Origin: a bacterium
GTDB taxonomy: Bacteria > Electryoneota > RPQS01
Length of the DNA: 64,000 nucleotides
NCBI GenBank assembly: GCA_036504735.1
Contig: DASXUQ010000005.1
Coordinates: forward strand, 589,377 to 653,376
Direction of reading: 5' to 3'
This document shows positions 1 through 64,000 of the stretch, in pieces; position 1 is the first letter of the stretch, and the number at the start of each line of letters is the position of its first letter. The notes below the pieces were generated by a model that searched no databases, was not told the origin of the DNA, and saw nothing but the letters and a program-made list of their open reading frames with translations. Both the position numbers and the translations under genes were made by a program.

Positions 1-504
1 AAGCCCGCCCCGAAATTTATGATGGACGCTTTGCACGGCGAGGACTTTACTAAAGTATCGCTGGAGGATTACAAAGGAAAGTGGCTGGTTCTGTTTTTTT
101 ACCCGCTGGATTTCACCTTCGTCTGCCCCACCGAGATCAAGGCGTTCTCCCAGGCGTATGAAGAGTTCACCAAGCGCGGCGCCGATATCCTCGGCTGCTC
201 GGTAGACAGCACGCATAGCCATAAGGCGTGGACGAAGGATGGTCTCGGCAAGATCCGCTTCCCCTTGCTCTCCGATTTGAATCACACGGTCAGCCGGGAA
301 TACGGTGTGCTTGACGAAGACGCCGGATTTGCCCAGCGCGGCACCTTCATTATTGACCCGGACGGCATTCTGCGCTGGAAGGTCGTGCATGACACCGGCA
401 TTGGCCGCAACATCGAAGAGGTGCTGCGCGTGCTGGATGCTCTTCAGGCGGGTGGCCTTTGCGCCGCCAACTGGAGAGCCGGCGAAAAACTTATAAACGC
501 ATAA
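1..504 (+). CDS. 2-Cys peroxiredoxin, AhpC/TSA family (5' end outside window)
   Basis: Thiol peroxidase that reduces hydrogen peroxide and organic peroxides in the cytoplasm. The reading frame is open from base 1 (KPAPKF...), and the residues before the first ATG at 19 match the usual N-terminal APxF motif, so the true start is upstream of the window and only a few residues are missing. The peroxidatic Cys lies in FTFVCPTEI (about residue 42 of the visible part), with the expected Pro, Thr and Arg surroundings. A second Cys near the C-terminus in GGLCAANW is the usual resolving Cys of typical 2-Cys enzymes. A strong hairpin terminator follows at 532-562. It is a Cys enzyme, unlike the UGA-containing peroxiredoxin at 33930-34394. 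Confidence 0.93.
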   Translation, partial: KPAPKFMMDALHGEDFTKVSLEDYKGKWLVLFFYPLDFTFVCPTEIKAFSQAYEEFTKRGADILGCSVDSTHSHKAWTKDGLGKIRFPLLSDLNHTVSREYGVLDEDAGFAQRGTFIIDPDGILRWKVVHDTGIGRNIEEVLRVLDALQAGGLCAANWRAGEKLINA

Positions 505-531
505 ACCTCAGACGCAAGCGATAGGGTTTGA

Positions 532-562
532 AGCGCGGCAAAGATATTTGCCGCGCTTTTTT
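532..562 (+). terminator. Rho-independent terminator after the peroxiredoxin gene
   Basis: A perfect 11-bp stem (532-542 pairs with 547-557) with a 4-base loop is followed by six T residues at 557-562. It lies 27 bases after the peroxiredoxin stop and just before the end of the convergent minus-strand operon. Confidence 0.9.
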
Positions 563-569
563 CCATGTC

Positions 570-1415
570 CTAAATCACGACGTTCTCGCCGCGCGTCACA
601 TAGCCCTGCTCGTGTAACACCAGATGGCTGGCCGGGACCGCAGGGTCGTGCTCGAAAACCGCAATCCACCGCTCATCCGCGGCCTGCTTCAGATACTTTT
701 TCTTTTCTTCGAGAGTCGTCAGCGGAAAAAGATCATACCCCATAATGTAGGGCAGAGGCACATGGGCCGACATGGGAATCAGATCGGCGGCAAACCAGAT
801 CGTTTTGTCATCGGACTGAATGGTCACCATCTGCATGGCGGGCGTATGGCCATCCACCATGATGAGCTTGATTCCGGGGAAGATTTCGGTGTCGCCATCG
901 ATGAGGTTCAGCAGACCGGATTCATGCACCGGCACGTAGTTGGCCGGAATGAAACTGGCGCGGTCGCGCTCTGTTGGCTTCAGCGCGTGCTCCCAATGCC
1001 GTTTCTGAACGTAGTGCTGCGCCTTGGGAAAGACCGGAACCGTTATGCCTTCGACCACACGCGTGGATCCGCCCGCATGGTCGAAATGCAGGTGGGTGTA
1101 GATGACATCCGTGATCTCTTGGGGTTTCACGCCGCGGACCTTCAGCGACGTCAGCAGCGACCGCTCGTGGGTGTCGATTCCGTAGATTTCCCGGAAGCGC
1201 AGGCTGTCTTTGTCGCCGCACCCCGTATCCACAAGAATCTTGCGATCCGCCGTTTCGATCAGCAGGCAGTGCATGGTCATGTCGATGCGGTTAAGATCAT
1301 CAGCGGGACAGGCGCGGCTCCACAGCGGTTTTGGCACCACGCCGAACATCGCGCCGCCATCCAATTTGAAATCGCCGGATTCGATCAGCGAGACAGCATA
1401 CGGTCCAAGAATCAT
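570..1415 (-). CDS. MBL-fold metallo-hydrolase
   Basis: Metallo-beta-lactamase fold hydrolase. The metal motif HxHxDH is visible as THLHFDHAGG (His108, His110, Asp112, His113), with further ligands likely in DGHTPAMQ and FAADLIP. The overall pattern resembles the quorum-quenching lactonase / methyl parathion hydrolase branch, but the substrate cannot be told from sequence. The ATG at 1415 overlaps the stop of the upstream gene as ATGA, and AAGG precedes it, so I prefer it to an in-frame start 51 bases further upstream. It is the last gene of the long minus-strand run, ending close to the convergent peroxiredoxin terminator. Confidence 0.85.
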   Translation of the reverse strand: MILGPYAVSLIESGDFKLDGGAMFGVVPKPLWSRACPADDLNRIDMTMHCLLIETADRKILVDTGCGDKDSLRFREIYGIDTHERSLLTSLKVRGVKPQEITDVIYTHLHFDHAGGSTRVVEGITVPVFPKAQHYVQKRHWEHALKPTERDRASFIPANYVPVHESGLLNLIDGDTEIFPGIKLIMVDGHTPAMQMVTIQSDDKTIWFAADLIPMSAHVPLPYIMGYDLFPLTTLEEKKKYLKQAADERWIAVFEHDPAVPASHLVLHEQGYVTRGENVVI

Positions 1416-2161
1416 CCTTGCGCTCCACCCTTCACATGATCTGTTGGCCACGGCAGGCCTTCCCACACGCGGCGCGGATTATCCACTACCATTTTTCGAG
1501 TCGCATCCAGTCCCACAATCGCCGCCGTCGCATCCACACTGGCTTGAAGGCAGAAGCCATGCGAGCCGTCATCGTGCGCGTCGCTGGTCAGAATGTCTAC
1601 CACATTCCACGCGAGAAGCTGCTTGCTGCGTTTGACAAGCACATTGCCGAATTGCCCAAGAATCGACCCCGCATCCAGCGTCAGCACGGCGCCCGCATCA
1701 CGCAAGGCCTGCGGCTGATCCATAGTGCGTTGCGCGCGGGAAAAGCGCTCGTAATGCGCCAGCACCGGATGAATATTCTGCCGCCGGATTGCCTTGACGA
1801 CGTTCTGAATAATTTCGAAGGGCGTTTCGATGGGAAACTCAATCAGACAGTATTTCCCTTTGCCGCCGAAGCTGCTGGAAGGCAGCGCAAGCACTTTCAG
1901 AATGCCCGCCCCCACCATCAGTTCCGAAGCCAGAATCAGTTCCACGGGGATCTGCCGCTGTTTTGCGGCTTCCTTCACATGCGAAAAAACCGACTGAAAC
2001 AGTCGGTCTCTTTCGCTATCGGCGCGGTCATCGGAATGCGGAGTGCAGGCCACGTGAGTGATGCCTTGCTTTGCGGCAATCTCCAGCATGCGCAGCGCCA
2101 CGCGGAGTTCCACCGCCCCATCATCCACTCCCGGCAAAACGTGATTATGAAGATCGTACAC
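1412..2161 (-). CDS. CpsB/CapC-type PHP-domain phosphatase
   Basis: Metal-dependent hydrolase of the PHP superfamily, CpsB/YwqE-like protein-tyrosine phosphatase group (249 residues, normal length). The N-terminus DLHNHVLPGVDDGA is the family hallmark (metal-binding His5 and His7), and further conserved metal sites are seen in ACTPHSDD, a central HYERF and the C-terminal TSDAHDD. In other bacteria these enzymes dephosphorylate the tyrosine-rich tail of capsule BY-kinases. A BY-kinase with such a tail lies at 59849-62122, so the two may be partners even though they are about 58 kb apart. The start is GTG at 2161, 11 bases after the ETF-QO stop. Its stop overlaps the MBL start (ATGA). Confidence 0.85.
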   Translation of the reverse strand: MYDLHNHVLPGVDDGAVELRVALRMLEIAAKQGITHVACTPHSDDRADSERDRLFQSVFSHVKEAAKQRQIPVELILASELMVGAGILKVLALPSSSFGGKGKYCLIEFPIETPFEIIQNVVKAIRRQNIHPVLAHYERFSRAQRTMDQPQALRDAGAVLTLDAGSILGQFGNVLVKRSKQLLAWNVVDILTSDAHDDGSHGFCLQASVDATAAIVGLDATRKMVVDNPRRVWEGLPWPTDHVKGGAQG

Positions 2162-2172
2162 GATGTTCTAAG

Positions 2173-3849
2173 TTACAGGTCCGTATAAACCGGTCCTCCG
2201 CCGCCTTCCGGTGGAACCCACGTAATGATCTCGTAGGGATCCATAATATCGCAGGTCTTGCAGTGGACGCAGTTGGATGCGTTAATTTGCAGCTTCACTC
2301 CGCCCCGCTCGGCATCCGGCACCATTTCATAGACAAAAGCCGGGCAGAAGAACTGGCAGGGATTGCCGAACTCCTCGCGGCAGCGCGTGCGGCAGATTTC
2401 GGTGTTGAGCACATGCAGATGCACCGGTTGGTCTTCCTCGTGCATCGTACGGCTCTTGTAAACGTCGCTGAGTTTGTCGTAGGTCAGGTCGCCGTCGAAT
2501 TCGGCCAGGCGCTTCGCCCACACTTCATCACGGTGATCAAGGCCCAGCCTGCGCCACGGCTTCATGTGCGTGTGGTTCTTGCGGCCAAGGATGGGATCTT
2601 TGAAGTCCCAGCCACCCGTCAGAAACTGAATGCCTGCGTGCATCATGCCACTTGCAAAGCCGTGTTCGAAGGGCTGATGGAAATTGCGAACCGGCCACAG
2701 TTCCTGCTTGATCCAACTGACATTCACGCGATCCTTGAAGCCCTTCAGGGTCTCTGCCGAGAAGTCCTGCTTGAGCAGGCTGTCCATGATGGTTTCGGCG
2801 GCCAGCATGCCGGATTTGATCGCAAGGTGAATGCCTTTTAAACGCTGGGCGTTCAAAAACGATCCCGCATCTCCGACCAGCAACAAACCATCGTGATACA
2901 GTCGCGGCATCGCATACCAGCCGCCTTCGGGGATGGTCTTTGCGCCATAGCCTACCATCTTGCCGCCCTTCAGGAGCGATGACAGCCACGGGTGCTTCTT
3001 GAAGCACTGGAAGTTGTAGTGCGGATCGGTGTAGGGATTCTCATAGGACAGATCGGTCACCAGGCCGACGGACACAAGGTTGTCGCGCATGGTATAGAAC
3101 CAACTGCCACCGAAGAGATTGCCCAGCGGATAGCCCATCGAGTGGTAAACGGTTCCCTTCCCGGAAATCGGCTTGGGCAGTTCCCACACTTCCTTTACAC
3201 CCAGCACATACGTCTGCGGATTCAGGCCTTCCAGCCCGAGCTTCTGCACTGCCGCCTTGGTCAGCGAGCCGCGCGTGCCTTCGGCCAGCACCGTGACTTT
3301 CGCCTCGATGTTCATGCCGGGTTCGAACTTCGGCTTGGGCTGATTGTGCTTGTTGATGCCCTTGTCGCCCGTCTGCACACCCACCACGCGGCCACCGTCA
3401 TAGAGCATCTCCTGCCCTGCGGTCTCGGTTGCCACCGTGACGCCTTCGGCTTCCACCTGCTCGCCCAGCCATTGTACGAGGCGATTGATGGAGACGATGG
3501 GGAAGCCATGATTGTTGAGCGGCGGCGGAGTCCACGGCGCACGCATGCGGCCGGTCTTGGTCAGGTAGTAGACCGACTCTTCTTCGCAGACACGTTCCAC
3601 CGGCAGCCCGCGTTCTTTCCAATCGGGCATGAGTTCGGAGATGCCGCGCGGGTCCATCACCGCGCCGGAGAGATTATGCGCGCCAAGCTCGCGCCCCTTC
3701 TCCAGCACCATGATTTCGATGTCACCGAGCTTCGCGCCTGCGGCGTTGGCTTTGGCGATGAGCTGCTTCAGGTGATACGCACAAGCGAGCCCCGCCGGCC
3801 CCGCGCCCACAATCAACACATCCACCGGGAATGTTTCGCGTTCAGTCAT
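2173..3849 (-). CDS. Electron-transfer flavoprotein:quinone oxidoreductase
   Basis: ETF-QO moves electrons from reduced ETF (fatty acid and amino acid oxidation) into the membrane quinone pool. The 558 residues match the usual length. Visible features are the N-terminal FAD-binding GAGPAG (residues 15-20), the central membrane/quinone-binding region, and a C-terminal ferredoxin-like [4Fe-4S] part with NCVHCKTCDIMDP and CQFFCPAFVYE. It ends in the family-typical PPEGGGGPVY. It sits in one operon with nuo genes, so two routes of electron entry to quinone are encoded together. No etfAB genes are in the window. Confidence 0.95.
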   Translation of the reverse strand: MTERETFPVDVLIVGAGPAGLACAYHLKQLIAKANAAGAKLGDIEIMVLEKGRELGAHNLSGAVMDPRGISELMPDWKERGLPVERVCEEESVYYLTKTGRMRAPWTPPPLNNHGFPIVSINRLVQWLGEQVEAEGVTVATETAGQEMLYDGGRVVGVQTGDKGINKHNQPKPKFEPGMNIEAKVTVLAEGTRGSLTKAAVQKLGLEGLNPQTYVLGVKEVWELPKPISGKGTVYHSMGYPLGNLFGGSWFYTMRDNLVSVGLVTDLSYENPYTDPHYNFQCFKKHPWLSSLLKGGKMVGYGAKTIPEGGWYAMPRLYHDGLLLVGDAGSFLNAQRLKGIHLAIKSGMLAAETIMDSLLKQDFSAETLKGFKDRVNVSWIKQELWPVRNFHQPFEHGFASGMMHAGIQFLTGGWDFKDPILGRKNHTHMKPWRRLGLDHRDEVWAKRLAEFDGDLTYDKLSDVYKSRTMHEEDQPVHLHVLNTEICRTRCREEFGNPCQFFCPAFVYEMVPDAERGGVKLQINASNCVHCKTCDIMDPYEIITWVPPEGGGGPVYTDL

Positions 3850-3867
3850 TGGGTCTTCAGGATATGG

Positions 3868-4533
3868 TCAAAATCGTGTGCGCGACTGTGCTGGTCCGGC
3901 CATCGAACGCTCGCAGTCTTTGCACAATGGTTTCTCATACGAGGTTCGCACTCGTATTCCGCACTTGTGACAAAATGGATCCTCGCCGGCAGCCATGCGA
4001 ACATAGCCATACGTTCCGAAACATGATTCACACAGCGGATAACCGAGGTTGAAGCTGCGAGTCTCGCCGCAACGGATGCAATAGCCAAGGTCATCATATC
4101 CGCTCAGCGGCGAAGCGAAGGACAGCCACTCATTGATCCTGGCCCGCATTTCCCGGATGTCGGACATCATGCGCGTGACCACGGCAACCTCGTAACTCCG
4201 GCTGACGGACGCTTCGTGCATATTCATGCTGCTGATGATCATGCGACTCGGAGACCAATAGACTTTGGCGTGCAAATTCTCCAGAAGATACACCCGGATT
4301 CCATGCGAATCCAGCCACACGAGGTCGTCGTGGAAACTGGCACTCGCGTCCTTCCTGACGAGGAAAGTAAGTCGCACACGGTTGTCCGTGGCGCTGCGTA
4401 TTGCCTGGCGAGCCCGGTCATAAAGTTTCAGGTATGGCGTTACACAGACCACAGGATCGCCCTTCCCCGCTCGCCTCAATAGATCGAGAATGGCCGGGGA
4501 AATGTGATCGTCGAACAAGATATCATCGCTCAT
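3868..4533 (-). CDS. Phospholipase D-like domain protein with C-terminal zinc ribbons
   Basis: About 221 residues. The N-terminal part has one PLD-like half site: HAKVYW (HxK) followed by SSMNMHEAS, the Ser/Asn spacing of the HKD superfamily. Only one HKD motif is present, so activity would need a dimer, as in Nuc-type enzymes. The C-terminal third has two CxxC pairs forming treble-clef or zinc-ribbon units (CIRCGETRS...CESC and CHKCGIRV...CKDC). I do not recognise a named family. The ATG at 4533 is chosen because the longer in-frame extension would run into pepA. It lies 20 bases after pepA and 18 before the ETF-QO gene. Confidence 0.7.
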   Translation of the reverse strand: MSDDILFDDHISPAILDLLRRAGKGDPVVCVTPYLKLYDRARQAIRSATDNRVRLTFLVRKDASASFHDDLVWLDSHGIRVYLLENLHAKVYWSPSRMIISSMNMHEASVSRSYEVAVVTRMMSDIREMRARINEWLSFASPLSGYDDLGYCIRCGETRSFNLGYPLCESCFGTYGYVRMAAGEDPFCHKCGIRVRTSYEKPLCKDCERSMAGPAQSRTRF

Positions 4534-4553
4534 TGCAGCTCGAGTCGTGATTC

Positions 4554-6044
4554 CTACTTCGTCCCCGTCACCAGTTCCAACATTGTCCTCACCGCAGAAC
4601 CCGAAGCCGTGGCCTTGGGTTGGATGGAGGAAACAACGCCGGGGAAAGCCGTGGGGGCGATGTCGATGTGAACCCACGGGGTGTCGTCGACGAACTCTTT
4701 GAGGAACGCCGCCGCCGTGCAGGAGCCGCCCCAGCGATGGCCGGGAACATTGCGAAGCTGCGCGACGTCGCCTTTCATCTCCTGGCCGTATTCATCGAAC
4801 AGCGGCATGTGCCACTGGCGCTCGCCCGCGCGATCCGCCGCGCTCATCACCGTCTGCCGCCAGTGATCGTCATTGGAGAACACCGCGTCCGCATAGTGCC
4901 CAAGGGCCACCACGGCCGCTCCGGTGAGCGTGGCGACGTCCACCATGCCGTTGGGCTTGTACTTGTCCACGGTGTAAGCCAGCGCGTCGGCCAGCACGAG
5001 GCGGCCTTCCGCATCGGTGTTGCCGATCTCAACCGTTTTGCCGTTGTAAGCCGTGTAGATATCCGAGGGCCGGTAGGCATCGGGGCCGATGGCATTTTCC
5101 ACCGCGCCGATCACACCGATCACGCGCACATCCGGCTTCAACTCCGCCACGCCATTCATGGCCGCCAGCACCGCCGCTGCGCCGCACATATCGGACTTCA
5201 TCTCTTCCATCGAGGCAACCTTGATATTCAGGCCGCCCGAATCGAACACCAGTCCCTTGCCGACAAAGGCATAGGTCTTTTTTGCGCCGCGCGGATTCCA
5301 TTCCATGATGATCAGCTTGGGCGGCATGGCGCTGCCCTTGGCCACAGCCAGCAGCAGATTCATTCCCAGCCGCTGCATCTGCGGACGTTCCAGCACGGTT
5401 ACCTTCAACCCCCGCGCCGAGAGCTTGCGGGCCTCACGCGCCAGATAATCCGTCGTCACCACATTGGCCGGCTCCGTACCCCACTGCCGCGCCAGATTCA
5501 TGCAGCGCGCGATTTCCGCATGCCGCTTGATGACCTTGTCCGCCGCCTTCTTGCGCGATTCTGTCGCGTAATAGACCGTGACCGTGTTCAGGTCCTTGAC
5601 CTCTTTGGGCGGAATTTTCTTGTAGCTGTCGAAGCGCCAGTTGCCGAGCACCACGCCTTCGGCCAGAGCATGCGTCACCTGCTCGACGCTCAGATCATCG
5701 GCCAGTTTATCTTCGCTGACCAGCGCCATGGTCTTGGCGCCGTGGTCGCGCCCGTTGCGCACGGCGGCTCCGGCGGCCAGGCGCAGCGTCTGCCACTGAA
5801 AATCCTTGCGCGAGCCCAAGCCGAGCAGAATCACCATCGGCGACGAGGCGCGGTCGGTGTAATGGCGCACCGTTTCTTCCTTCTTACCGGCGAACTTCGA
5901 CGCGGCGATCAGCCGCGTGATTTCATTCACCGTCGCGCGATTCAGCGACGGCAAGCGCGGCGAGCGCACTTCATCATCGAACAGGAATACGGCAATCGCG
6001 TCGGGCGCGGCCGATACCGAATCGAAAGCAGTCGAAATTTTCAT
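4554..6044 (-). CDS. pepA: Leucyl aminopeptidase (M17)
   Basis: Cytosolic metal-dependent aminopeptidase, family M17, 496 residues (normal). The signature NTDAEGRLVLADAL is intact and carries metal ligands. The upstream segment with VGKGLVFDSGGLNIK holds the catalytic Lys and another metal-ligand Asp, and GAVENAIGPDAYRPSD is also typical. The start ATG overlaps the panD stop as ATGA, so translation is probably coupled. Confidence 0.96.
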   Translation of the reverse strand: MKISTAFDSVSAAPDAIAVFLFDDEVRSPRLPSLNRATVNEITRLIAASKFAGKKEETVRHYTDRASSPMVILLGLGSRKDFQWQTLRLAAGAAVRNGRDHGAKTMALVSEDKLADDLSVEQVTHALAEGVVLGNWRFDSYKKIPPKEVKDLNTVTVYYATESRKKAADKVIKRHAEIARCMNLARQWGTEPANVVTTDYLAREARKLSARGLKVTVLERPQMQRLGMNLLLAVAKGSAMPPKLIIMEWNPRGAKKTYAFVGKGLVFDSGGLNIKVASMEEMKSDMCGAAAVLAAMNGVAELKPDVRVIGVIGAVENAIGPDAYRPSDIYTAYNGKTVEIGNTDAEGRLVLADALAYTVDKYKPNGMVDVATLTGAAVVALGHYADAVFSNDDHWRQTVMSAADRAGERQWHMPLFDEYGQEMKGDVAQLRNVPGHRWGGSCTAAAFLKEFVDDTPWVHIDIAPTAFPGVVSSIQPKATASGSAVRTMLELVTGTK

Positions 6045-6421
6045 GATTTGCTCCGCAGGCTATGACGAATCGTCTTGACCGGCTGATTTTTTTCGTCCAC
6101 CATAATCACGGTGGAGCGGTGGGACGCGATCTCGTCTTCGTTGACCTGCACATAGGTGACGATGATCACGCGATCTCCCTTTTGCGCGAGGCGCGCCGCC
6201 GCGCCATTCAGGCCAATCATGCCCGAGCCGCGCCGTCCGGGAATCGCATAGGTATCCAGCCGCTGTCCGCTGTTGACGTTGTAGATATGAATGCGCTCGA
6301 AGGGTAAAATGTTCGCCGCGTCGAGCAGATTCTGATCAATGGCGCAGGAGCCTTCGTAATCCAGATTGCATTGGGTAATGCGCACCAGATGAAGTTTTCC
6401 GCCCATGACTTCCCGTATCAT
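6041..6421 (-). CDS. panD: Aspartate 1-decarboxylase (pyruvoyl enzyme)
   Basis: Makes beta-alanine from L-aspartate for pantothenate and coenzyme A synthesis. The 126-residue proenzyme has the self-cleavage site at Gly24-Ser25 in YEGSCAID, where Ser25 becomes the pyruvoyl group. The downstream NGAAARLAQKGD is typical. ATGA overlaps are present on both sides (with the nitronate monooxygenase-like gene upstream and pepA downstream). No other pantothenate genes are nearby. Confidence 0.96.
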   Translation of the reverse strand: MIREVMGGKLHLVRITQCNLDYEGSCAIDQNLLDAANILPFERIHIYNVNSGQRLDTYAIPGRRGSGMIGLNGAAARLAQKGDRVIIVTYVQVNEDEIASHRSTVIMVDEKNQPVKTIRHSLRSKS

Positions 6422-7422
6422 GCGTTTCTCCTCAATTCACCGGACACTTCGGCCAGGTCCTCCGCCAATCCTCCGTGGCCGCACATCTCTCTTAGCGTCC
6501 GGCGGTATTCATTCAAAAGTCTTTCCACCACATCGGCGACGGGGAGCACATCGTGGATCAGTCCCACGCTCATCCCGGCCTCAAACTGGCCTTCTTCCCA
6601 ATCGCCTTCGAAAATTCCCCGGCGCTCGCGCTTCTGTCCGTCGAGCAGCGCGCGCATTTCGTCTGCCGTGGCACCGTGCTTCTCCAGATCCGCTGTCTTC
6701 AGCGCAAAGGGATTCTTGATCATTCGCACCGGAGCCAGCGCCTTCATGGATAATACCGTATCGGCTTCGCCCGCCTGAACCACCGCCTGCTTAAACCGTT
6801 CGGACGATGATGATTCTGCGGTGGCCGCGAATCGCGTGCCGATCTGCACACCTTCGGCGCCCAGCGCCATTGCCGCTGCCATGGTGCGTCCGTCGGCGAT
6901 ACCGCCCGCGGCCATCAGCGGAATCTTGATGGCATCGCGCACCTGCGGAATCAACACAAAGGTCGGAATCTCATCCACCCCGTTGTGGCCGCCCGCTTCG
7001 GTTCCTTCGGCCACCACGGCATCTACGCCGCGATCTTCGGCTTTGCGGGCCAGTTTGGCGGAAGGCACCACGTGCGTTACCACCATGCCCGCGTCTTTGA
7101 GCTTCTGCGTGTAGAGCGCAGGATTGCCCGCCGAAGTGAAGATAATCTTCACCCCTTCCTCGATGCAGACATTCAGCAGATCGTCCACGTCCTTGCGCTG
7201 CAGCGGCACGTTGACACCGTAAGAAAACTCGTCGCCCAGCGCACTCTTCGTCTTCTGCAAATGTTCCCGCAAAAGATCCGGTTTCATGGAACCCGCGCCG
7301 ACCAGCCCGAGGCAGCCCGCCTTCGAACAGGCCACGCAGAGTTTCCAGCCGGAGGTCCAGACCATTCCCGCCTGAATAATGGGGTAACGAATGCTGTAGA
7401 GTTCAGTAATGCGGTTGATCAT
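6418..7422 (-). CDS. NAD(P)H-dependent flavin oxidoreductase / nitronate monooxygenase-like protein
   Basis: FMN-dependent TIM-barrel enzyme of the 2-nitropropane dioxygenase / FabK-like family. Typical signs are the N-terminal YPIIQAGM, the central VVAEGTEAGGHNG and the phosphate-binding AAGGIADGRTMAAAMALGAEGVQIGTRF (flavin site). The family includes nitronate monooxygenases and enoyl-ACP reductase FabK, and the substrate cannot be decided. The start is uncertain: ATG at 7422 (MINRITELY) fits homologues, while an ATG nine codons earlier (7449) is also possible. It is downstream of nuoI and overlaps panD by ATGA. Confidence 0.88.
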   Translation of the reverse strand: MINRITELYSIRYPIIQAGMVWTSGWKLCVACSKAGCLGLVGAGSMKPDLLREHLQKTKSALGDEFSYGVNVPLQRKDVDDLLNVCIEEGVKIIFTSAGNPALYTQKLKDAGMVVTHVVPSAKLARKAEDRGVDAVVAEGTEAGGHNGVDEIPTFVLIPQVRDAIKIPLMAAGGIADGRTMAAAMALGAEGVQIGTRFAATAESSSSERFKQAVVQAGEADTVLSMKALAPVRMIKNPFALKTADLEKHGATADEMRALLDGQKRERRGIFEGDWEEGQFEAGMSVGLIHDVLPVADVVERLLNEYRRTLREMCGHGGLAEDLAEVSGELRRNA

Positions 7423-7514
7423 GGCAACGTGCGGGGTATTCCTTTTCATGCGACAGCCGCACGGCATCTGATCCGCACGGCCGCCATAAATTCTTCAGTG
7501 CCGGACGCGAGCGC

Positions 7515-8126
7515 TCAATGCGCCCCATGCCCCTTGGCAAGCTTCAGCAGGTTGATCCGGTGCACGGGCGCGCCTTCCAGCTCTCCGGGATACTGCTCGT
7601 GCGTAGTCAGTTCGGGCTTGTCGCTCAGCAGGAACTCCCGGTCCAAAAAGAGGTCCGTGCGGGCATAAGCGCCGAGTTCGAGTATCCCCGTGTCCATGCG
7701 AATCGCGTCTTCCGGGCAGGCTTCCACGCACAAACCGCAGAAGCAGCAGCGCAGCAGGTCAATCTCGAACGCAACGGGATACTTTTCGATGCGGCCATCG
7801 GAGGTCTCGCCGGGGGTGATGTAGATGCAGCGGTCCGGGCAAGCCGTCTCGCACATCATGCAGGCCACGCAGCGCGGGCTTCCGTCGGGACGGAGCATCA
7901 GCCGGTGCAGGCCGCGCCAGCGCGGCGAGACGAAGCGGCGCTCTTCGGGATACTGAATGGTCACCGCCGGCGCCTTGGTCTTCATGCCCAACGTCCGTCC
8001 TACATGGCGGAAGAAGTTGGTGAAGAAATGGCGGAAGGTAATGGCCAGTCCCTTGACCGCTTCGGGGTAATATGTTTTCTGCCAGAACGTCAGATCAATC
8101 TGGCGAACCGGTTTTACATCAATCAT
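7515..8126 (-). CDS. nuoI: NADH-quinone oxidoreductase subunit I
   Basis: Complex I subunit carrying clusters N6a and N6b that pass electrons to NuoB. The two 4Fe-4S motifs are intact: CVACMMCETACP and CCFCGLCVEACP. The N-terminal amphipathic stretch GLAITFRHFFTNFF is typical for membrane-arm contact. It is the last nuo gene in the window: nuoJKLMN, which usually follow, are absent, and a flavin oxidoreductase gene comes next after about 90 bases. Confidence 0.97.
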   Translation of the reverse strand: MIDVKPVRQIDLTFWQKTYYPEAVKGLAITFRHFFTNFFRHVGRTLGMKTKAPAVTIQYPEERRFVSPRWRGLHRLMLRPDGSPRCVACMMCETACPDRCIYITPGETSDGRIEKYPVAFEIDLLRCCFCGLCVEACPEDAIRMDTGILELGAYARTDLFLDREFLLSDKPELTTHEQYPGELEGAPVHRINLLKLAKGHGAH

Positions 8127-8162
8127 GGATAGCAGATTTCTCTGTTTGCGTCACGTCAACAA

Positions 8163-9266
8163 CTACTTCAGAAGCATCAGCACCAGACCGGTGATGCCGA
8201 TATTGAGCAGGGCCACGGGCATCATTTCCCGCCAGGACACGCGCATCAGTTGGTCGTAGCGGAAGCGCGGGAAGGTCCAGCGGATCTGCATTTGCAGGAA
8301 CATCAGAATCCCAACCTTCAGCGTGAACGCGATGACGCGCAGCGCGACCACAAGCCACTCGGCGACGGGCACGTACGCCCCGCCGGGGAAGTGGAAGCCC
8401 GGGCCGCCCATATTTTCCATGCCGCCGTACAGGAACGGAATCTGATAGCCGCCGAAAAACACCGTTGCCAGCACAGCGGCAAGGACGACGATTTCGGCGA
8501 ATTCACCGAGGAAGAACATGCCCCAGCGCATGCCGGAATACTCCGTGGCAAAGCCGATGATCTCGGATTCGCCTTCGGGAAGGTCAAACGGCGCGCGCTT
8601 GGTTTCGGCCATTGCCGCGGGCAGGAACAGCAGGAAAGCCAGCGGCTGCACGAAAATGCCCCACTTGGGCAGCCATCCCCACAGCAGCAGATTCTGCTCG
8701 GCAACCATTTTGCCCGGATCGAGAGTTCCGTACACCAGCACCGGGCCGATCAGGCACAGACCGAGGATAATTTCATAGGAGATCATCTGGGCCGAGGCGC
8801 GCATGCCGCCGATCAGCGAATACTTATTATTGGACGCCCAACCTGCCAGCATAACGCCGTACACCGCAATGGAACCGAACGCCAGCACAAACAGCAGTCC
8901 AACGTCAAGGCTCAGAATCTGTAAATTGACCTGCTCACCGGCGATCATTACCGGCGGCCCGAAGGGCAGCACGGCAAAGGTCAGAAACACGGGCAGCATG
9001 GCGAACACCGGCGCAATCGCATGCAGGAAGCGCATGCTCTTGGGTGGCAAGAAATCTTCTTTGAAGATGAGCTTCAGGGCATCGGCGAGGGAGTTGATGA
9101 TTCCCCACAGTCGTATACCCAGAATAGACGCGCGGTTGGCGCCGATCCGATCGGACATCAACGCGCTCTGCTTGCGCTCGGCCCACGTCAGAAGAAACGC
9201 GCCGGTCATGATGCCGGCGAAAACGACGGCGACCTTTATTACGATGATCAGAATGGCAACCAGCAT
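8163..9266 (-). CDS. nuoH: NADH-quinone oxidoreductase subunit H
   Basis: Membrane subunit of complex I that links the peripheral arm to the proton-pumping arm and helps form the quinone pocket. It has 367 residues with about eight hydrophobic helices. Conserved loops are readable: AERKQSALMSDRIGANR near the N-terminus, RAPFDLPEGESEIIGF (the acidic E-channel loop), and the C-terminal RWTFPRFRYDQLMRVSW. ATG start at 9266. Confidence 0.97.
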   Translation of the reverse strand: MLVAILIIVIKVAVVFAGIMTGAFLLTWAERKQSALMSDRIGANRASILGIRLWGIINSLADALKLIFKEDFLPPKSMRFLHAIAPVFAMLPVFLTFAVLPFGPPVMIAGEQVNLQILSLDVGLLFVLAFGSIAVYGVMLAGWASNNKYSLIGGMRASAQMISYEIILGLCLIGPVLVYGTLDPGKMVAEQNLLLWGWLPKWGIFVQPLAFLLFLPAAMAETKRAPFDLPEGESEIIGFATEYSGMRWGMFFLGEFAEIVVLAAVLATVFFGGYQIPFLYGGMENMGGPGFHFPGGAYVPVAEWLVVALRVIAFTLKVGILMFLQMQIRWTFPRFRYDQLMRVSWREMMPVALLNIGITGLVLMLLK

Positions 9267-9302
9267 CCATGCTCCGAAGCTTGCGTTCTATTCACGTTGG
9301 TC

Positions 9303-10985
9303 TCAGTAAGCCGGCAGCGGCTTGGACGATTGCACCTTACGATACGCGGGCTCGGGAACCCCGGCCAGCATTTTGCCCGAATTCCCCAAGCCTTCCCACG
9401 TCAAACCCTTGAATGACGGAACAGAATTGCCCATAGCGTCAAAGACATCGGCAGCGGACGCATACTTCCATGGAATTCCGAGCAACTGTGCGAGATCCTG
9501 CCAGATGCTCCATTCATCCCGGGCCTGACCGCGCGGTTCGAAGGGCTTGGCGGTCTTCTGGACGCGGCCTTCGAAATTGGTGTAACTGGCCTCGCGTTCG
9601 GCGGACATGGCCAGCGGAATCACATCGTCCGCAACCGGCACCGTACCGTTTTCATGCGTGCCCAGATATAAAATGTAATCGCAACGCTGATCGAGCTTGG
9701 CCAGTTCCTTCGGGCCCATCAGGCGCGACAGGTCATGATGCACCACAATCAGCACGTCGTAGTCGCCATCCAGCGCGCCGCTTAGAATATCGTCGCCGGA
9801 CATGCCGCCGTTCTTGCCCGAATGGAATCCGAATTCCTCTGCTCCGCGCCGGTTCGGCGTGAGGTCGGCTTTCATCAGGATCTCGTCCTGCTTGCCCGTC
9901 TCCTCTTTGCTCACGTTGATGTCAATCGTGTCCACTTTCAAGGTGTCCACAAACAGACTCTTGAGCAGGAAAAGATCCTCGTTTGACGAGTGCGGGCTGG
10001 CGATGACGGCCACCGATTTCGGCCCGTTTTTGGAAACCGCCGCTTTAATTTTTGCCGCAGCGCGCTGCAGCACAAGATCGACGGTCAGTGCGCCCTGTCC
10101 GTTCGTCTCGCTGCGCGTGTGCGGGGCGGTCAGACGGTCCGGTGCATCGACGGCATGATAACCGTAACGGCCCCGGTCGCACATCCACCACTCATTGACC
10201 ATCCGGTTATAGCGCGGCTTCAGGCGCTGAATCCGCCGCTGCGGATCTTTGTAGCGCCGTTCGATTTCCCAATCGATGTTGATGTTGCAGCCGCGCGAGC
10301 AGCCGGTGCAGACGGACGGTGTGCGCTCCATGTACCACACGCGGCGCTTGAAACGGAAATCCTTATCCGTCAGCGCACCCACCGGACACAGATCCACCAC
10401 GTTGCCGGAGTAATCGTTCTCCAGCCGCTTCCCGGGGGGATTCATCAGTTCCGACTGCATGCCGTGGCCGAAAATGCCCAGTTCATCCACGCCGGCGACT
10501 TCCCGGCAGAAGCGCACACAGCGCGAGCAGAGGACGCACCGTTCGCTGTCCAGCACCACGGTCGGACCCACGTCATGCACCTTGTGCTTGTGGATCTTGT
10601 CCAGCAAATTGACGCGGCTGTCGTGGAGGCCATAACGCATGTAGTAGTTCTGCAGATCGCACTCGCCGGCGTCATCACAGATCGGGCAGTCCAGCGGGTG
10701 ATTCTGCAGCAGGAATTCCAGCGCCGAGGCGCGCAGCGTATGCACCTTCTCGGAAGTGGTGATCACCTTCATGCCGTCGGCGGCCGGAGTATTACACCCC
10801 AGCACGACGCTCGTGCGGCCATTCTGCTCCATCTCTACCTGGCACATGCGGCAGGAGCCGACCACCGTCAGTCCCGGATGGTAGCAATAGGTGGGGATCT
10901 CGATGTTCAGCAGTTTGGCCGCTTCCACGAGATTGGTTCCCGCCGGAACTTCTACCGGTTTACCGTCTATTTCTATCTTGGGCAT
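9303..10985 (-). CDS. nuoG: NADH-quinone oxidoreductase subunit G (short form)
   Basis: Complex I electron-input subunit, 560 residues from the ATG at 10985 (MPKIEIDGKPVEV). In order it has the [2Fe-2S] N1b motif (YCYHPGL...SCRMCQVEM...LGCNTP), the His/Cys-ligated N5 region (HPLDCPICDDAGECDLQ), the N4 motif CVLCSRCVRFC, and a CTGCSRGCN...WWMCDRGRYGY set that fits the additional cluster N7. The molybdopterin-oxidoreductase-like C-terminal part is present but short (about 300 residues, against a total of about 900 for E. coli NuoG). An upstream in-frame start adds 11 residues but does not fit the family. Confidence 0.95.
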   Translation of the reverse strand: MPKIEIDGKPVEVPAGTNLVEAAKLLNIEIPTYCYHPGLTVVGSCRMCQVEMEQNGRTSVVLGCNTPAADGMKVITTSEKVHTLRASALEFLLQNHPLDCPICDDAGECDLQNYYMRYGLHDSRVNLLDKIHKHKVHDVGPTVVLDSERCVLCSRCVRFCREVAGVDELGIFGHGMQSELMNPPGKRLENDYSGNVVDLCPVGALTDKDFRFKRRVWYMERTPSVCTGCSRGCNINIDWEIERRYKDPQRRIQRLKPRYNRMVNEWWMCDRGRYGYHAVDAPDRLTAPHTRSETNGQGALTVDLVLQRAAAKIKAAVSKNGPKSVAVIASPHSSNEDLFLLKSLFVDTLKVDTIDINVSKEETGKQDEILMKADLTPNRRGAEEFGFHSGKNGGMSGDDILSGALDGDYDVLIVVHHDLSRLMGPKELAKLDQRCDYILYLGTHENGTVPVADDVIPLAMSAEREASYTNFEGRVQKTAKPFEPRGQARDEWSIWQDLAQLLGIPWKYASAADVFDAMGNSVPSFKGLTWEGLGNSGKMLAGVPEPAYRKVQSSKPLPAY

Positions 10986-11033
10986 TACCGTTCTTCGATA
11001 AGAATTGCAGGCCGCCACGCGGGCCGCCCTACC

Positions 11034-12305
11034 CTACTCTTTTACCAGTGCGTCGAACTCGTGACGGAACTTGGTGACATAGCTCTTGGTCGGCCAGGCC
11101 ACGGCTTGACCGAGCGCGCAGATTGTCTTGCCATCGATATTGTCGGCGATCTGGAACAGATCATCCACGTCGCGTTTGCGGCCCCGGCCTTCCAGAATCC
11201 GCGTAACCAGTCTGAGAATCCATCCGGTGCCCTCGCGGCACGGCGTACACTGACCGCAGCTTTCGTGCGCGTAGAATCGTGCCATCCACAGCGTCAGACG
11301 CGGAATGGATACAGACTCGTCAATGGCCATCACCGCCGCGCTGCCCAGCATCGAACCCGCTGCCGCCACCGATTCGAAATCCAATTTCAGATTCTCGCAT
11401 TCTTCGGCCTTGAGAATGTGCGACGACGACCCACCGGGAATCAACGCTTTCAATTTGCGGTTGCCGCAGATGCCGCCGCCCAAATCATAGAGCAGCGTTT
11501 GGAGCGGAGTGCCCATCGGCAGTTCATACACGCCCGGATTCTTCACGCATCCCGAAAGCGAAAACAGCCCGGTGCCGCCGTTCTTGGGAGATCCCATCCC
11601 GGCAAAGGCTTCGGCCCCGATTTCGAAAATGCGCGGCACAAAGGACAGTGTTTCCACGTTGTTCACGATGGTCGGCTTGCCCCACAGACCGATCGCCGCA
11701 GGGTAAAATGGCGGCTTCAGACGCGGCCAGCCTTTCTTCCCCTCCAGCGACTCGATCAGACCGGTCTCTTCGCCGCAGATATACTGCCCGGCTCCGGTCG
11801 CCAGTTGCACGTCGCAGGACCAGCCGGTGCCGAGAATATTCTGCCCGATCAGCCCCTTGGCGCGGGCCTCGGCAATAGCCTGCTCCATCACGCGCCACGG
11901 ATAGAAATATTCGCCGCGAATATAGATGTAAATCCGTTCCGCCTGCACGGCAAAAGCGCAGATCAACGCCCCTTCGAGCAGCAGATGCGGATCATATTCG
12001 AGGATCAAACGGTCCTTGCACGTTCCCGGTTCGGACTCATCGGCATTGACGCAAACGTAACGGGGAAATTTGTCTTTGGGGACAAAGCTCCACTTCATGC
12101 CCGCCGAGAATCCCGCACCGCCGTGGCCCCGCAGACCGGAGGCCTTCACCAGCGCCGTCACATCTTCCGGCTTCATCGCCACGGCGCGTTTGAGCATTTC
12201 GTAGGCGCCGCGCTTCATGGCGGACTCGATGCCGGTTTGACCGGGGAGGCCGAAATTCCGGGACAGGAACCGCACGCCGCCGCTGACATTGGGTGTCGCG
12301 CTCAT
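11034..12305 (-). CDS. nuoF: NADH-quinone oxidoreductase subunit F
   Basis: NADH- and FMN-binding subunit of complex I, 423 residues. The NADH-binding GLRGHGGAGFSAGMKW, the FMN-binding region around NADESEPGTCKDR, ICGEETGLIESLEG, and the N3 cluster ligands ESCGQCTPCREGT are all intact. The start overlaps the nuoE stop by ATGA. Confidence 0.97.
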   Translation of the reverse strand: MSATPNVSGGVRFLSRNFGLPGQTGIESAMKRGAYEMLKRAVAMKPEDVTALVKASGLRGHGGAGFSAGMKWSFVPKDKFPRYVCVNADESEPGTCKDRLILEYDPHLLLEGALICAFAVQAERIYIYIRGEYFYPWRVMEQAIAEARAKGLIGQNILGTGWSCDVQLATGAGQYICGEETGLIESLEGKKGWPRLKPPFYPAAIGLWGKPTIVNNVETLSFVPRIFEIGAEAFAGMGSPKNGGTGLFSLSGCVKNPGVYELPMGTPLQTLLYDLGGGICGNRKLKALIPGGSSSHILKAEECENLKLDFESVAAAGSMLGSAAVMAIDESVSIPRLTLWMARFYAHESCGQCTPCREGTGWILRLVTRILEGRGRKRDVDDLFQIADNIDGKTICALGQAVAWPTKSYVTKFRHEFDALVKE

Positions 12306-12844
12306 TGTCCCGCCTTCTCTCCGACATTGCCGCGCAGCGGCGTCGGCTGATCGGCCATCACGGGCTTGCCCGCGCGGAAACCGTCGATAATCTGGTCAAG
12401 GCGCGCGGGCGTCAATTGGTAATACTGTTCCTCGTTCACGATCATCATGGGCGCCCAGGCACAGCCGCCGAGACACTCCACGTAGCTCAGCGTGAACATT
12501 CCGTCCGTCGTCGTCTCACCGTTCCGAATGCCAAGTTTCTTCTCGATGTGAGCCTGCAGGTCTTCCGCACCCGCGAGGCAGCATGCGATGTTATGGCAAA
12601 ACTGAATGTGATACTTTCCGACCGGAGTGGTGCGGAACATGGAGTAAAACGTCAGCACTTCCCGCACCTTGACAAGGCTCACGCCCACGATGTCGGCAAC
12701 CCACCGCTCCGCCTCGGGAGTGATGCAGCCGAATTCGCGCTGTGCCTCGAACATGACGGGAATGAGCGCCGCTTCGCGGTGTTCAGGTGGGTAGCGGAGA
12801 AAGATACTCTCCGCCTTCTGCACCAGGGATTCAGAAATGTTCAT
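12302..12844 (-). CDS. nuoE: NADH-quinone oxidoreductase subunit E
   Basis: Thioredoxin-like [2Fe-2S] (N1a) subunit of the NADH-input module, 180 residues. Cluster cysteines are in FCHNIACCLAG (first pair) and YVECLGGCAWAP (second pair). ATG at 12844. A 56-base gap with no gene separates it from nuoD. Confidence 0.95.
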   Translation of the reverse strand: MNISESLVQKAESIFLRYPPEHREAALIPVMFEAQREFGCITPEAERWVADIVGVSLVKVREVLTFYSMFRTTPVGKYHIQFCHNIACCLAGAEDLQAHIEKKLGIRNGETTTDGMFTLSYVECLGGCAWAPMMIVNEEQYYQLTPARLDQIIDGFRAGKPVMADQPTPLRGNVGEKAGQ

Positions 12845-12900
12845 CGCTTAAGGGTATCGCTTCATGGCGGACCGGCTCATGACGAGCCTTCCGTCCTCGC

Positions 12901-14232
12901 TCAGTGATCTAACTCGCCGCCGATCATGTTCACCGACCCGAAGGTCGGGACAATATCGGCCACCATATAGCCGTTGATCTGCTCGGGCAGCGCCGCCACG
13001 AAATTGTAGCACGGCGGCCGCACGCGCACGCGCCACGGCATATCATTGCACCCGTCCTGCGCGTTCGGATCCGGATGGCTCACCACATAAAACCCCAATT
13101 CGCCGTTGCCGCCTTCCACCGCAAAATAGGCTTCGCCTTCCGGAACGCGAATACCGTGGCCGTACATGATGAGCTTGAAATGGTTCATCAAGCCCTCGAT
13201 GTTGCCGTAAGTATCCTTCTTCGCGGGCAGCACCACCTGCTTGTTGTTGGAATTCACCGGGCCTCCGGGAATCCGCGCCACGCACTGGTCGAGAATGTTG
13301 CAGGACTGCACCAGCTCTTCCATGCGCACAAGATAGCGGTCGAACACGTCGCCGTTACGGCCGACAGGCACGGTCCAGTCGAGCTGGTCGTAAATCAGGT
13401 ACGGGAAATCCTTGCGGACGTCGTAGGCGACTCCGGTGGCCCGCAGCAGCGGCCCCGTCCAGCCCCAGGCAATCGCCCGCTCGGGAGACATCACGCCGAT
13501 GCCCTGCGTGCGGTCTACGAAAATGCGCAGATTGGTCAGCATCGTGTCACACTCGGCCAGCACGGCGCGGGTCTCCTTGACCGCCCACGTCACCTTGTCC
13601 AGCCAGCCGTCGCGCAGATCAAACGGCATTCCGCCGACACGGCAGGCATTGGTGGTGACGCGCGCGCCGCAATAGTCTTCGAGCAACTCGTACATCCACT
13701 CGCGGGCCTTGATCAGATAGAGGAACACGGTAAACGCGCCGAGCTCCATCGCCTGCGCGCCGACACAGGTCAGGTGGTCCGAAATGCGGGAGATTTCCGA
13801 GAGCATCACGCGGATATACTGTCCTCGCGGCGGCAGCTCAATGCACAAGAGCTTCTCGACGGCCATGCAATAGCCGACATTGTTGATCACCGGGGACACG
13901 TAATTCAGCCGGTCCGTGTAGATCAGTGCCTGGTTCCAGGTGCAGTCCTCGGTGTGCTTCTCGAACGCGCGGTGCAGATAACCGATTTCCACTTCGGAAT
14001 CCACCACCAATTCGCCCTGGAGCCGGGTGACAATGCGGATAATGCCGTGCATCGCGGGATGCGACGGCCCGACATTCAGCAGCATGTCCTGCGTCTGAAA
14101 TTCGGGTTCCGCGGACGGAACCGCGGAGTCCACGTCGTAGGGTTCGACAAGGGGGCCGGTATGGGTCGTCATATCCTCTCGCACATCAAAGCTCACAAAT
14201 GGTGACGGATCAAAGCCGTCCGGTTGTGTCAC
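12901..14232 (-). CDS. nuoD: NADH-quinone oxidoreductase subunit D
   Basis: 49-kDa subunit that forms the quinone site with NuoB. Family motifs are NVGPSHPAMHG, EIGYLHRAFEKH, LNYVSP and RVGGMPFDL. It has 443 residues with an N-terminal extension of about 45 residues before the conserved part. The start is a GTG at 14232 with GGAG seven bases upstream; an internal ATG at 14172 is the alternative. It is separated from nuoC by a lipoprotein gene (14264-16012), which is unusual. Confidence 0.96.
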   Translation of the reverse strand: MTQPDGFDPSPFVSFDVREDMTTHTGPLVEPYDVDSAVPSAEPEFQTQDMLLNVGPSHPAMHGIIRIVTRLQGELVVDSEVEIGYLHRAFEKHTEDCTWNQALIYTDRLNYVSPVINNVGYCMAVEKLLCIELPPRGQYIRVMLSEISRISDHLTCVGAQAMELGAFTVFLYLIKAREWMYELLEDYCGARVTTNACRVGGMPFDLRDGWLDKVTWAVKETRAVLAECDTMLTNLRIFVDRTQGIGVMSPERAIAWGWTGPLLRATGVAYDVRKDFPYLIYDQLDWTVPVGRNGDVFDRYLVRMEELVQSCNILDQCVARIPGGPVNSNNKQVVLPAKKDTYGNIEGLMNHFKLIMYGHGIRVPEGEAYFAVEGGNGELGFYVVSHPDPNAQDGCNDMPWRVRVRPPCYNFVAALPEQINGYMVADIVPTFGSVNMIGGELDH

Positions 14233-14263
14233 AAAATAGCTCCGCGCCGTGCGCGGGCGGCCA

Positions 14264-16012
14264 TCACTCGGTCAATACAAGATTGTCGATGTACGTGCGG
14301 TTGCCCTGGTACGATCCCGATGTGCCCGCCGTGACGGTATAGACACTATTGGTCGTGTAATAGAAGTGCAACTGCGAACCGCGCAGCACGCCGTCAACGT
14401 ACACGTCATACAGATCCGAATCGCAGTCGAAGTCTATCCGAACATGGTACCAGCGGTTCGTCACATAGGACTGAAGCTGCTGGCTCCCCGAATACGTGTA
14501 GGCGTAGATCGAATTGTCCTGGAACACCACGTAGGCCACAACGTTGCCGCTGGATGACGCCAATTCGAGATAGGCTCCATTTCCCTCGGTGCGGATGTCC
14601 GCCTCAAGGATTCCCCGGGTAACGGGATTGAACGCGCCGCTGCGGCTTTCGATATACGAGTATCCCGAATAGCTCGAATCCACAAACATGCAGGAGTGCG
14701 TGCCACCGGAAGAAAGACTGTTGATGGCAACGCGGCTGGGAGAGTAATAGCTCACGTTCCACAGCGTGCCGCCGCTGAACGATCCATATCCGTAGGATTC
14801 GAAGGTCTCCGAAAACAGCGGCGTGCGGGTCACGAGCAACGGCACCTGCTGTGTGGTCACGGCACCGATTTTGGCCCATACCGACGTCGAGCCGGCCCCG
14901 CCTGCTACAAAAACGCCGGGGGCGATAAACGTGCCTGCGATTCCCTCGGTGCTGATCCACTCGGCATAGGTGGTCAAATCCTGGGGCGCGGTGTGGCCTT
15001 CAATCACTCCCATGGCCGTGAAACGCAAGGTGTCGCCACGCCGCAGCGTGTCCGAGATCGACGACGGCGTAATGGAAAGCGAAACCACGTTCCACACCTG
15101 AGTGGACCATCCGGACGAACTCTGACCGTTCAAATCCACCCAGACATTGTAGGCTCCGGGAGCCACAGCGACAAATACTCCGTCCGAGATGTACGCCATG
15201 CGCCCCGGATCGGACGTCAACCAGTTCACCCGGTTGCCGACATCCAGCCGTCCGGATACCGACGTAACGGCCGATGCGCTGAAGCGCAGCGTATCCATCG
15301 GGAAATAGGGGCCGGTGCTGATCTCGCTGCACGACACAGAAAGCACGCTGTCTACAACAAGCACAACAGGCTCGGTGGACATGCCGGAGAGCGATGCCGA
15401 CACGGTGGTAACTCCCGCATGAACTCCGCTCAGGGTTCGCGTGTCAATCGCATGTACCACCGAGGGGTCACTGAAATGCCAGCTTACGGGAATCCGCGAC
15501 GGGACGGTTTGCGAGTAACCGTTGCTCAGCAGTACACTCAGCTCGATCCGGGTCGTGTCATTGCGGAACATCACCGGCACATCCGCCGTCATCGTAATCG
15601 CGTTGATGCTCTGAATGGTAAGCGAACGCTGCGCCAGCCAGCCTTCGGGGCTGGTGGCCATCACTTCACCCATTCCGGTGCGCTTGGCCCGCAGTACGCC
15701 AGCGGGCGTGATCGTTCCGAAACTTGAATCCGGCACCGACCAGACGACCCGATTGGTCCAGTTCTGCTCCGCGTAGTTGCCGTACGAGCTGTTTCCATAC
15801 GAGGCAATCGCCCGCAGTGGGATGTCCACCCCGGTCACCAGCAGGCAGTCCGCGGTCGTCGAAATGTTCAGATCGCGAAATATGTTATCATTAGAATTCG
15901 TGTAAACCGTGATCTTGTCCGGATCCTGTTTACACCCCACCCCCACAAACCCCGAGATCACAGCGACCGCCAGAAAGAAAGCCACGCAACGTACGGAAGA
16001 TCTGCAGCTCAT
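14264..16012 (-). CDS. Lipoprotein with Big/Ig-like repeats and C-terminal LamG-like domain, inserted in the nuo cluster
   Basis: 582 residues. The N-terminus is a hydrophobic signal ending in GVGC (Cys27), a probable lipobox, although Gly at -3 is not ideal. The middle has three to four repeats of about 90 residues of Ig-like (Big_2) type, recognisable by phrases such as WSVPDSSFGTITPAGVL, VSWHFSDPSVVHAID, VNWLTSDPGRMAYISDGV and AEWISTEGIAGTFIAPGV. The last about 190 residues (LFSETFESYGYG to DNLVLTE) look like a jelly-roll LamG/concanavalin-type sugar-binding domain. It probably sits on the cell surface or in the periplasm. A good ribosome site (GAGAGGG) precedes the ATG. A TATTAT at 16054-16059 could be its own -10 box, with a poor -35. 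It has no evident link to complex I. Confidence 0.82.
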   Translation of the reverse strand: MSCRSSVRCVAFFLAVAVISGFVGVGCKQDPDKITVYTNSNDNIFRDLNISTTADCLLVTGVDIPLRAIASYGNSSYGNYAEQNWTNRVVWSVPDSSFGTITPAGVLRAKRTGMGEVMATSPEGWLAQRSLTIQSINAITMTADVPVMFRNDTTRIELSVLLSNGYSQTVPSRIPVSWHFSDPSVVHAIDTRTLSGVHAGVTTVSASLSGMSTEPVVLVVDSVLSVSCSEISTGPYFPMDTLRFSASAVTSVSGRLDVGNRVNWLTSDPGRMAYISDGVFVAVAPGAYNVWVDLNGQSSSGWSTQVWNVVSLSITPSSISDTLRRGDTLRFTAMGVIEGHTAPQDLTTYAEWISTEGIAGTFIAPGVFVAGGAGSTSVWAKIGAVTTQQVPLLVTRTPLFSETFESYGYGSFSGGTLWNVSYYSPSRVAINSLSSGGTHSCMFVDSSYSGYSYIESRSGAFNPVTRGILEADIRTEGNGAYLELASSSGNVVAYVVFQDNSIYAYTYSGSQQLQSYVTNRWYHVRIDFDCDSDLYDVYVDGVLRGSQLHFYYTTNSVYTVTAGTSGSYQGNRTYIDNLVLTE

Positions 16013-16102
16013 GATCGGACCCTCTCAAAAGTAGTTTTCGAGCCTGCCAGCTATAATAGTGCAGCACATGCTTGAAAAGAGAGATGCGGCGGAGCCTGCA
16101 GG

Positions 16103-16585
16103 TCAGTCTTTAGGACCGATCAGCGGCTGGCGGCCGGTGCGGGGATAATCCTTGCGCAGGGGATGCCCTTCGAATTCTTCATAGAGCAGAATGCGCTTCA
16201 GATTGGGATGGTCGCGGAACGTGACCCCCATCAGGTCCCAGACTTCGCGTTCCAGCCAGTTGGCAATTGGCCAGAGCGGCGTTAGGCTTGGTACCTCCGG
16301 ATGCAATTCATCCGATTGTACCTTCACGCGCAACCGCGCTTTGGTGTCGAGATTCATGAACTGATACACGACCTCAAAACGCGGCTTGCGCGGCAGATAA
16401 TCCACCGCGGCAAGGTCCACCAGAAAATGGTAGCCCAATTCCGTCTTGAGCAGCCGGGCGATATCCAGAATGCGCTCGCCGTCCACTATCAGCGTACGGT
16501 CGCCATGCTGGGCATGCCAGTCCAGCACAGAACCCGGAAAGCGCTTGTCGATGGCCAGATGCTCGGGAAAGCGTTCGTCGCTCAT
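16103..16585 (-). CDS. nuoC: NADH-quinone oxidoreductase subunit C
   Basis: 30-kDa peripheral-arm subunit of complex I, 160 residues. The family signature is clear: WLEREVWDLMGVTFRDHPNL and the ending EGHPLRKDYPRTGRQP. The ATG at 16585 overlaps the nuoB stop by ATGA. A 90-base gap to the lipoprotein gene follows. Confidence 0.96.
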   Translation of the reverse strand: MSDERFPEHLAIDKRFPGSVLDWHAQHGDRTLIVDGERILDIARLLKTELGYHFLVDLAAVDYLPRKPRFEVVYQFMNLDTKARLRVKVQSDELHPEVPSLTPLWPIANWLEREVWDLMGVTFRDHPNLKRILLYEEFEGHPLRKDYPRTGRQPLIGPKD

Positions 16586-17085
16586 GATCCCCACTCCTGC
16601 TTGGAGTCCTGGATCAGTGTCTGCAGTTTGAGCAGCCCGTCCAGCACGGCTTCGGGACGCGGAGGGCAGCCCGCAATGTATATGTCCACCGGAATAATCA
16701 GGTCAATCCCCTGCAACGTCGAATAGTCGTCATACGGTCCGCCGCAACTGGCGCAGGCGCCAAAGGCGATCACATATTTGGGATCCGCCATCTGATCATA
16801 GACGGTCTTGAGCAGCGGCGCCAGTTTCTGGCTCACGGTTCCGACCACCCACAGCACATCCGATTGCCGGGGGCTGAAACGGGGAAAGGCCGCGCCGAAG
16901 CGGTCGATATCATAATGCGAACAGGCCGTGGACATGAATTCCATGCCGCAGCAGGCCGTCACAAAGGGATATTGAAAGAGGGAATACTTGCGAGCCCAGC
17001 CCAGCAGCTTGTCAAACCGCGTGGTAAACACCTGCCCTTGAAGGGCCGCGCCGGGATCCGGGCTCTGACCGTTCGTGGTTAACAT
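16582..17085 (-). CDS. nuoB: NADH-quinone oxidoreductase subunit B
   Basis: Carries cluster N2, the last iron-sulfur centre before quinone. Its four ligands are visible: the tandem Cys in TACCGMEF, the Cys in FGACASCGGPYDDY, and the Cys in AGCPPRPE. The ATG at 17085 has GGAA eight bases upstream and lies four bases after nuoA. A TTG 18 bases earlier would overlap nuoA and is less likely. Confidence 0.96.
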   Translation of the reverse strand: MLTTNGQSPDPGAALQGQVFTTRFDKLLGWARKYSLFQYPFVTACCGMEFMSTACSHYDIDRFGAAFPRFSPRQSDVLWVVGTVSQKLAPLLKTVYDQMADPKYVIAFGACASCGGPYDDYSTLQGIDLIIPVDIYIAGCPPRPEAVLDGLLKLQTLIQDSKQEWGS

Positions 17086-17089
17086 ACGT

Positions 17090-17461
17090 CTATTTCCAGT
17101 CAAAGACCCGCTTTTTAACAGCGTAGTATAAACCCACCAGCAAAATGCTGAGGAAAATCATCATCGAGACGAAGCCTACCCCACCGAGGCTCTTGAAGCG
17201 CACTGCCCACGGATACAGGAAAGCCGTCTCGATATCGAACACGATGAACAGGATAGCCACAAGGTAGTATTTGATCGGGTACGGCCTCTGGGCTTCGGCT
17301 TCCACCAGAATGCCGCATTCGAACGGGCGGTCCTTTGTCGCATTCGGGCGTTTCGGTCCGAACCATTTGGAGAGTGCGACAAACATGCCGACCAGCCCCC
17401 CCGCCATGACCAGCAGGACAAGAAACGCAACAAGGTTGTTTTCTGAAATGGGCGGAGTCAT
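17090..17461 (-). CDS. nuoA: NADH-quinone oxidoreductase subunit A
   Basis: Small membrane subunit with three predicted helices, 123 residues. Typical features are RPFECGILVEAEAQRPYPIKYYL and the conserved loop VFDIETAFLYPWA. The start overlaps the upstream transporter gene by ATGA, so the nuo genes are probably translated from the same transcript as that gene. Confidence 0.96.
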   Translation of the reverse strand: MTPPISENNLVAFLVLLVMAGGLVGMFVALSKWFGPKRPNATKDRPFECGILVEAEAQRPYPIKYYLVAILFIVFDIETAFLYPWAVRFKSLGGVGFVSMMIFLSILLVGLYYAVKKRVFDWK

Positions 17462-18081
17462 GATGCACTCTTCCGTCGCTTAGTGTCTTGCTCCACAACC
17501 GGCTCGGGCTTTTCAATTCGGCTGGCAATCAACGGAATAAAGATAAGCTGCGCAATGATCCCCGGGATCGCCGGTGTTACCAGCACAGATAGATAGTAGC
17601 TGAAATTCTCCGCCGTGGCGAACACTGCCGAGGCGAGAATGTAGGCGCCGCGTCCAAGGACCATCGCCACCACCATCGCCAGCGCCATCGCCGCCATGCG
17701 GCTCTTGCGCGCGGCCAGTCCCGGCACCGTGGGCACTATCCGCAGCATAAAGGACGTGGCCAAACCGTAAACAGCCAGTTCCGGCATCATTCGCAGGACC
17801 TGTTCAATCGTTGGCTGCCCCGTAAAACCCGAAGACAACGCCGGTGCCATGATACCCACCAGCGCAGCATAAAGCGGGGAAAGCAGCATCCCGGCGAGAA
17901 ATACGGAAAAGTGCATCGGCAGGAATGCCCGGGGGGACATGCCCAACGTGTGCACAATCAACGGGAGGACGATTCCCAGTCCGACACAAATCCCGGCAGT
18001 CCCAAGGGCTTCTACCCCTTTGGCCGGGACATACAGGATCGGAGCGGACTTGAGATCTCTTTCACTTACTCGTGCATTCAA
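17458..18081 (-). CDS. ECF-type transporter substrate-binding (S) component
   Basis: About 207 residues with five to six hydrophobic helices. The stretch PMHFSVFLAGMLLSPLYAAL followed by GIMAPALSSGFTGQP and PELAVYGLATS matches the general ECF transporter S-component family that binds vitamins or related compounds. The substrate is not predictable here. The C-terminal tail is charged (KPEPVVEQDTKRRK). The only usable start in the frame is TTG at 18081, since a stop lies nine codons upstream. It is the first gene of the nuo transcript and overlaps nuoA by ATGA. Confidence 0.75.
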   Translation of the reverse strand: MNARVSERDLKSAPILYVPAKGVEALGTAGICVGLGIVLPLIVHTLGMSPRAFLPMHFSVFLAGMLLSPLYAALVGIMAPALSSGFTGQPTIEQVLRMMPELAVYGLATSFMLRIVPTVPGLAARKSRMAAMALAMVVAMVLGRGAYILASAVFATAENFSYYLSVLVTPAIPGIIAQLIFIPLIASRIEKPEPVVEQDTKRRKSAS

Positions 18082-18139
18082 GGGCGAACCATGTGCTTGA
18101 GCTATCTACGAAATTGAATGATGTGAACTTGTGATGGAC

Positions 18140-18169
18140 GGTTCGTATCCCGAAGGGCTATGACAAACC
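18140..18169 (-). promoter_or_regulatory. Hairpin in the leader of the ECF-S/nuo transcript
   Basis: A 7-bp stem (18140-18146 with 18163-18169, one G-U pair on the transcript) encloses a smaller CCC/GGG hairpin with a TTC loop. It lies between the promoter at 18190-18218 and the first start codon, so it would be in the 5' leader. It does not match a riboswitch I know. Confidence 0.4.
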
Positions 18170-18189
18170 GCAGTTTTGCAGGAAAAAGT

Positions 18190-18218
18190 AAACTACAGAG
18201 AAGTTTTCAGAATGTCAA
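18190..18218 (-). promoter_or_regulatory. Promoter of the ECF-S/nuo operon
   Basis: On the minus strand: TTGACA (18218-18213), a 17-bp spacer, TAGTTT (18195-18190). A leader of about 100 bases separates it from the TTG start at 18081. The 18082-18335 gap holds this promoter and the leader hairpin, and I see no gene in it. Confidence 0.65.
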
Positions 18219-18335
18219 GAGATTCTGGATCTACAAATCCGACACATGACGTGCAAAAGTCTATTATCAAACGAAAACCATTGCAGACCTGCTTGTCCGA
18301 TTTAACCCACTCCCCACCCCTTTTGATCCCCAGCC

Positions 18336-20321
18336 CTAATGCCGCTTGTGCAGCTTTCCGGCGGGTTTCGGCTTGGCCTTGGCCAAAACCGGCGCAACCA
18401 TGATCTGACGGTTCTTCTCGGCCTCCACAGCCTCGAACGCCGCGCGAACCGCCGGATAGTCGGCGACGGGGATCTGATCGGCCTTGACATGTACGGACTT
18501 TGTCCACTCCAAACCCTGCGGCAGAATACGTATGGAAAGTTCGATATAAACGTAAGGATTCTGGATAATCAGCGGAGGGGGCCATGAAATCAGCTTATAA
18601 TCTTGCGGAACGGTGATTCCACACTCCGTGATAAACCGTCCGTGAACCGGAAATTCTGCCGGATAACGCCGCGCGACCGTCGTGTCCAGGCTGCAGTCCG
18701 CAAAGTCAAAGGGGCTGTCGGGTATCTGGAGAATCAGCCTGCCCGAATCCACATGGGACGCTCCCGGACAATCGAAATTAACACGCGTGGTCAGCGGCGT
18801 GACCATATCGGCCACATTGGACATGTAGAATTCGGTGACCCGGGCTTCCGAACCGAAGCGGCGCACGGTTCTCTGGGCATACTCGTTTCTGGCTTGATTC
18901 CCGGCATTCAGGAAGGCCTGGCGGACATGGGCCGCCGCATCGCCATGCGGGCTGCCTTCGGCAAATCCGGACAATCCCCCGGATGGATCCAGCGACGCGC
19001 GGATCTCTGTGCGCGTTGCCAGCGAGTCCCCGGTTTGCGGCACCTTCATAATCAGCGGCGTTCCTGCCACCAGGGCGCAACCCATTCCATAACTGCACGC
19101 ATGCGGCAGATCACCCGGGGCATAAGATTCCGCCGCCGGATCCAGCCACAGGGTATCTTCCCCGCTGGGGACCGCCAGAATTACGTGGCGGAACTGCTCC
19201 AGCACCGGAAGCTGGCAAAAGGGAACATTCTCCATCGGCACAAACACCGGCACCGGATTATAGCCGTATGCGCGCAGAATGGCGGTCAGCAGCACCGCCT
19301 TGTCCACCGGTGTGGCATAGCGGGTTCGCCACACCCAATCGGCCGAGTGCAGCGTGAAGCCGGTGATATCCAGCGGCAGTTCTACCGCATGAACGTTCAG
19401 CAGATTCCACAGTGTGGCATTCATCAGCGCCGGAGTGCCGCGCAGTTCGGGTGACGTAATCAGAAAGAACCCGTCCACTGCCGCCAGCGAAGAATCCACC
19501 TTCCCCCAGAAGATGTCGCCGGTCCAGATTCCCAGGGCTTCCCAATCGGGAAACAGTGTCCACAGCAGTCGGGGCACCAGATTTGCCAGCCCGACCTCTT
19601 GCGGTTCGGGATCGACCTGCATGCAATCATGAAAGGTCCAGGCGTAGGTCCTGATGCCGTTTTCTTCCGAAATAGTTGGGAAGGCATCGCTGTTCTGCAT
19701 GGCAAAGTGCACTATCGTGCCAATCGGGCACTTGATCACAAACTGCTTGTCCATGATGTGCACGTAGTCCCCAAACAACACGGTGCCGCCCTTGCGGGAA
19801 GGTTTTGCGCCAGGCTTGGGCTCAATCCGGTAGACCAGATGAGCCATCATGCCCGGCTGCAACTTAGGAAACAGCACGGTTTGCTGGCTGTAGCGGCTGT
19901 ACGCCGGCGCTTTAGGCGCTTCCGGAACCACAGGCGTGTCAAACCCGTTGACCTCGGCGTTGCGCCACGTGCCGTCAAAAAGCCGTATGCGCGCAGACTC
20001 GATAATCACTGTGTCCGCATCTGTGTCCACATGGATAACGCGCCGCTGCAAACTGTCCGCGCCGCGCTGGTCCAGCGCCTTGCAGAGCAGTTCGCGCCGG
20101 GTGTGGAACCGCCCTAACGAGTCGATCTGCAGGGATTCCATATCCGAGAGCACCACAATCGACGCCGCCATCCCAGCGGTAGAATCGTCATTTCGCGAAG
20201 GACTCGCGCCGCTTGCAGCAGGCGATGCATGCAGGGGCACAGCAAACGCAAAGGCTCCAATCATCAAGAGCCTTGCAAGAGCGCGCCGCAGGTAGGTCAA
20301 ACCTTTAAAAATCTTCGTCAC
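18336..20321 (-). CDS. DUF3857 / transglutaminase-like protein lacking the catalytic cysteine
   Basis: 661 residues, exported (hydrophobic N-terminus LLMIGAFAFAVPLHAS, signal cleavage near residue 32). The DUF3857 region covers roughly residues 60-250, followed by a transglutaminase-like core (residues about 310-420). In active relatives the core has GDCKDKA; here the aligned stretch reads ATPVDKAVLLTAILRAYGY, so the Cys is missing, while the His (RHVILAV) and Asp (LWLDPAAE) positions remain. It is therefore probably not an enzyme. A beta-rich C-terminal domain and a Lys/Pro-rich tail follow. The start is GTG at 20321, preceded by CCTGAG, with some uncertainty. Function unknown. Confidence 0.8.
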   Translation of the reverse strand: MTKIFKGLTYLRRALARLLMIGAFAFAVPLHASPAASGASPSRNDDSTAGMAASIVVLSDMESLQIDSLGRFHTRRELLCKALDQRGADSLQRRVIHVDTDADTVIIESARIRLFDGTWRNAEVNGFDTPVVPEAPKAPAYSRYSQQTVLFPKLQPGMMAHLVYRIEPKPGAKPSRKGGTVLFGDYVHIMDKQFVIKCPIGTIVHFAMQNSDAFPTISEENGIRTYAWTFHDCMQVDPEPQEVGLANLVPRLLWTLFPDWEALGIWTGDIFWGKVDSSLAAVDGFFLITSPELRGTPALMNATLWNLLNVHAVELPLDITGFTLHSADWVWRTRYATPVDKAVLLTAILRAYGYNPVPVFVPMENVPFCQLPVLEQFRHVILAVPSGEDTLWLDPAAESYAPGDLPHACSYGMGCALVAGTPLIMKVPQTGDSLATRTEIRASLDPSGGLSGFAEGSPHGDAAAHVRQAFLNAGNQARNEYAQRTVRRFGSEARVTEFYMSNVADMVTPLTTRVNFDCPGASHVDSGRLILQIPDSPFDFADCSLDTTVARRYPAEFPVHGRFITECGITVPQDYKLISWPPPLIIQNPYVYIELSIRILPQGLEWTKSVHVKADQIPVADYPAVRAAFEAVEAEKNRQIMVAPVLAKAKPKPAGKLHKRH

Positions 20322-20402
20322 CTCAGGTCAGATAGCCGCGCTAAAGTAACGACTTTTTGAGTATAAATCAAGTCAAATGACAAAGCTACGCCACTTGGAC
20401 GC

Positions 20403-20439
20403 AAAAGAAGCGGCCCTCCGGAGACTGTCCGAAGGGCCG
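20403..20439 (-). terminator. Terminator after the thioester-domain protein gene
   Basis: A 12-position stem with one mismatch (20411-20422 with 20428-20439) and a 5-base loop, followed on the minus strand by CTTCTTTTG. It lies 31 bases after the stop at 20470 and before the DUF3857 gene. Confidence 0.75.
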
Positions 20440-20469
20440 AAAGTGCGAAGAAACGGTATGAGACGCCGG

Positions 20470-22089
20470 TTACTTTGCCAAAACCATTTTCCGGGTCTGG
20501 GTAAAGGAACCTGTGGTCAGCTTATAGAAATAGATTCCGGACGGCAAGTTAGCCGCATTGAACGTTACGGTATGTTCGCCGGCGGACATCGCGCCGTCAG
20601 CCAGCGTCGCCACTTCATGCCCGGTAATATCGAACACTTTCAGTGTCGTATGGCCGTTTTCAACGAGTGAGAAGCGAATGGACGTTTCAGGATTGAACGG
20701 ATTCGGATAGTTCGCCGCCAGTTCATAGTTCAGCGATGCCGCTGAAGCCGCAGGCAGCGTGGCTGTGCGCTGCATGTCGCGATGAATCGTGCGCGTGCCG
20801 TTGAGGTCCACATCCACCAGACGGTAGGTATTCGCCACTCCGCGCAGTGCGGTTTCGTCCACAGCGTGGTAGCTTTGACCCGTGGCGTTGTTCGCCGCGG
20901 CAACGATTGTCAGGACGGAAAAGGCTGCGCCGTTTTGGCTGCGTTCGATTTCCCAGCGGCTGATATTGCTTTCCGACACAGAACGCCAGGTCAGCTCGAT
21001 GCGATGGTCACCGATGCTGGCATCAAACGACGCCAGTTCCGCCGCCAGCCAACTGTCACCGGGGATAACACGGTCGACACACAGGCTGCAACGGTTTACG
21101 GTTACTACCCGCTGATTGGAGTAGCCTTCGCACGGCGTAATCGTCTTCAACCACGCGCCGTTGGTGCAGACCTGAAACTGAATATCCGCGTGGGAACCGA
21201 GCGGCTGAGTAATGTAAGCATGAACCTGTCCTGCGGCATCGGTGAAGGCTTCGCTGATATTCAGGTTACCCGCGCTGGCAGACATCAGCAGCTTTACTCC
21301 GCTGAGAGCGGTATTGCCCACCGCAGATGCATTCGCGCCGCGCAGCAACTGGACGGTCACGGGAACGCGCACCACATCCGAGACCGAGTCCCGCACTCCG
21401 ACAATCACGTTCAACTGGTCATCGCACAGCGCCACATTTTTGGGCAGGCCGTCAATGGTACCCAGCGCATCCACGATCCGCGCATTGGCGGCATCGTTCA
21501 CATCCGGCACCGAATTGTAGACCGTGTTCACATAAGGATACACCGGCATGTCCCCGTTGGGATAGCCGCGCCCGCCGTTAATCGTGTACCACGGCGCACC
21601 GGATGTAGGGCTGGCGGGCCGTTGATCATTGGTCATCTTCCAGAGGGAGAGCTGCATGATCTGATCTTCGATGGCGCTGGTCGCCGGATGCCACGCCAAC
21701 AGATACGCCATGGCCGGATACTGCTCCGGATAGGCGGCCCGCACCGGCAGGTCCTCGATGTCCGCGCAATACGCGCCGTGCTGCAAGGCATGGTCAAGAT
21801 CTATACAATATCCGAACAGCGTGTCGCCGGTCTGGCAAGAACTGGTCAGCATGTAGCCGGTCATATAATAGGTGCCGCTGCCGCCCGGCCAGGTCTCGGA
21901 TCCGCTGTAGGTTCCGTAGGTGAAACCCAGGAAGTTGAAGGTGCATTCTTCGTCAAGACTGGACGACGAGCGAACCGGACCCGCAACGCGCGGCATATCC
22001 TCTGCGCTGCCCACGAGGGCGGCGGCTTGAAGACTTCCGGCGATTGCAAACACGCACAGCACAAGCGTCAAACCCAATAGCTTTTTCAT
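20470..22089 (-). CDS. Secreted thioester-domain protein with type IX-like C-terminal sorting domain
   Basis: 539 residues from ATG 22089, which has an excellent AAGGAG eight bases upstream. Signal peptide MKKLLGLTLVLCVFAIAGS. The N-terminal domain resembles Cys-Gln thioester domains of surface adhesins: GYCIDLDHAL supplies the Cys and IMQLSLWKMTND the Gln, with AMAYLLAWH between, as in the family. A middle part with an Ig-like fold, a Cys cluster (NRCSLCVD) and a fibronectin-III-like part (about 370-450) follow. The last about 80 residues (NYPNPFNPETSIRF ... LPSGIYFYKL ... KMVLAK) are a textbook FlgD-Ig/type IX sorting domain. It is probably a surface adhesin that can bind covalently to amines on a partner. 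The thioester assignment is by motif only. Confidence 0.82.
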   Translation of the reverse strand: MKKLLGLTLVLCVFAIAGSLQAAALVGSAEDMPRVAGPVRSSSSLDEECTFNFLGFTYGTYSGSETWPGGSGTYYMTGYMLTSSCQTGDTLFGYCIDLDHALQHGAYCADIEDLPVRAAYPEQYPAMAYLLAWHPATSAIEDQIMQLSLWKMTNDQRPASPTSGAPWYTINGGRGYPNGDMPVYPYVNTVYNSVPDVNDAANARIVDALGTIDGLPKNVALCDDQLNVIVGVRDSVSDVVRVPVTVQLLRGANASAVGNTALSGVKLLMSASAGNLNISEAFTDAAGQVHAYITQPLGSHADIQFQVCTNGAWLKTITPCEGYSNQRVVTVNRCSLCVDRVIPGDSWLAAELASFDASIGDHRIELTWRSVSESNISRWEIERSQNGAAFSVLTIVAAANNATGQSYHAVDETALRGVANTYRLVDVDLNGTRTIHRDMQRTATLPAASAASLNYELAANYPNPFNPETSIRFSLVENGHTTLKVFDITGHEVATLADGAMSAGEHTVTFNAANLPSGIYFYKLTTGSFTQTRKMVLAK

Positions 22090-22216
22090 CGAAGCATCTC
22101 CTTGGCATCCGTTCGGTTTGTGCACGAATTCCATCTATGATTATCCATCAGATCGAGTCTCCATAAAAGCGGTCCGATGTACAGACCGGAGGCGCAGCCA
22201 CATTAGATTAGGAGGC

Positions 22217-22280
22217 GTGGGTTGGGTCAGTGTCATTTCACCATGCTTCTCTATTCAGCATGGGATGAAGCACAACCCAC
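22217..22280. repeat. Long imperfect hairpin in the intergenic region
   Basis: The outer arms GTGGGTTG (22217-22224) and CAACCCAC (22273-22280) are perfect. The inner arms CCATGC (22241-22246) and GCATGG (22258-22263) are also perfect, with partly paired sequence between. It lies in the 460-base gap (22090-22549) between the thioester protein gene and tRNA-Ala. The rest of that gap holds the tRNA promoter and AT-rich sequence without a supported gene. Confidence 0.5.
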
Positions 22281-22508
22281 CCTATTTAGGCTACTTACAC
22301 ACGTTACCATTCCAAATTCGACTTCGTTACAATATACACATAAAAGCTTCGAGCGTCAAGTTAGATATAGTTGAAGGATAGATGGGGCAACACTATTTTG
22401 GGATATATAATTCTTTATTTAACAATACATATATAGTAAGCATAGTTTCACGTTCCGTAGTTCTAAGTAGTTGTTAATTTGTGCGGCATGGATAGACGGT
22501 ACAGGGAC

Positions 22509-22537
22509 TTGACTTTGCCAATCGGTTTGAATATCTT
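22509..22537 (+). promoter_or_regulatory. Promoter for tRNA-Ala and SRP RNA
   Basis: TTGACT (22509-22514), a 17-bp spacer, TATCTT (22532-22537). It ends 12 bases before the tRNA. The same boxes and the following TTGC are found before dnaX. Confidence 0.8.
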
Positions 22538-22549
22538 TAGGATTCTTTA

Positions 22550-22622
22550 GGGCCAGTAGCTCAGTTGGGAGAGCACCACGTTCGCAACGTGGGGGTCGGC
22601 GGTTCGAGCCCGCTCTGGTCCA
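22550..22622 (+). tRNA. tRNA-Ala (anticodon CGC)
   Basis: Complete cloverleaf of 73 bases. The acceptor stem GGGCCAG pairs with CTGGTCC (one G-U). The D arm contains AGCTCAGTTGGGAGAGC. The anticodon stem CCACG/CGTGG has loop TTCGCAA, giving anticodon CGC for the GCG codon. The T loop is TTCGAGC, the discriminator base is A, and CCA is not encoded. A promoter ends 12 bases upstream, and the SRP RNA follows after 32 bases. Confidence 0.95.
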
Positions 22623-22654
22623 CGTCCGCACTTCTTCGAAGTCTCGGATAATTT

Positions 22655-22781
<127 letters not shown>

Positions 22782-22889
22782 TAATTTTGCCCTGAAAATG
22801 AACATTTGGTCAAGTTATGACCATGCAGTTCATACTAATTTTTAAGCACTTACCAATGCCGTTGCCCCACAAATTCTCTCGCAACCGAG

Positions 22890-22918
22890 TTGACTTTGCG
22901 GAGTAAAAGGGGTATCTT
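22890..22918 (+). promoter_or_regulatory. Promoter upstream of dnaX
   Basis: TTGACT (22890-22895), a 17-bp spacer, TATCTT (22913-22918), about 60 bases before the dnaX ATG. Both boxes are identical to those before tRNA-Ala. Confidence 0.8.
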
Positions 22919-22978
22919 ACCTTGTTAAATTGATCCGGTTTTGCAATGGTTTTGATACCTGCTCTGTAGCTTGCACCT

Positions 22979-24724
22979 ATGTCTTACCAAGTGCTTGCCC
23001 GCCGCTGGAGACCCAAGAAATTCTCCGATGTGGTTGGTCAGGAACATGTTACGCGCACCATTCAGAATGCCCTGAAACAGGGACGTCTGGCGCACGCCTT
23101 TTTGTTTACCGGCCCCCGCGGAGTCGGCAAAACCTCTACGGCCCGTATTCTTGCCCGCGCCGTCAATTGCCCGAATATCGACCTCACGGGTGACGCGGAG
23201 CCGTGTAACGTCTGCGAAACCTGTCGGGCGCTGTTCGAAGACCGCGAGATGGACGTCATCGAAATGGACGCGGCGTCCTACAACGGTGTGGATGACATCC
23301 GGCGCATCAACGACATCTGCCGTCTTGGACCGGTTGCCGGCAAGCGGAAAATCTATATTATCGACGAAGTCCACATGCTGTCCAAGCCGGCCTTCAACGC
23401 CTTCCTGAAGACGCTTGAAGAGCCACCGGAACATGTGATCTTTATTCTCGCGACCACCGACGTGCACAAGGTCCCCGCGACCATTCTCTCCCGTGTGCAG
23501 CGGTTCGACTTCCGCCCGGTTCAACCGGCAGACGTTGCACCCTATTTAGGAAAGATCTGTGCGTCGGAAGGCTGGGCGTATGACGAAGAGGCCCTGTGGC
23601 TGGTAGCCCGTCGCGGCGAAGGCTCGCTGAGAGATGCTGAAGGTCTGCTTGATCAGGTCGTCTCTTTTGCGGGAAATCAGGTCACACTGGAAGCCACGCG
23701 CGAAGTGCTGGGCATCCTCCCCACGGAGCTGCTTGGTCAGGCAACGGCACTGATTGCCGGACACAACGTTGCCGCGGTTCCGGAATTTCTGGAGCATCTT
23801 GCGCTGCGCGGCGTGGACTACACCGAACTGTTGAAATCGCTGCAAGGCTACTGGATGGATCAGATCTTCCTCAAAGAAGAACTGAAACTGACAGGCAAGA
23901 CCGAAGAAGAACTCAGCGCCATGCGCCAGGCGGCAGCCAATCTGTCGATTGAAGACCTGTTCCGCCTGATCCGTCTGGCGGAGAATCTGGAAAATGCCCT
24001 GCGCTGGTCGACCTCGCCGCGTGTCCGCTTTGAAATATCTTTTTTGCGCTGGGCCACGCTTGACCGCTCGGTGACGATTCGCGAACTTTTGGACCGGCTG
24101 GACAGCGGTGCGGATTTCCCCATGCCGACTCCGGTTGCCGCTACACCACAGTCTGCAGCCACTCGGGGACCCACCATCCAACTGCCATCCACTCCGGCAC
24201 CCAAGCCTCCGATGGAAGCTCCGGTGAAGAGCGTGAGCACTCCGCCGCCCGCCCCGCCACCTCCTGCCCCGGAAGCAGAACCGGAGCCGGAAGCGCCCAA
24301 GGTCGCCAGCGTTCCGGAAGGCGACCTCTCGCTGGATAGCCTGCGCCAGATGTGGCCGGATATCATGAAAGTACTGCGCAAGAAGGATCCCGTCGCCGCT
24401 GGAGTCGGCGAAAGTTCCTGGGCGCTGGATGCTTTTGATGGAAAGAAACTGACGCTCTGCAGCAAGATTGCGAATTCCTTTGCCACAGAGCAGTTGAAGA
24501 GAAGTTTTCCCAATCTAAGGCTGGCGATCAACGAGGTGACGGGCCGCGACCTGATGCTGGTCGCGGGACCTCCCTTGCAACAGCCTGCCTCTGAACCGGC
24601 CGTTAAGCCGACGCCGATTGCCGATGCAACACCACCGACCGAAGGCAGTGACCTGTTTGCGAACGTCATGAACCGTTTCGGCGGCATCGAGATCAAGCCC
24701 GGCACGACGCGCGAACCGAAATAA
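22979..24724 (+). CDS. dnaX: DNA polymerase III subunit gamma/tau
   Basis: Clamp-loader ATPase of the replisome, 581 residues. The Walker A GPRGVGKT is at residues 45-52, and the four zinc-binding cysteines are at about 64, 76, 79 and 82 (NCPN...CNVCETC). The Walker B IIDEVHML follows, with sensor-1/SRC TTDVHKVPATILSRVQRFDF. A Pro-rich linker (about residues 385-440) leads to a C-terminal polymerase-binding domain. I see no clear slippage site for a programmed frameshift. recR follows nine bases later, without the ybaB gene often found between them. Confidence 0.97.
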   Translation: MSYQVLARRWRPKKFSDVVGQEHVTRTIQNALKQGRLAHAFLFTGPRGVGKTSTARILARAVNCPNIDLTGDAEPCNVCETCRALFEDREMDVIEMDAASYNGVDDIRRINDICRLGPVAGKRKIYIIDEVHMLSKPAFNAFLKTLEEPPEHVIFILATTDVHKVPATILSRVQRFDFRPVQPADVAPYLGKICASEGWAYDEEALWLVARRGEGSLRDAEGLLDQVVSFAGNQVTLEATREVLGILPTELLGQATALIAGHNVAAVPEFLEHLALRGVDYTELLKSLQGYWMDQIFLKEELKLTGKTEEELSAMRQAAANLSIEDLFRLIRLAENLENALRWSTSPRVRFEISFLRWATLDRSVTIRELLDRLDSGADFPMPTPVAATPQSAATRGPTIQLPSTPAPKPPMEAPVKSVSTPPPAPPPPAPEAEPEPEAPKVASVPEGDLSLDSLRQMWPDIMKVLRKKDPVAAGVGESSWALDAFDGKKLTLCSKIANSFATEQLKRSFPNLRLAINEVTGRDLMLVAGPPLQQPASEPAVKPTPIADATPPTEGSDLFANVMNRFGGIEIKPGTTREPK

Positions 24725-24733
24725 GATTACCCC

Positions 24734-25342
24734 ATGGATGTAGCCCGTTTCTCACCGTCGCTCGAGCGACTGGTTGAACTGATATCCAAACTGCCCGGTC
24801 TGGGACGCAAGTCCGCCGCGCGGCTTGCCCTCCATATTCTGCGCCACTCCGAAGATGAGGCCGAGGCTCTGGCTCAGGCAATTCTCGACGTCAAGCGCCG
24901 TGTACACCTCTGCCGTGTCTGCTCCAACTTCACCGAAGGCGAGATCTGTTCCATCTGCGCGGATCCCAAGCGTGATCAGTCCGTAATCTGCGTGGTGGAG
25001 ACTCCCAGTGACGTGCTGCGGCTCGAAAAATCCGGCGCGTTCCGCGGCCTCTATCATGTACTGGGGGGAACACTGTCTCCGCTGGATGGCATTGGACCCG
25101 ACGACCTGCGTATTGCCGAACTCACACAGCGCACCAAGGACGAAGCCGTGCGGGAAGTCATCCTCGCTACCAATCCGACCACCGATGGCGACGCTACCGC
25201 GCTGTATCTGGTGCGGGCACTGAAGTCAAACGGTTTGGCCGTCTCGCGAATTGCCCGCGGCGTGCCGGTCGGCGCAGAACTTGAGCACGTCGACGAGGTC
25301 ACCATCGCCAGCGCCATGGAGTCCCGCACCCGTCTTTCCTAA
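24734..25342 (+). CDS. recR: Recombination protein RecR
   Basis: Ring-forming partner of RecO/RecF in gap repair, 202 residues. It has the N-terminal helix-hairpin-helix LPGLGRKSAARLALH, the zinc finger CRVCSNFTEGEICSIC, and the Toprim part (CVVETPSDVLRLE, ATNPTTDGDATALYL, RGVPVGAELEHVDEVT). recO is at 51124-51909, so two RecFOR proteins are in the window. Confidence 0.97.
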   Translation: MDVARFSPSLERLVELISKLPGLGRKSAARLALHILRHSEDEAEALAQAILDVKRRVHLCRVCSNFTEGEICSICADPKRDQSVICVVETPSDVLRLEKSGAFRGLYHVLGGTLSPLDGIGPDDLRIAELTQRTKDEAVREVILATNPTTDGDATALYLVRALKSNGLAVSRIARGVPVGAELEHVDEVTIASAMESRTRLS

Positions 25343-25350
25343 CCTCTTCG

Positions 25351-25370
25351 CTCGCGGCTTATGCCGCGAG
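25351..25370 (+). repeat. Small perfect intergenic palindrome
   Basis: An 8-bp perfect stem (25351-25358 with 25363-25370) and a TTAT loop between recR and pgsA, with no T tract. It is similar in style to hairpins at 49280, 51081 and 51920. Confidence 0.6.
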
Positions 25371-25417
25371 CCGTACGTAATCCACGAACCGCAATTTATC
25401 TCCGAAGGCGACCACTC

Positions 25418-26002
25418 GTGATACCCGGTTTCAATCTCGCGAATCAACTCACGCTCTCTCGGCTTTTTCTGGGTCCGCTCTTCCTGGTGGCCTTCCTGAG
25501 CAAGTGGGACTTTTCGATGGAGGCCGCGTTGTTCGTGGCCATTTTGATCGAGGCATCGGACGTCGCCGACGGAATTCTCGCCCGCTCCCGCAAGCAGGTC
25601 TCAGACGTCGGCAAACTGCTCGACCCGATGAGCGACTCCATTGCCCGGCTAACGTATTACATCGGTTTTCTGGTGATGGGCCTGGCCTCGGCCTGGATGA
25701 TTGTGATCCTCATTTACCGCGATGTAATGATTGCCTATGTGCGCGTCTTCTCGGCGTTAACGGGGACGGCCATGGGGCGGCGGACTTCGGGCAAATGGAA
25801 AGGCATTCTGCAAGGGGCCAATGCCCTCGTGATTCTCGCGCTGCTGATTGTGGATCGCCGCATTATCGAAATTCCGTGGCTGAACCGGATCATTTACGGT
25901 CTGATGGTCTTCATCACCGCCTACACCGTCTTCTCCTGGATCGAATATCTGCGGGGGAACAAGGAGTTGCTGCTGGAAATCCGCCGCCGGGGCGCGGCGT
26001 GA
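25418..26002 (+). CDS. pgsA: CDP-alcohol phosphatidyltransferase, probably phosphatidylglycerophosphate synthase
   Basis: Membrane enzyme that attaches an alcohol (probably glycerol-3-phosphate) to CDP-diacylglycerol. The complete CDP-alcohol motif is seen as DVADGILARSRKQVSDVG followed by KLLDPMSD, with all Asp, Gly and Arg residues in place. Several membrane helices are predicted. I choose the GTG at 25418 (VIPGFNLANQLTLSR), which has GAAGG nine bases upstream; the ATG at 25361 lies inside an intergenic hairpin. It overlaps pgpA by GTGA, and pgpA would act on its product. Confidence 0.9.
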   Translation: MIPGFNLANQLTLSRLFLGPLFLVAFLSKWDFSMEAALFVAILIEASDVADGILARSRKQVSDVGKLLDPMSDSIARLTYYIGFLVMGLASAWMIVILIYRDVMIAYVRVFSALTGTAMGRRTSGKWKGILQGANALVILALLIVDRRIIEIPWLNRIIYGLMVFITAYTVFSWIEYLRGNKELLLEIRRRGAA

Positions 26003-26517
26003 GCAAACTGTCGTGGCCGGAAATGCTGGCAGTGACCGTGTTCGGCACGGGTTTCTCGCCCATCGCACCGGCAACCGTGGCATCGGCGGCAACGTGCGTG
26101 ATCTTCTGGTTTATTCCGGCGGCGCTCCGCTGGCCGTGGGCCCTGCTGCTCTTCCCGGCGACCTACGGCGGAATTCTATTGTCCACGCGGGCGATCCACG
26201 CGTTCGACGTGATCACCGATTCACGCTTCCAGAAACTGCGCCGACCCAATCCGCACAAGGAAGACCCCGATCAGGTTGTCATCGACGAATTTGTCGGTCA
26301 ATGGATTGCTCTGCTTGCCGTGCCGCACAACATCCTCGGATTCACCGCCGCCTTCATTGCCTTCCGCGTTCTGGACATTGTCAAGCCATTCGGTATCGAA
26401 GCTACCCAGAAACTTAAGGGCGGCTGGGGCATCATGATCGATGATGTCCTTGCGGGAATCGGCAGCGCCCTGCTTCTGCTGCTGGCCTCCAAACTGGTAA
26501 CGGTCCTGCTGCCTTGA
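25999..26517 (+). CDS. pgpA: Phosphatidylglycerophosphatase A
   Basis: Removes phosphate from phosphatidylglycerophosphate to give phosphatidylglycerol, in the inner membrane. About 172 residues. The family-typical acidic motifs are VVIDEFVGQW and MIDDVLAGIGS, with the N-terminal GTGFSPIAPATVAS. The GTG start at 25999 overlaps the pgsA stop (GTGA), and the stop overlaps the cinA TTG start (TTGA). The pgsA-pgpA pair is functionally coherent. Confidence 0.93.
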   Translation: MSKLSWPEMLAVTVFGTGFSPIAPATVASAATCVIFWFIPAALRWPWALLLFPATYGGILLSTRAIHAFDVITDSRFQKLRRPNPHKEDPDQVVIDEFVGQWIALLAVPHNILGFTAAFIAFRVLDIVKPFGIEATQKLKGGWGIMIDDVLAGIGSALLLLLASKLVTVLLP

Positions 26518-27788
26518 GCACCTCCCCCACATCCTCCCCACGCTTCCGCTGCGAACTGATTACCGTTGGTGATGAGGTGTTGCGCGGGGATATTGTCAAC
26601 GGCAACGCCGCTTACATCGGTCGCGCGCTCTCCGCTATCGGTTTTCCACCGAGTTGGTCCAGCGTGATCGCCGACAAGATGGATGTGATCAAGAGCGCAC
26701 TGCAAACGGCTCTGTCGCGGGCGCACGTGATTGTGCTGACCGGCGGCTTGGGACCGACTCCCGATGATTTGACCAGAGATGCGGTCGCGCAGTTTTTTGA
26801 TCTGCCGCTTCAGGAAGATCCGGTGCTGCTCGAGCATGTTGAGGCCCTGTTCCGCTCCCGTGGAATGGTCATGCCCGAGACGTCGCGCAACCAGAGTCTC
26901 TTCCCCATTGGCGCCAGCAAACTGCCGAATCCCCACGGCACCGCCGCCGGGATTCATATCGAGCGCGATGGGCGTCATGTGTTTTGTCTGCCGGGTGTGG
27001 CGATTGAAGCCCAGCAGATGACGGATGAATCCGTTGTGCCGATTGTCCGTGAAATATTTCCCGACGTACAGGTGTTTACCAAAACGCTGCGTCTGGCGGG
27101 CATCGGCGAATCGCACTTAATGCAGCAGGTCGGCAGACAGGAAGAAATCTGCGCACACGTGTCTGTAGCCTACCTGCCGCATCATGGACTATTGGATTTG
27201 CGGCTGACGGCTCACTCCACGGACAGGCTGGAAGCGGAAGCACAAATTGCCTTTGCCGAGGCGATTATCCGTGAGCACGTGTGGGAGCATATTTACGCCA
27301 CGGGTTCGGCCAAGCTCGGCGCGGTTATCGGCAATATTCTGATCAATCGCGGTCAGAAACTGGCAGTTGCCGAAAGCTGCACCGGAGGGTTGGTGTCGGA
27401 TATGATCACAGATATTCCCGGATCCTCTCGCTGGTTTGATCGCGGTTGGATCACCTATTCCAACGCCGCGAAAACAGGGAACATTTGTGTAGATGAGGAG
27501 TTAATTATCCGGCACGGGGCCGTGTCGGAAGAAGTCGCCTGCGCTATGGCGCAAGGTGCTCGAACAAACGCCGAAACTTCGTGGGGTATATCCACCACCG
27601 GAATCGCCGGACCTGACGGCGGGACAGCCAGTAAGCCGGTCGGTACGGTGTGGATTGCCGTTTCATCGGAGTCCGGCGCGCACGCCCGGCTGCTGCAACT
27701 TTCCGGCCTGCGCGAGACCATCAAACTCCGCACCGCACACTCGGTTCTTTATCTGCTTTACCGCAACCTGATGGGGTACACAGACTGA
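26514..27788 (+). CDS. cinA: CinA family protein (competence/damage-inducible; NMN amidase)
   Basis: 424 residues with two domains: N-terminal MoaB/molybdopterin-binding-like (ITVGDEVLRGDIVNGN, TGGLGPTPDDLTRDAVA) and C-terminal nicotinamide-nucleotide amidase (AVAESCTGGLVSDMIT, STTGIAGPDGGT). It is expected to recycle NMN from DNA ligase and hydrolyse damaged nucleotides. The TTG start at 26514 overlaps the pgpA stop. The position before thpR and recA is common in bacteria. Confidence 0.95.
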   Translation: MSTSPTSSPRFRCELITVGDEVLRGDIVNGNAAYIGRALSAIGFPPSWSSVIADKMDVIKSALQTALSRAHVIVLTGGLGPTPDDLTRDAVAQFFDLPLQEDPVLLEHVEALFRSRGMVMPETSRNQSLFPIGASKLPNPHGTAAGIHIERDGRHVFCLPGVAIEAQQMTDESVVPIVREIFPDVQVFTKTLRLAGIGESHLMQQVGRQEEICAHVSVAYLPHHGLLDLRLTAHSTDRLEAEAQIAFAEAIIREHVWEHIYATGSAKLGAVIGNILINRGQKLAVAESCTGGLVSDMITDIPGSSRWFDRGWITYSNAAKTGNICVDEELIIRHGAVSEEVACAMAQGARTNAETSWGISTTGIAGPDGGTASKPVGTVWIAVSSESGAHARLLQLSGLRETIKLRTAHSVLYLLYRNLMGYTD

Positions 27789-28366
27789 TGCGGCTCTTCA
27801 TTGCCATCGGTCTGCCGGATGCGTGGAAGCAGATCCTTGCGCTGCCCGAGTCCAGCATTGGCTGGCTGGGACGCGGCGTAAAATGGGTGGAACCGCGCGG
27901 GATGCACCTGACGCTGAGGTTTCTCGGTGAAGTGCCCGACAACGAGCTTTCCGCACTCCAGTCTGCCATTACCGAGGCCATCGGCGACACTGCGCCCTTC
28001 GCCATGCGCATTCATGGAACCGGAGTATTTCCCAATGCCCGGCGGCCACGGGTGTACTGGGCGGGGATCGAAGCACCGGGCACGCTGATCGAGATGCAGA
28101 AACGCATCGAAGAGCGCATGCAGGACCTTGACTTCGAAAAGGAAGAGAATCCGTTCCGGCCACATCTGACGCTTGCGCGTATCAAAGAGCCGATTGGCAA
28201 GGAACGCATGACGGAAGCCTTGTTGAACTTCCGCCTCGAAAGCGACCCCATCAACGTCACTGAAGTGCTTCTGATGCAAAGCCATCTCTCCAAAGACGGC
28301 GCGCAGTACGAAGCCATCCGGCATTTCCCGCTGACCGGCGGGCAAACGCAAATCAACCCGAGATAA
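27788..28366 (+). CDS. thpR: RNA 2',3'-cyclic phosphodiesterase
   Basis: 2H phosphoesterase of the LigT/ThpR family, 192 residues. The two catalytic HxT motifs are HLTLRFLGE (about residue 41) and HLTLARI (about residue 128). The ATG at 27788 overlaps the cinA stop as TGATG. The natural substrate is unsure. It is often found next to cinA and recA. Confidence 0.93.
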   Translation: MRLFIAIGLPDAWKQILALPESSIGWLGRGVKWVEPRGMHLTLRFLGEVPDNELSALQSAITEAIGDTAPFAMRIHGTGVFPNARRPRVYWAGIEAPGTLIEMQKRIEERMQDLDFEKEENPFRPHLTLARIKEPIGKERMTEALLNFRLESDPINVTEVLLMQSHLSKDGAQYEAIRHFPLTGGQTQINPR

Positions 28367-28368
28367 GT

Positions 28369-28836
28369 ATGTCCCGACAATCCTGGATTTTGGAGATCAA
28401 CGCCAACAAGGATAAGGTGTGGAACCTGCTGGCCGATCCCAAGGAATTTGCCTTTTGGGCCCCTAACGTGCGTGATCTGGCGCTGGAGCCGAACAAGCTC
28501 GACGTGGATACGATCCGCCATTTCCGTCTCGATATCAGCGGCAAAATTGAAACCCTCGAAACACGTATCACCCATTGCACCCCCGGCGAGAGTTTCGCCG
28601 AGTCGCCCGTGGGGGGATCGCTGAAGATCCACGAAAAAGTGACGCACCTCAAAATGGTGTATCGCGTGGAATCGCTGGACGACAAGACCTGCAACTTCAT
28701 GTTCACCATGGATTGGGAAATGAAGGGCTTCTTGAATCAGATGCTGGAGAAGGTGGTTATGGGCGCCTTCACATCCCAGCTCCGGCTGTGGTTCGACCGT
28801 ATGAGAACCTACGCCGAGACCGGACGTCCTGTCTAA
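28369..28836 (+). CDS. SRPBCC (START-like) family protein
   Basis: 155 residues with the alpha/beta grip pattern of SRPBCC proteins: the start ILEINANKDKVWNLLADPKEFAFW is the usual first strand and helix. It may bind a hydrophobic ligand, which is unknown. It lies between thpR (2 bases) and recA (60 bases), which is not a standard member of this cluster. Confidence 0.75.
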   Translation: MSRQSWILEINANKDKVWNLLADPKEFAFWAPNVRDLALEPNKLDVDTIRHFRLDISGKIETLETRITHCTPGESFAESPVGGSLKIHEKVTHLKMVYRVESLDDKTCNFMFTMDWEMKGFLNQMLEKVVMGAFTSQLRLWFDRMRTYAETGRPV

Positions 28837-28896
28837 GGACATGCGGCCCTGCGGGCGACATCTCTAACTTTCAACATATTAACTAAGAGATCGGTC

Positions 28897-29976
28897 ATGA
28901 CCAAAGAAACCGACGACAAAAAGAAGAATCTCGACATTGCCCTGCAGCAGATCGACAAGCAGTACGGCAAGGGATCGATTATGCGGCTTGGCGACAATGG
29001 GCCGATTCAACGGGTAGAGGTCATTCCCACCGGGTCGCTCGCGCTGGATTCAGCTCTCGGAGCCGGCGGCGTGCCGCGCGGCCGTGTCATTGAAATCTAC
29101 GGACCGGAATCTTCCGGCAAGACGACCCTGGCGCTGAGCATTATTGCCCAGGCCCAGAAGTCGGGCGGCAGCGCTGCGATTATCGACGCGGAACATGCCC
29201 TCGATGCCACCTATGCCAAGGCGCTGGGTGTGAACATCGACGAGCTGCTGGTCAGTCAGCCCGACACCGGCGAACAGGCGCTGGAAATCGCCGAGATGCT
29301 GATTCGCTCCTCGGCGCTGGATGTGGTGGTGGTCGACTCCGTGGCAGCCCTGGTGCCCAAGGCGGAAATCGAAGGCGAGATGGGCGATGCCCTGCCGGGT
29401 TTGCAGGCGCGACTGATGAGTCAGGCGCTGCGCAAACTGACGGCGGTGGTCTCCCGCTCCCGCACCAGCCTCATCTTCATCAACCAGCTCCGAATGAAGA
29501 TCGGCGTTATGTTCGGTAACCCCGAAACCACCACCGGCGGTAACGCGCTGAAGTTCTACGCCACGGTGCGGATGGACATTCGCCGCGTCGCGTCTCTCAA
29601 GGACGGCGAAAATATCGTCGGAAACCGCACGCGTGTAAAGGTCGTTAAAAACAAGTTAGCGGCCCCCTTCCGTGAAGCGGAATTTGACATCATGTACGGC
29701 CGTGGCATTGATCACACCGGCGACGTGCTGGACCTCGCGTCCAACCTCGGCGTGGTGAACAAGAGCGGCACGTGGTACAGTTACAATGAGGAGCGGCTGG
29801 GCCAGGGCAAAGACCGCGTGGTGGAACTGCTGAATGAGAATCCCACCACTCTGGCCAGCATCGAGCGGGCCGTCCGCACCATGCTGGGCTTTGAAGCTCC
29901 CGAACTTGCCGAGGCGGCTCCCGCAGCCGAACCGGCGACCGATGGTCGCACGTCGAGAAGCAAAAAGAACGCTTAA
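28897..29976 (+). CDS. recA: Recombinase RecA
   Basis: Strand-exchange protein and SOS coprotease, 359 residues. Walker [10 protein letters not shown] is at residues 69-77, and other hallmarks are [20 protein letters not shown], the DNA-binding loop 2 [20 protein letters not shown], and [13 protein letters not shown]. The C-terminus is Ala/Glu-rich with a basic end (RTSRSKKNA). I find no obvious LexA box in the 60 bases before it. recX follows after one short gene. Confidence 0.99.
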
Positions 29977-29989
29977 GCCGGCCCTACCG

Positions 29990-30622
29990 GTGAAGATTAG
30001 ACATCATCATGGGCGGCGGCTGTTGTTGGCCGCCGCCGTGCTGTTCCTGTTGGCCACAGCAGTACAGGCCCATCAGCTTGTGCTGTCGACGGGTTACGCC
30101 AATTCCAGCGCACCCAAGACCGGAGGGGACATCGACAAGGTCAATCCGCCCTTCACAGGCGGCGGTGGCTTTGCGGTCGGGGTGCGGGCCGACCTCGACA
30201 CGCCCAACAAGCGGATGTGGATCAGTCCGGCGTTCCTCTTCTGGAACAATCTAACCGGCGCGCCCGACCTGAATTCCCGCGTGAACTATTTTCAAATGGA
30301 AATCGGCGGCCGCGTGTCGGTGCATACGCGCACCGATCCCACCTTCTATGGTGGCGCGGGCGTGGGCTATACCCTGTCACACGGCGTCAAGCGTCCGCGC
30401 TACGCCGGCGACGCCCAGACCTTCGACGGAGATTTTCCTTCAGCGTCCATACATGGCGGGGTCAAACTGCCCAATCCCTCGTCCGGCGTAACGGTGCTCG
30501 CGGAAGCATCCTATCACTTCGGGTTGGAACAGCCAACGGGGCATCTTGCCATCGGCCCGGCCCGCGCGGCGTTGATTCAGATCGGCGTTGCCTTCGACTT
30601 AGTGAGTGGAGCGCAGCCGTGA
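29990..30622 (+). CDS. Small outer-membrane beta-barrel-type protein
   Basis: 210 residues from a GTG start at 29990. A clear signal peptide (RRLLLAAAVLFLLATAVQA) ends near residue 26. The rest has alternating polar/hydrophobic strands and Gly-rich turns (FTGGGGFAVGVRADL, GGAGVGYTLSHG) and ends in VAFDLVSGAQP, consistent with an eight-stranded barrel. No family is recognised. It is placed between recA and recX, and its stop overlaps the recX start by GTGA, so a stress-linked expression is possible. Confidence 0.7.
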   Translation: MKIRHHHGRRLLLAAAVLFLLATAVQAHQLVLSTGYANSSAPKTGGDIDKVNPPFTGGGGFAVGVRADLDTPNKRMWISPAFLFWNNLTGAPDLNSRVNYFQMEIGGRVSVHTRTDPTFYGGAGVGYTLSHGVKRPRYAGDAQTFDGDFPSASIHGGVKLPNPSSGVTVLAEASYHFGLEQPTGHLAIGPARAALIQIGVAFDLVSGAQP

Positions 30623-31134
30623 ACATCGAATATCCGCAGCGAACAGAACGCCGCTCCCGGCCCAAGGTCAACTCCCTGCAGTATGCCGTAAGGCTGCTCT
30701 CCGTTCGCTCCTATTCCGAGAAGCGGCTGCGCGAAAAACTGGCAGGCCGGCAGTTTACTCCCGAAGAGATTGACAGTGCGGTCAAGCGGTTGCGCGACGA
30801 GCGGCTGCTGGATGACCGCAACTTCGCCGAAGAATTTGTGCGCACGCGGTTGCTGCTCCGTCCCCGGACGGGCGCGGCTTTATTGCGCGACCTGCTGCAG
30901 CGCGGCATTTCCAAGCATCTGGCACAGGAAGTGATTGCCGAAATGGCTCCCAAAGACCAGGATGAGGCGCTGGCGCGCGAACTGCTGCGGCGTAAGGCGT
31001 CGCTCTATGCAGGATTGGATGATCAGACCCGCCGCCGCCGCATCATGAGCATGCTCGCGCGGCGAGGTTTTTCCTACGATACCATCGATAAAGTGCTCAA
31101 GGCCGGTCCCGGCGACCTGTCCGATGAGTCCTGA
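30619..31134 (+). CDS. recX: Regulatory protein RecX
   Basis: Modulator of RecA filaments, 171 residues from GTG 30619. The three-helix repeats are visible in LLSVRSYSEKRLREKLAGR, IDSAVKRLRDERLLDDRNFAEEFVR, and the C-terminal IMSMLARRGFSYDTIDKVL. It overlaps the preceding barrel gene by GTGA. Confidence 0.93.
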   Translation: MNIEYPQRTERRSRPKVNSLQYAVRLLSVRSYSEKRLREKLAGRQFTPEEIDSAVKRLRDERLLDDRNFAEEFVRTRLLLRPRTGAALLRDLLQRGISKHLAQEVIAEMAPKDQDEALARELLRRKASLYAGLDDQTRRRRIMSMLARRGFSYDTIDKVLKAGPGDLSDES

Positions 31135-31178
31135 CAGCCGGGCCGTAATTTCCCTTTGCATCTTGCCAACGAAGTGAT

Positions 31179-33866
31179 ATGACCTCCAAAGAAATCCGCC
31201 AACAGTTCCTCGAGTTCTTCCGCGAACGCGGCCACACCATCGTTCCTTCCGCCTCCGTGGTTCCGCAGGACGACCCTACGTTGCTTTTTACCAACGCGGG
31301 CATGAACCAGTTCAAGCCTATTTTTCTCGGCCGCGTCAAGCCGGACTACACCCGCGCCGCGGACACGCAGAAGTGCATCCGCGTCTCCGGCAAGCACAAC
31401 GATCTCGAAGAGGTCGGTCCGTCGCCTTACCATCATACGTTTTTCGAGATGCTGGGCAACTGGAGTTTCGGCGACTACTTCAAGAAGGATGCGATTGTCT
31501 GGGCCTGGGATCTGATCACACGCGTGTATGGCATGCCCAAGGACAAGCTTTACGCCACCGTCTACGAGACCGATGATGAGGCCGAAGCGCTGTGGAAGAG
31601 CGAGACCGATATTATTCCGTCGCACGTGCTGCGCTACGGCAAGAAGGACAATTTCTGGACGATGGGCGACACCGGCCCCTGCGGCCCGTGCAGCGAACTG
31701 CACATCGACCGTGGCCCGTCCTTCGATTCCGATCCGAACGCGTTCGTCAACACCGGCTCGCCGCGCTACATCGAACTGTGGAATCTGGTCTTCATCCAGT
31801 ATGAACTCCAGAAGGACGGCACGCTGCTTCCCCTTCCCGCCTGTCATGTGGACACCGGCGCGGGACTGGAGCGGCTGACTACGGTCATGAACGGCCTGCG
31901 TTCGAACTATGACACGGATCTTTTCCAGCCGATCATTCAGACCATTGCGCAGATGTCCGGCAGACCGTATGCCGATGATCCGAGCGGCGTGCCGCACCGG
32001 GTGATCGCTGACCACTTGCGCTGCCTGTCCTTTGCCATTGCCGACGGCGCCATGCCCGGCAACGAAGGGCGCGGCTATGTGCTGCGTCGCATTCTGCGCC
32101 GCGCGGCGCGTTTCGGGCGCAAACTCGAGATTCATGAACCGTTTATCTACAAGCTGGTACCGGTGCTGATCGATGTGATGGGCGACGTTTTCCCTGAACT
32201 CAAAGAGCGCCACCTGCACGTCACCCGCGTCATTCAGTCCGAGGAAGAGCATTTCGGCAAGACGCTGGATCGCGGCCTCGAACGCTTCGACGAAGTGGTT
32301 TCCGAGTTGCGCCAGCACAAGTCCACCATTATCCCGGGTGCGGAAGCCTTCCGCCTTTATGACACTTTTGGTTTCCCGCTCGATCTGATGCAGCTTATGG
32401 CCCGCGAGCAGGAATTAACGGTGGATGAGGCGGGATTCGAAAAGGAGATGGCGGCGCAGAAGGAGCGGGCCAGAGCGGCAGGAACGTTTAAGGCTGATGG
32501 TGGCTTCAAGAAATTCGTTTCAGAGATATATGGACCGTCCCAGTTCGTCGGATATGATCATTGGAATAGCGTTGAAGCAGATCTTCTAGGCATCGAGCCG
32601 CAGGATGTGGATGATAACTCCTTCTATCTTGTGACGGACAGAACCCCCTTCTACGCGGAATCTGGTGGACAAGTCGCCGATCGCGGATTCATTGACCTCG
32701 TTACAGATGCAGGTCTTCCAGATAGATTGGAAGTCACCGAAGTTCAGCGAATGGGACAAGCGATTGTCCATACAGTTCAGCCCGCATCGCCAGACATTAA
32801 GCAGTCGCTCGTCAGGAAGGTCCGATCCGACGACGAAACTTGGGTGAAACGCACGAAAGCTCGGCTGTCGGTGAGGCGTGAACATCGCATCCCCACTCAG
32901 TACAACCACACGGCCACGCACTTGCTGCAGGCCGCGCTCCGTGAGGCGCTGGGAACGCACGTGCATCAGACCGGCTCGCTGGTAGATCCTGACTATTTGC
33001 GCTTCGACTATTCCCACTATGAGAAGCCAACGGAAAGCGAACTGAAGCAGATCGAAGAGCGCGTCAACGAGTTCATCCGCATGAACTATCCGGTTAAGCC
33101 GCGCACTACGACCCTTGCCGAAGCTAAGGCCGCCGGTGCGATGGCGCTGTTCGGCGAGAAGTATGGCGAAGAAGTGCGGCTGGTAGAGATCGGCGAGAAT
33201 GGTCAGTACATTTCCCGCGAACTCTGCGGCGGCACGCACGTGAGCCGCACCGGCGACATCGGTGTGTTTGTGATCGAAACCGAAACCTCCGTCGCCGCGG
33301 GCATCCGGCGCATTATCGCCCTCACAGGCGAGCGCGCGCTGCGCTATCTGCTTGAACGCCGCGACAAGGTCAATGACTTCACCGGAGTGTTGCAAAGCGA
33401 AGGCAGCGACCCGCTGGACAAGCTGCGCAAGATCCTCGAAGATAAGAAAAAGCTCGAGAAGGAACTCGAGCATCTGCGCGCCCAGACGGCGGCCTCCTCC
33501 ATGCACGATCTGGCATCGAAGGCCGTATCCATCGGCAGCGCAAAACTGGTGGCCACGCAGGTGGATGCTCAGAATATGGATCAGCTCAAAGAGATCGGCG
33601 ACGCATTGCGCGAGGCACTGGGCTCGGGCGTCGGCGTGCTGCTGTCCGTATTTGACGGCAAGCCCGCGCTGGTGGTGGTGGTCACTCCCGATCTGGTCAA
33701 GTCCGGCGTGGATGCTGTGCCCATCGTCAAGGAACTCGCTAAGTTCCTGCAAGGCGGCGGCGGCGGCAAGCCGCATCTGGCCACGGCAGGCGGCAAGAAT
33801 CTCGAGGGTATCGCTGACGTGCTGGCTAACGCGCAGGACCTGGTCGGTAAATACGTCAAATCGTGA
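31179..33866 (+). CDS. alaS: Alanine--tRNA ligase
   Basis: Class II synthetase with 895 residues in the normal order: catalytic core (KPIFLGR, NTGSPRYIELWNLVFIQY, GAGLERL), tRNA-binding helices, editing domain with zinc ligands HTATH (577-581) and CGGTH (683-687), and a C-terminal DHHA1-like domain rich in Gly (LQGGGGGKPHLATAGG). The stretch at about 32480-32890 (residues about 434-571, start of the editing domain) uses clearly different codons and a lower GC than its flanks, which suggests a recombined segment. recX is 44 bases upstream. Confidence 0.98.
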   Translation: MTSKEIRQQFLEFFRERGHTIVPSASVVPQDDPTLLFTNAGMNQFKPIFLGRVKPDYTRAADTQKCIRVSGKHNDLEEVGPSPYHHTFFEMLGNWSFGDYFKKDAIVWAWDLITRVYGMPKDKLYATVYETDDEAEALWKSETDIIPSHVLRYGKKDNFWTMGDTGPCGPCSELHIDRGPSFDSDPNAFVNTGSPRYIELWNLVFIQYELQKDGTLLPLPACHVDTGAGLERLTTVMNGLRSNYDTDLFQPIIQTIAQMSGRPYADDPSGVPHRVIADHLRCLSFAIADGAMPGNEGRGYVLRRILRRAARFGRKLEIHEPFIYKLVPVLIDVMGDVFPELKERHLHVTRVIQSEEEHFGKTLDRGLERFDEVVSELRQHKSTIIPGAEAFRLYDTFGFPLDLMQLMAREQELTVDEAGFEKEMAAQKERARAAGTFKADGGFKKFVSEIYGPSQFVGYDHWNSVEADLLGIEPQDVDDNSFYLVTDRTPFYAESGGQVADRGFIDLVTDAGLPDRLEVTEVQRMGQAIVHTVQPASPDIKQSLVRKVRSDDETWVKRTKARLSVRREHRIPTQYNHTATHLLQAALREALGTHVHQTGSLVDPDYLRFDYSHYEKPTESELKQIEERVNEFIRMNYPVKPRTTTLAEAKAAGAMALFGEKYGEEVRLVEIGENGQYISRELCGGTHVSRTGDIGVFVIETETSVAAGIRRIIALTGERALRYLLERRDKVNDFTGVLQSEGSDPLDKLRKILEDKKKLEKELEHLRAQTAASSMHDLASKAVSIGSAKLVATQVDAQNMDQLKEIGDALREALGSGVGVLLSVFDGKPALVVVVTPDLVKSGVDAVPIVKELAKFLQGGGGGKPHLATAGGKNLEGIADVLANAQDLVGKYVKS

Positions 33867-33875
33867 AAATGGAAA

Positions 33876-33901
33876 AAGGGCAGCCTGATGGGGCTGCCCT
33901 T
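33876..33901 (-). terminator. Terminator between alaS and the selenocysteine peroxiredoxin
   Basis: A perfect 10-bp stem (33876-33885 with 33892-33901) with a 6-base loop. On the minus strand it runs into five T residues, so it fits the end of the peroxiredoxin gene. It may also stop alaS transcripts. Confidence 0.8.
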
Positions 33902-33929
33902 CGCTGAACTCCTGTGGTCTCCCGCTGCG

Positions 33930-34394
33930 CTACACGAGTCTGGAAAGATACGCGAGCACTTCCTCGTTGTGAACGGGAGCGGAGACCGGGTCCCAGATCT
34001 TCTCAATCCGCCCGTTGTCGTCGATCATGAACGACACACGACGCGCACGCACACTCGCTTCATCCGGTTTGTTCGCCACACCATAGGCCCGGGTTACCGT
34101 GCCGCCGGTATCGGCCAACAGCGAAAAAGGCAGCGAGTATTTCTGAGCAAAGCGTTTATGTGATTCCGGCGTATCCGTACTCACACCGAGCACGGCAATT
34201 CCCTGCGCGGCATACTGACTGATGCTGCGAGCGAAATTGACAGCTTCCAAGGTTCAGCCCGGCGTGTCGTCACGCCCGTAGAAATAAAGCAGTACGCGTT
34301 GGCCGTTGTAGTCCGGCAGACGGTGGCGCCTGCCATCACCATCCATCAGATCGAAATCCGGCGCGGGTTGGCCTTCCTGCAAATGAGTGTGCAT
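33930..34394 (-). CDS. bcp: Peroxiredoxin (BCP/PrxQ family) with selenocysteine at the peroxidatic position
   Basis: 155 codons from ATG 34394 with one in-frame UGA at codon 47 (34256-34254). Before it the frame reads MHTHLQEGQPAPDFDL...LLYFYGRDDTPG, and after it TLEAVNFARSISQYAAQG...VSTDTPESHKRF. In the BCP family this site is TPGCT, so the UGA stands exactly for the peroxidatic Cys and is read as Sec. No resolving Cys follows at the usual place, so it works as a one-Sec enzyme. A candidate SECIS hairpin lies at 34206-34229. Termination at the UGA would leave only 46 residues, and a caller starting after it would lose the active site. The gene has its own promoter (34469-34497) and terminator. 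Confidence 0.9.
34206..34229 (-). promoter_or_regulatory. Candidate SECIS element in the peroxiredoxin mRNA
   Basis: The hairpin begins 24 nt after the UGA: CGC, one A-C mismatch, GCAU, an 8-base loop, AUGC, GCG. The loop starts 32 nt after the UGA, inside the known bacterial range of about 16 to 37. The first two loop bases are C and A rather than G, so this is weaker than the SelD element. Confidence 0.5.
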
Positions 34395-34468
34395 GTTGCA
34401 TGCCCCGTTTCTAAATTCACACCATTCTTTGACTAAAAATGTTCCATTGCGCTTGCCGCATGGGGACT

Positions 34469-34497
34469 AACATAGCCACAATCCTTCAGACTTTCAA
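34469..34497 (-). promoter_or_regulatory. Promoter of the selenocysteine peroxiredoxin gene
   Basis: On the minus strand: TTGAAA (34497-34492), a 17-bp spacer, TATGTT (34474-34469), about 75 bases before the ATG. The remaining divergent gap up to gmhA (34395-34635) shows no gene. Confidence 0.65.
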
Positions 34498-34635
34498 GTC
34501 ACGGGTAGGGTCAACAGCGATGCAATTATTTCTACTTGCTTGCACTAACTTCTTCATCGTGCCTTCAGAATGAGAATCAGGAGAGGCGTCCCACTGCGCG
34601 GGACGTCATCAGAGTATTTCGGATCAGGAACTGCC

Positions 34636-35262
34636 ATGAACGAACCTCAGATTTCCGCCATCAAGAAGTCCCTTGAAACCGCCGTTCAACAGGCGGCAGA
34701 AATGCATGGCCGCATGGACGAAACCCTCCCCGCTCTTTCGGCAATTGCCCAGGCGTGCGCACAGGCGTTGCGTAGCGGGGGCACGGTCTACTTCTGCGGC
34801 AACGGAGGTTCTGCGGCGGAAAGCCAGCATCTGGCCACGGAATTTGTCGTCCGCCTCTCTTCACAGCGAAATCGCGCGGCCCTCTCCTCTATCGCCCTGA
34901 CTACCGACACCAGCCTGATTACCGCCTGCTCCAATGACCTCGGATTCGACAAGATTTACTCCCGCCAGATCGAAGCTCACCTGAAGGCCGGCGACGTGCT
35001 GATTCTCCTCTCGACCTCCGGAGCATCGCCCAATCTTCTCGAAGCCGCCAGCGCGGCGCGACACAGGCGGGGAACTGTGGCGGCGTTTGTCGGTGAAAAA
35101 CAGACACCGCTGGACAAGCTGGCCCACCACACCCTGCACATCCCCTCGCCGCACTCGCAGCGGGTACAGGAAGGTCATTTGCTGTGCGGTCATCTGCTGG
35201 TGGAAATGGTGGAAGACCTTCTGACTGAAACGCCGTCATCCGCGCCGGAAAATAGTCGATGA
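34636..35262 (+). CDS. gmhA: Sedoheptulose-7-phosphate isomerase (SIS domain)
   Basis: First step of ADP-heptose synthesis for the lipopolysaccharide core; 208 residues. It shows the SIS signature (FCGNGGSAAESQHLATEFVVR), the loop LSTSGASPNLLEA, and the C-terminal His-rich region HLLCGHLLVEMVEDLL. The ATG at 34636 has AGGA seven bases upstream; an ATG at 34570 lacks family support. The presence of this gene agrees with an outer membrane. It overlaps the next gene by ATGA. Confidence 0.93.
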   Translation: MNEPQISAIKKSLETAVQQAAEMHGRMDETLPALSAIAQACAQALRSGGTVYFCGNGGSAAESQHLATEFVVRLSSQRNRAALSSIALTTDTSLITACSNDLGFDKIYSRQIEAHLKAGDVLILLSTSGASPNLLEAASAARHRRGTVAAFVGEKQTPLDKLAHHTLHIPSPHSQRVQEGHLLCGHLLVEMVEDLLTETPSSAPENSR

Positions 35263-37334
35263 CTTTTCTTAATGCCATCTGGGCGGCGCTCGCCCTCGGC
35301 CTCGCGCCGATCCTGATTCACCTTCTGATGCGCCAGCGCTACAAGAAGGTGGACTTTCCCACGTTGCGATTCCTGCGGGAACTACAGCGCCAGAAAATGC
35401 GGCAGCTCCGCTTCCGGCAGATCCTGTTGCTTATTCTGCGCACCCTCGCGGTGCTGTTCCTCGTGTTGGCCATAATGCGGCCCGTGCTGAAATCCACGGC
35501 GGGAATTCTGCCCGGCGGACAGGCCCGCACCACTGCCATTCTCATTCTGGATCGTTCCGCGTCCATGCAGACGGAGACTCCGGACGGTACCCGTTTCCGG
35601 CAGATGCAGACCCGCGCGCAGGAGATTCTGGCCGCACTGCGGGATGGCGATGACGCCCAGATTATCTGGGCCGATGACAATCCCGAACGGTTCCCCGAAG
35701 CGCCCACCGCGCAGATCCGTCTGCTGCGCGAAGCGATTGTAGATGCCCACCCCACGGAGCGCGGCGGCAATCTGGTTAAGGCTTTTCAGCAGGCGCGGCA
35801 AAGCATCGGAGCCTCGCAGAACCTGCACAAAGAAGTCTATGTTCTTTCCGATCTGAGCCTCAGCGCCTGGCCCGAAAAGCTGCCCGAGGCGCAGTTGCTG
35901 CCCAAGGATGTGCGGCTCTTCCTGCTGCCCGCCGGCGGATCGGCGCCGCGCAATATCGGTGTGACGGAAGCCTCCATCGTCTCGCGGATTATCACCCCGG
36001 GACGGCCCGTGGACGTGCAGTTTACCGTGCGCAACTCGGGAACTGCTCCGGCGACAGATCGCATTGTGAGCGTCTATGCCGGCGGCCGCCGCGTGGCGCA
36101 AACCCGCGTGACGCTTGCTCCCGGTGAGGCGCGCCAGCAGGATATCCGTTTCGTGCCCGATTCCCCCGGTGATCAGGTCGGCTCGGTGCGGATTGAAGAG
36201 GCCGATGATTTTCCCGCCGATGACCAGCGCAACTTCGTGCTGCGAGTCCCCGCGAACCTGCATGTGGCAGTCGTCGGCAGCGACGGCCCCGCGCGCACGC
36301 TTACGGCTCTTGCGCTGAATCCTTCCGCCGATCCGGCCTCCTTTGTGAACGTGAAAGTCGGCACTCCTGCCGCGCTGGAGTCCGACGACTGGACCACGTT
36401 AGACGCGATTGTGCTGGTGGATGCCGCCGGTTTCAGCGGCAATTTTCCGGCGCGGCTCCGCAGCTATGTGGAAGGCGGCAAGGGAGTGCTGATTATTCCC
36501 GGACCGCAGACCGATATGCGCGAATCTTCCGCATGGCTGGCAACCCTCGGCCTGCCTTCACCCGGTGACGTGTGGCAGGGACCGAGTGCCGCGCGCTGGA
36601 CTCACGTCGACCTGCAGCATCCGCTGTTTGAAGGCCTGTTTCAGGAGAAGCCTGCAAGCATTTCTCCGGATCTGTCGAAGATCATCCGCGTCGCACCCAC
36701 AACCACGGCCACGGAAGTCATCGCCACCTCCGCCGGTGTTCCGTTTTTGCTCGAGGCCCGGGCCGGACGCGGCCGCGCGTTACTAATGACCAGTTCCCCC
36801 GATCCATCGTGGTCCACCCTCTACCGCAGCGGCATTTTCCCGCCGCTCATGGTCAGTGGCGTCGCCTATCTTTCGGGCATCGGCACATCCGGTGTGGACT
36901 ATCAGTTGACGGCAGGCGTCCCGGCGCAGATTCAGTTCAACGGCGCTCCGGGAGATCAGCGGTTTGAACTCCGCGGGGATCAAACCGTTTCGCCCGCGGT
37001 CGAATCCGCTCCCGCCGGTTTTCAGGTGAAGATTCCCCCGCTGGACAAACCCGGCGCGTATGAACTCTGGCAGGGCAACCGGCGCTTGGCTTCGGTGGCG
37101 GTGAACACTCCGCCGCGCGAATCCGAGTTGCAGCCCGCTCCCGAATCCAGTTACCGCAACATTCTGGGCGGACAGATCACCTTCCTCGGTGAACGCGCCA
37201 ATGTGCAGACGGCGATACTGGAAGGCCGCTTTGGACGCGAACTGTGGAAGCTCTGCCTCTACATTGCCCTTGCGCTGCTTATCGCCGAAATGCTTATCGC
37301 TCGCGTCGGAAAGCGCGAGGTTGCGCCGGCTTGA
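35259..37334 (+). CDS. BatA/von Willebrand factor A-like membrane protein
   Basis: 691 residues. The N-terminal BatA domain has two membrane helices (WAALALGLAPILIHLLM and ILLLILRTLAVLFLVLAIM) separated by a basic loop. A VWA domain follows with a metal-site-like LDRSASMQT (about residue 98). The middle is Ig-like (CARDB type), and a glutamine amidotransferase-like part lies at about 330-500. A C-terminal helix (LCLYIALALLIAEMLIA) anchors the other end. Such proteins occur widely in FCB bacteria; their exact role is not settled. It is translationally coupled to gmhA. Confidence 0.85.
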   Translation: MTFLNAIWAALALGLAPILIHLLMRQRYKKVDFPTLRFLRELQRQKMRQLRFRQILLLILRTLAVLFLVLAIMRPVLKSTAGILPGGQARTTAILILDRSASMQTETPDGTRFRQMQTRAQEILAALRDGDDAQIIWADDNPERFPEAPTAQIRLLREAIVDAHPTERGGNLVKAFQQARQSIGASQNLHKEVYVLSDLSLSAWPEKLPEAQLLPKDVRLFLLPAGGSAPRNIGVTEASIVSRIITPGRPVDVQFTVRNSGTAPATDRIVSVYAGGRRVAQTRVTLAPGEARQQDIRFVPDSPGDQVGSVRIEEADDFPADDQRNFVLRVPANLHVAVVGSDGPARTLTALALNPSADPASFVNVKVGTPAALESDDWTTLDAIVLVDAAGFSGNFPARLRSYVEGGKGVLIIPGPQTDMRESSAWLATLGLPSPGDVWQGPSAARWTHVDLQHPLFEGLFQEKPASISPDLSKIIRVAPTTTATEVIATSAGVPFLLEARAGRGRALLMTSSPDPSWSTLYRSGIFPPLMVSGVAYLSGIGTSGVDYQLTAGVPAQIQFNGAPGDQRFELRGDQTVSPAVESAPAGFQVKIPPLDKPGAYELWQGNRRLASVAVNTPPRESELQPAPESSYRNILGGQITFLGERANVQTAILEGRFGRELWKLCLYIALALLIAEMLIARVGKREVAPA

Positions 37335-37357
37335 GTTCCGCGTCAGCGTTGAAATGC

Positions 37358-37392
37358 AGCGGGCCCCGATCCTCGGAGCCCGCTTTGTTTTT
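37358..37392 (+). terminator. Terminator after the BatA-like gene
   Basis: A 7-bp stem (37358-37364 with 37378-37384) with an inner CCGA/TCGG stem, followed by TTTGTTTTT. It separates this gene from the convergent BNR-like gene. Confidence 0.85.
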
Positions 37393-37394
37393 GT

Positions 37395-38900
37395 CTATCG
37401 CACAAGCAGCAACCGCCGCGTGAGGTGCGGCGAACCGCGCAGCGACACCCAGTACGGCCCGGATGCCAGACCCGATAAGTCGAGCGGTATCGTACTCTGG
37501 CCTGCGGGTAGAAAGCCCATGTGCCTTACGAAAACCGTTCTGCCCGTAATATCGGTGACCATCATCGCCACACTCGCGGCATGATCCAACGTCAGTGGCA
37601 GAATCGTCGTGCCATTGAACGGATTTGGAAAATTCTGCCCAAGGAAGATACGGGATGGTTTTGCAACATCCGCTGGTTGCACAGACATGCCGCGCCACGA
37701 TGCGTCATACATCACATCCGTGTCTCCCAGCGGAAAACGCGCCGCCCACAGCGCCGTCGCCCCAAGATGTCCCGCCGCCGCGCACAGGCCTCCGTCGCGC
37801 ACTGCCGCGCCGGTTTCGCAGAGCGGCGTTGGCCCGCTGAGGGTCCACGGCGTGGCCACGTCCCCTCCTCGCACCAGCACTGTCGCCGCTTCATCCACTC
37901 CGTTATCACACAGATAGAAGATGTTGAAGGCCGACCCGTCGTCGCTCATGATGACCTTGGGAGAATGCTCATCGGCCATGCTGTCGGTGATCGCCATGGC
38001 CGGAGAGAAGCTCACTCCGCCATCGGGAGAGTAGCTCAAAAAAAGGTCCCGCTGGCTGCTGGCGTTGACCCGCCGCGAGTACACCAGCACAACCATGTTG
38101 CCGTAGGCGGCCAGCGACGGTTCGCGCTGCGCATAACCGGCGTCGTCCACAGCGGTGCTGTCCCCCCATGTAACGCCTTCATCACCGCTCGTAAAGATCC
38201 GGATCTCTTCGGGAATGGATCCGGGCCGGTCCACGGTCGCCGCCACAATGAGCCGCTCTTCTCCACCGGACCATGACGCAGTCACATCAATCCCGTCGGG
38301 AATGGCATCCGGGCTGTCGAAGGAGCACAGAGACCGCGTCGGTTGAAATGTGGCGCCGCGATCCTGTGTCTGGGCAAACCATAGGGAGTAGTGATTGGTT
38401 TGCGGAGCCCGCTCGATCCAGGCCAAGTTCACATAGGGGTCACCCAGTTGAGCGGCTTCATCATTCATCATCGCCGACGCGACGACGTGCCCGCTGCACT
38501 CCGCCGCCACCGTGCACTGCACCGCCGTGTGCCAGTTGTTCGCTCGTGGTGTGAAGCGATAGAGACTCTTCGCAGCTGATGCGCCGCTCAAGAACACGTA
38601 CTGAAACTGCCGGTCTGCGGCAGCCCTGATCCTCGGGCTCGGGATCGGCGCAGGCAGGGTGTCGCACACGCTCCAACTGGCGCCATCGTCGGTAGACGTT
38701 TTCATGCAAAGAATCGCTTCATCCGAGACGCAAAGCGCCCGCAGGGTCCGTCCTGCGGGCGTAATGATTACAGCGGGATCACGTTCATTGCCGGAGGTAG
38801 CGAACAGCGGCATGTCACCTGACCAGTCGAGGGACTGCGCCGCGGCGAGCGCGCAAAGTGCAAGCAGTGTGCAGGTTGTTACTGTCCGGCGAACCCACAT
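37395..38900 (-). CDS. Secreted BNR/sialidase-like beta-propeller protein with type IX-like sorting domain
   Basis: 501 residues. The signal peptide TTCTLLALCALAAAQ ends near residue 21. The middle has BNR-type Asp-box repeats (STDDGASWSV, TQDRGATFQP, SGDEGVTWGD, SPDGGVSFSP), typical for a propeller fold. The last about 80 residues (NFPNPFNGTTILPL...LPAGQSTIPLDLSGLASGPYWV...LLLVR) are a FlgD-Ig/type IX sorting domain. Sialidase activity is not supported, because no catalytic set is recognisable. A strong ribosome site (GGAGG) precedes the ATG at 38900. Confidence 0.85.
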   Translation of the reverse strand: MWVRRTVTTCTLLALCALAAAQSLDWSGDMPLFATSGNERDPAVIITPAGRTLRALCVSDEAILCMKTSTDDGASWSVCDTLPAPIPSPRIRAAADRQFQYVFLSGASAAKSLYRFTPRANNWHTAVQCTVAAECSGHVVASAMMNDEAAQLGDPYVNLAWIERAPQTNHYSLWFAQTQDRGATFQPTRSLCSFDSPDAIPDGIDVTASWSGGEERLIVAATVDRPGSIPEEIRIFTSGDEGVTWGDSTAVDDAGYAQREPSLAAYGNMVVLVYSRRVNASSQRDLFLSYSPDGGVSFSPAMAITDSMADEHSPKVIMSDDGSAFNIFYLCDNGVDEAATVLVRGGDVATPWTLSGPTPLCETGAAVRDGGLCAAAGHLGATALWAARFPLGDTDVMYDASWRGMSVQPADVAKPSRIFLGQNFPNPFNGTTILPLTLDHAASVAMMVTDITGRTVFVRHMGFLPAGQSTIPLDLSGLASGPYWVSLRGSPHLTRRLLLVR

Positions 38901-38947
38901 CGTTCCGCCTCCAGATTTTCTGAATCGTACATCGACTCAAAATCGAA

Positions 38948-38967
38948 CCCGGCGACGCAGCGCCGGG
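38948..38967 (-). terminator. Hairpin between asd and the BNR-like gene
   Basis: A perfect 7-bp GC stem (38948-38954 with 38961-38967) and a 6-base loop. On the minus strand it is followed by TTCGATTTTG, a weak T tract, so it may be a terminator for asd. Confidence 0.55.
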
Positions 38968-38976
38968 CTCACACCA

Positions 38977-39954
38977 TCAGTCCTTGAATAGCTCCATCAG
39001 AATCTGCACGGCATTGGACGCGGCCCCTTTGCGCAGATTATCACCCACCGCCCAGAACTGCAGCCAGTGCGGATCATCGCGGTGAATCCGCAGGCGGCTG
39101 ACAAACACATTCTGCTGCCCCGCAATCTCCAGGGGCGTACGGTAATCATTCGCCTGATAGGTCATTCCCGGCATGGCGCTCAGCACCGCTTCAATCTGCC
39201 CGCGTGATGCCGTTCGCTCGCATTGCACCGTTACCGCCGCCGAATGTCCGACGCGCACCGGCACGCGGACCGTCGTAGTGAACACGGTCATCTGTGGCCT
39301 GCCGAGAATCTTCTTCAGCTCCTCGACGACCTTGCGCTCTTCGTCGCACATTCCATCTTCATCGAACGGGCCGATTTGCGGAAACACATTGTGCGCGATC
39401 CGCCTCGGGTAGACCCGCGGTGCATGCGCGCCGTCTTCCAGTTCCGCATCGAGTTCGGCCAGTGCATCCTGTCCCGAACCGGAGACCGATTGGTAGGTGT
39501 CCACGATGGCCGTTTTCAATCCCAGCAGCCTGTCGAGTGCCGCCATCGGCAGCACCACCACACTGGCCGAGCAGTTCGGATTCGACACCAGATTCCGGTG
39601 CGCCGACAGTGTGTCCCCGTTAATTTCGGGAATCACCAGCGGCACCTCCTCGTTCATCCGGAACTCCGCCGAGTGATCGATCACCGTGACTCCCGCCCGG
39701 GTAAACTGCGGAGCCCACTCCCGCGAAATCTGCTTGGACGTCGCAAAAATCGCCGCATCCACACCGTTGGGAACGCCGTCCAGTTTTTCCAGCGGCAGCG
39801 CGCCGCCGTTGAACGCCACCATCTTTCCCGCGGATCCGTCGGAGGCAAAAAGCCGCAACGACGTCAGCGGGATCTGCCACTCGGTCAGGACGTCCAGCGT
39901 GGTCCGTCCCACAAGTCCCGTGGCACCCACAATGGCAAGGCGAATCGGTTTCAA
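38977..39954 (-). CDS. asd: Aspartate-semialdehyde dehydrogenase
   Basis: Second step of the aspartate family pathway (lysine, methionine, threonine and diaminopimelate); 325 residues. It shows the NADP-binding GATGLVGRTTLDVL, the active-site Cys in NPNCSAS, TYQSVSGSGQ and RVPVRVGHSAAV. The start is TTG at 39954 (LKPIRLAIVG) with GGAG upstream; it overlaps the previous gene's stop as TTGA, and a longer frame lacks family support. Confidence 0.95.
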   Translation of the reverse strand: MKPIRLAIVGATGLVGRTTLDVLTEWQIPLTSLRLFASDGSAGKMVAFNGGALPLEKLDGVPNGVDAAIFATSKQISREWAPQFTRAGVTVIDHSAEFRMNEEVPLVIPEINGDTLSAHRNLVSNPNCSASVVVLPMAALDRLLGLKTAIVDTYQSVSGSGQDALAELDAELEDGAHAPRVYPRRIAHNVFPQIGPFDEDGMCDEERKVVEELKKILGRPQMTVFTTTVRVPVRVGHSAAVTVQCERTASRGQIEAVLSAMPGMTYQANDYRTPLEIAGQQNVFVSRLRIHRDDPHWLQFWAVGDNLRKGAASNAVQILMELFKD

Positions 39955-40235
39955 CGGTTTCTCTCTCCGAAAATAATCAGCAGTCCCAGCGCCATAACCG
40001 CAATCGGCCAGATGTCCACACGCTCCAGCCATTCCACGCCGGAATTCTTCCCCAGCCAGATCAGCCCCAGGATCAGCAGCAAGATACCCACAAAAACGCG
40101 AGCCAGACTGTTTCGCGGCCGCCGTACAGGTTCCGTGTCTCCGGCAGCCTCGTGCACGATACGATTCGTCAACGCATCATCAAGCCTGCGCTCGAGATCG
40201 CTCATGCGGTGTTCCAACGATTCCAGATCACTCAT
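39951..40235 (-). CDS. Small membrane protein with LiaF-like transmembrane part
   Basis: 94 residues. The N-terminal 35 residues are charged and heptad-like (SDLESLEHRMSDLERRLDDAL), probably a short coiled coil. Two hydrophobic helices follow (VFVGILLLILGLIWLG and WPIAVMALGLLIIF), a spacing seen in LiaI/LiaF-type membrane domains. Function is unknown. It lies between selD (33 bases) and asd (TTGA overlap). Confidence 0.7.
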   Translation of the reverse strand: MSDLESLEHRMSDLERRLDDALTNRIVHEAAGDTEPVRRPRNSLARVFVGILLLILGLIWLGKNSGVEWLERVDIWPIAVMALGLLIIFGERNR

Positions 40236-40268
40236 GGCATCCGCTCCCGTGATTGGTGAAGATACCCG

Positions 40269-41318
40269 TTAATCGGACAGTCGAATCTTGTGCCCGGCCG
40301 TCACTGACCCCACAACCGCCGCCGCCGTGACGCCGGCCTTGTGTAATTCTTCCACCGCACTGCCCGCCTGCTTGTGCGGCAGTGCAGCCAGTAATCCACC
40401 GGAAGTCTGGGCGTCGTAGAGTAGCCACACCGTGCGTTCATCCGCGCCCACACTCTCCTCAACCAACGCTTCGTAATACCGCTTGTTGGCGAACGTCCCG
40501 CCGGGAAATTTTCCGCTCTCGGCAAGGCTCAGCGCGGCACGGTAGAACGGAAAGTCGCTCAGGCGGAATTCCATACCGACCTTCGACGCCACGGCGATTT
40601 CCGACGCATGCCCAATCAGGCCATTGCCCGTAATGTCCGTGCACGCGTGCACTTCAAAATGGGCAAGGGTCTCTGCCGCGACCTTGTTCAGGGTCTTCAT
40701 TCCCGCAATTGCATCCGTCGCCTCGGCCACAGCCACCGTTTCGTTCTTCAGCGAGGTGGTGATAATCCCCGTGCCCAGCGGCTTGGTGAGAATCAACGCG
40801 TCGCCGACCTTCGCGCCTTCATTGGTCCAGTATTTCCCGGGCTGCACGATACCTGTGACCACCAGGCCGTATTTCGGCTCCTGATCGTCGATGGTATGTC
40901 CGCCGACAATGGCAATGCCTGCTTCCATGGCCTTTTCCGCGCCGCCGCGCAGCACCGCATTCCACAGCTCCGCCGGATATTTGCGCGGAAAGCAGCAGAC
41001 GTTCAGTGCGAACAACGGACGCCCGTTCATCGCGTACACATCGCTCAGGGAATTGGCCGCGGCAATCGCGCCGTAATCGTAGGCGTCATCCACCACCGGC
41101 GTGAAAAAGTCCACCGTCTGCAGCAGCAGCTCACCTGAGGGCAGCCGGTACACCGAGGCATCATCCTTATGCGAAAACCCGACGACGAGGTTCGCATCGG
41201 GATGAACGGGAAGACCGTCGAGAATCCGATCCAGCTCCGCTGGATCCAGTTTCGACGCTCAACCCGCGCAACGCACGAGATGCGTCAGCTTAGTGAGTTC
41301 GTCTTTTGTGTACGCCAT
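40269..41318 (-). CDS. selD: Selenide, water dikinase, itself a selenoprotein (UGA at codon 20)
   Basis: Makes selenophosphate, the selenium donor for selenocysteine; 349 residues. From ATG 41318 the frame reads MAYTKDELTKLTHLVRCAG, then UGA (41261-41259), then ASKLDPAELDRILDGLP. The catalytic motif of E. coli SelD is AGCGCK; here U takes the place of Cys17 and Lys23 that of Lys20. The rest is standard (TVDFFTPVVDD, GGHTIDDQEPKYG, TKPLGTGI, DAQTSGGLLAALP). A perfect SECIS-like stem is at 41228-41246. The 5' part overlaps the end of the upstream slt gene by 29 bases. Without Sec reading, callers begin at a GTG near 41153 and miss the active site. Confidence 0.95.
41228..41246 (-). promoter_or_regulatory. 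SECIS element in the selD mRNA
   Basis: In the transcript GAUCCAGC pairs perfectly with GCUGGAUC around a GGA loop. The loop begins 20 nt after the UGA and has G at its first position, as in known bacterial SECIS elements. A further stem CGUCGA/UCGACG can form around it. Confidence 0.8.
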
Positions 41319-43542
41319 AGGCAGCACGAGGCTTTCGTTGTGGAGCCGGCGATTCCGCCGGCGTGTTCAACTGCAAAGTAGTCACGATGTCCGGATACAA
41401 GCGGCGGTACGCGGCCGCATGCTCGATATTCCGCTTCACATACATCCGGGTTTCGCGATAGGGAATATGCTCGATAAAATCGTCGCGGTCCTGCGAATGG
41501 AATTCGGACGCCCAGGATTGCGCCGCGGACGGACCCGCATTGTACGCGGCAAGGATCAGCACGGAATCGCCGCGGAAATCGGCAAACAGCCGCGAAAGGT
41601 GCGCGACGCCGATCTGCAGATTGTAGTCCGGATCGCGCAGTTTCCGCGCCGCATAGCCGATGCCGAGGCTGCGGCATTCCATGTACGCCGTTTTGGGCAT
41701 AAGCTGCATCAGTCCCGTCGCCCCTGCCGGGCTGACAATGCCTTCTTCAAAATGGCTTTCCTGGCAGATCAGGCCAAATACAAAATAGGGGTCGAGATGG
41801 TACTGCGAGGCCAGCCGGACGATTTGCGGATCGAAGTCCAGCGGGTAGGAGACCGCATTGAACGCCGCCGGGCGCGAGCCTGCGGTGCGAAGATACGTTC
41901 CCAGTTCCGTAAGCACCACCCGCCACGCCGCCATGCGCTGCCCCTGCCATAGCAGAAACTGCGCCTTCCACCAGGGCAGTCCGTTCGCTTCCGGCATCTC
42001 TTTGATAGCCCACGGCAATTCCCGCAGCGAAAACTCCGGAATGCGCATGGCGGCCAGCAGCGCGAACTTCTTGCAATGCTCACCGCCCGCTTCCCACACA
42101 TCGTCGAGACTCGGACAGGCCAGAGGATGCTGCTCGATCACTACGGAGTCCGGCTTTACAGGTGCAATAATCGCGTTGTAGGAATACGGGAAGCGGCTCT
42201 GCAGCAGTGCCCAGTTCTGCCGGGCTTCCGCTTTGTGCCCTGCCTTGGTCGCGGAGCGCGCCAGCCAGTAGAGAGCCGCCGGAGCATAATCGGCATTCTC
42301 GTTGTAATCGTACAGACTCTGGTATGCCTTCTCCGCCTCGGCGAAATGCCCCCCGTCCCACAGGGCCCGGCCCAGTTTCCACAGGCAGTCTGCCTCTACC
42401 CCGGTGCCTTTGCTGACCGTCTGCCAGTGCTGATACGTATTTACCGCTTCCTGCGGGCGATTACGGTCCAGTTGCAGCGTTCCCAGCAAATCCAGCGCCT
42501 TGCCGGCAATGTCCAAGTCTCCGGTCTGGCTTCCGGCCTCGGTCAATGCCGGAATCGCTTCGGCGTCCCGGTCAATCAGGTAAGCCGAGCGTCCAAGATA
42601 GTAGTTTGCCTTATAGCGAAATTCGCTCTGCGGAAAACTGGTCAGAAACGCCTGAAGCGTCTCGATAGCATCACGGTGGTGGGAGAGCGCATTCTCGAAC
42701 CGGCCCTTGTAAAACCTCAGCACCTCTTCGATCTGCCGCGGCTGGATGCTCTTCAATTCCCGTTCGATGCGTTCCAGCCCCAGCGCGTACTGTTTGCGCT
42801 GATCCATGGCGCCGAATTCGCGTTCCCGTTCATCGGATGTTTCCATCCGGGGGTTGTGCCCGAACCGCTTCGCGTAACCGTCGAGCAAGGTGCGAACCCG
42901 GCTGCCCTCCCCGCTCAACGGGGCAAGGACATAGGCCCTCCAGAGCGCGTCCACCGCCTCGTCGTGCCTCCCCAGCATGGCCAGAGTCTGACCGCGCACG
43001 AATTCGATATGCTGCCGGTCGTCCGTATCGGCGCGAAACCGGCTGTACTGCACCGTATGGCCGAGGCAATCGTCCAGCATGCCCTTTTCGAACTCATGAT
43101 CGGCAAGCTGGTAGAGTGCATCCGGACACAGCGCCGACGTCGTATCGTCCGCCAGTTTTTTCCACTGTTCCATCGCCAACGCGTCCTGCCCGGCGTGGTT
43201 CAGCGCGTCGGCTCGCAGCCAAAGCGCATAATCAGCCAGATTCGCCGGCACTCCCAGATCCAGAAACACCGGCACGCTGCCGTAGTCTCCGCCCGAAGAA
43301 GCCCGCCACGCCAGCAGAAAGTTCGCCATCTGTTCCGCGCAGCCACGGCCTTCGCCTCCCACGTCCATCAGAGTATCGTGCGCCGCCTTGGCTTCGCCGC
43401 TTTCCACCAGACTCCAGTATGTGGCAAAGCGGGCGGAATCCTCAGAAAGAAAACCGCCGAAACAGACTCCGGCATGGCTAAGAGTGGTAACCAGCAGCAG
43501 AAAAGCGGTAACGCCCAGCGGGCGGAAGATCCAGCGTTGCAT
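41290..43542 (-). CDS. slt: Soluble lytic murein transglycosylase with TPR-type repeats
   Basis: Periplasmic peptidoglycan lyase, 750 residues from ATG 43542. The signal peptide (RPLGVTAFLLLVTTLSHAG) is followed by a long helical solenoid with TPR-like repeats (about residues 60-520) and a C-terminal SLT domain. The catalytic Glu is in LICQESHF, with SPAGATGLMQLMP and AAYNAGPSAA nearby. The tail is basic. The length and build match Slt70-type enzymes. The 3' end overlaps the start of selD by 29 bases. Confidence 0.9.
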   Translation of the reverse strand: MQRWIFRPLGVTAFLLLVTTLSHAGVCFGGFLSEDSARFATYWSLVESGEAKAAHDTLMDVGGEGRGCAEQMANFLLAWRASSGGDYGSVPVFLDLGVPANLADYALWLRADALNHAGQDALAMEQWKKLADDTTSALCPDALYQLADHEFEKGMLDDCLGHTVQYSRFRADTDDRQHIEFVRGQTLAMLGRHDEAVDALWRAYVLAPLSGEGSRVRTLLDGYAKRFGHNPRMETSDEREREFGAMDQRKQYALGLERIERELKSIQPRQIEEVLRFYKGRFENALSHHRDAIETLQAFLTSFPQSEFRYKANYYLGRSAYLIDRDAEAIPALTEAGSQTGDLDIAGKALDLLGTLQLDRNRPQEAVNTYQHWQTVSKGTGVEADCLWKLGRALWDGGHFAEAEKAYQSLYDYNENADYAPAALYWLARSATKAGHKAEARQNWALLQSRFPYSYNAIIAPVKPDSVVIEQHPLACPSLDDVWEAGGEHCKKFALLAAMRIPEFSLRELPWAIKEMPEANGLPWWKAQFLLWQGQRMAAWRVVLTELGTYLRTAGSRPAAFNAVSYPLDFDPQIVRLASQYHLDPYFVFGLICQESHFEEGIVSPAGATGLMQLMPKTAYMECRSLGIGYAARKLRDPDYNLQIGVAHLSRLFADFRGDSVLILAAYNAGPSAAQSWASEFHSQDRDDFIEHIPYRETRMYVKRNIEHAAAYRRLYPDIVTTLQLNTPAESPAPQRKPRAAYGVHKRRTH

Positions 43543-43649
43543 GACTACTAAAGTACGGATTTGCCAAGAGAATTTCAAATGCCGACCGTGTTTATGGTGC
43601 GCTAAAGTAGTGAGCGGGAAGGGATATTCTCTTATGTGGAGATAGACAC

Positions 43650-43678
43650 TTGAAAGTTCCGTCAAGAATGGTTATTTT
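43650..43678 (+). promoter_or_regulatory. Promoter of the OB-fold/PorV/HhH operon
   Basis: TTGAAA (43650-43655), a 17-bp spacer, TATTTT (43673-43678), about 55 bases before the ATG at 43733. It sits in the 190-base divergent gap (43543-43732) shared with slt. Confidence 0.65.
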
Positions 43679-43732
43679 TAGTCTCTTCATCCACTCAACT
43701 GGCCGTGAACCCCACCGCGCCCCTCTCCCCCT

Positions 43733-45706
43733 ATGCTCAAGGTTTGGCTGTTTTTTCTAACGCTAACAATTTCAGTTGTTTGTGCGTTGGCTCAGGATGT
43801 CTCTATTTACGACATCCAGTTTACTACGAATCCCTCCGGAACGTCCCCCGATAGCGGGCTGACCGTCTCCACGGGAGGTTTCGTCACAGGGATCAATTAC
43901 TCATCGAATTCCCTGTACTACTTCCTCTCGGACCGCGCAGGAGGCCGCTGGCACGGTATCCTCGTCCGGGACAACCAGGACCGCCACCTTGCCATCGGGG
44001 ATTCCGTCCACCTGTCCGCTCAAGTCTTTGAATCCAGCGGCCAGACCCGTTTGCAGAATATCGTGACCTGGGACTCGGTTCATGCCGGTGTCGCCGTCCC
44101 TACGGCGGTCATCACCTGCGCCATCCTAAGCGATTCCACCACTCTCAGCCGTGAGTCCACGGAAGGCGTGCTGGTTGAATTGCAGAATGTGACGGTCGCA
44201 TCGGTCAACGGTTCGGACTTTACGGTCACGGACGGCAGCGGTACGGCTGTGATTACGTCCTACGGTTGGACTCACGCCATGCCGATCACAGGAGATTCCA
44301 TCCTCTACGTGCGCGGCCTGGTCTCCAGCACGCCCAATGGTTTCCGGATCAATCCCCGCAACGACTTCGACCTGATCTACACGTCCAATCGTCCTCCGGT
44401 CATTTCGCAGGTGCGCAACATGCCGGCGGCTCCCTCCAGTCTGGAATCGGACACGGTAACGGCACGCATCACGGATGAGACTGTGGTCGCCGACGCGCGG
44501 GTTTACTACCTGTTCGGCACCACCGGAGACTATCTGCCCCTGTCCATGTTCGACGATGGCATGCACGGCGACGGCGCGATGGGCGACAACGTGTGGGGCG
44601 CGATCATCCCGCAGGGGACGCCCCGCTCGACCTGCCATTACTACATCTGGGCCACCGACGATTCCGGACGGTTTTCCACCAGCCCGCCCTCGGCGCCGCA
44701 AACTACCTACAGCTTTGTGGTCAGCCCGACCATGGCTGACATTTACAACCACTATGCCGATTTTGACAATGCCACCATTACCATGAACGGCGTTGTGAAT
44801 TTTGTGGAAGATGTCACCACCTCCAGCGGTTCGCGCCGGATTTCTGCCTATATGCAGGATGAGAGCGGCCGCGGGTTCTATCTCTCGCAGTCCGGTGCGG
44901 CATCCACCTATCCCGGCATCGTGCGCGGCAATCGCATCAGCGTCCGTGGCGTTGTGCAGATCTACGCGGGCGCGGTTCAGATGGGCGGTTTCACCGCGGC
45001 GGACATCACCGTGATGGCCAGCGGTGTGCCCATGCCTGCGCCCATCGAACTGAAGACCGGCGACCGCCACACGCAGCGCGAAATCATTCGCACCTCTGCG
45101 GCGGGAGCTTACGGCACGGGAACATGGTGCAAACTCACCGGCACGGTCTATCGCGTGGATGAGAATGTCGGCGGCGGCACCAACATCGCCATCGATGACG
45201 GCACAGGGAGCACCACCGTTCGCGTGTGGGATTCCATGAACATCGACAGCGTTCAATTGGACGGCGCCTGGCATCCCCTGCATGACCTCGCCGGCAAATT
45301 CGTCAGCATCTACGGCCCGTCCTCCAGCTACAACGGCGACTTCCAGTTGCTGGGCGGTGGCGATGTCAGCGATTTCGAGACTCCCGGTTCGGGAACGCCC
45401 GCCCAGGGGCTGTCACTGGACATTCCCAATCGCCCCTTTGCCCCGGAGATCGGGCAAACCCTTAAGATTTCCTACAATGCTCCGGCGCTGGGACAAGTGC
45501 GTGTGCGGATCTTCGATCTGCGCGGTCGGCTTGTCCGCACCCTCGTCGATAAACTGTCCGGCGGCCCCAATGTAATCCAGTGGGATGGCCGTAACGAGTT
45601 GAATGAACTTCTGCCCATCGGCACCTACATCGTGCACCTCGAATCCGTCCAGAGCGGAAATTCGAAGACAAAGGTGAAACCTATTGTCGTTGGTACTAAA
45701 CTCTGA
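43733..45706 (+). CDS. Secreted multi-OB-fold protein with FlgD-Ig C-terminal domain
   Basis: 657 residues. Signal peptide to about residue 21 (SVVCALAQ). The first domain starts SIYDIQFTTNPSGTSPDSG, typical of OB-fold domains in secreted proteins and YhcR-like nucleases. Similar OB units follow (around 130-210 and, after an Ig-like part at 220-330, at 335-430 and 455-560 with GTWCKLTGTVYRVDE). No nuclease catalytic domain is seen. The C-terminus (VRVRIFDLRGRLVRTLVDK...PIGTYIVHLE) is a FlgD-Ig-like domain. The OB folds could bind DNA, RNA or sugars. It is first in a three-gene operon with a PorV-like gene 41 bases later. Confidence 0.8.
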   Translation: MLKVWLFFLTLTISVVCALAQDVSIYDIQFTTNPSGTSPDSGLTVSTGGFVTGINYSSNSLYYFLSDRAGGRWHGILVRDNQDRHLAIGDSVHLSAQVFESSGQTRLQNIVTWDSVHAGVAVPTAVITCAILSDSTTLSRESTEGVLVELQNVTVASVNGSDFTVTDGSGTAVITSYGWTHAMPITGDSILYVRGLVSSTPNGFRINPRNDFDLIYTSNRPPVISQVRNMPAAPSSLESDTVTARITDETVVADARVYYLFGTTGDYLPLSMFDDGMHGDGAMGDNVWGAIIPQGTPRSTCHYYIWATDDSGRFSTSPPSAPQTTYSFVVSPTMADIYNHYADFDNATITMNGVVNFVEDVTTSSGSRRISAYMQDESGRGFYLSQSGAASTYPGIVRGNRISVRGVVQIYAGAVQMGGFTAADITVMASGVPMPAPIELKTGDRHTQREIIRTSAAGAYGTGTWCKLTGTVYRVDENVGGGTNIAIDDGTGSTTVRVWDSMNIDSVQLDGAWHPLHDLAGKFVSIYGPSSSYNGDFQLLGGGDVSDFETPGSGTPAQGLSLDIPNRPFAPEIGQTLKISYNAPALGQVRVRIFDLRGRLVRTLVDKLSGGPNVIQWDGRNELNELLPIGTYIVHLESVQSGNSKTKVKPIVVGTKL

Positions 45707-45747
45707 GCGGAGTGTTGGCTAAGTTGTTTACGCATTGTGAGGCGCTT

Positions 45748-46665
45748 TTGAAATCCTTTCTTACAACGTTGTTACTGTTGGCTGTGCCGCTTCTGGCGAC
45801 TGCTCAACTCATTTCGAATCCCTATCCGCCGGTGCCTGCCGCCATGGCCGTCGCCGGAGCCTATACCGCCGCCGCCATCGGCGCGGAAGCCCCGTTCTAC
45901 AATCCTGCCGGTCTGGCCTATGGCAAAGGCACCGAAGGACGTTTTGCCTATCAGCAGCCTTGGAGCATGGTCGGCATCTCCCATCTGTCCGCCGCCGGTT
46001 ACACGACTCTCCCCCGCAAATTCGGCGGGATTGCCCTCGGCGTTCAAAGCCTCGGTACACGGTCAGACGGCCACACGCTGGCTGCCGAGACCGAAGCTTA
46101 TCTGGCTCATGGCATAATGCTGCAGAAGGACATCCACTCCTCGCTGGCATTCGGCTACACCCTGAAGCTGATCAACTATGACCTTGGCGAATCGGTCGCC
46201 AATGATCAGGGCGTCTCCCAGAATCTCGGCAGTTCAACCACATTCGGTCTGGATGTCGGCGCCACGGCACAGCTTTGGGACCGCTTCACGCTGGGTGGCT
46301 CCTTTAAGAATATCAATCAGCCGCAGCTTGGCGCAAATCTTAAACGCGATCTGCCGCGCATGATCTCCGGTGGTCTCTGCTATCAGCCCTACTACGGCGT
46401 CCGCACCACCCTCGACATCGAGCGCGTGATCAGCGGTGAGACCCAGTTTAAGGGCGGTATCAACGCCACTGTGGTCAAGCCCCTCGACATCCGTTTCGGC
46501 GTCATGTCCAATCCCAACAGTTTCACCGCCGGATTTGGTTTGCACTGGCGGGAACTGGTGATTGACTATGCGTTCATCTATCACTCTGTCCTGAATCCTT
46601 CGCATCTTATCGGTGTCGGCTTTAACCTCGACAAATCACTGGCGGACATATGGCAAGCCAAGTGA
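45748..46665 (+). CDS. PorV/PorQ-like outer-membrane protein
   Basis: 305 residues. The conserved start of the mature part, MAVAGAYTAAAIGAEAPFYNPAGLA, is the hallmark of the PorV/PorQ (UPF0164) family of FadL-like barrels. In Bacteroidota these shuttle type IX cargo. The strand-rich rest ends in VGFNLDKSL. I choose TTG 45748, which has GAGG five bases upstream and gives a compact signal peptide (KSFLTTLLLLAVPLLATA); a GTG at 45712 is the alternative. Its stop overlaps the next gene by 16 bases. Confidence 0.85.
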   Translation: MKSFLTTLLLLAVPLLATAQLISNPYPPVPAAMAVAGAYTAAAIGAEAPFYNPAGLAYGKGTEGRFAYQQPWSMVGISHLSAAGYTTLPRKFGGIALGVQSLGTRSDGHTLAAETEAYLAHGIMLQKDIHSSLAFGYTLKLINYDLGESVANDQGVSQNLGSSTTFGLDVGATAQLWDRFTLGGSFKNINQPQLGANLKRDLPRMISGGLCYQPYYGVRTTLDIERVISGETQFKGGINATVVKPLDIRFGVMSNPNSFTAGFGLHWRELVIDYAFIYHSVLNPSHLIGVGFNLDKSLADIWQAK

Positions 46666-49274
46666 TCCGGTTGTGTGCGATTCTGCTGCTCGCGTTCGGG
46701 CTGGCGCTGTCCGCATCCGCTGCGGAAAAGCCGGACCTGAATTCGATGACAGCAGAGCAGATTCATGCGCTCCCTGTAACGCAGGAGCAGGCCGACGCCA
46801 TCTGGCAGCGGCTGCAGTTTGAGGGCCCGTTCCACAACATCTATGAACTGCGCGAACTTCCGGAAATTGACGCGACGACCATGGCGGCCATTGAAGCGCT
46901 GGTGCGCGTCACTCCGCCCCGCCCTGCCGAAGAACGCATCCAGCGCATCGAAGACGCCTATTACCGCATCGAAAATCTCGGCACGGAAGAAGGCACCAAT
47001 GTCGGTCTGGTGGATGAGTGGATCGACCGCCTGATGGAACCGCTGAACGTCAACGAGGCCAGCCTCGATGAGTTGATGGATCTGCAGAACGTGTCGCCCG
47101 CCGACGCCGTGGCCATCTACATGGCGGTGCAGCGTCAAGGCGGCATTCGCGGTTCACGGGACCTGCGCGCCGTGCCCGGCCTGTCCGACTGGGGCTACCG
47201 CAATTCGCGGAACTATCTGGGCTATGACCAAGTCACAACTCATGGCAAGCTGCACGGCAATTACACTTTCCGCAGCTATAACACGCCGTTTTTTGCCGAT
47301 GAAGAGCTGGCGATCAATCCCGATCGGTTGGTTGACCCGCGCCCGGACGTCAGCCACAAGCTGCGTTTCACCTATGAACGCCGCTACAAGGGCGGTCTGC
47401 TCTGGCACCGCAACCTCGGCGAACCGACCTACTACGCCAACAGCGGCAGCGATATCAAGATTCCCGAGATGAAGTGGTTTGCCGGAATTGAAAAGCAGAA
47501 ACTCGGTCCCGTGCTGCTCGACCGCGCTTACATCGGAAACTACCAGACATCTCTCGGCCAGGGCGTGGTCATGGAAAGCGGCGACTATTTCAGCCCGCGT
47601 TATTCCGGTTTCGGCTTCGACAAGCGCATCACCGGCATTGCTCCCGACCTGTCCCGCGCTCAGGAATTCACGCTGCGCGGCGCCGCGGCGGAAACTTACT
47701 TCGGCCCCTTCAAGGGCACAGGCTTCTTTTCCAAGCAGAAGAAGGACGCCATTCTGAACCCCGACGGTTCACTGAACCGCCTCGTGACTCTTGTGCCCCG
47801 CGACGACGTAGACATGTATCCGACCGCACAGGTTATCGGCAACAAGGACACGGTGTGGGTTCCCTCTTTCGAAGGCAATCAGTCCATGCTCAACAACGTC
47901 ACCGAAGTCGGTTTCGGCGGCGAACTGGCCTGTCGCCCGTGGACGGGCGTTTCGATTGGTTTTGTCGGCACGGAGTTTCTTTATGACCGCCCGCTGAAAC
48001 CGGACTTCGGCCAGAGCTACAAGGATTCTGCTTATACCCGCACGCTGCACAATTCGCTGTTGTCCGACACCACCGGCGCCGCGGCCACGACGCCTCCGGA
48101 TACTCTGGTGGACATCTATCCGCTGATTGCCGCGCCATCCGTGTACAAGGTTGGCGCCAATGCGGTAAACCCGGAAATCACGCAGGGCTATTACAATTCG
48201 TCGACGTCCGCCCTGTGGTCTGCCGCCCGTTCGGTGCGCCAGATCTACGGCCTTAACATGCTGTCTGTGGTCAATAACTACACCTTCCAGTTCGAATACG
48301 GCGAGTTTCAGGACCAGGGCCACTTCCTCCGTCTCGGCGACGATCCCCACGCTCTCGTGGCATCGGCCTATGCCCAGTGGAATTCCCTGTCGCTGCTGGC
48401 GGTGTATCGCGACTACAGCATCGGCTACGACAATCCCTACTGCCGCGGCTTCTCGAATTATGCGCGCTGGAAGGGGACGACGTACGAAGACGAGTTTTAC
48501 CTGTCCAATCCGGTGTTCGCGCAGATCCAGCGCAATTCGGCGGTTCCGCAGGCCGAGCGCGGCGTGTATCTCGAGAGCCGCTTCCAAGTCTCCCGGCCTA
48601 TCACCTTCGACGCTCAGGTGGACAATTGGACGCGCGTCGCCGATCAGGCGGACTACTACCGCTGGGTAGGCAATATCACCTACCGTCCCGTATGGCCGGT
48701 AGTGGTGCGCATTCGCCAGAAACTGCAAGGCCGCTGGCACTTCGATCCGGCCAAGGAAACCGGATTCACCACGTACGAGAACCGCATCAATCTGGATTTC
48801 CGACTTTCCCGTTTCGACGGACTGAATCTGCTCTTTGCCAACGGTTACACCAGTTTCACTCCCCGCCCGCGACTGACGGGCGAAGCCAATCCGACCGGTG
48901 TCTCCCCGATCGATGCCAACGGCGCATCGCCCACGGAAGCCATCGGTGTTCAGCTTACCCACTACTTCTCGCAGCGGTTGCGCGTACGTGCCGCCTGGGA
49001 AATGTATGACGGCTTCTTCTGGAATTTCGAGGACAGCGATTTTGCGGTGCTTCAGGGAAAAAGCGCCCGCTGGTGGTTTTCGGTATCCGACCGCCTTTCA
49101 GACAATCTTTCGGTCCGTTTCAAATTGACTCGTGACAGCAGTCTTCCCGGGACGTGGATCCAGTCACGCAACAACAACGCTTATCCGACTCAGACTCCAG
49201 GACGCAACTACTCGGGTGATAACGCGACCGTGAAATCCTTCTCGTTCCGCGTCCAGTTAGATTATCTCTTTTAA
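46650..49274 (+). CDS. Helix-hairpin-helix domain outer-membrane beta-barrel protein
   Basis: 874 residues. Signal peptide LLLAFGLALSASAA. Two helix-hairpin-helix units come next: about residues 28-88 (LNSMTAEQIHALPVTQEQ...IYELRELPEI) and 130-190 (LNVNEASLDELMDLQNVSP...SRDLRAVPGLSD), ComEA-like in character. The remaining about 680 residues are rich in aromatic-ended beta strands and end in VKSFSFRVQLDYLF, whose terminal Phe is typical of outer-membrane barrels. Such fusions are known only as uncharacterised proteins in FCB genomes, to my knowledge. HhH units usually bind DNA backbone, so a surface DNA-binding or uptake role is possible but unproven. Confidence 0.82.
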   Translation: MASQVIRLCAILLLAFGLALSASAAEKPDLNSMTAEQIHALPVTQEQADAIWQRLQFEGPFHNIYELRELPEIDATTMAAIEALVRVTPPRPAEERIQRIEDAYYRIENLGTEEGTNVGLVDEWIDRLMEPLNVNEASLDELMDLQNVSPADAVAIYMAVQRQGGIRGSRDLRAVPGLSDWGYRNSRNYLGYDQVTTHGKLHGNYTFRSYNTPFFADEELAINPDRLVDPRPDVSHKLRFTYERRYKGGLLWHRNLGEPTYYANSGSDIKIPEMKWFAGIEKQKLGPVLLDRAYIGNYQTSLGQGVVMESGDYFSPRYSGFGFDKRITGIAPDLSRAQEFTLRGAAAETYFGPFKGTGFFSKQKKDAILNPDGSLNRLVTLVPRDDVDMYPTAQVIGNKDTVWVPSFEGNQSMLNNVTEVGFGGELACRPWTGVSIGFVGTEFLYDRPLKPDFGQSYKDSAYTRTLHNSLLSDTTGAAATTPPDTLVDIYPLIAAPSVYKVGANAVNPEITQGYYNSSTSALWSAARSVRQIYGLNMLSVVNNYTFQFEYGEFQDQGHFLRLGDDPHALVASAYAQWNSLSLLAVYRDYSIGYDNPYCRGFSNYARWKGTTYEDEFYLSNPVFAQIQRNSAVPQAERGVYLESRFQVSRPITFDAQVDNWTRVADQADYYRWVGNITYRPVWPVVVRIRQKLQGRWHFDPAKETGFTTYENRINLDFRLSRFDGLNLLFANGYTSFTPRPRLTGEANPTGVSPIDANGASPTEAIGVQLTHYFSQRLRVRAAWEMYDGFFWNFEDSDFAVLQGKSARWWFSVSDRLSDNLSVRFKLTRDSSLPGTWIQSRNNNAYPTQTPGRNYSGDNATVKSFSFRVQLDYLF

Positions 49275-49279
49275 GACCC

Positions 49280-49298
49280 ACAGGCGCATGGCGCCTGT
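49280..49298 (+). repeat. Small perfect intergenic palindrome
   Basis: An 8-bp perfect stem (49280-49287 with 49291-49298) and loop ATG between the HhH barrel gene and sucD. There is no T tract after it. Confidence 0.55.
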
Positions 49299-49316
49299 TC
49301 AACCCTTTGATGAACT

Positions 49317-50183
49317 ATGGCTATTTTGATTGACGAAAACAGCCGCGTAATTGTGCAGGGCATCACAGGAGGAGCCGGCCAGTTTCACGCAGGCGAGATG
49401 AAATCTTACGGAACCAACATCGTGGCCGGAACCTCCCCCGGAAAGGGCGGCTCTTCGGTGCATGAGATTCCGGTCTATGACACCGTTAAGGAATGCGTCA
49501 AGGCGCATCAGGCGGATACGTCGGTGATCTTCCTCCCCGCTGCCGCCGTAAAGGACGCGGTGATCGAAGCCATTCATGCGGGCATCCGCACCGTCGTCGT
49601 TGTTCCTGAACATATTCCCATCGCGGATATGATGATGGTGCGGCGCGAAGCGAAGAAGCACGGCGCGTTGATCCTCGGCGGCAACACCGCGGGCATTATC
49701 TCGCCCGGACGCGCCAACATCGGTATCATCCCGCCCCTCGCCTTCAAACGCGGACGTGTCGGCACGGTGTCACGCTCCGGTTCCATCACCTATTATCTGG
49801 CGGATACTCTCTCCCGCACCGGTTACGGTGAAACGACCTGCGTCGGTCTGGGTGGTGATCCGGTTCTGGGCAGCACCTTCAACGACGTGCTGGAACTCTT
49901 CGACAAAGATCCCGAAACCAAGGCCGTTTGCCTCGCCGGAGAAATCGGCGGCGTGTATGAAGAAATCGCCGCAGGCACCATCGGCAAAATGAGCAAGCCG
50001 GTCATTGCCATCATCGGCGGCGTGTTTGCCCCTCCCGGAAAGCGGATGGGACATGCCGGCGCTATCGTGGAAGGTGAAATGGGAACGGCGGCCTCGAAAA
50101 TCAAAGCGTTGCAGGACGGCGGCGCTCATATCGCCAAGACCTTTCAGGACATTCCCGAAATCCTCGCACGGCTGGGCGTTTGA
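49317..50183 (+). CDS. sucD: Succinate--CoA ligase subunit alpha
   Basis: TCA-cycle enzyme subunit, 288 residues. It has the CoA-binding Rossmann part (VIVQGITGGAGQFH, YGTNIVAGTSPGKGG), VVVVPEHIPIADM, and the phospho-His loop KRMGHAGAIVEG. The GGNTAGIISPG segment lacks the Cys of the common NCPGIITPG version. sucC is not next to it, which is less common. The stop overlaps the rsmA TTG start (TTGA). Confidence 0.93.
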   Translation: MAILIDENSRVIVQGITGGAGQFHAGEMKSYGTNIVAGTSPGKGGSSVHEIPVYDTVKECVKAHQADTSVIFLPAAAVKDAVIEAIHAGIRTVVVVPEHIPIADMMMVRREAKKHGALILGGNTAGIISPGRANIGIIPPLAFKRGRVGTVSRSGSITYYLADTLSRTGYGETTCVGLGGDPVLGSTFNDVLELFDKDPETKAVCLAGEIGGVYEEIAAGTIGKMSKPVIAIIGGVFAPPGKRMGHAGAIVEGEMGTAASKIKALQDGGAHIAKTFQDIPEILARLGV

Positions 50184-51052
50184 ACCACAAACACCGCCAC
50201 CCTCACAAAGAACACAACCACAGCGAAGAGCCGCCCGCTAAGAAGAGCCTCGGCCAGTGCTTTCTGGCGGACTCGAGTTATTCGCGCCGCCTCGTCAGCG
50301 CGCTTGGCCTGAAGGCGGACAATACGGTGCTGGAAATCGGACCCGGCCGCGGCATCCTCACAGAGGAACTTTTGCAAAGCGGCGCGCGTGTTATTGCCGT
50401 TGAGATAGATCAGCGCCTCCTCGATCCGCTCGTGCAAAAATTTGGATCTTATCCGAATTTCACCCTCTGGCATGAAGACTTCGTCGAGACCGATCTGGAG
50501 CATATCCTCCCGCAAGGTTCGGTGAAAGTGGCCGGCAACCTGCCGTATCATCTTGTGTCGGAAGTGCTCTACAAGCTGTTCATCCATGCGCGCAAAGCAC
50601 GGCAGGATTCTGCTCTGCCTTGGGTCGAAACCGCCGTGCTTATGATGCAGAAAGAAGTAGCGGACCGCGTAACGGCCAAACCCGATTCGAAAGCGTGGGG
50701 CAAACTATCCGTATTCGCCCAGCTTGAAGCATACTGCCACGCGATGTTCACCGTTCCCGCCGGAGCGTTCCGTCCCGAGCCTAAGGTCGATGGCGGCGTC
50801 GTAAGGCTGGATTTCCAGCGCATCCCCGAAGCTTATCCCGAAGACTACCAGACGCTGGAGCGCATCGTCCGCTACACATTCCATCAGCGGCGCAAGATGC
50901 TCAAAACTTCCTTATCGGGCTTGGCAGGCGTGCATCCTTTCTGGCAGGAAGCGGAGATTGATTTCAAACGCCGTCCTGAGACCCTGACGCCCGCCGAGTG
51001 GGTCTACCTTGCCGATGTCGTTTTTCGCGCCCATTCGCGCAAGAACGCCTGA
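50180..51052 (+). CDS. rsmA: 16S rRNA (adenine1518/1519-N6) dimethyltransferase
   Basis: KsgA-type rRNA methylase, 290 residues. It shows the SAM motif LEIGPGRGILTEEL, acidic motif VEIDQRL, and catalytic NLPYHL; the LGQCFLAD near residue 24 is the usual N-terminal motif. An unusual extra leader, NHKHRHPHKEHNHSEEP, is rich in His. The start is TTG at 50180, overlapping the sucD stop (TTGA). Confidence 0.95.
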   Translation: MNHKHRHPHKEHNHSEEPPAKKSLGQCFLADSSYSRRLVSALGLKADNTVLEIGPGRGILTEELLQSGARVIAVEIDQRLLDPLVQKFGSYPNFTLWHEDFVETDLEHILPQGSVKVAGNLPYHLVSEVLYKLFIHARKARQDSALPWVETAVLMMQKEVADRVTAKPDSKAWGKLSVFAQLEAYCHAMFTVPAGAFRPEPKVDGGVVRLDFQRIPEAYPEDYQTLERIVRYTFHQRRKMLKTSLSGLAGVHPFWQEAEIDFKRRPETLTPAEWVYLADVVFRAHSRKNA

Positions 51053-51080
51053 GAGTGTTTTCAGTTACTATTCGATGTCA

Positions 51081-51102
51081 CGCCGGCTTTTCCAGGCCGG
51101 CG
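51081..51102 (+). repeat. Small intergenic palindrome
   Basis: A 7-bp stem (51081-51087 with 51096-51102) and loop TTTTCCAG, between rsmA and recO. No T tract. Confidence 0.55.
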
Positions 51103-51123
51103 CACTCGTGAGCAGTTACCTCC

Positions 51124-51909
51124 ATGTCCGTCCTTCAACAAGCCACCGGCATTGTGCTGCACCGCGTGCGGCACGGAGAGACTTCCCTCATCCTGACCGC
51201 CTTTACACGCGAGATGGGTAAGCTCGGTCTGATGGCCAAGGGTGCGCGAGCCAAGGGCAAGTTGGGCGGTTCTGCCGGATTGGAGCTGTTTACCGAAGCG
51301 CAGTTCGTTTTCTACCGGAAATCCGGACGGGACTTGCAGCTCCTCAAAGAGTGGGCAACCATCTCGCCGCACTCTGTGGTGCGTGAGGATTTCGAGCGCC
51401 TGACCATTGCCAGCGCCGTAGTGGAATTATTAGCGCGCTGTCTGACCGACGAGGATCCGCATCCGGATCTCTATGACGCCGCATCTGCCACGCTGCATGC
51501 GCTGGATCAGCGTCCCGAGTCTGCACTTCCCCTCTTGTGGGCTTTCGAGACCAGTCTCTTCCAGACTCTTGGCTTTGGTCTGCAAACAGAACTGGATGCG
51601 CTGACGGGCCGCCCGCTGACTCCACCCTTTCCGTCCTACATACGGTATCGCTGGTCCAGCGGATCCTTTTTTGTGTCCGACCCGCGCAACAATCCGCCGT
51701 CCGACGGCGAGATGTCCGGTGAGACCTTTGCCGTTCTGTCGGCGTTGTCACAATTCAGCGTGCAGGCCGCAGGACAGATCGCCTTTGGGCCGCGTGTGCG
51801 CAAAGAGCTGACCTATTTTCTGTCGCGCTATCTCGAAACTCATCTGCCCGTACGCGGCAAAATCCGCTCCCTCGAGGCCCTGAACTGGGGCGAGCCGGAA
51901 CAATCCTGA
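51124..51909 (+). CDS. recO: DNA repair protein RecO
   Basis: Mediator that loads RecA together with RecR; 261 residues. The N-terminal OB fold is typical (ATGIVLHRVRHGETSLILTAFTREMGKLGLMAKGARA). The central zinc-binding Cys set found in many RecO proteins is absent. The pair recO then glycyl-tRNA synthetase is a common bacterial arrangement. Confidence 0.93.
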   Translation: MSVLQQATGIVLHRVRHGETSLILTAFTREMGKLGLMAKGARAKGKLGGSAGLELFTEAQFVFYRKSGRDLQLLKEWATISPHSVVREDFERLTIASAVVELLARCLTDEDPHPDLYDAASATLHALDQRPESALPLLWAFETSLFQTLGFGLQTELDALTGRPLTPPFPSYIRYRWSSGSFFVSDPRNNPPSDGEMSGETFAVLSALSQFSVQAAGQIAFGPRVRKELTYFLSRYLETHLPVRGKIRSLEALNWGEPEQS

Positions 51910-51919
51910 AATCTCCCAC

Positions 51920-51940
51920 GGGCATGGCAGGCCATGTCCC
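51920..51940 (+). repeat. Small intergenic palindrome
   Basis: GGGCATGG pairs with CCATG and CCC with one bulged T, between recO and the glycyl-tRNA synthetase gene. CACCCTACC follows directly. Confidence 0.5.
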
Positions 51941-51967
51941 CACCCTACCGATAATCACGAGAACCTT

Positions 51968-53380
51968 ATGGCGAAGCAAACTGTGATGGACAAAGTCGTC
52001 AGCCTCTGCAAGCGGCGCGGCTTCGTGTTTCAGTCATCCGAAATTTATGGCGGCCTTTCTTCCACGTGGGATTACGGCCCGCTCGGAGTCGAACTCAAGA
52101 ACAATATCGCCGCCTTCTGGTGGCGCGAGATGACCCAACTCCATGAGAACATCGTGGGTATCGACGCGGCCATTCTGATGCACCCGCGCGTGTGGGAAGC
52201 TTCAGGCCACGTCGCCGGTTTCGTGGATCCGCTGGTGGACTGCAAGCAGTGCAAAGCCCGCTTCAAGGCGCAGGATCTGGTGAAGACCTGGCGGCAGAAG
52301 AAGAAGATCGAAGCTCTGGGCGGCGCGGACATTCCCGAGGGCGGCGAAAGCCACATGGAAAACCTCAAGCTCATCCACTGGAGCGAGGCCATGTGCCCCA
52401 ATTGCGGCACCACGGGAATGCTTACCGAGCCCCGGCTCTTTAATTTGATGCTTAAGACCTTCCTCGGCCCCGTCGAAGAAGCCGCCGCCGCCGTCTATCT
52501 TCGCCCCGAGACTGCGCAGGGCATCTATGTCAACTATCAGAATGTGGTGAACACGGCCCGCGTGAAGATTCCCTTCGGCATCGCGCAGATCGGCAAAGCC
52601 TTCCGCAACGAGATCACGCCGGGAAACTTCATCTTCCGCACCCGTGAATTCGAGCAGATGGAAATGCAGTTCTTTGTGCGTCCCGGTGAAGACAAGCAGT
52701 GGCTCGAAAAATGGCGTGACGCCCGCTTCCAGTACTACCTGAAGCTGGGTATTCGTCCCGAGAAGCTCCGCCTTCACCAGCACACGCCGCAGGAGCTGGC
52801 GCACTACGCCGCCGATGCGTTTGATATCGAATATGAATTCCCCTTCGGCTGGCAGGAACTGGAAGGCATCCACGACCGCACGGACTTCGACCTCAAGCGC
52901 CACGCCGAATTCTCCGGCAAGGATCTTTCCTACTTTGACGAAGAAGCCAAAGAGCGTTTCATCCCGTACATCGTCGAGACGTCCGCCGGTCTGAACCGCA
53001 CGCTGCTCACCTGCATGGTGGATGCCTACGATGAAGACACGCAGGAAGGTGAGCCGCGCGTCGTACTGCATCTCTCTCCGAAGATCGCGCCGATCAAGGT
53101 CGGGATCTTCTCTCTGGTCAAGAAGGACGGCCTGCCCGATGTCGCCGACAAGATCGCTTCGGATCTGCGTAAGGTCTGTCCGGTGTTTACCGACCACCAG
53201 GGTTCCATTGGCCGCCGCTACCGCCGCATGGATGAGATCGGCACGCCCTGGGGCATCACCGTCGACTACCAGACACTCGAAGATCACACCGTCACACTGC
53301 GCGACCGGGACACGCTGGAGCAGGTTCGCGTTTCCACCGACAAGGTGGTAGACATGATTCGCGGACGGTTGGAAAAGTAG
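51968..53380 (+). CDS. glyQS: Glycine--tRNA ligase, single-chain homodimer type
   Basis: Class II synthetase, 470 residues. Signs are SLCKRRGFVFQSSEIYGG, YGPLGVELKNN, RPETAQGIYVNYQNV, FRNEITPGNFIFRTREFEQMEMQ, and the C-terminal anticodon-binding part (PRVVLHLSPKIAPIK). A zinc-ribbon-like insertion has CKQCKARF and CPNCGT. It is the alpha2 type (Thermus-like, also archaeal and eukaryotic), not the E. coli alpha/beta type. Confidence 0.96.
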   Translation: MAKQTVMDKVVSLCKRRGFVFQSSEIYGGLSSTWDYGPLGVELKNNIAAFWWREMTQLHENIVGIDAAILMHPRVWEASGHVAGFVDPLVDCKQCKARFKAQDLVKTWRQKKKIEALGGADIPEGGESHMENLKLIHWSEAMCPNCGTTGMLTEPRLFNLMLKTFLGPVEEAAAAVYLRPETAQGIYVNYQNVVNTARVKIPFGIAQIGKAFRNEITPGNFIFRTREFEQMEMQFFVRPGEDKQWLEKWRDARFQYYLKLGIRPEKLRLHQHTPQELAHYAADAFDIEYEFPFGWQELEGIHDRTDFDLKRHAEFSGKDLSYFDEEAKERFIPYIVETSAGLNRTLLTCMVDAYDEDTQEGEPRVVLHLSPKIAPIKVGIFSLVKKDGLPDVADKIASDLRKVCPVFTDHQGSIGRRYRRMDEIGTPWGITVDYQTLEDHTVTLRDRDTLEQVRVSTDKVVDMIRGRLEK

Positions 53381-53383
53381 TCT

Positions 53384-54136
53384 ATGCTCATTCATGAATT
53401 GGAAGAACAGGGGAACTGGCTGTTTCGCTGGCGGACTTGGATTCCCCTTGTGCTGCTGCCCTTTGGGGTGCTGGCGCTGGCCGAGCACAACCACTACCTC
53501 GGCGACTCGGAAGGGATCGAACTCTTCTACGGCATCGGTTGCTTTCTGATTTCTCTCAGTGGACTGGTGATTCGCGGCATCGCCCTCGGATATGCCCAGC
53601 CCGGCTCTTCCGGCCGCAACACCCAGCGGCAGATTGCCGATCATCTGAACACCTCGGGCATCTACTCGGTGGTCCGCCATCCGCTCTACCTCGGCAACAT
53701 ACTGATGGTATTGGGCGTCATGCTCTTCACCAAGTCCTTCATGTTTGCGTTGGCTGGAATGCTTTTCTACCTGCTGTTCTATGAACGCATTATGGCCGCC
53801 GAAGAACTTTTTCTGTCCGGCAAGTTCGGAGACACCTATCGCGCCTGGGCCGACCAGACCCCTGCCCTTCTCCCTCGCTTTTCTCAGTGGCGCTCTCCCG
53901 GCTATCCCTTCTCCCTGCGCGCCGCTATCAAGGGAGAATTCTACGGGTTCACGGCGCTGGTATCGGTAATCCTGTTTATGGACTTCCTCAAGTACTGGTT
54001 TACTGAAGGCCGTCTGGGGGTAGATCTGGTCTGGCTGGCGCTCTTCGCCCTGTCTGTAGTCACGTTCTTTGTGCTTCGCCACCTCCGCAAACACACCGCA
54101 TTTTTTGAAGGGCCACAGGTAAAGACTCAAAATTGA
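53384..54136 (+). CDS. Isoprenylcysteine/phospholipid methyltransferase-like membrane protein (ICMT family)
   Basis: 250 residues with several membrane helices. The SAM-binding motif of the family is present: GIYSVVRHPLYLGNI, then EELFLSGKFGDTYRAW. Members methylate isoprenylcysteine, phosphatidylethanolamine or lipid phosphates, and the substrate here is unknown. It starts four bases after the glycyl-tRNA synthetase gene and is followed by a strong terminator at 54157-54186. Confidence 0.85.
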   Translation: MLIHELEEQGNWLFRWRTWIPLVLLPFGVLALAEHNHYLGDSEGIELFYGIGCFLISLSGLVIRGIALGYAQPGSSGRNTQRQIADHLNTSGIYSVVRHPLYLGNILMVLGVMLFTKSFMFALAGMLFYLLFYERIMAAEELFLSGKFGDTYRAWADQTPALLPRFSQWRSPGYPFSLRAAIKGEFYGFTALVSVILFMDFLKYWFTEGRLGVDLVWLALFALSVVTFFVLRHLRKHTAFFEGPQVKTQN

Positions 54137-54156
54137 GTCGCTCATAAGGAACGAAG

Positions 54157-54186
54157 AAAAGGCGCACCGCGAAAGGTGCGCCTTTT
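54157..54186. terminator. Bidirectional terminator
   Basis: A perfect 12-bp stem (54157-54168 with 54175-54186) whose ends are AAAA and TTTT, with a 6-base loop. It serves the plus-strand methyltransferase gene and the convergent rplI. Confidence 0.9.
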
Positions 54187-54210
54187 CTGTATCGAAAACT
54201 AACGGTCTCG

Positions 54211-54657
54211 TCAGTTCGTCTTGATCACGTCCACGGTGACGTTGACCACGACGTCGCGGTGCAGCTTGATGGGCACTTCGAACTCGCCAAGATGGCGGAT
54301 CGGCTCATCGAGCTGGATCTTGCGGCGGTCGACGTCAACCCCGCGCTCCTTAATCAAGTCCGCAATGTCCGAAGCCGTGACGGATCCGAACATCCGGTCT
54401 TCCTCACCCACCTGAACCTGAGCAATGACGCGCAGTCCGGTCAGTTTGGCGCCCAGATCGCCGGCGATGCGGCGTTCCTTGATATCGCGGCGGTCCGTTA
54501 CCTTGCGCTCGTCGTTCAGACGGGCCATGTTGGACTTGTTGGCCTGATACGCGATTCCGCGCGGAATCAAATAGTTGCGCGCGTACCCCGGCTTGACCGT
54601 GACGATTTCCCCCGGCTTGCCGAGAGTTTCAAATTCCTTGCGAAGAATGACCTGCAT
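54211..54657 (-). CDS. rplI: 50S ribosomal protein bL9
   Basis: 148 residues, normal length. N-terminal MQVILRKEFETLGKPGEIVTVKPGYARNYLIPRGIA is the family signature. It is last in the rpsF-ssb-rplI run. The 89-base gap upstream (54658-54746) is too short for rpsR, which is normally found here. Confidence 0.97.
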   Translation of the reverse strand: MQVILRKEFETLGKPGEIVTVKPGYARNYLIPRGIAYQANKSNMARLNDERKVTDRRDIKERRIAGDLGAKLTGLRVIAQVQVGEEDRMFGSVTASDIADLIKERGVDVDRRKIQLDEPIRHLGEFEVPIKLHRDVVVNVTVDVIKTN

Positions 54658-54746
54658 GTATCACCAAATGAGATTATAGAAATGCGACATTGGATAGTGA
54701 GCGGACGGCCAATACGGCCACATCCCCTCAGACTGTCTGTGAACTC

Positions 54747-55247
54747 TTAGAGCTTGATTCCGCGATAACCGAAATCGAAATCGTTTTCCGTCTTTGGCTG
54801 GTCGTGCGGTTCGGATTCGGGAGCAATATCTTGCGAATCGACACCTTCCGGCACCGCTTCGTGCTCGTGGTCGTAAACCCCCGCCTCATCGTGATGCGCA
54901 TCGCGATGATTAAGAAACTGAATTCGCCTGGCCTTGATTTCCACCGTACTGCGGTTGAATCCGTCTTCCGTCTTCCAGCTCCTGCTCTGCAACTCGCCTT
55001 CCACCAGGACGGCGCTGCCCTTCCGCAGGTTCTCGTAACAGGATTCCGCCAGCTTGTACCAGGCGACTACACCGATAAAACAGACATCCTCTTTGATCGA
55101 ACCGCTATTGTCTTTAAACTTGCGGTTGGAAGCGATGGTGAAATTCGCAACCGGAACTCCCGTCGTCGTGCTCCGGAAGGTCGGATCCTTGATCAGATTC
55201 CCGACGATGATTACGCTGTTAATATCCGGCATTCGCAAATCAGCCAT
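54747..55247 (-). CDS. ssb: Single-stranded DNA-binding protein
   Basis: 166 residues. OB fold typical (NSVIIVGNLIKDPTFRSTTTG, VANFTIASNR, VEGELQSRSWKTEDG). The tail is acidic and His-rich but ends in ENDFDFGYRGIKL, so the usual acidic DDDIPF-type end is not at the terminus; DFDF lies seven residues before the end. The gene sits between rpsF and rplI. Confidence 0.95.
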   Translation of the reverse strand: MADLRMPDINSVIIVGNLIKDPTFRSTTTGVPVANFTIASNRKFKDNSGSIKEDVCFIGVVAWYKLAESCYENLRKGSAVLVEGELQSRSWKTEDGFNRSTVEIKARRIQFLNHRDAHHDEAGVYDHEHEAVPEGVDSQDIAPESEPHDQPKTENDFDFGYRGIKL

Positions 55248-55325
55248 AATGTACTCCCCATTGCTTATCCGGTCATCATACCTCGCGGATAACCCCGTGG
55301 TTTAGCCGCGTACATATTGCGAGGA

Positions 55326-55787
55326 TCAAGCCAAGGTCTCCGGCCCTTCAATCGTATCGGAGCCCAGAGCAGGCACTTCACTATCACTGGGGATGACGTT
55401 AACGGCGGCTTCGGGCTGCGGTGCAGCTTCGGCGGGAGCGGTCACGGGCTCGGGGGCAGCACCCAGCGTACGCACGGATTCCAGATCAACTTCCGGAACT
55501 CGCTTGGGTTCAACCACGGTAATCAGATGCCGGATAACAGTCGGATTGAGACGCACGGAACGTTCCAGTTCCGCCATAAACTTCGGCTCGGAGTCATACA
55601 CGGCCAATACATAGTAACCGTACTGGCGGCCCTTGATTTCGAAGGCCAGACGGCGCTTGCCCCAACGCTCCCAACGACGCATGACGCCGTTCGCCGAAAT
55701 AGTATCATTCAGTTTTCGCAGATCGGTCTCGACCTGCTCCACTTCCAATGCCGGATCATACACCAGCACGAGTTCGTATGTACGCAT
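55326..55787 (-). CDS. rpsF: 30S ribosomal protein bS6 with long acidic tail
   Basis: 153 residues: bS6 core of about 95 residues (RTYELVLVYDPALE, WGKRRLAFEIKGRQYGYYVLAVYD, NPTVIRHLITVVE) and then an Ala/Pro/Glu-rich tail of about 50 residues. It begins three bases after pth and is followed by ssb after 78 bases. Confidence 0.96.
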   Translation of the reverse strand: MRTYELVLVYDPALEVEQVETDLRKLNDTISANGVMRRWERWGKRRLAFEIKGRQYGYYVLAVYDSEPKFMAELERSVRLNPTVIRHLITVVEPKRVPEVDLESVRTLGAAPEPVTAPAEAAPQPEAAVNVIPSDSEVPALGSDTIEGPETLA

Positions 55788-55790
55788 TCG

Positions 55791-56429
55791 CTAAACTTCT
55801 CCCTGTGGACTCGTTTCGTCCGGAGAGCTTTTCCCTCCGGAAGGGTTAACATCTTTCTGTGCCGGACGCTTGGTGTTGTAAAGATTCATCGCGGTGCCGA
55901 GTCCCTCTTTCAGGTAACATTCCACGGCATCCGCCGACAGATCCAGCGCCGACTCGATAATCTCCCGCTCTGCGCGGGAAAACTTGGATAATACATGGTG
56001 AGCAACATTGGCTCCCGGGTGCCCGCCCCCCACGCCGATGCGCAGGCGGCTGACCTCATCCGTGCCCAGATGCTGAATCACCGATAGAAGCCCCTTCTGG
56101 CCTCCGGCTCCACCTTTCTCGCGGATCCGGATGTGGCCCAAAGGCAGATTCACATCATCGCAGACCACCAGCAGTTCGCTGATCTGAAACCCGTGCCAGC
56201 GAAGCGCGGCACTGACCGGCCTGCCGGAAAGGTTCATAAAAGACAGCGGGCGAAGCAGCACGACCTTCGGTGACGCGGGCACAACGGCCTCTTCAGCGTC
56301 ACCGCTCCGCGAACGGCGAAACGCCACTCCGGAGCGTTCAGCAAGGCGAACCAGCACGTCGAAACCGACATTGTGCGGGGTACCCTCGTATTCCTTGCCG
56401 GGGTTGCCCAATCCGACAATCAGCGGCAT
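55791..56429 (-). CDS. pth: Peptidyl-tRNA hydrolase
   Basis: Rescues stalled peptidyl-tRNA; 212 residues from ATG 56429. The conserved start PLIVGLGNPGKEYEGTPHNVGFDVL contains Asn and the catalytic His; other motifs are LLRPLSFMNLSG, VVCDDVNLPLG and GGAGGQKGLLSVIQHLGTDEVSRLRIGVG. The tail is longer than usual (about 20 residues). An upstream frame extension was rejected since family members begin here. Confidence 0.96.
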   Translation of the reverse strand: MPLIVGLGNPGKEYEGTPHNVGFDVLVRLAERSGVAFRRSRSGDAEEAVVPASPKVVLLRPLSFMNLSGRPVSAALRWHGFQISELLVVCDDVNLPLGHIRIREKGGAGGQKGLLSVIQHLGTDEVSRLRIGVGGGHPGANVAHHVLSKFSRAEREIIESALDLSADAVECYLKEGLGTAMNLYNTKRPAQKDVNPSGGKSSPDETSPQGEV

Positions 56430-56478
56430 GGGCAGTTTCCAAAGGTTATGGCGACCATCAGAGCAGGCTCTGAGACCG

Positions 56479-57126
56479 TTACTTCTTCTTTTCCGTCTTG
56501 GACTCTTCGGCGCCTTCGACCTTCTTCTCGCGGATAACTTCCGGCTCGGCTGCACCCGGCGTCGCCGCGGCTGCACCTTCGACTTCAGTCCGCGGCGGAA
56601 TCACGTGCACGACGGTCGCGCTCGGATCACCGATGACACTGATGCCTTCATAATGCAGATCGCTGACGCGGAAGCCTTCATTCATATGAAGGGCCGTCAC
56701 GTCGATATCAAGGTGAGTCGGCAGATTCGCCGGCTCGCACTCAATCTGCAGATCGCGGAATACCAACTCGAGCGTGCCGCCATCCTTGATACCGGCGGCG
56801 ATGCCGACGATATGGACCGGAACGCGCGCGGTGATCTTCTGGCCCTTGACGATGCCCATCAGGTCCAGATGCACGATGTCCCGGCGCACAGGATGGCGCT
56901 GAACTTCGCGAATAATACAGTCGAGGGATTCGCCGTCGACTTCCACCTTCAGCAGACCAATTTCCTTGCGCAGAAGGTTGTTCAGGGTATTGCGCTCAAA
57001 CTGGAGGCAGCGCACCACACCGTCACGATTGTAATAGACGGCGGGAACGAAGCCCGACCGGCGGAGCGCCTTGCCGGTTCCTTTGTTGGGGTCGCGCGGC
57101 TGCGCGGAAACACGTGTCTCAGCCAT
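56479..57126 (-). CDS. rplY: 50S ribosomal protein bL25 (general stress protein CTC type)
   Basis: 215 residues. The 5S-rRNA-binding N-terminal part (GTGKALRRSGFVPAVYY) and the TL5 C-terminal part (LPTHLDIDVTALHMNEGFRVSDL) are both present, so it is the two-domain CTC form. The tail is Lys/Glu-rich. It lies between prs and pth in the usual order. Confidence 0.95.
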   Translation of the reverse strand: MAETRVSAQPRDPNKGTGKALRRSGFVPAVYYNRDGVVRCLQFERNTLNNLLRKEIGLLKVEVDGESLDCIIREVQRHPVRRDIVHLDLMGIVKGQKITARVPVHIVGIAAGIKDGGTLELVFRDLQIECEPANLPTHLDIDVTALHMNEGFRVSDLHYEGISVIGDPSATVVHVIPPRTEVEGAAAATPGAAEPEVIREKKVEGAEESKTEKKK

Positions 57127-57176
57127 GAGTCGGAACTATCTTTCTATTTTTTCTATTGCAAACGATTGGGTTGCGC

Positions 57177-58202
57177 TCACAGAGCGCGGGCCTTGGTCTC
57201 GGCATCGCTGGGGACATCCAGCAATGGTACACGCGGAACGGCGGGTTGATCGAGGAACAGGTCACTGATCGATTCCTCAATATGAATGCGGCGAATCGCC
57301 TCCGCAAACAGTTTGGCCGTCGAAAGCCGGCGGATCTTCTGGAAAAGATGCTCCTTCGGCGTCGGCAGCGTATCACAGATCCACAGGCGTTTGATCTCGC
57401 TGGACTCAATCCGCTCCACGGCCTTGCCGGAAAGCACCGGGTGGGTAATCGCCGCGTAGATGTCCAGGCCACCGCGGTCCTTCAGCATCGCCACCGTCGC
57501 GGCAAAGGTGCCGCCGGTGTCGACGATGTCATCCACGATCAGGCAGTTCTTCCCGCGCACGTCGCCGACAAGATTCATCGCCGTAGCCTTGTTCGGGCCG
57601 GAGCGATGCTTGTCCACCACGGCAAAATCCGTATTCAGGAAGTTGGCATAGAAGCGGGCCAGTCGCGTCGAGCCGACATCCGGCGCCACCACCGTGAGAT
57701 TCTCGATGGGACGCGCGGTCAGCAGATCGACAAACAGCCGGGACGCGAACAGGTGATCGAAGGGGATATTGAAGAAACCCTGAATCTGTGCGGCGTGGAG
57801 ATCCATCGTCAGGATCCGCTGCGCGCCGGCAGCTTCAATCATATCCGCAATCAGGCGGGACGTGATCGCCACCCGGGGAGCATCCTTACGATCCTGGCGA
57901 GCATAACCGTAATAGGGAATCACAGCCGTGATACGCCGCGCGGAAGCCCGCTTGGCCGCATCGATCATGATCAGCAGTTCCATCAGATTGTCGGCGGGGG
58001 GATTGGTGGGCTGCACCAGGAACACATCCAGTCCACGGATATTCTCCATGAACTGCACGCCGATCTCGCCATCCGAAAAACGCGTAATCGCTATTTGCCC
58101 CAAAGGCAAGCCGAGGTGCGGGGCAATTGCCTCACCAAGGGCACGATGCGCCGTCCCGGTAAACACACGCAGGCGGGACAACGCCGTAGACTGAGCAGTC
58201 AT
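57177..58202 (-). CDS. prs: Ribose-phosphate pyrophosphokinase
   Basis: PRPP synthase for nucleotides, His and Trp; 341 residues. It has RFSDGEIGVQFMENIRG, the PRPP-binding loop CLIVDDIVDTGGT, ITAVIPYYGYARQDRKDAPR, and VDKHRSGPN. A C-terminal tail of about 20 residues goes beyond the usual 315. The operon order ispE, spoVG, tRNA-Gln, prs, rplY, pth is conserved in many phyla, with variations. Confidence 0.96.
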   Translation of the reverse strand: MTAQSTALSRLRVFTGTAHRALGEAIAPHLGLPLGQIAITRFSDGEIGVQFMENIRGLDVFLVQPTNPPADNLMELLIMIDAAKRASARRITAVIPYYGYARQDRKDAPRVAITSRLIADMIEAAGAQRILTMDLHAAQIQGFFNIPFDHLFASRLFVDLLTARPIENLTVVAPDVGSTRLARFYANFLNTDFAVVDKHRSGPNKATAMNLVGDVRGKNCLIVDDIVDTGGTFAATVAMLKDRGGLDIYAAITHPVLSGKAVERIESSEIKRLWICDTLPTPKEHLFQKIRRLSTAKLFAEAIRRIHIEESISDLFLDQPAVPRVPLLDVPSDAETKARAL

Positions 58203-58298
58203 TCTTTACAATCTCCGGCCGGCTTGATTCCACGGCCTTCGAGGAAACTTACAACACAAGGAAAGGTAGCATCGTCCAATGGCGGTGCACCGATCCGG

Positions 58299-58371
58299 CT
58301 GGGGCGGAAGGACTCGAACCTCCGGATGCCAGGACCAAAACCTGGTGCCTTACCAACTTGGCTACGCCCCA
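58299..58371 (-). tRNA. tRNA-Gln (anticodon TTG)
   Basis: The 73-base cloverleaf on the minus strand has acceptor TGGGGCG pairing with CGCCCCA, the D arm TAGCCAAGTTGGTAAGGCA, the anticodon stem CCAGG/CCTGG with loop TTTTGGT (anticodon TTG), and T loop TTCGAGT. The discriminator is G and CCA is not encoded. It lies between spoVG and prs and is probably cotranscribed. Confidence 0.96.
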
Positions 58372-58402
58372 ACAACCCAATCACAACCTAACCATTTCCG
58401 CC

Positions 58403-58708
58403 TTAGTCGTCGGCGGTGACCCCGTGCCCGGGAGCATTGGGAAGTTCGGCATCCGCTTCCACAAGGCGTCGATACTCATCCAGAATTTGCCCTTCGAGCT
58501 TCTGGCGAAACTCATTGCTGATCGGATGAGCGATGTCCTTATACGTGCCGTCTTCCAATTTGCGGCTGGGCATGCACACAAACAAGCCGGATTTGCCGGC
58601 GATCACCTTCAAGCCCCGCACGACGAATACATCGTCGAAGGTGACATTGACGAAGGCTTTGAGCTTGTCCTCATCCCGGAGGTTGATGTTCACCTCTGTG
58701 ATGTTCAT
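58403..58708 (-). CDS. spoVG: SpoVG family protein
   Basis: 101 residues. ATG 58708 has a strong GAGGAGGAG site upstream. NITEVNINLRDEDKLKAFVNVTFDD and VRGLKVIAGKSGLFVCMPSRK identify the family, which binds nucleic acid and acts as a regulator in several bacteria. The name refers to sporulation in Bacillus; this organism need not sporulate. Confidence 0.95.
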   Translation of the reverse strand: MNITEVNINLRDEDKLKAFVNVTFDDVFVVRGLKVIAGKSGLFVCMPSRKLEDGTYKDIAHPISNEFRQKLEGQILDEYRRLVEADAELPNAPGHGVTADD

Positions 58709-58771
58709 ACTGACTCCTCCTCGTGCTCTCCCGTAAAATGTGAGCACTCGCGCGTGCCCTGAACCGAGGGT

Positions 58772-59620
58772 TTAAGGTACGCGAGGCCGTTTAACTGCCC
58801 TACATATGACAACTTGGAGCGGCGACTCGAACTGCTGCGCGGCATGCAGGGCACGAGCCCGCTCCTGGAATATTCCGAGAATTGTTGACCCACTCCCCGA
58901 GAGCAGAGAGACGTCAGCGCCGAGGTCAAGCAACCTCTGCCGGATCCGGGAGAGTTCGCCGAATCTGGATAAGACTATGTTTTCCAGATCGTTACGGAAG
59001 GATTTCCGGGCGGGTAACGGGTCGGGATAAGCTTTGAGATAAAACTGTAAAATAACACTTTTCTCATCATCTGTCAAGGGGACCTGTACCTCGCTGTAGG
59101 CCCAGGCTGTGCTCACCCCAAACGGCGAGACGACTAAGACGATGTCTTGGTCCAGAGCCCCTTCCAGAAGCTCAAGCACTTCCCCCCTGCCCCGTCCTAC
59201 GGCCAATCCGCCATGCAGGAAAAAAGCACAGTCCGAACCAATCTGAGCGGCCAAAGTATGGAGACGCTCGACAGGCCAATCAAGTTTCCATAGCCGATTC
59301 AGGCCCATCAGGGCGACCGCTGCATCGGAGGATCCGCCCCCCAGCCCCCCGCCAATCGGAATCCGTTTGGTCAACACCACCCGCCCAGTGCAGGGAACTC
59401 CCGCCGTGGCCGCCAGCAGCGCTGCCGCTCGCCTTACGAGGTTTTCCGGCCCGGAATCCAATTCCGCCCCGCGAATTTCGAGAGACCAATCGGAGGCATC
59501 ATGAAACTCGAGGCGGTCGGTCAGGTCAATTTCCTGAAAAACCGTTTCGATTTCGTGAAATCCGTCGGGGCGCTTGCGGAGAATACGCAGGCTAAGATTG
59601 ATCTTGGCCGGAGCCGCCAT
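58772..59620 (-). CDS. ispE: 4-diphosphocytidyl-2-C-methyl-D-erythritol kinase
   Basis: GHMP kinase of the MEP isoprenoid pathway, 282 residues. Signs are APAKINLSLRILRKRPDGFHEIETVFQ and the ATP loop PIGGGLGGGSSDAAVAL; the third motif is SGSGSTILGIF. The ATG at 59620 fits the family start; the frame continues upstream through a hairpin (59706-59751), which is probably non-coding. Confidence 0.94.
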   Translation of the reverse strand: MAAPAKINLSLRILRKRPDGFHEIETVFQEIDLTDRLEFHDASDWSLEIRGAELDSGPENLVRRAAALLAATAGVPCTGRVVLTKRIPIGGGLGGGSSDAAVALMGLNRLWKLDWPVERLHTLAAQIGSDCAFFLHGGLAVGRGRGEVLELLEGALDQDIVLVVSPFGVSTAWAYSEVQVPLTDDEKSVILQFYLKAYPDPLPARKSFRNDLENIVLSRFGELSRIRQRLLDLGADVSLLSGSGSTILGIFQERARALHAAQQFESPLQVVICRAVKRPRVP

Positions 59621-59705
59621 GGCAAAGCCGCCGCCGGGCAGATCAACAGTGTCGGGATAGGAGGACAAAAGAGGACGTCGGAATGGAAGAAGGATGACAC
59701 GGGAC

Positions 59706-59751
59706 TCTGAACCCTGTCTGCTTGGGGAGGGTAACACAGACAGGGTTCAGA
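59706..59751. repeat. Perfect 15-bp inverted repeat
   Basis: Arms 59706-59720 and 59737-59751 are exact reverse complements, with a 16-base spacer. It lies in the 228-base gap between the tyrosine kinase gene and ispE. No T tract follows on either strand, so it is not a typical terminator. It might be a protein-binding site or an RNA structure in the ispE leader. Confidence 0.85.
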
Positions 59752-59808
59752 TATCCAACGTGAAACAAACGATGAACGAGAAACGATGAGGGGACGTCCG
59801 GAAATCCG

Positions 59809-59842
59809 AATTTCAGATTTTCAGCCTTTCAGCGTTTCAGAT
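59809..59842. repeat. 8-bp tandem repeat, TTTCAG with variable dinucleotide
   Basis: Four copies of TTTCAG at 59811, 59819, 59827 and 59835 are spaced exactly 8 bp, with variable two-base linkers. It lies seven bases after the stop of the tyrosine kinase gene. Confidence 0.7.
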
Positions 59843-59848
59843 TTTTTC

Positions 59849-62122
59849 TCAGGTCGCTTCCTGAAAATCCGTCGTGCTGACGCGCACTTTCTTCTTGTGC
59901 TTCTTCGACTCGGAACCGTAGTAGTAATAGTACTGGTAGTAATGGAAGTAGTAATAGTACGACCCGTAAATCTTCTTCACGTCGAGGCCGTTCAGCACCA
60001 CTCCCATAATGCTCGAGCGCACATTCTTGATCAGCGAGACGGCCCGCATGACTTCCTTGCGGTTCACGGTCCCCGAACTGACCACCATCAGCGTCCCGTC
60101 TACCCGCGTCGCCAGTACGGCGGCGTCGGTCACGGCAATCGTCGGCGGGCTGTCCAGAATCACGTAGTCGTACTTGGCGCGCACGTCATCGATGAACTTC
60201 TTCATCTTCTCCGATGCCACCAACTCCGCGGGATTGGGCGGAATATCTCCCGCCGTAATCACGTCGAGGTTCTCGACTTCGGTCGTCTTGATCACATCGT
60301 CCAGCGACAGCGAGCCGATCAGCACATTGGTCAGGCCGTAGGTCTTATCGAACGCAAAGAAGTTGTGGATATTCGGTCGCCGCAGGTCGCTGTCGACCAG
60401 CAGTACGCGCGATCCCGTCTGCGCCAGTGTCACCGAAAGGTTCACCGCCGTTGTCGACTTGCCTTCCTTGGACGTTGTCGACGTCATCAGAATGACGCGC
60501 TTCGGCTTGTCGATATCCGCAAACTGGATATTCGTCCGCAGGCTGCGGTAGGCTTCGCTTACAGGGGACTTGGGCGAGAAGCGGGTGATCATCTTCGCTT
60601 CCACGCGGTGCAGGTCCGCATCGGTGAACTGCTTCCCCTGTTTTCGCAATCGCCGGATAATCTGTTCGGTGTGTACTAGCGGAATCGTGCCGAGCAGCGT
60701 CAGACTCAGCCGCTCGATATCGTCGCCCGTCTTCACGGTATCATCGAGAATCTCCAGCAGGAAGGCAATGCCCACGCCGATGGACAATCCGAAGAGAATA
60801 CCCAGCAGGATATTCAGCTTCTTCTTGGGCCGCACGGGCACGGTCGGCGGCTTGGCGCTGTCGACAATCTGCACGCCGGCGGACTTGGCCGCTTCGGTGA
60901 TCCGCGTCTCCTCATACTTGTCATTCAGCATGAGGTATAGCTTCTCGTTCAGTTCGCGGTCGCGAGTGAGTCGCGCCAGAACCAGCGTCTGCTGCGGCAG
61001 GCGTTCCAGTTCTCCGTCCGCGTTCTGCATCACTTCCCGCAACGCCTCGGCCTTGGCGGTCAGGGCCTTCACTTCCACTTCAGTTGACAGAAGTTGATCG
61101 AAAAGCTGCTGTGAGGTCTTCAGCGGGTCCACGGTGGACGCTCCGCCGACGGCTACCTTGCGCACTTCTTCCACCAGCTTGCCCTTGATCATCTCCACTT
61201 CTTTATCCAGGGCCGACACCGTCACATCCGTGCCCGGGCCGGGATTGGCCATCAGGGTCGCAATCCGCGTCTGCTTGTCGGCGATTTCGCGCTGCATGGC
61301 GTCGATCATCGGGCTGGTGGCATTGGTCACGTCCTCGACCATGGTGCCCTTGGTCTCGGCAAGCTGCTTACGCAAGTATTCCTGACGGCGGATCTGCGCA
61401 TTCAAATCGGTCTGCGTCGTATTGTACAGCGCGTGGAAATCCGCCGACTGCCGGACCTTCTGCGACGTCTCTTCGTCCAGCGCCGTCACTCCTTGGCTCT
61501 CTTTGTAATTGCGCTCCACTTCCTCCGACTGCGATAGCTGGTGCTTGACCACATCCAACTGCTGATCGAGGAACTGACGGATATCGGAAATCTCGCCGCG
61601 CGACGTCTTCAGGCAGTAACGGTAATACTGCTCGGCCAGCGCGTTGGTCAAAAAGGCGGTTTCAAACGGCGAATGGGCGCTGACGCTCACCTTAAGAACG
61701 TCCGTGTCCTTCAGCAGGGAAATCGAGGTATGCTTCTGGAATGCAAAGACGCGGTCGTCGAACGTGATCGGCTTGCCGGTCCCGTCCGTCTCCGCCATGA
61801 TCTCCAGCTCGTCCTTGTACGGCGAATCGGCAAGGGATCGAAGGACATCTTCCGCCATCTTGCGGCTCTGCAGCAGTTCGATGGCGTTCAGGTTTCGCGA
61901 CTTGGGGACATCCGCAGGCCTCGTATTCAGCAGCGCCGATTCCATGTGATCCTGATTCTCGATCAGGACGCTGGCCGTCGCCACGTATTCCGGTTTCATG
62001 CGATACGTCAGAAAGGTTACCGCACCGACTACCGCGAGGAACGCCACGACGATCACCCACCGGCCACGAAACAATATCCGGAGGAATTCCGATAGCTGAT
62101 ACGATGTCTCTTTGTTTTCCAA
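59849..62122 (-). CDS. Wzz/BY-kinase: polysaccharide chain-length regulator fused to tyrosine autokinase, with poly-Tyr tail
   Basis: 757 residues. It has an N-terminal Wzz domain with a first membrane helix (WVIVVAFLAVVGAVTFL), long coiled coils (about 170-400), and a second helix near residues 440-465 (LNILLGILFGLSIGVGIAFL). The cytoplasmic kinase follows with Walker A SKEGKSTT, Walker A' VLLVDSDLRRP, and Walker B YVILDSPP. The tail GSYYYYFHYYQYYYYYGS holds 11 Tyr, with a twelfth just before it, and is followed by KKHKKK; these are likely autophosphorylation sites. The start is TTG at 62122 with GAGG upstream. It probably drives export of a capsule or exopolysaccharide. A matching phosphatase candidate is at 1412-2161. 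Confidence 0.93.
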   Translation of the reverse strand: MENKETSYQLSEFLRILFRGRWVIVVAFLAVVGAVTFLTYRMKPEYVATASVLIENQDHMESALLNTRPADVPKSRNLNAIELLQSRKMAEDVLRSLADSPYKDELEIMAETDGTGKPITFDDRVFAFQKHTSISLLKDTDVLKVSVSAHSPFETAFLTNALAEQYYRYCLKTSRGEISDIRQFLDQQLDVVKHQLSQSEEVERNYKESQGVTALDEETSQKVRQSADFHALYNTTQTDLNAQIRRQEYLRKQLAETKGTMVEDVTNATSPMIDAMQREIADKQTRIATLMANPGPGTDVTVSALDKEVEMIKGKLVEEVRKVAVGGASTVDPLKTSQQLFDQLLSTEVEVKALTAKAEALREVMQNADGELERLPQQTLVLARLTRDRELNEKLYLMLNDKYEETRITEAAKSAGVQIVDSAKPPTVPVRPKKKLNILLGILFGLSIGVGIAFLLEILDDTVKTGDDIERLSLTLLGTIPLVHTEQIIRRLRKQGKQFTDADLHRVEAKMITRFSPKSPVSEAYRSLRTNIQFADIDKPKRVILMTSTTSKEGKSTTAVNLSVTLAQTGSRVLLVDSDLRRPNIHNFFAFDKTYGLTNVLIGSLSLDDVIKTTEVENLDVITAGDIPPNPAELVASEKMKKFIDDVRAKYDYVILDSPPTIAVTDAAVLATRVDGTLMVVSSGTVNRKEVMRAVSLIKNVRSSIMGVVLNGLDVKKIYGSYYYYFHYYQYYYYYGSESKKHKKKVRVSTTDFQEAT

Positions 62123-62137
62123 AGTTCGCCTCGACGT

Positions 62138-63292
62138 TTAGCTTATCGCGCGTTTCGCGCCATCCATATGATCTTCCGCAGCGCCGGATTTGGCTCCGCC
62201 ACCGCCATTTTGCGTGTCATCCGGCTCGGAGGTCAAACGGCGCGCCTCGCGGAACGTCAACCCCATTTTCCAGAAGAAGAACAGACCCAGCCCCGTAAGC
62301 GGAATGAAATTCAGCGCGTGCAGCAGAATAGCGAATCCTGCCGCGCGGTCACCGGGCACGCCCATCGCGGTCAAACCCAGCGTCATCACTCCGTGATATG
62401 TTCCCACCGCGCCCGGCGCACTGGGAACCACAAACCCGACGGTATTGATCATCAGGATCGCCAGCACGGCCCCCAGCGGATTCGCATCGATCGATTCAAA
62501 TCCCTGCGAGAGAAATCCCAACCCGGCCAGCACCATCCACACCATCATCGCATACATCGCCCACAGCACCAACGAACTCACGCACAGTCCGAGCAGATGC
62601 TCCGACTTTCTGAGAATCGACAGCCCCGAAGTGAATTTCTCGAGCAGCTTAAAGATCCCATGCGCGATCTTCTTCGGGAAAATCGCCAGCATCTTCTGCG
62701 CCAGCCCCAGCGCGCGTTCGCGGTCCACGACAATCCAGACCAGGAATCCCGCGCCCACAAGGGTCAACAGCCCCATCACCATGGCTCCCTGCCGTAGCGC
62801 GGGGGAAACGGGAAAGAGCAGAATCGCCAGCCCCATAAAGGGAACCATGAACAGCAGATCCAGCACACGCTCCAGCACAATACTGCCGAACGCGGCGCTG
62901 CGTGAGAGCCCGGAAATCTGATGTACGACCTGTGCGCGATACAATTCGCCCATGCGGAACGGCAGCAGGTCATTGGCCATATACCCGATGCACATTGCCG
63001 AGAACACGTCACCGTAAGGCATCGGCACCAGCGGGTTCAGCATCACCTTCCAGCGCCACGCGCGCACGAACAGCGAGACCACCAGCAGCGCACCGGCACC
63101 GAGAATCGGCGCCCAGTTGGCCGTCGCAATCACATCGCCAAGCTGCGACAGGTCGAAACGCATATGGCCGAACAGCGCGGTTCCAAGCCCAATCTCACCG
63201 CGAGCCAACGAACCGATTTGGGGGACAAAGAGCGTCAGGTAAAGGAATACAAGACTCAGTCCAAAGCTGACATATAGGCGGCTCCCGCGCAT
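62138..63292 (-). CDS. Lysylphosphatidylglycerol synthase TM-like flippase family protein (UPF0104)
   Basis: 384 residues, about eight to nine membrane helices. The region RAWRWKVMLNPL...AMCIGYMANDLLPFRMGELYRA and PGAVGTYHGVMTLGL are typical for this family of membrane proteins, some of which flip lipids. No synthase domain follows, so lysyl transfer is not expected. It lies 15 bases before the BY-kinase gene and 10 bases after lolA, so one transcript is likely. Confidence 0.88.
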   Translation of the reverse strand: MRGSRLYVSFGLSLVFLYLTLFVPQIGSLARGEIGLGTALFGHMRFDLSQLGDVIATANWAPILGAGALLVVSLFVRAWRWKVMLNPLVPMPYGDVFSAMCIGYMANDLLPFRMGELYRAQVVHQISGLSRSAAFGSIVLERVLDLLFMVPFMGLAILLFPVSPALRQGAMVMGLLTLVGAGFLVWIVVDRERALGLAQKMLAIFPKKIAHGIFKLLEKFTSGLSILRKSEHLLGLCVSSLVLWAMYAMMVWMVLAGLGFLSQGFESIDANPLGAVLAILMINTVGFVVPSAPGAVGTYHGVMTLGLTAMGVPGDRAAGFAILLHALNFIPLTGLGLFFFWKMGLTFREARRLTSEPDDTQNGGGGAKSGAAEDHMDGAKRAIS

Positions 63293-63302
63293 GAACAGAT
63301 CC

Positions 63303-63926
63303 CTACTTGCCTTTCCCCGCGCCGCGGAAATCTATGATATTCTCCGGCGGCACGCCGGGAGGCGTGAACAGCGCCGGATCGGGCTTTACATTCTCTTCCC
63401 ACTGCGTGACATTGTAGCGGACGACCGAGCCGTCCGGCTGCGAAAAGGCCATCGCATCGGGAACATTCGCGCGCGCCGGAAACTCAATCGACACTCCGCC
63501 CGCCACGTCGGGCTTCTCCGATTCGAGTTTCAAAACGCGCCGGCCCTCTCCGGATTCATCGAGAGACACCGCGTGAAAATTCTTTTTGAGATCAAACAAC
63601 ACGTTCTGCGGCGAAAACTCGCTCTGCGCCGCGGCCGCTTCGAGAATCAGCGTCTCCTGATCCTTCAAATACCGCCACTGCTCCGCGCCGTTCTGACAGA
63701 CAGTCCACTCGGGAGTGTCGTGATAGTAGCGATCCGGCTTGATCCAGATCATGCGTCCCTGCACCACATTCCCGCCGGCGGAACCTTCCGCCTGATATTG
63801 GATTTCCAACGACTTCAAAGCTTGCAAACGCCGTTCCAACGACGCATACAGCGGCTGAGGATCCGTTGCCGCCGTAGCCCGAAGCCCGAGCAGCAGGAGG
63901 CCAAGGATCAGCACATTATGCTTCAT
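63303..63926 (-). CDS. lolA: Outer-membrane lipoprotein carrier LolA-like protein
   Basis: About 207 residues from ATG 63926; another ATG at 63950 is possible but would overlap ftsK by 35 instead of 11 bases. Signal peptide MKHNVLILGLLLLGLRATAA. The rest is the unclosed beta-barrel pattern of LolA (LKSLEIQYQAEGSAGGNVVQGRMIWIKPDRYYHDT ending in PPGVPPENIIDF), though the similarity is general. It carries lipoproteins across the periplasm. The ftsK-lolA order is known in several phyla. Confidence 0.85.
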   Translation of the reverse strand: MKHNVLILGLLLLGLRATAATDPQPLYASLERRLQALKSLEIQYQAEGSAGGNVVQGRMIWIKPDRYYHDTPEWTVCQNGAEQWRYLKDQETLILEAAAAQSEFSPQNVLFDLKKNFHAVSLDESGEGRRVLKLESEKPDVAGGVSIEFPARANVPDAMAFSQPDGSVVRYNVTQWEENVKPDPALFTPPGVPPENIIDFRGAGKGK

Positions 63927-64000
63927 GTGGCGTGTCAAAGTAATGTTCATCTACGAGTACCGCCCGTGCTTTGGACCCGTCAAACGGTCCCACCACACCG
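63916..64000 (-). CDS. ftsK: DNA translocase FtsK, C-terminal end (5' part outside window)
   Basis: The last 27 complete codons on the minus strand read GVVGPFDGSKARAVLVDEHYFDTPHEA and end in TAA at 63918-63916. VGPFDGSKAR is the conserved end of the FtsK gamma (winged-helix, KOPS-reading) domain. It overlaps lolA by 11 bases. Only this tail can be seen. Confidence 0.8.
   Translation of the reverse strand, partial: GVVGPFDGSKARAVLVDEHYFDTPHEA

Follow-up and report, generated by a model that had tools for sequence, protein, structure and literature searches.

A PrxQ-like peroxiredoxin gene with an in-frame UGA at the catalytic codon: a probable selenoprotein gene lacking a consensus SECIS element

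The peroxiredoxin frame and its surroundings

The window, that is, the whole stretch of 64,000 nucleotides analysed here, includes on the minus strand a frame that runs from an ATG at 34394 to a TAG at 33930-33932 and consists of 154 codons for residues, with a single in-frame TGA and the rest open (Table 1). When the TGA is read as Cys, residues 8-132 match the Pfam AhpC-TSA domain (PF00578) with an E-value of 1.9e-37 and a score of 128.4 bits, against a cut-off of 26 bits, and the match spans the TGA without a frame shift, in full agreement with the earlier note, which had described one UGA at codon 47 flanked on both sides by PrxQ/BCP-like sequence. The relatives with solved structures are a Burkholderia AhpC/TSA protein (5enu, E 2.3e-21) and Bcp (3drn, E 4.5e-21), and the best homologue among the matches listed is 49% identical over residues 5-150. 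An AlphaFold model, built from a three-row alignment, has a mean pLDDT of 87.7, with 78 in the active-site block 41-50 and values below 50 at 109-116; in this model, residue 47 begins a helix (47-56) that comes after the strand 33-38. The first six Foldseek ranks are occupied by Bcp (ranks 1-3, Bcp and two chains of Bcp1), 5enu (ranks 4-5, two chains) and PrxQ (rank 6), with TM-scores (query) of 0.84-0.90. The AhpC-TSA domain together with the predicted PrxQ fold assigns the protein to the PrxQ/BCP (COG1225) type. None of the 12 matched NCBIfam models was at its cut-off (NF053650, 123.9 of 260; NF006960, 112.2 of 140), and because the cut-offs of the curated PrxQ equivalogs were not reached, the protein is termed PrxQ-like here, with no equivalog claim.

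The table-11 ORF list contains only the downstream 106-residue piece of this gene, with a TTG start located after the catalytic residue. The 107 codons 3' of the TGA are open and show a gene-like GC content by codon position (0.60/0.45/0.65), and the genes scanned around the peroxiredoxin appear unbroken. Four of the five neighbouring genes checked end in TGA, so that this codon is also a normal stop in this genome. The sites near the frame that resemble a promoter and a terminator are weak evidence when judged by shuffle controls: two putative promoter sites were detected in 33800-34650 compared with a shuffle mean of 0.5, the second of them inside the end of the gene, and the terminator scan yielded one site compared with a shuffle mean of 0.8, a count not above chance. 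The hairpin at 33864-33902 lies 3' of the alaS stop on the plus strand, its opposite strand being the terminator-like site of the peroxiredoxin gene; on the plus strand, it imitates a SECIS behind the TGA of alaS, and the terminator scan called the minus strand only.

Table 1. Features of the peroxiredoxin locus and selenocysteine genes of the source genome (window positions, except for those on contig C5)
Feature	Position	Strand	Basis or remark
PrxQ/BCP-like peroxiredoxin frame, 154 aa with UGA47 as Sec	33930..34394	-	homology, AlphaFold model, Foldseek
In-frame TGA, codon 47, peroxidatic Cys codon, motif TPGUT	34254..34256	-	translation and alignment
Codon 40 GGG (Gly) in place of the universal Prx proline	34275..34277	-	sequence and 65-row alignment
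Stretch past the UGA where a bacterial SECIS is expected; no consensus hairpin	34200..34253	-	model test and folding
Promoter match of the sigma-70 type, TTGAAA-17-TATGTT, 5' of the ATG	34469..34497	-	consensus match only
Terminator-like hairpin directly past the full-length frame	33875..33902	-	consensus match only
selD (selenophosphate synthetase), start inferred	about 40269..41318	-	own TGA at 41259-41261, RCAGU
SelA	C5:158702-159793		
SelB	C5:152283-154133		
tRNA-Sec	C5:141024-141117		

The active site and relatives with TGA

In an alignment of 65 rows, which is a selection of chosen loci rather than the set of all matches and in which TGA is written as Cys, the column of codon 47 is Cys or TGA in every row, so the UGA indeed falls on the reactive Cys of the TPGCT motif, as had been claimed from the sequence alone. 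The active-site residues Thr44 and Arg119 are also conserved in all 65 rows. Position 40, the universal peroxiredoxin proline, is Gly in this gene alone and Pro in the remaining 64 rows, so that the Txx(U) part of the PxxxTxxC/U motif is present and its proline is replaced. The codon GGG is two changes away from every proline codon, and therefore, Gly40 does not result from a single base error. There is no Cys anywhere in the 154-residue protein; the resolving position (+5), which is Cys in 44 of the 65 aligned rows, is Val, in line with the earlier remark that the resolving Cys is missing from its usual place. By alignment with the catalytic Cys of homologues, the in-frame UGA would mark a selenoprotein gene.

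The same features bear on a technical explanation, namely, that the real codon is TGC or TGT, and the gene codes for an ordinary Cys PrxQ that acquired the TGA through an error in the assembly. A single base change would suffice for this, but an error at exactly codon 47 should be rare a priori, the protein with Cys at this position would still be an unusual PrxQ, having one Cys and Gly40, and the intact appearance of the scanned neighbour genes gives no hint of poor sequence; we regard such an error as quite improbable.

With the peroxiredoxin as the query, a search at E 0.001 gave matches in 58 of 61 genomes and a search at E 1e-22 in 147 of 386, the source genome being included in both counts. 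The first search produced at least 24 other TGA-flagged rows, and all 18 of them that were examined carry the TGA in the active site; these comprise four BCP-like genes (L057, L058, L059, L064), nine AhpC-type genes with an FVU motif and five ResA/thioredoxin-like genes. Among the other TGA-flagged rows of the second search, at least seven in number, six have the TGA at the PrxQ catalytic codon (L102-L107), and the seventh (L096) has it near the C-terminus. Thus, at least 10 PrxQ-like genes, in ten other genomes, carry TGA at the same codon. The searches revealed no close UGA orthologue, and the 12 relatives from the family and order gave no match at E 1e-22 or better. The source genome itself has 12 PF00578 matches, with a TGA in this peroxiredoxin alone, and the only other place in it that matches the query at 1e-12 is an AhpC with the FVCPTE motif. 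A scan of GTDB contigs identified three confirmed relatives, all from Bacteroidota and all with Cys, and a tblastn search of plasmids returned 289 records, all with less than 60% identity; among the eight listed, seven are annotated as bcp and one is unannotated. At positions 1-435 of the window, on the plus strand, there is a second peroxiredoxin (L053), of the AhpC type, with Cys in an FVCPTE motif, which begins just before the window.

In the tree of 65 chosen rows, 13 of them with TGA, the bootstrap of which had not settled, the Sec label needs five changes, four of these forced by well-supported branches. The branch of the peroxiredoxin is long and adjoins AhpC-type rows (87/82), and the other Sec PrxQ-like rows lie elsewhere in the tree; if the peroxiredoxin contains Sec, it looks like the product of a separate Cys-to-Sec change.

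The long branch and the replacement of the universal proline by Gly are both what could be expected if a Cys PrxQ gene had recently suffered a nonsense mutation that converted its catalytic codon to a stop, with the downstream frame not yet decayed. Such a mutation, however, would have to strike precisely the codon at which Sec is known, and the 107 open downstream codons with their gene-like composition, the retention of Thr44 and Arg119 and the presence of the Sec machinery in the genome speak against it, so that a nonsense mutation appears unlikely, albeit the least so of the explanations other than Sec. The earlier contention that chance or error is hard to credit holds in part: the active-site location of the TGA in 18 of 18 genes examined from the first search and in six of seven from the second favours it, with some small probability to be conceded to a recent nonsense mutation or a base error.

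Selenocysteine machinery and the SECIS test

The source genome (4.16 Mb, 19 contigs, 97.95% complete) encodes SelA (438 bits) and SelB (362 bits, over the cut-off), the respective cut-offs being exceeded in two of 14 control genomes each, as well as a tRNA-Sec (56.2 bits, with a gathering score of 47 that is exceeded in five of the 14 control genomes), which was confirmed by ARAGORN with the anticodon TCA. SelD, which is encoded within the window, scores 345 bits, over a cut-off that two of the 14 control genomes also exceed. The complete set, selA, selB, selC and selD, is therefore present in the genome, and the reading of UGA47 as Sec survives what the earlier note had put forward as its main refutation test, the absence of these genes. 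The selD gene, located about 6 kb from the peroxiredoxin gene, is itself a selenoprotein gene with a textbook SECIS: the RNA forms an 8-pair helix with a GGA loop 20 nt past the UGA (z -2.69; three of 200 shuffles were as good). Together, the sel genes and a selD with its own UGA and SECIS indicate that the organism very probably makes Sec. The table-11 ORF list begins selD downstream of the Sec codon, at 41153.

A molybdopterin search of the same genome gave one partial match without TGA, and no Sec formate dehydrogenase was seen. A scan for a TGA followed by a strong hairpin, run on the window plus three other regions of this genome, returned three rows and added no accepted selenoprotein beyond SelD: the rows are SelD, the alaS stop with its trailing hairpin and one weak frame in L122.

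The SECIS test was coded from the bSECIS constraints of PMC13188914, the Fig. 2 legend of which specifies a loop of 3-9 nt with G in the first two bases, 16-37 nt after the UGA, and a folding energy of -7.5 kcal/mol or lower. In the comparison set of 25 genes (SelD and the 24 genes described above with TGA at the active site), 23 pass this model, the exceptions being L059 and L104. After UGA47, neither a consensus bSECIS, even under looser limits with the G rule retained, nor a strict hairpin was detected, so that the check by a SECIS predictor, which had been suggested as a way to verify Sec, turned out negative. The fold of the stretch where the element is expected has a z of +1.09, with 175 of 200 shuffles folding equally well or better. 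Over 57 nt, the z of the peroxiredoxin is +1.18, the highest of 26, compared with negative values in 23 of the 25 comparison genes (all but L102 and L107, which are positive) and a background mean of -0.07 for 300 codons.

The test is loose, being passed by 272 of 500 random in-frame codons from eight window genes, the peroxiredoxin and selD included, and the strict hairpin is poorly specific, given that such a hairpin, at 0 kcal/mol or lower, is present for 1684 of 2842 background codons. With failure rates of 8% for the comparison genes, 20% for the 10 PrxQ-like ones and 46% for random codons, the failed test lowers the odds of Sec by a factor of roughly 2 to 6. When the G rule is dropped, a CAGUCAGU loop appears in a fold at +32, but this fold carries no weight because 425 of the 500 random codons also pass under this setting. 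Two reviews (PMC9312934, PMC13188914) note that some selenoprotein genes fall outside the bSECIS model, which leaves room for Sec here but gives no support for it.

The missing SECIS counts in favour of a nonsense mutation, a base error and a third alternative, low-level read-through of the UGA by a near-cognate tRNA (Trp or Cys), with no SelB involved and little full-length protein made. Read-through of this kind would also fit the downstream frame that is still open; on the other side, the version with Trp would be devoid of the catalytic residue, and the available Sec machinery offers a simpler route, which makes this alternative the least credible of the three.

Decoding of UGA47 and comparison with known Sec peroxiredoxins

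The TGA occupies the single known Sec codon, the genome has the sel genes, and both flanks as well as Thr44 and Arg119 are kept; the best explanation, and a likely one, is that UGA47 is decoded as Sec in a one-Sec peroxiredoxin of the PrxQ/BCP (COG1225) type. Owing to the missing SECIS and to Gly40, Sec is not called established here. The original proposal of Sec is thus favoured by the sel genes and by homologues with TGA at the same codon, and is tempered by the lack of a SECIS and by the change of Pro to Gly, which the earlier note did not mention.

Under the Sec reading, SelB and Sec-tRNA-Sec would decode UGA47 with the aid of a recoding element that is weak or departs from the consensus. 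Lying close to Thr44 and Arg119, the selenol would attack the hydroperoxide and become a selenenic acid that would then be reduced by an outside thiol, be it thioredoxin, glutaredoxin or a small thiol; an outside reductant would be needed because the chain contains no Cys or second Sec. This cycle of selenol, selenenic acid and outside thiol follows from peroxiredoxin chemistry and the absence of Cys. A more far-reaching and rather doubtful version is that Sec is inserted at UGA47 via a recoding signal of a second class, so far unrecognised, which would serve a peroxiredoxin with one Sec, no Cys and a remodelled GxxxTxxU site; a candidate for such a signal would be, for example, the longer-spaced fold with the CAGUCAGU loop 32 nt past the UGA. 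Should Sec be inserted here, the gene would extend the set of Sec peroxiredoxins by one that appears only as a fragment in a plain table-11 ORF list, and would provide a clean test case for SelB decoding of a UGA that lacks a consensus SECIS, given the strong-SECIS gene selD nearby in the same genome.

The use of Sec by some bacterial peroxiredoxins, on which the earlier note relied, is documented. The table in PMC9312934 includes Prx as COG1225 (Bcp) with TxxU, above the 'Predicted' heading; 43 Sec Prx of COG1225 are given for the Sargasso Sea in PMC1088965, 12 Sec Prx with five Cys-to-Sec changes in PMC1794560, and 253 with TxxU under pfam00578 in PMC2398784; the conserved motif is named PxxxTxxU in PMC13188914. 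The founding Sec Prx is the Eubacterium acidaminophilum enzyme (Soehling 2001, as cited in PMC9312934 and PMC13188914). With COG1225 Sec peroxiredoxins already published, this gene is most likely one more of them rather than a new kind. No paper on this gene was found in a literature search, the scope of which did not extend to GxxxTxxU peroxiredoxins.

The gene shares with the published COG1225 (Bcp) enzymes the PF00578/COG1225 relationship, the Sec (here a probable one) at the peroxidatic position and the TxxU, but differs from them in the lack of a consensus SECIS, in the Gly that replaces the PxxxTxxU proline and perhaps in the chain without Cys. The ten PrxQ-like TGA genes, six from other phyla (L102-L107) and four from the same phylum (family f7), have the TGA at the same codon and belong to the same fold family; unlike this gene, all ten keep the Pro and eight pass the SECIS model, and they are separate from it in the tree. 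The f7 genes form a BCP-like clade in which all four members carry TGA, with T[PS]GU followed by [KA][KR]QLSA, where this gene has TLEAVN; the SECIS elements of the clade are weak or odd. The Cys-containing PrxQ/BCP proteins (3drn Bcp1, Xanthomonas PrxQ) have the same fold and active-site Thr and Arg, with Cys in place of Sec and, commonly, the +5 Cys that is missing here.

The AhpC-type Sec peroxiredoxins (FVUPTE or FVUATE) of other genomes belong to the same superfamily and have the same Sec position, but possess a motif of their own; all nine such genes (L060, L061, L062, L065, L066, L068-L071) have a SECIS in which the loop, GGUC, is 17 nt past the UGA, with stem pairs that differ by gene, for example, UGACAGC/GCUGUCA and UGGCUGC/GCAGCCA. 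Four ResA-like genes with the [DN]URQCH motif (L063, L067, L072, L074) likewise have a hairpin in common, AUG[AC]GGA-GAU-UCC[GU]CAU, the loop of which is 17 nt past the UGA.

Follow-up and report, generated by a model that had tools for sequence, protein, structure and literature searches.

The question raised by this locus is whether an in-frame UGA near the start of a selD gene is read as selenocysteine (Sec), so that SelD would itself be a selenoprotein masked from standard annotation, as an earlier note on this DNA had claimed. The gene was analyzed within its window (the whole 64,000-nt stretch of bacterial DNA) and in comparison with related genomes; the features are collected in Table 1. 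On the minus strand, frame 41318-40269 runs from ATG to TAA with one internal TGA at 41261-41259. With UGA read as Sec, it gives a protein of 349 residues with the N-terminus MAYTKDELTKLTHLVRCAG-U-ASKLDPAELD, and the motif around Sec is LVRCAG-U-ASKLDP. Under the standard code the ORF shrinks to 40269-41153 (GTG start, 294 aa) and residues 1-55 are missing, which is exactly the truncated call from 41153, short of about 55 residues, that had been predicted. The SelD assignment was made with the NCBI equivalog model TIGR00476 (cut-off 125 bits), which matched with 351.6 bits (E 3.6e-105), residues 10-317 lying on profile positions 1-310 of 311; because this match is nearly full-length, a chance origin of the extended frame is excluded. 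The N-terminal (PF00586) and C-terminal (PF02769) AIRS domains both scored above their cut-offs. U20 and K23 of the sequence CAGUASK align to the equivalent loop of PDB 2yye, with residue 20 opposite the Cys of that solved structure, which bears out the proposed SelD N-terminus with UGA in place of the catalytic Cys (RCAG-U-ASKLDP). Upstream of selD is a lytic transglycosylase gene (41290-43665), whose last 29 bases overlap selD from its start codon on. Judged by eye, the order selD, small membrane protein, aspartate-semialdehyde dehydrogenase (window positions 38977-41318) appears to be kept in a family relative (L104).

Table 1. Features of the selD locus, the Bcp gene and the Sec decoding genes. 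Positions are those of the window unless contig C5, the contig that carries selD, is named.
Feature	Position	Strand	Basis or remark
selD, selenide water dikinase, predicted Sec-type, 349 aa, Sec as residue 20	40269..41318	-	profile and structure alignment
In-frame UGA (predicted Sec codon) replacing the catalytic Cys, motif CAG-U-ASK	41259..41261	-	codon alignment of relatives
Bacterial SECIS-like hairpin	41206..41258	-	folding and recurrence in relatives
Inner 8-bp stem of the selD hairpin, GAUCCAGC/GCUGGAUC	41239-41246 pairing with 41228-41235	-	folding
Apical loop GGA of the selD hairpin	41236-41238	-	starts 21 nt past the UGA
Small membrane protein, outside the Sec mechanism	39951..40235	-	follows selD directly; weak LiaF-TM similarity under the Pfam cut-off
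Bcp-type peroxiredoxin, UGA at 34254-34256 for the peroxidatic Cys (TPG-U-T)	33930..34394	-	alignment
selC, tRNA-Sec, anticodon UCA	C5 141024-141117	-	tRNA search
SelB	C5 152283-154133		362 bits, cut-off 242.25
SelA	C5 158663-160009		524 bits, cut-off 267.9

Results of the alignment with SelD relatives, a check that had been suggested together with the claim, showed that among the 79 named relatives alignable at codon 20, TGA stands there in 72 and TGC or TGT in 7. A codon-by-codon alignment placed TGA at exactly codon 20 in all eight untruncated relatives from the same family or order, and the UGA is kept in family and order relatives at 57 to 75% identity as well as in many phyla. In a set of 60 genomes ranked by relatedness, a SelD containing a single internal TGA was present throughout the family, order and phylum; it was reported for 33 of 39 same-phylum genomes (codon position checked in 8), and the sole family member without a TGA in SelD, G003, has its SelD cut at residue 28 by a contig end. 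As independent assemblies share the TGA at codon 20, a base-calling error at 41259-41261 is very unlikely. Within residues 1-19, the differences at codon positions 1, 2 and 3 numbered 6, 0 and 47 in 95 codon comparisons, which were drawn from five aligned rows, two of them (L018 and L101) identical in sequence. This pattern indicates that the stretch upstream of the UGA is translated in the selD frame, and the 19 codons ahead of the TGA are, to judge from their differences among relatives, under strong protein constraint (purifying selection).

A bacterial SECIS element is recognized as a hairpin just past the UGA with a G starting its apical loop, and both were found in selD. The numerical rule of bSECISearch sets the loop at 3-14 nt and its distance from the UGA at 16-37 nt. 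Folding of 60 nt around the selD UGA gave -33.4 kcal/mol with a z-score of -4.37, and none of 200 shuffled sequences was equally stable. The inner hairpin with a 3-nt loop starting with G (GGA or GGT) recurs in eight selD relatives; the outer part is kept less than the inner stem, with 12-16 of the 19 window pairs retained in relatives. The mean z-score of the downstream fold was -1.37 in the 72 TGA-type relatives vs. +0.47 in the 7 Cys-type ones, a contrast that is thin since six of these seven Cys-type genes come from one genus (Bhargavaea).

Instead of a genome devoid of Sec translation genes, which would have spoken against the claim, the search for sel genes found selA, selB and selC on the contig of selD itself, all inside 19 kb and about 470 kb from selD. 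Results for the phylum were similar: 31 of 39 genomes have SelD, SelA and selC, and none of the three was detected in 3 (G013, G035, and G036), while one or two are missing in the remaining 5, of which 4 are under 90% completeness. The few genomes with SelD but no detected SelA or selC, or with SelA but no SelD, are mostly incomplete assemblies. ARAGORN identified tRNA-Sec (UCA) in all 30 loci examined (L137-L166). By Fisher's test over the 39 phylum genomes, SelD was associated with selC (p 0.002) and SelA with selC (p 3.6e-5), p-values that overstate the independent evidence because the genomes are related.

Three other explanations of the selD UGA were weighed. The UGA could be a nonsense mutation, leaving a selD pseudogene or a gene from which only the shortened 294-aa protein starting at 41153 is made, and a standard gene caller would indeed yield just this short ORF. 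Such a mutation is refuted by the TGA at the equivalent codon in dozens of relatives and by the strong protein constraint upstream of it, and the short form would be devoid of the loop with the catalytic Sec/Cys and Lys; we consider this explanation extremely improbable. Still less credit can be given to a sequencing or assembly error that turned a true TGC or TGT into TGA. Only one base change separates these codons, yet the independent assemblies of the family all have TGA, and Cys-type SelD genes are not followed by the hairpin of the UGA-type relatives.

A genome-wide reassignment of UGA, for instance to Trp, in place of recoding site by site, would account for read-through of the codon in selD and for nothing beyond that. 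It is refuted by the many ORFs of the window that end in TGA at positions fitting their neighbors; the selD site corresponds to Cys, not Trp, and selA, selB and selC are present. Its probability is as negligible as that of a sequence error. The full-length match, the conserved TGA, the constraint upstream of it, the hairpin and the sel genes thus bear out the view that this SelD is itself a selenoprotein, and this selD is almost certainly a conventional bacterial one with selenocysteine as its predicted catalytic residue.

The sequence provides the selD gene, the position and conservation of its UGA, the hairpin and selA, selB and selC in the same genome; for Sec decoding at the UGA and for the activity of the enzyme we rely on established knowledge of SelD and of Sec decoding. 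On this basis, the product of selC would be charged by SerRS and then converted by SelA to Sec-tRNA(Sec). SelB carrying this tRNA would bind the hairpin just downstream of the selD UGA, and ribosomes that meet the UGA at codon 20 of the mRNA would insert Sec without terminating. The resulting SelD would use selenide and ATP to form selenophosphate, which SelA would require for making Sec. SelD would in this way be both supplier and customer of the Sec pathway.

The earlier note had also counted two independent UGA sites in the window as support for a working Sec system, the second one being in a Bcp-type peroxiredoxin. This argument holds in that the Bcp UGA falls exactly on the peroxidatic Cys, a position which a random nonsense change would hit in one of 154 codons; the exact replacement argues for Sec. 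It is weakened by the close phylum relatives, 11 of which have Cys at this position in the alignment, and by the lack of a clear SECIS hairpin, as the minimum-energy fold downstream of the UGA is weak (z +1.5). The Sec system is thus better shown by the sel genes than by the two UGA sites. Among 12 matches of the genome to PF00578 (AhpC/TSA), the window Bcp alone has an internal TGA. Peroxiredoxins with Sec are a recognized family of bacterial selenoproteins, in which Cys has been converted to Sec repeatedly (PMC1794560). The window Bcp resembles these Sec-containing Bcp and peroxiredoxin proteins in that it is an AhpC-TSA protein with UGA in the position of the peroxidatic Cys, and differs from them in its Cys-containing closest phylum relatives and its weak fold past the UGA. 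Taken together, we regard the window Bcp as a probable selenoprotein, and its UGA possibly reflects a lineage-specific Cys-to-Sec change.

Of the single families searched in the genome, UGA-containing proteins were detected for SelD and Bcp only. The genome has no ybbB (TIGR03167), and no internal UGA was observed in its PF01521 HesB-like or PF02627 AhpD-like members. A Sec-type formate dehydrogenase was not found, the sole PF00384 match being a NuoG-type protein (9303-11033, minus strand) with no internal stop. It was proposed earlier that SelD can help to maintain the Sec trait where FdhA is lacking (PMC1794560). As neither ybbB nor a Sec-type formate dehydrogenase is there to justify Sec decoding, one could imagine that this lineage keeps it largely for SelD and very few others, here a Bcp whose Cys would have changed to Sec recently, in an almost self-serving pathway; we hold this to be rather unlikely.

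Sec-type SelD proteins have been known for decades. Among the selenoprotein families of bacteria theirs is one of the two most common, with 38 members (PMC1794560), and in a reference set about 19% of the SelD genes from prokaryotes have Sec, always at this catalytic position (PMC4561486). The window SelD shares with Sec-type SelD/SPS2 (TIGR00476; 2yye/2zod) the length, fold family, catalytic loop and Sec/Cys position, as well as the downstream hairpin and co-occurrence with selABC. There is no substantial difference, and identity to the nearest named relatives is 69-70%. The window selD is therefore an ordinary one, inside a known kind, and adds little to known biology; it is a clean case of a gene truncated by standard annotation.

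A study of the phylum KSB1 described selA, selB and selD, reported that selC was missing and referred to incorporation independent of selC (PMC9012183). The window's genome shares its GTDB family with G009. The latter is NCBI record RPQS01 (exact match of L019 to L099), named candidate division KSB1, and this MAG carries tRNA-Sec (L164). With the window's genome counted, 32 of the 39 genomes from this GTDB phylum carry tRNA-Sec, so no selC-independent route is needed. Contrary to the published KSB1 statement (PMC9012183), selC is thus present in the lineage, which is a modest addition. The selABCD set is hereby documented as complete in a lineage that is uncultured and near to a named KSB1 MAG.

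Two further SelD matches (G016 C475:5322-6323 and G039 C74:445-1446) lie in long open frames of 738 and 748 aa without UGA; these are likely to be known NADH dehydrogenase-SelD(Cys) fusions. G016 holds a separate Sec-type SelD besides its long frame. Elsewhere in the window, a bacterial small SRP RNA (22670-22769, plus strand) lies beside a tRNA-Ala (22550-22623).
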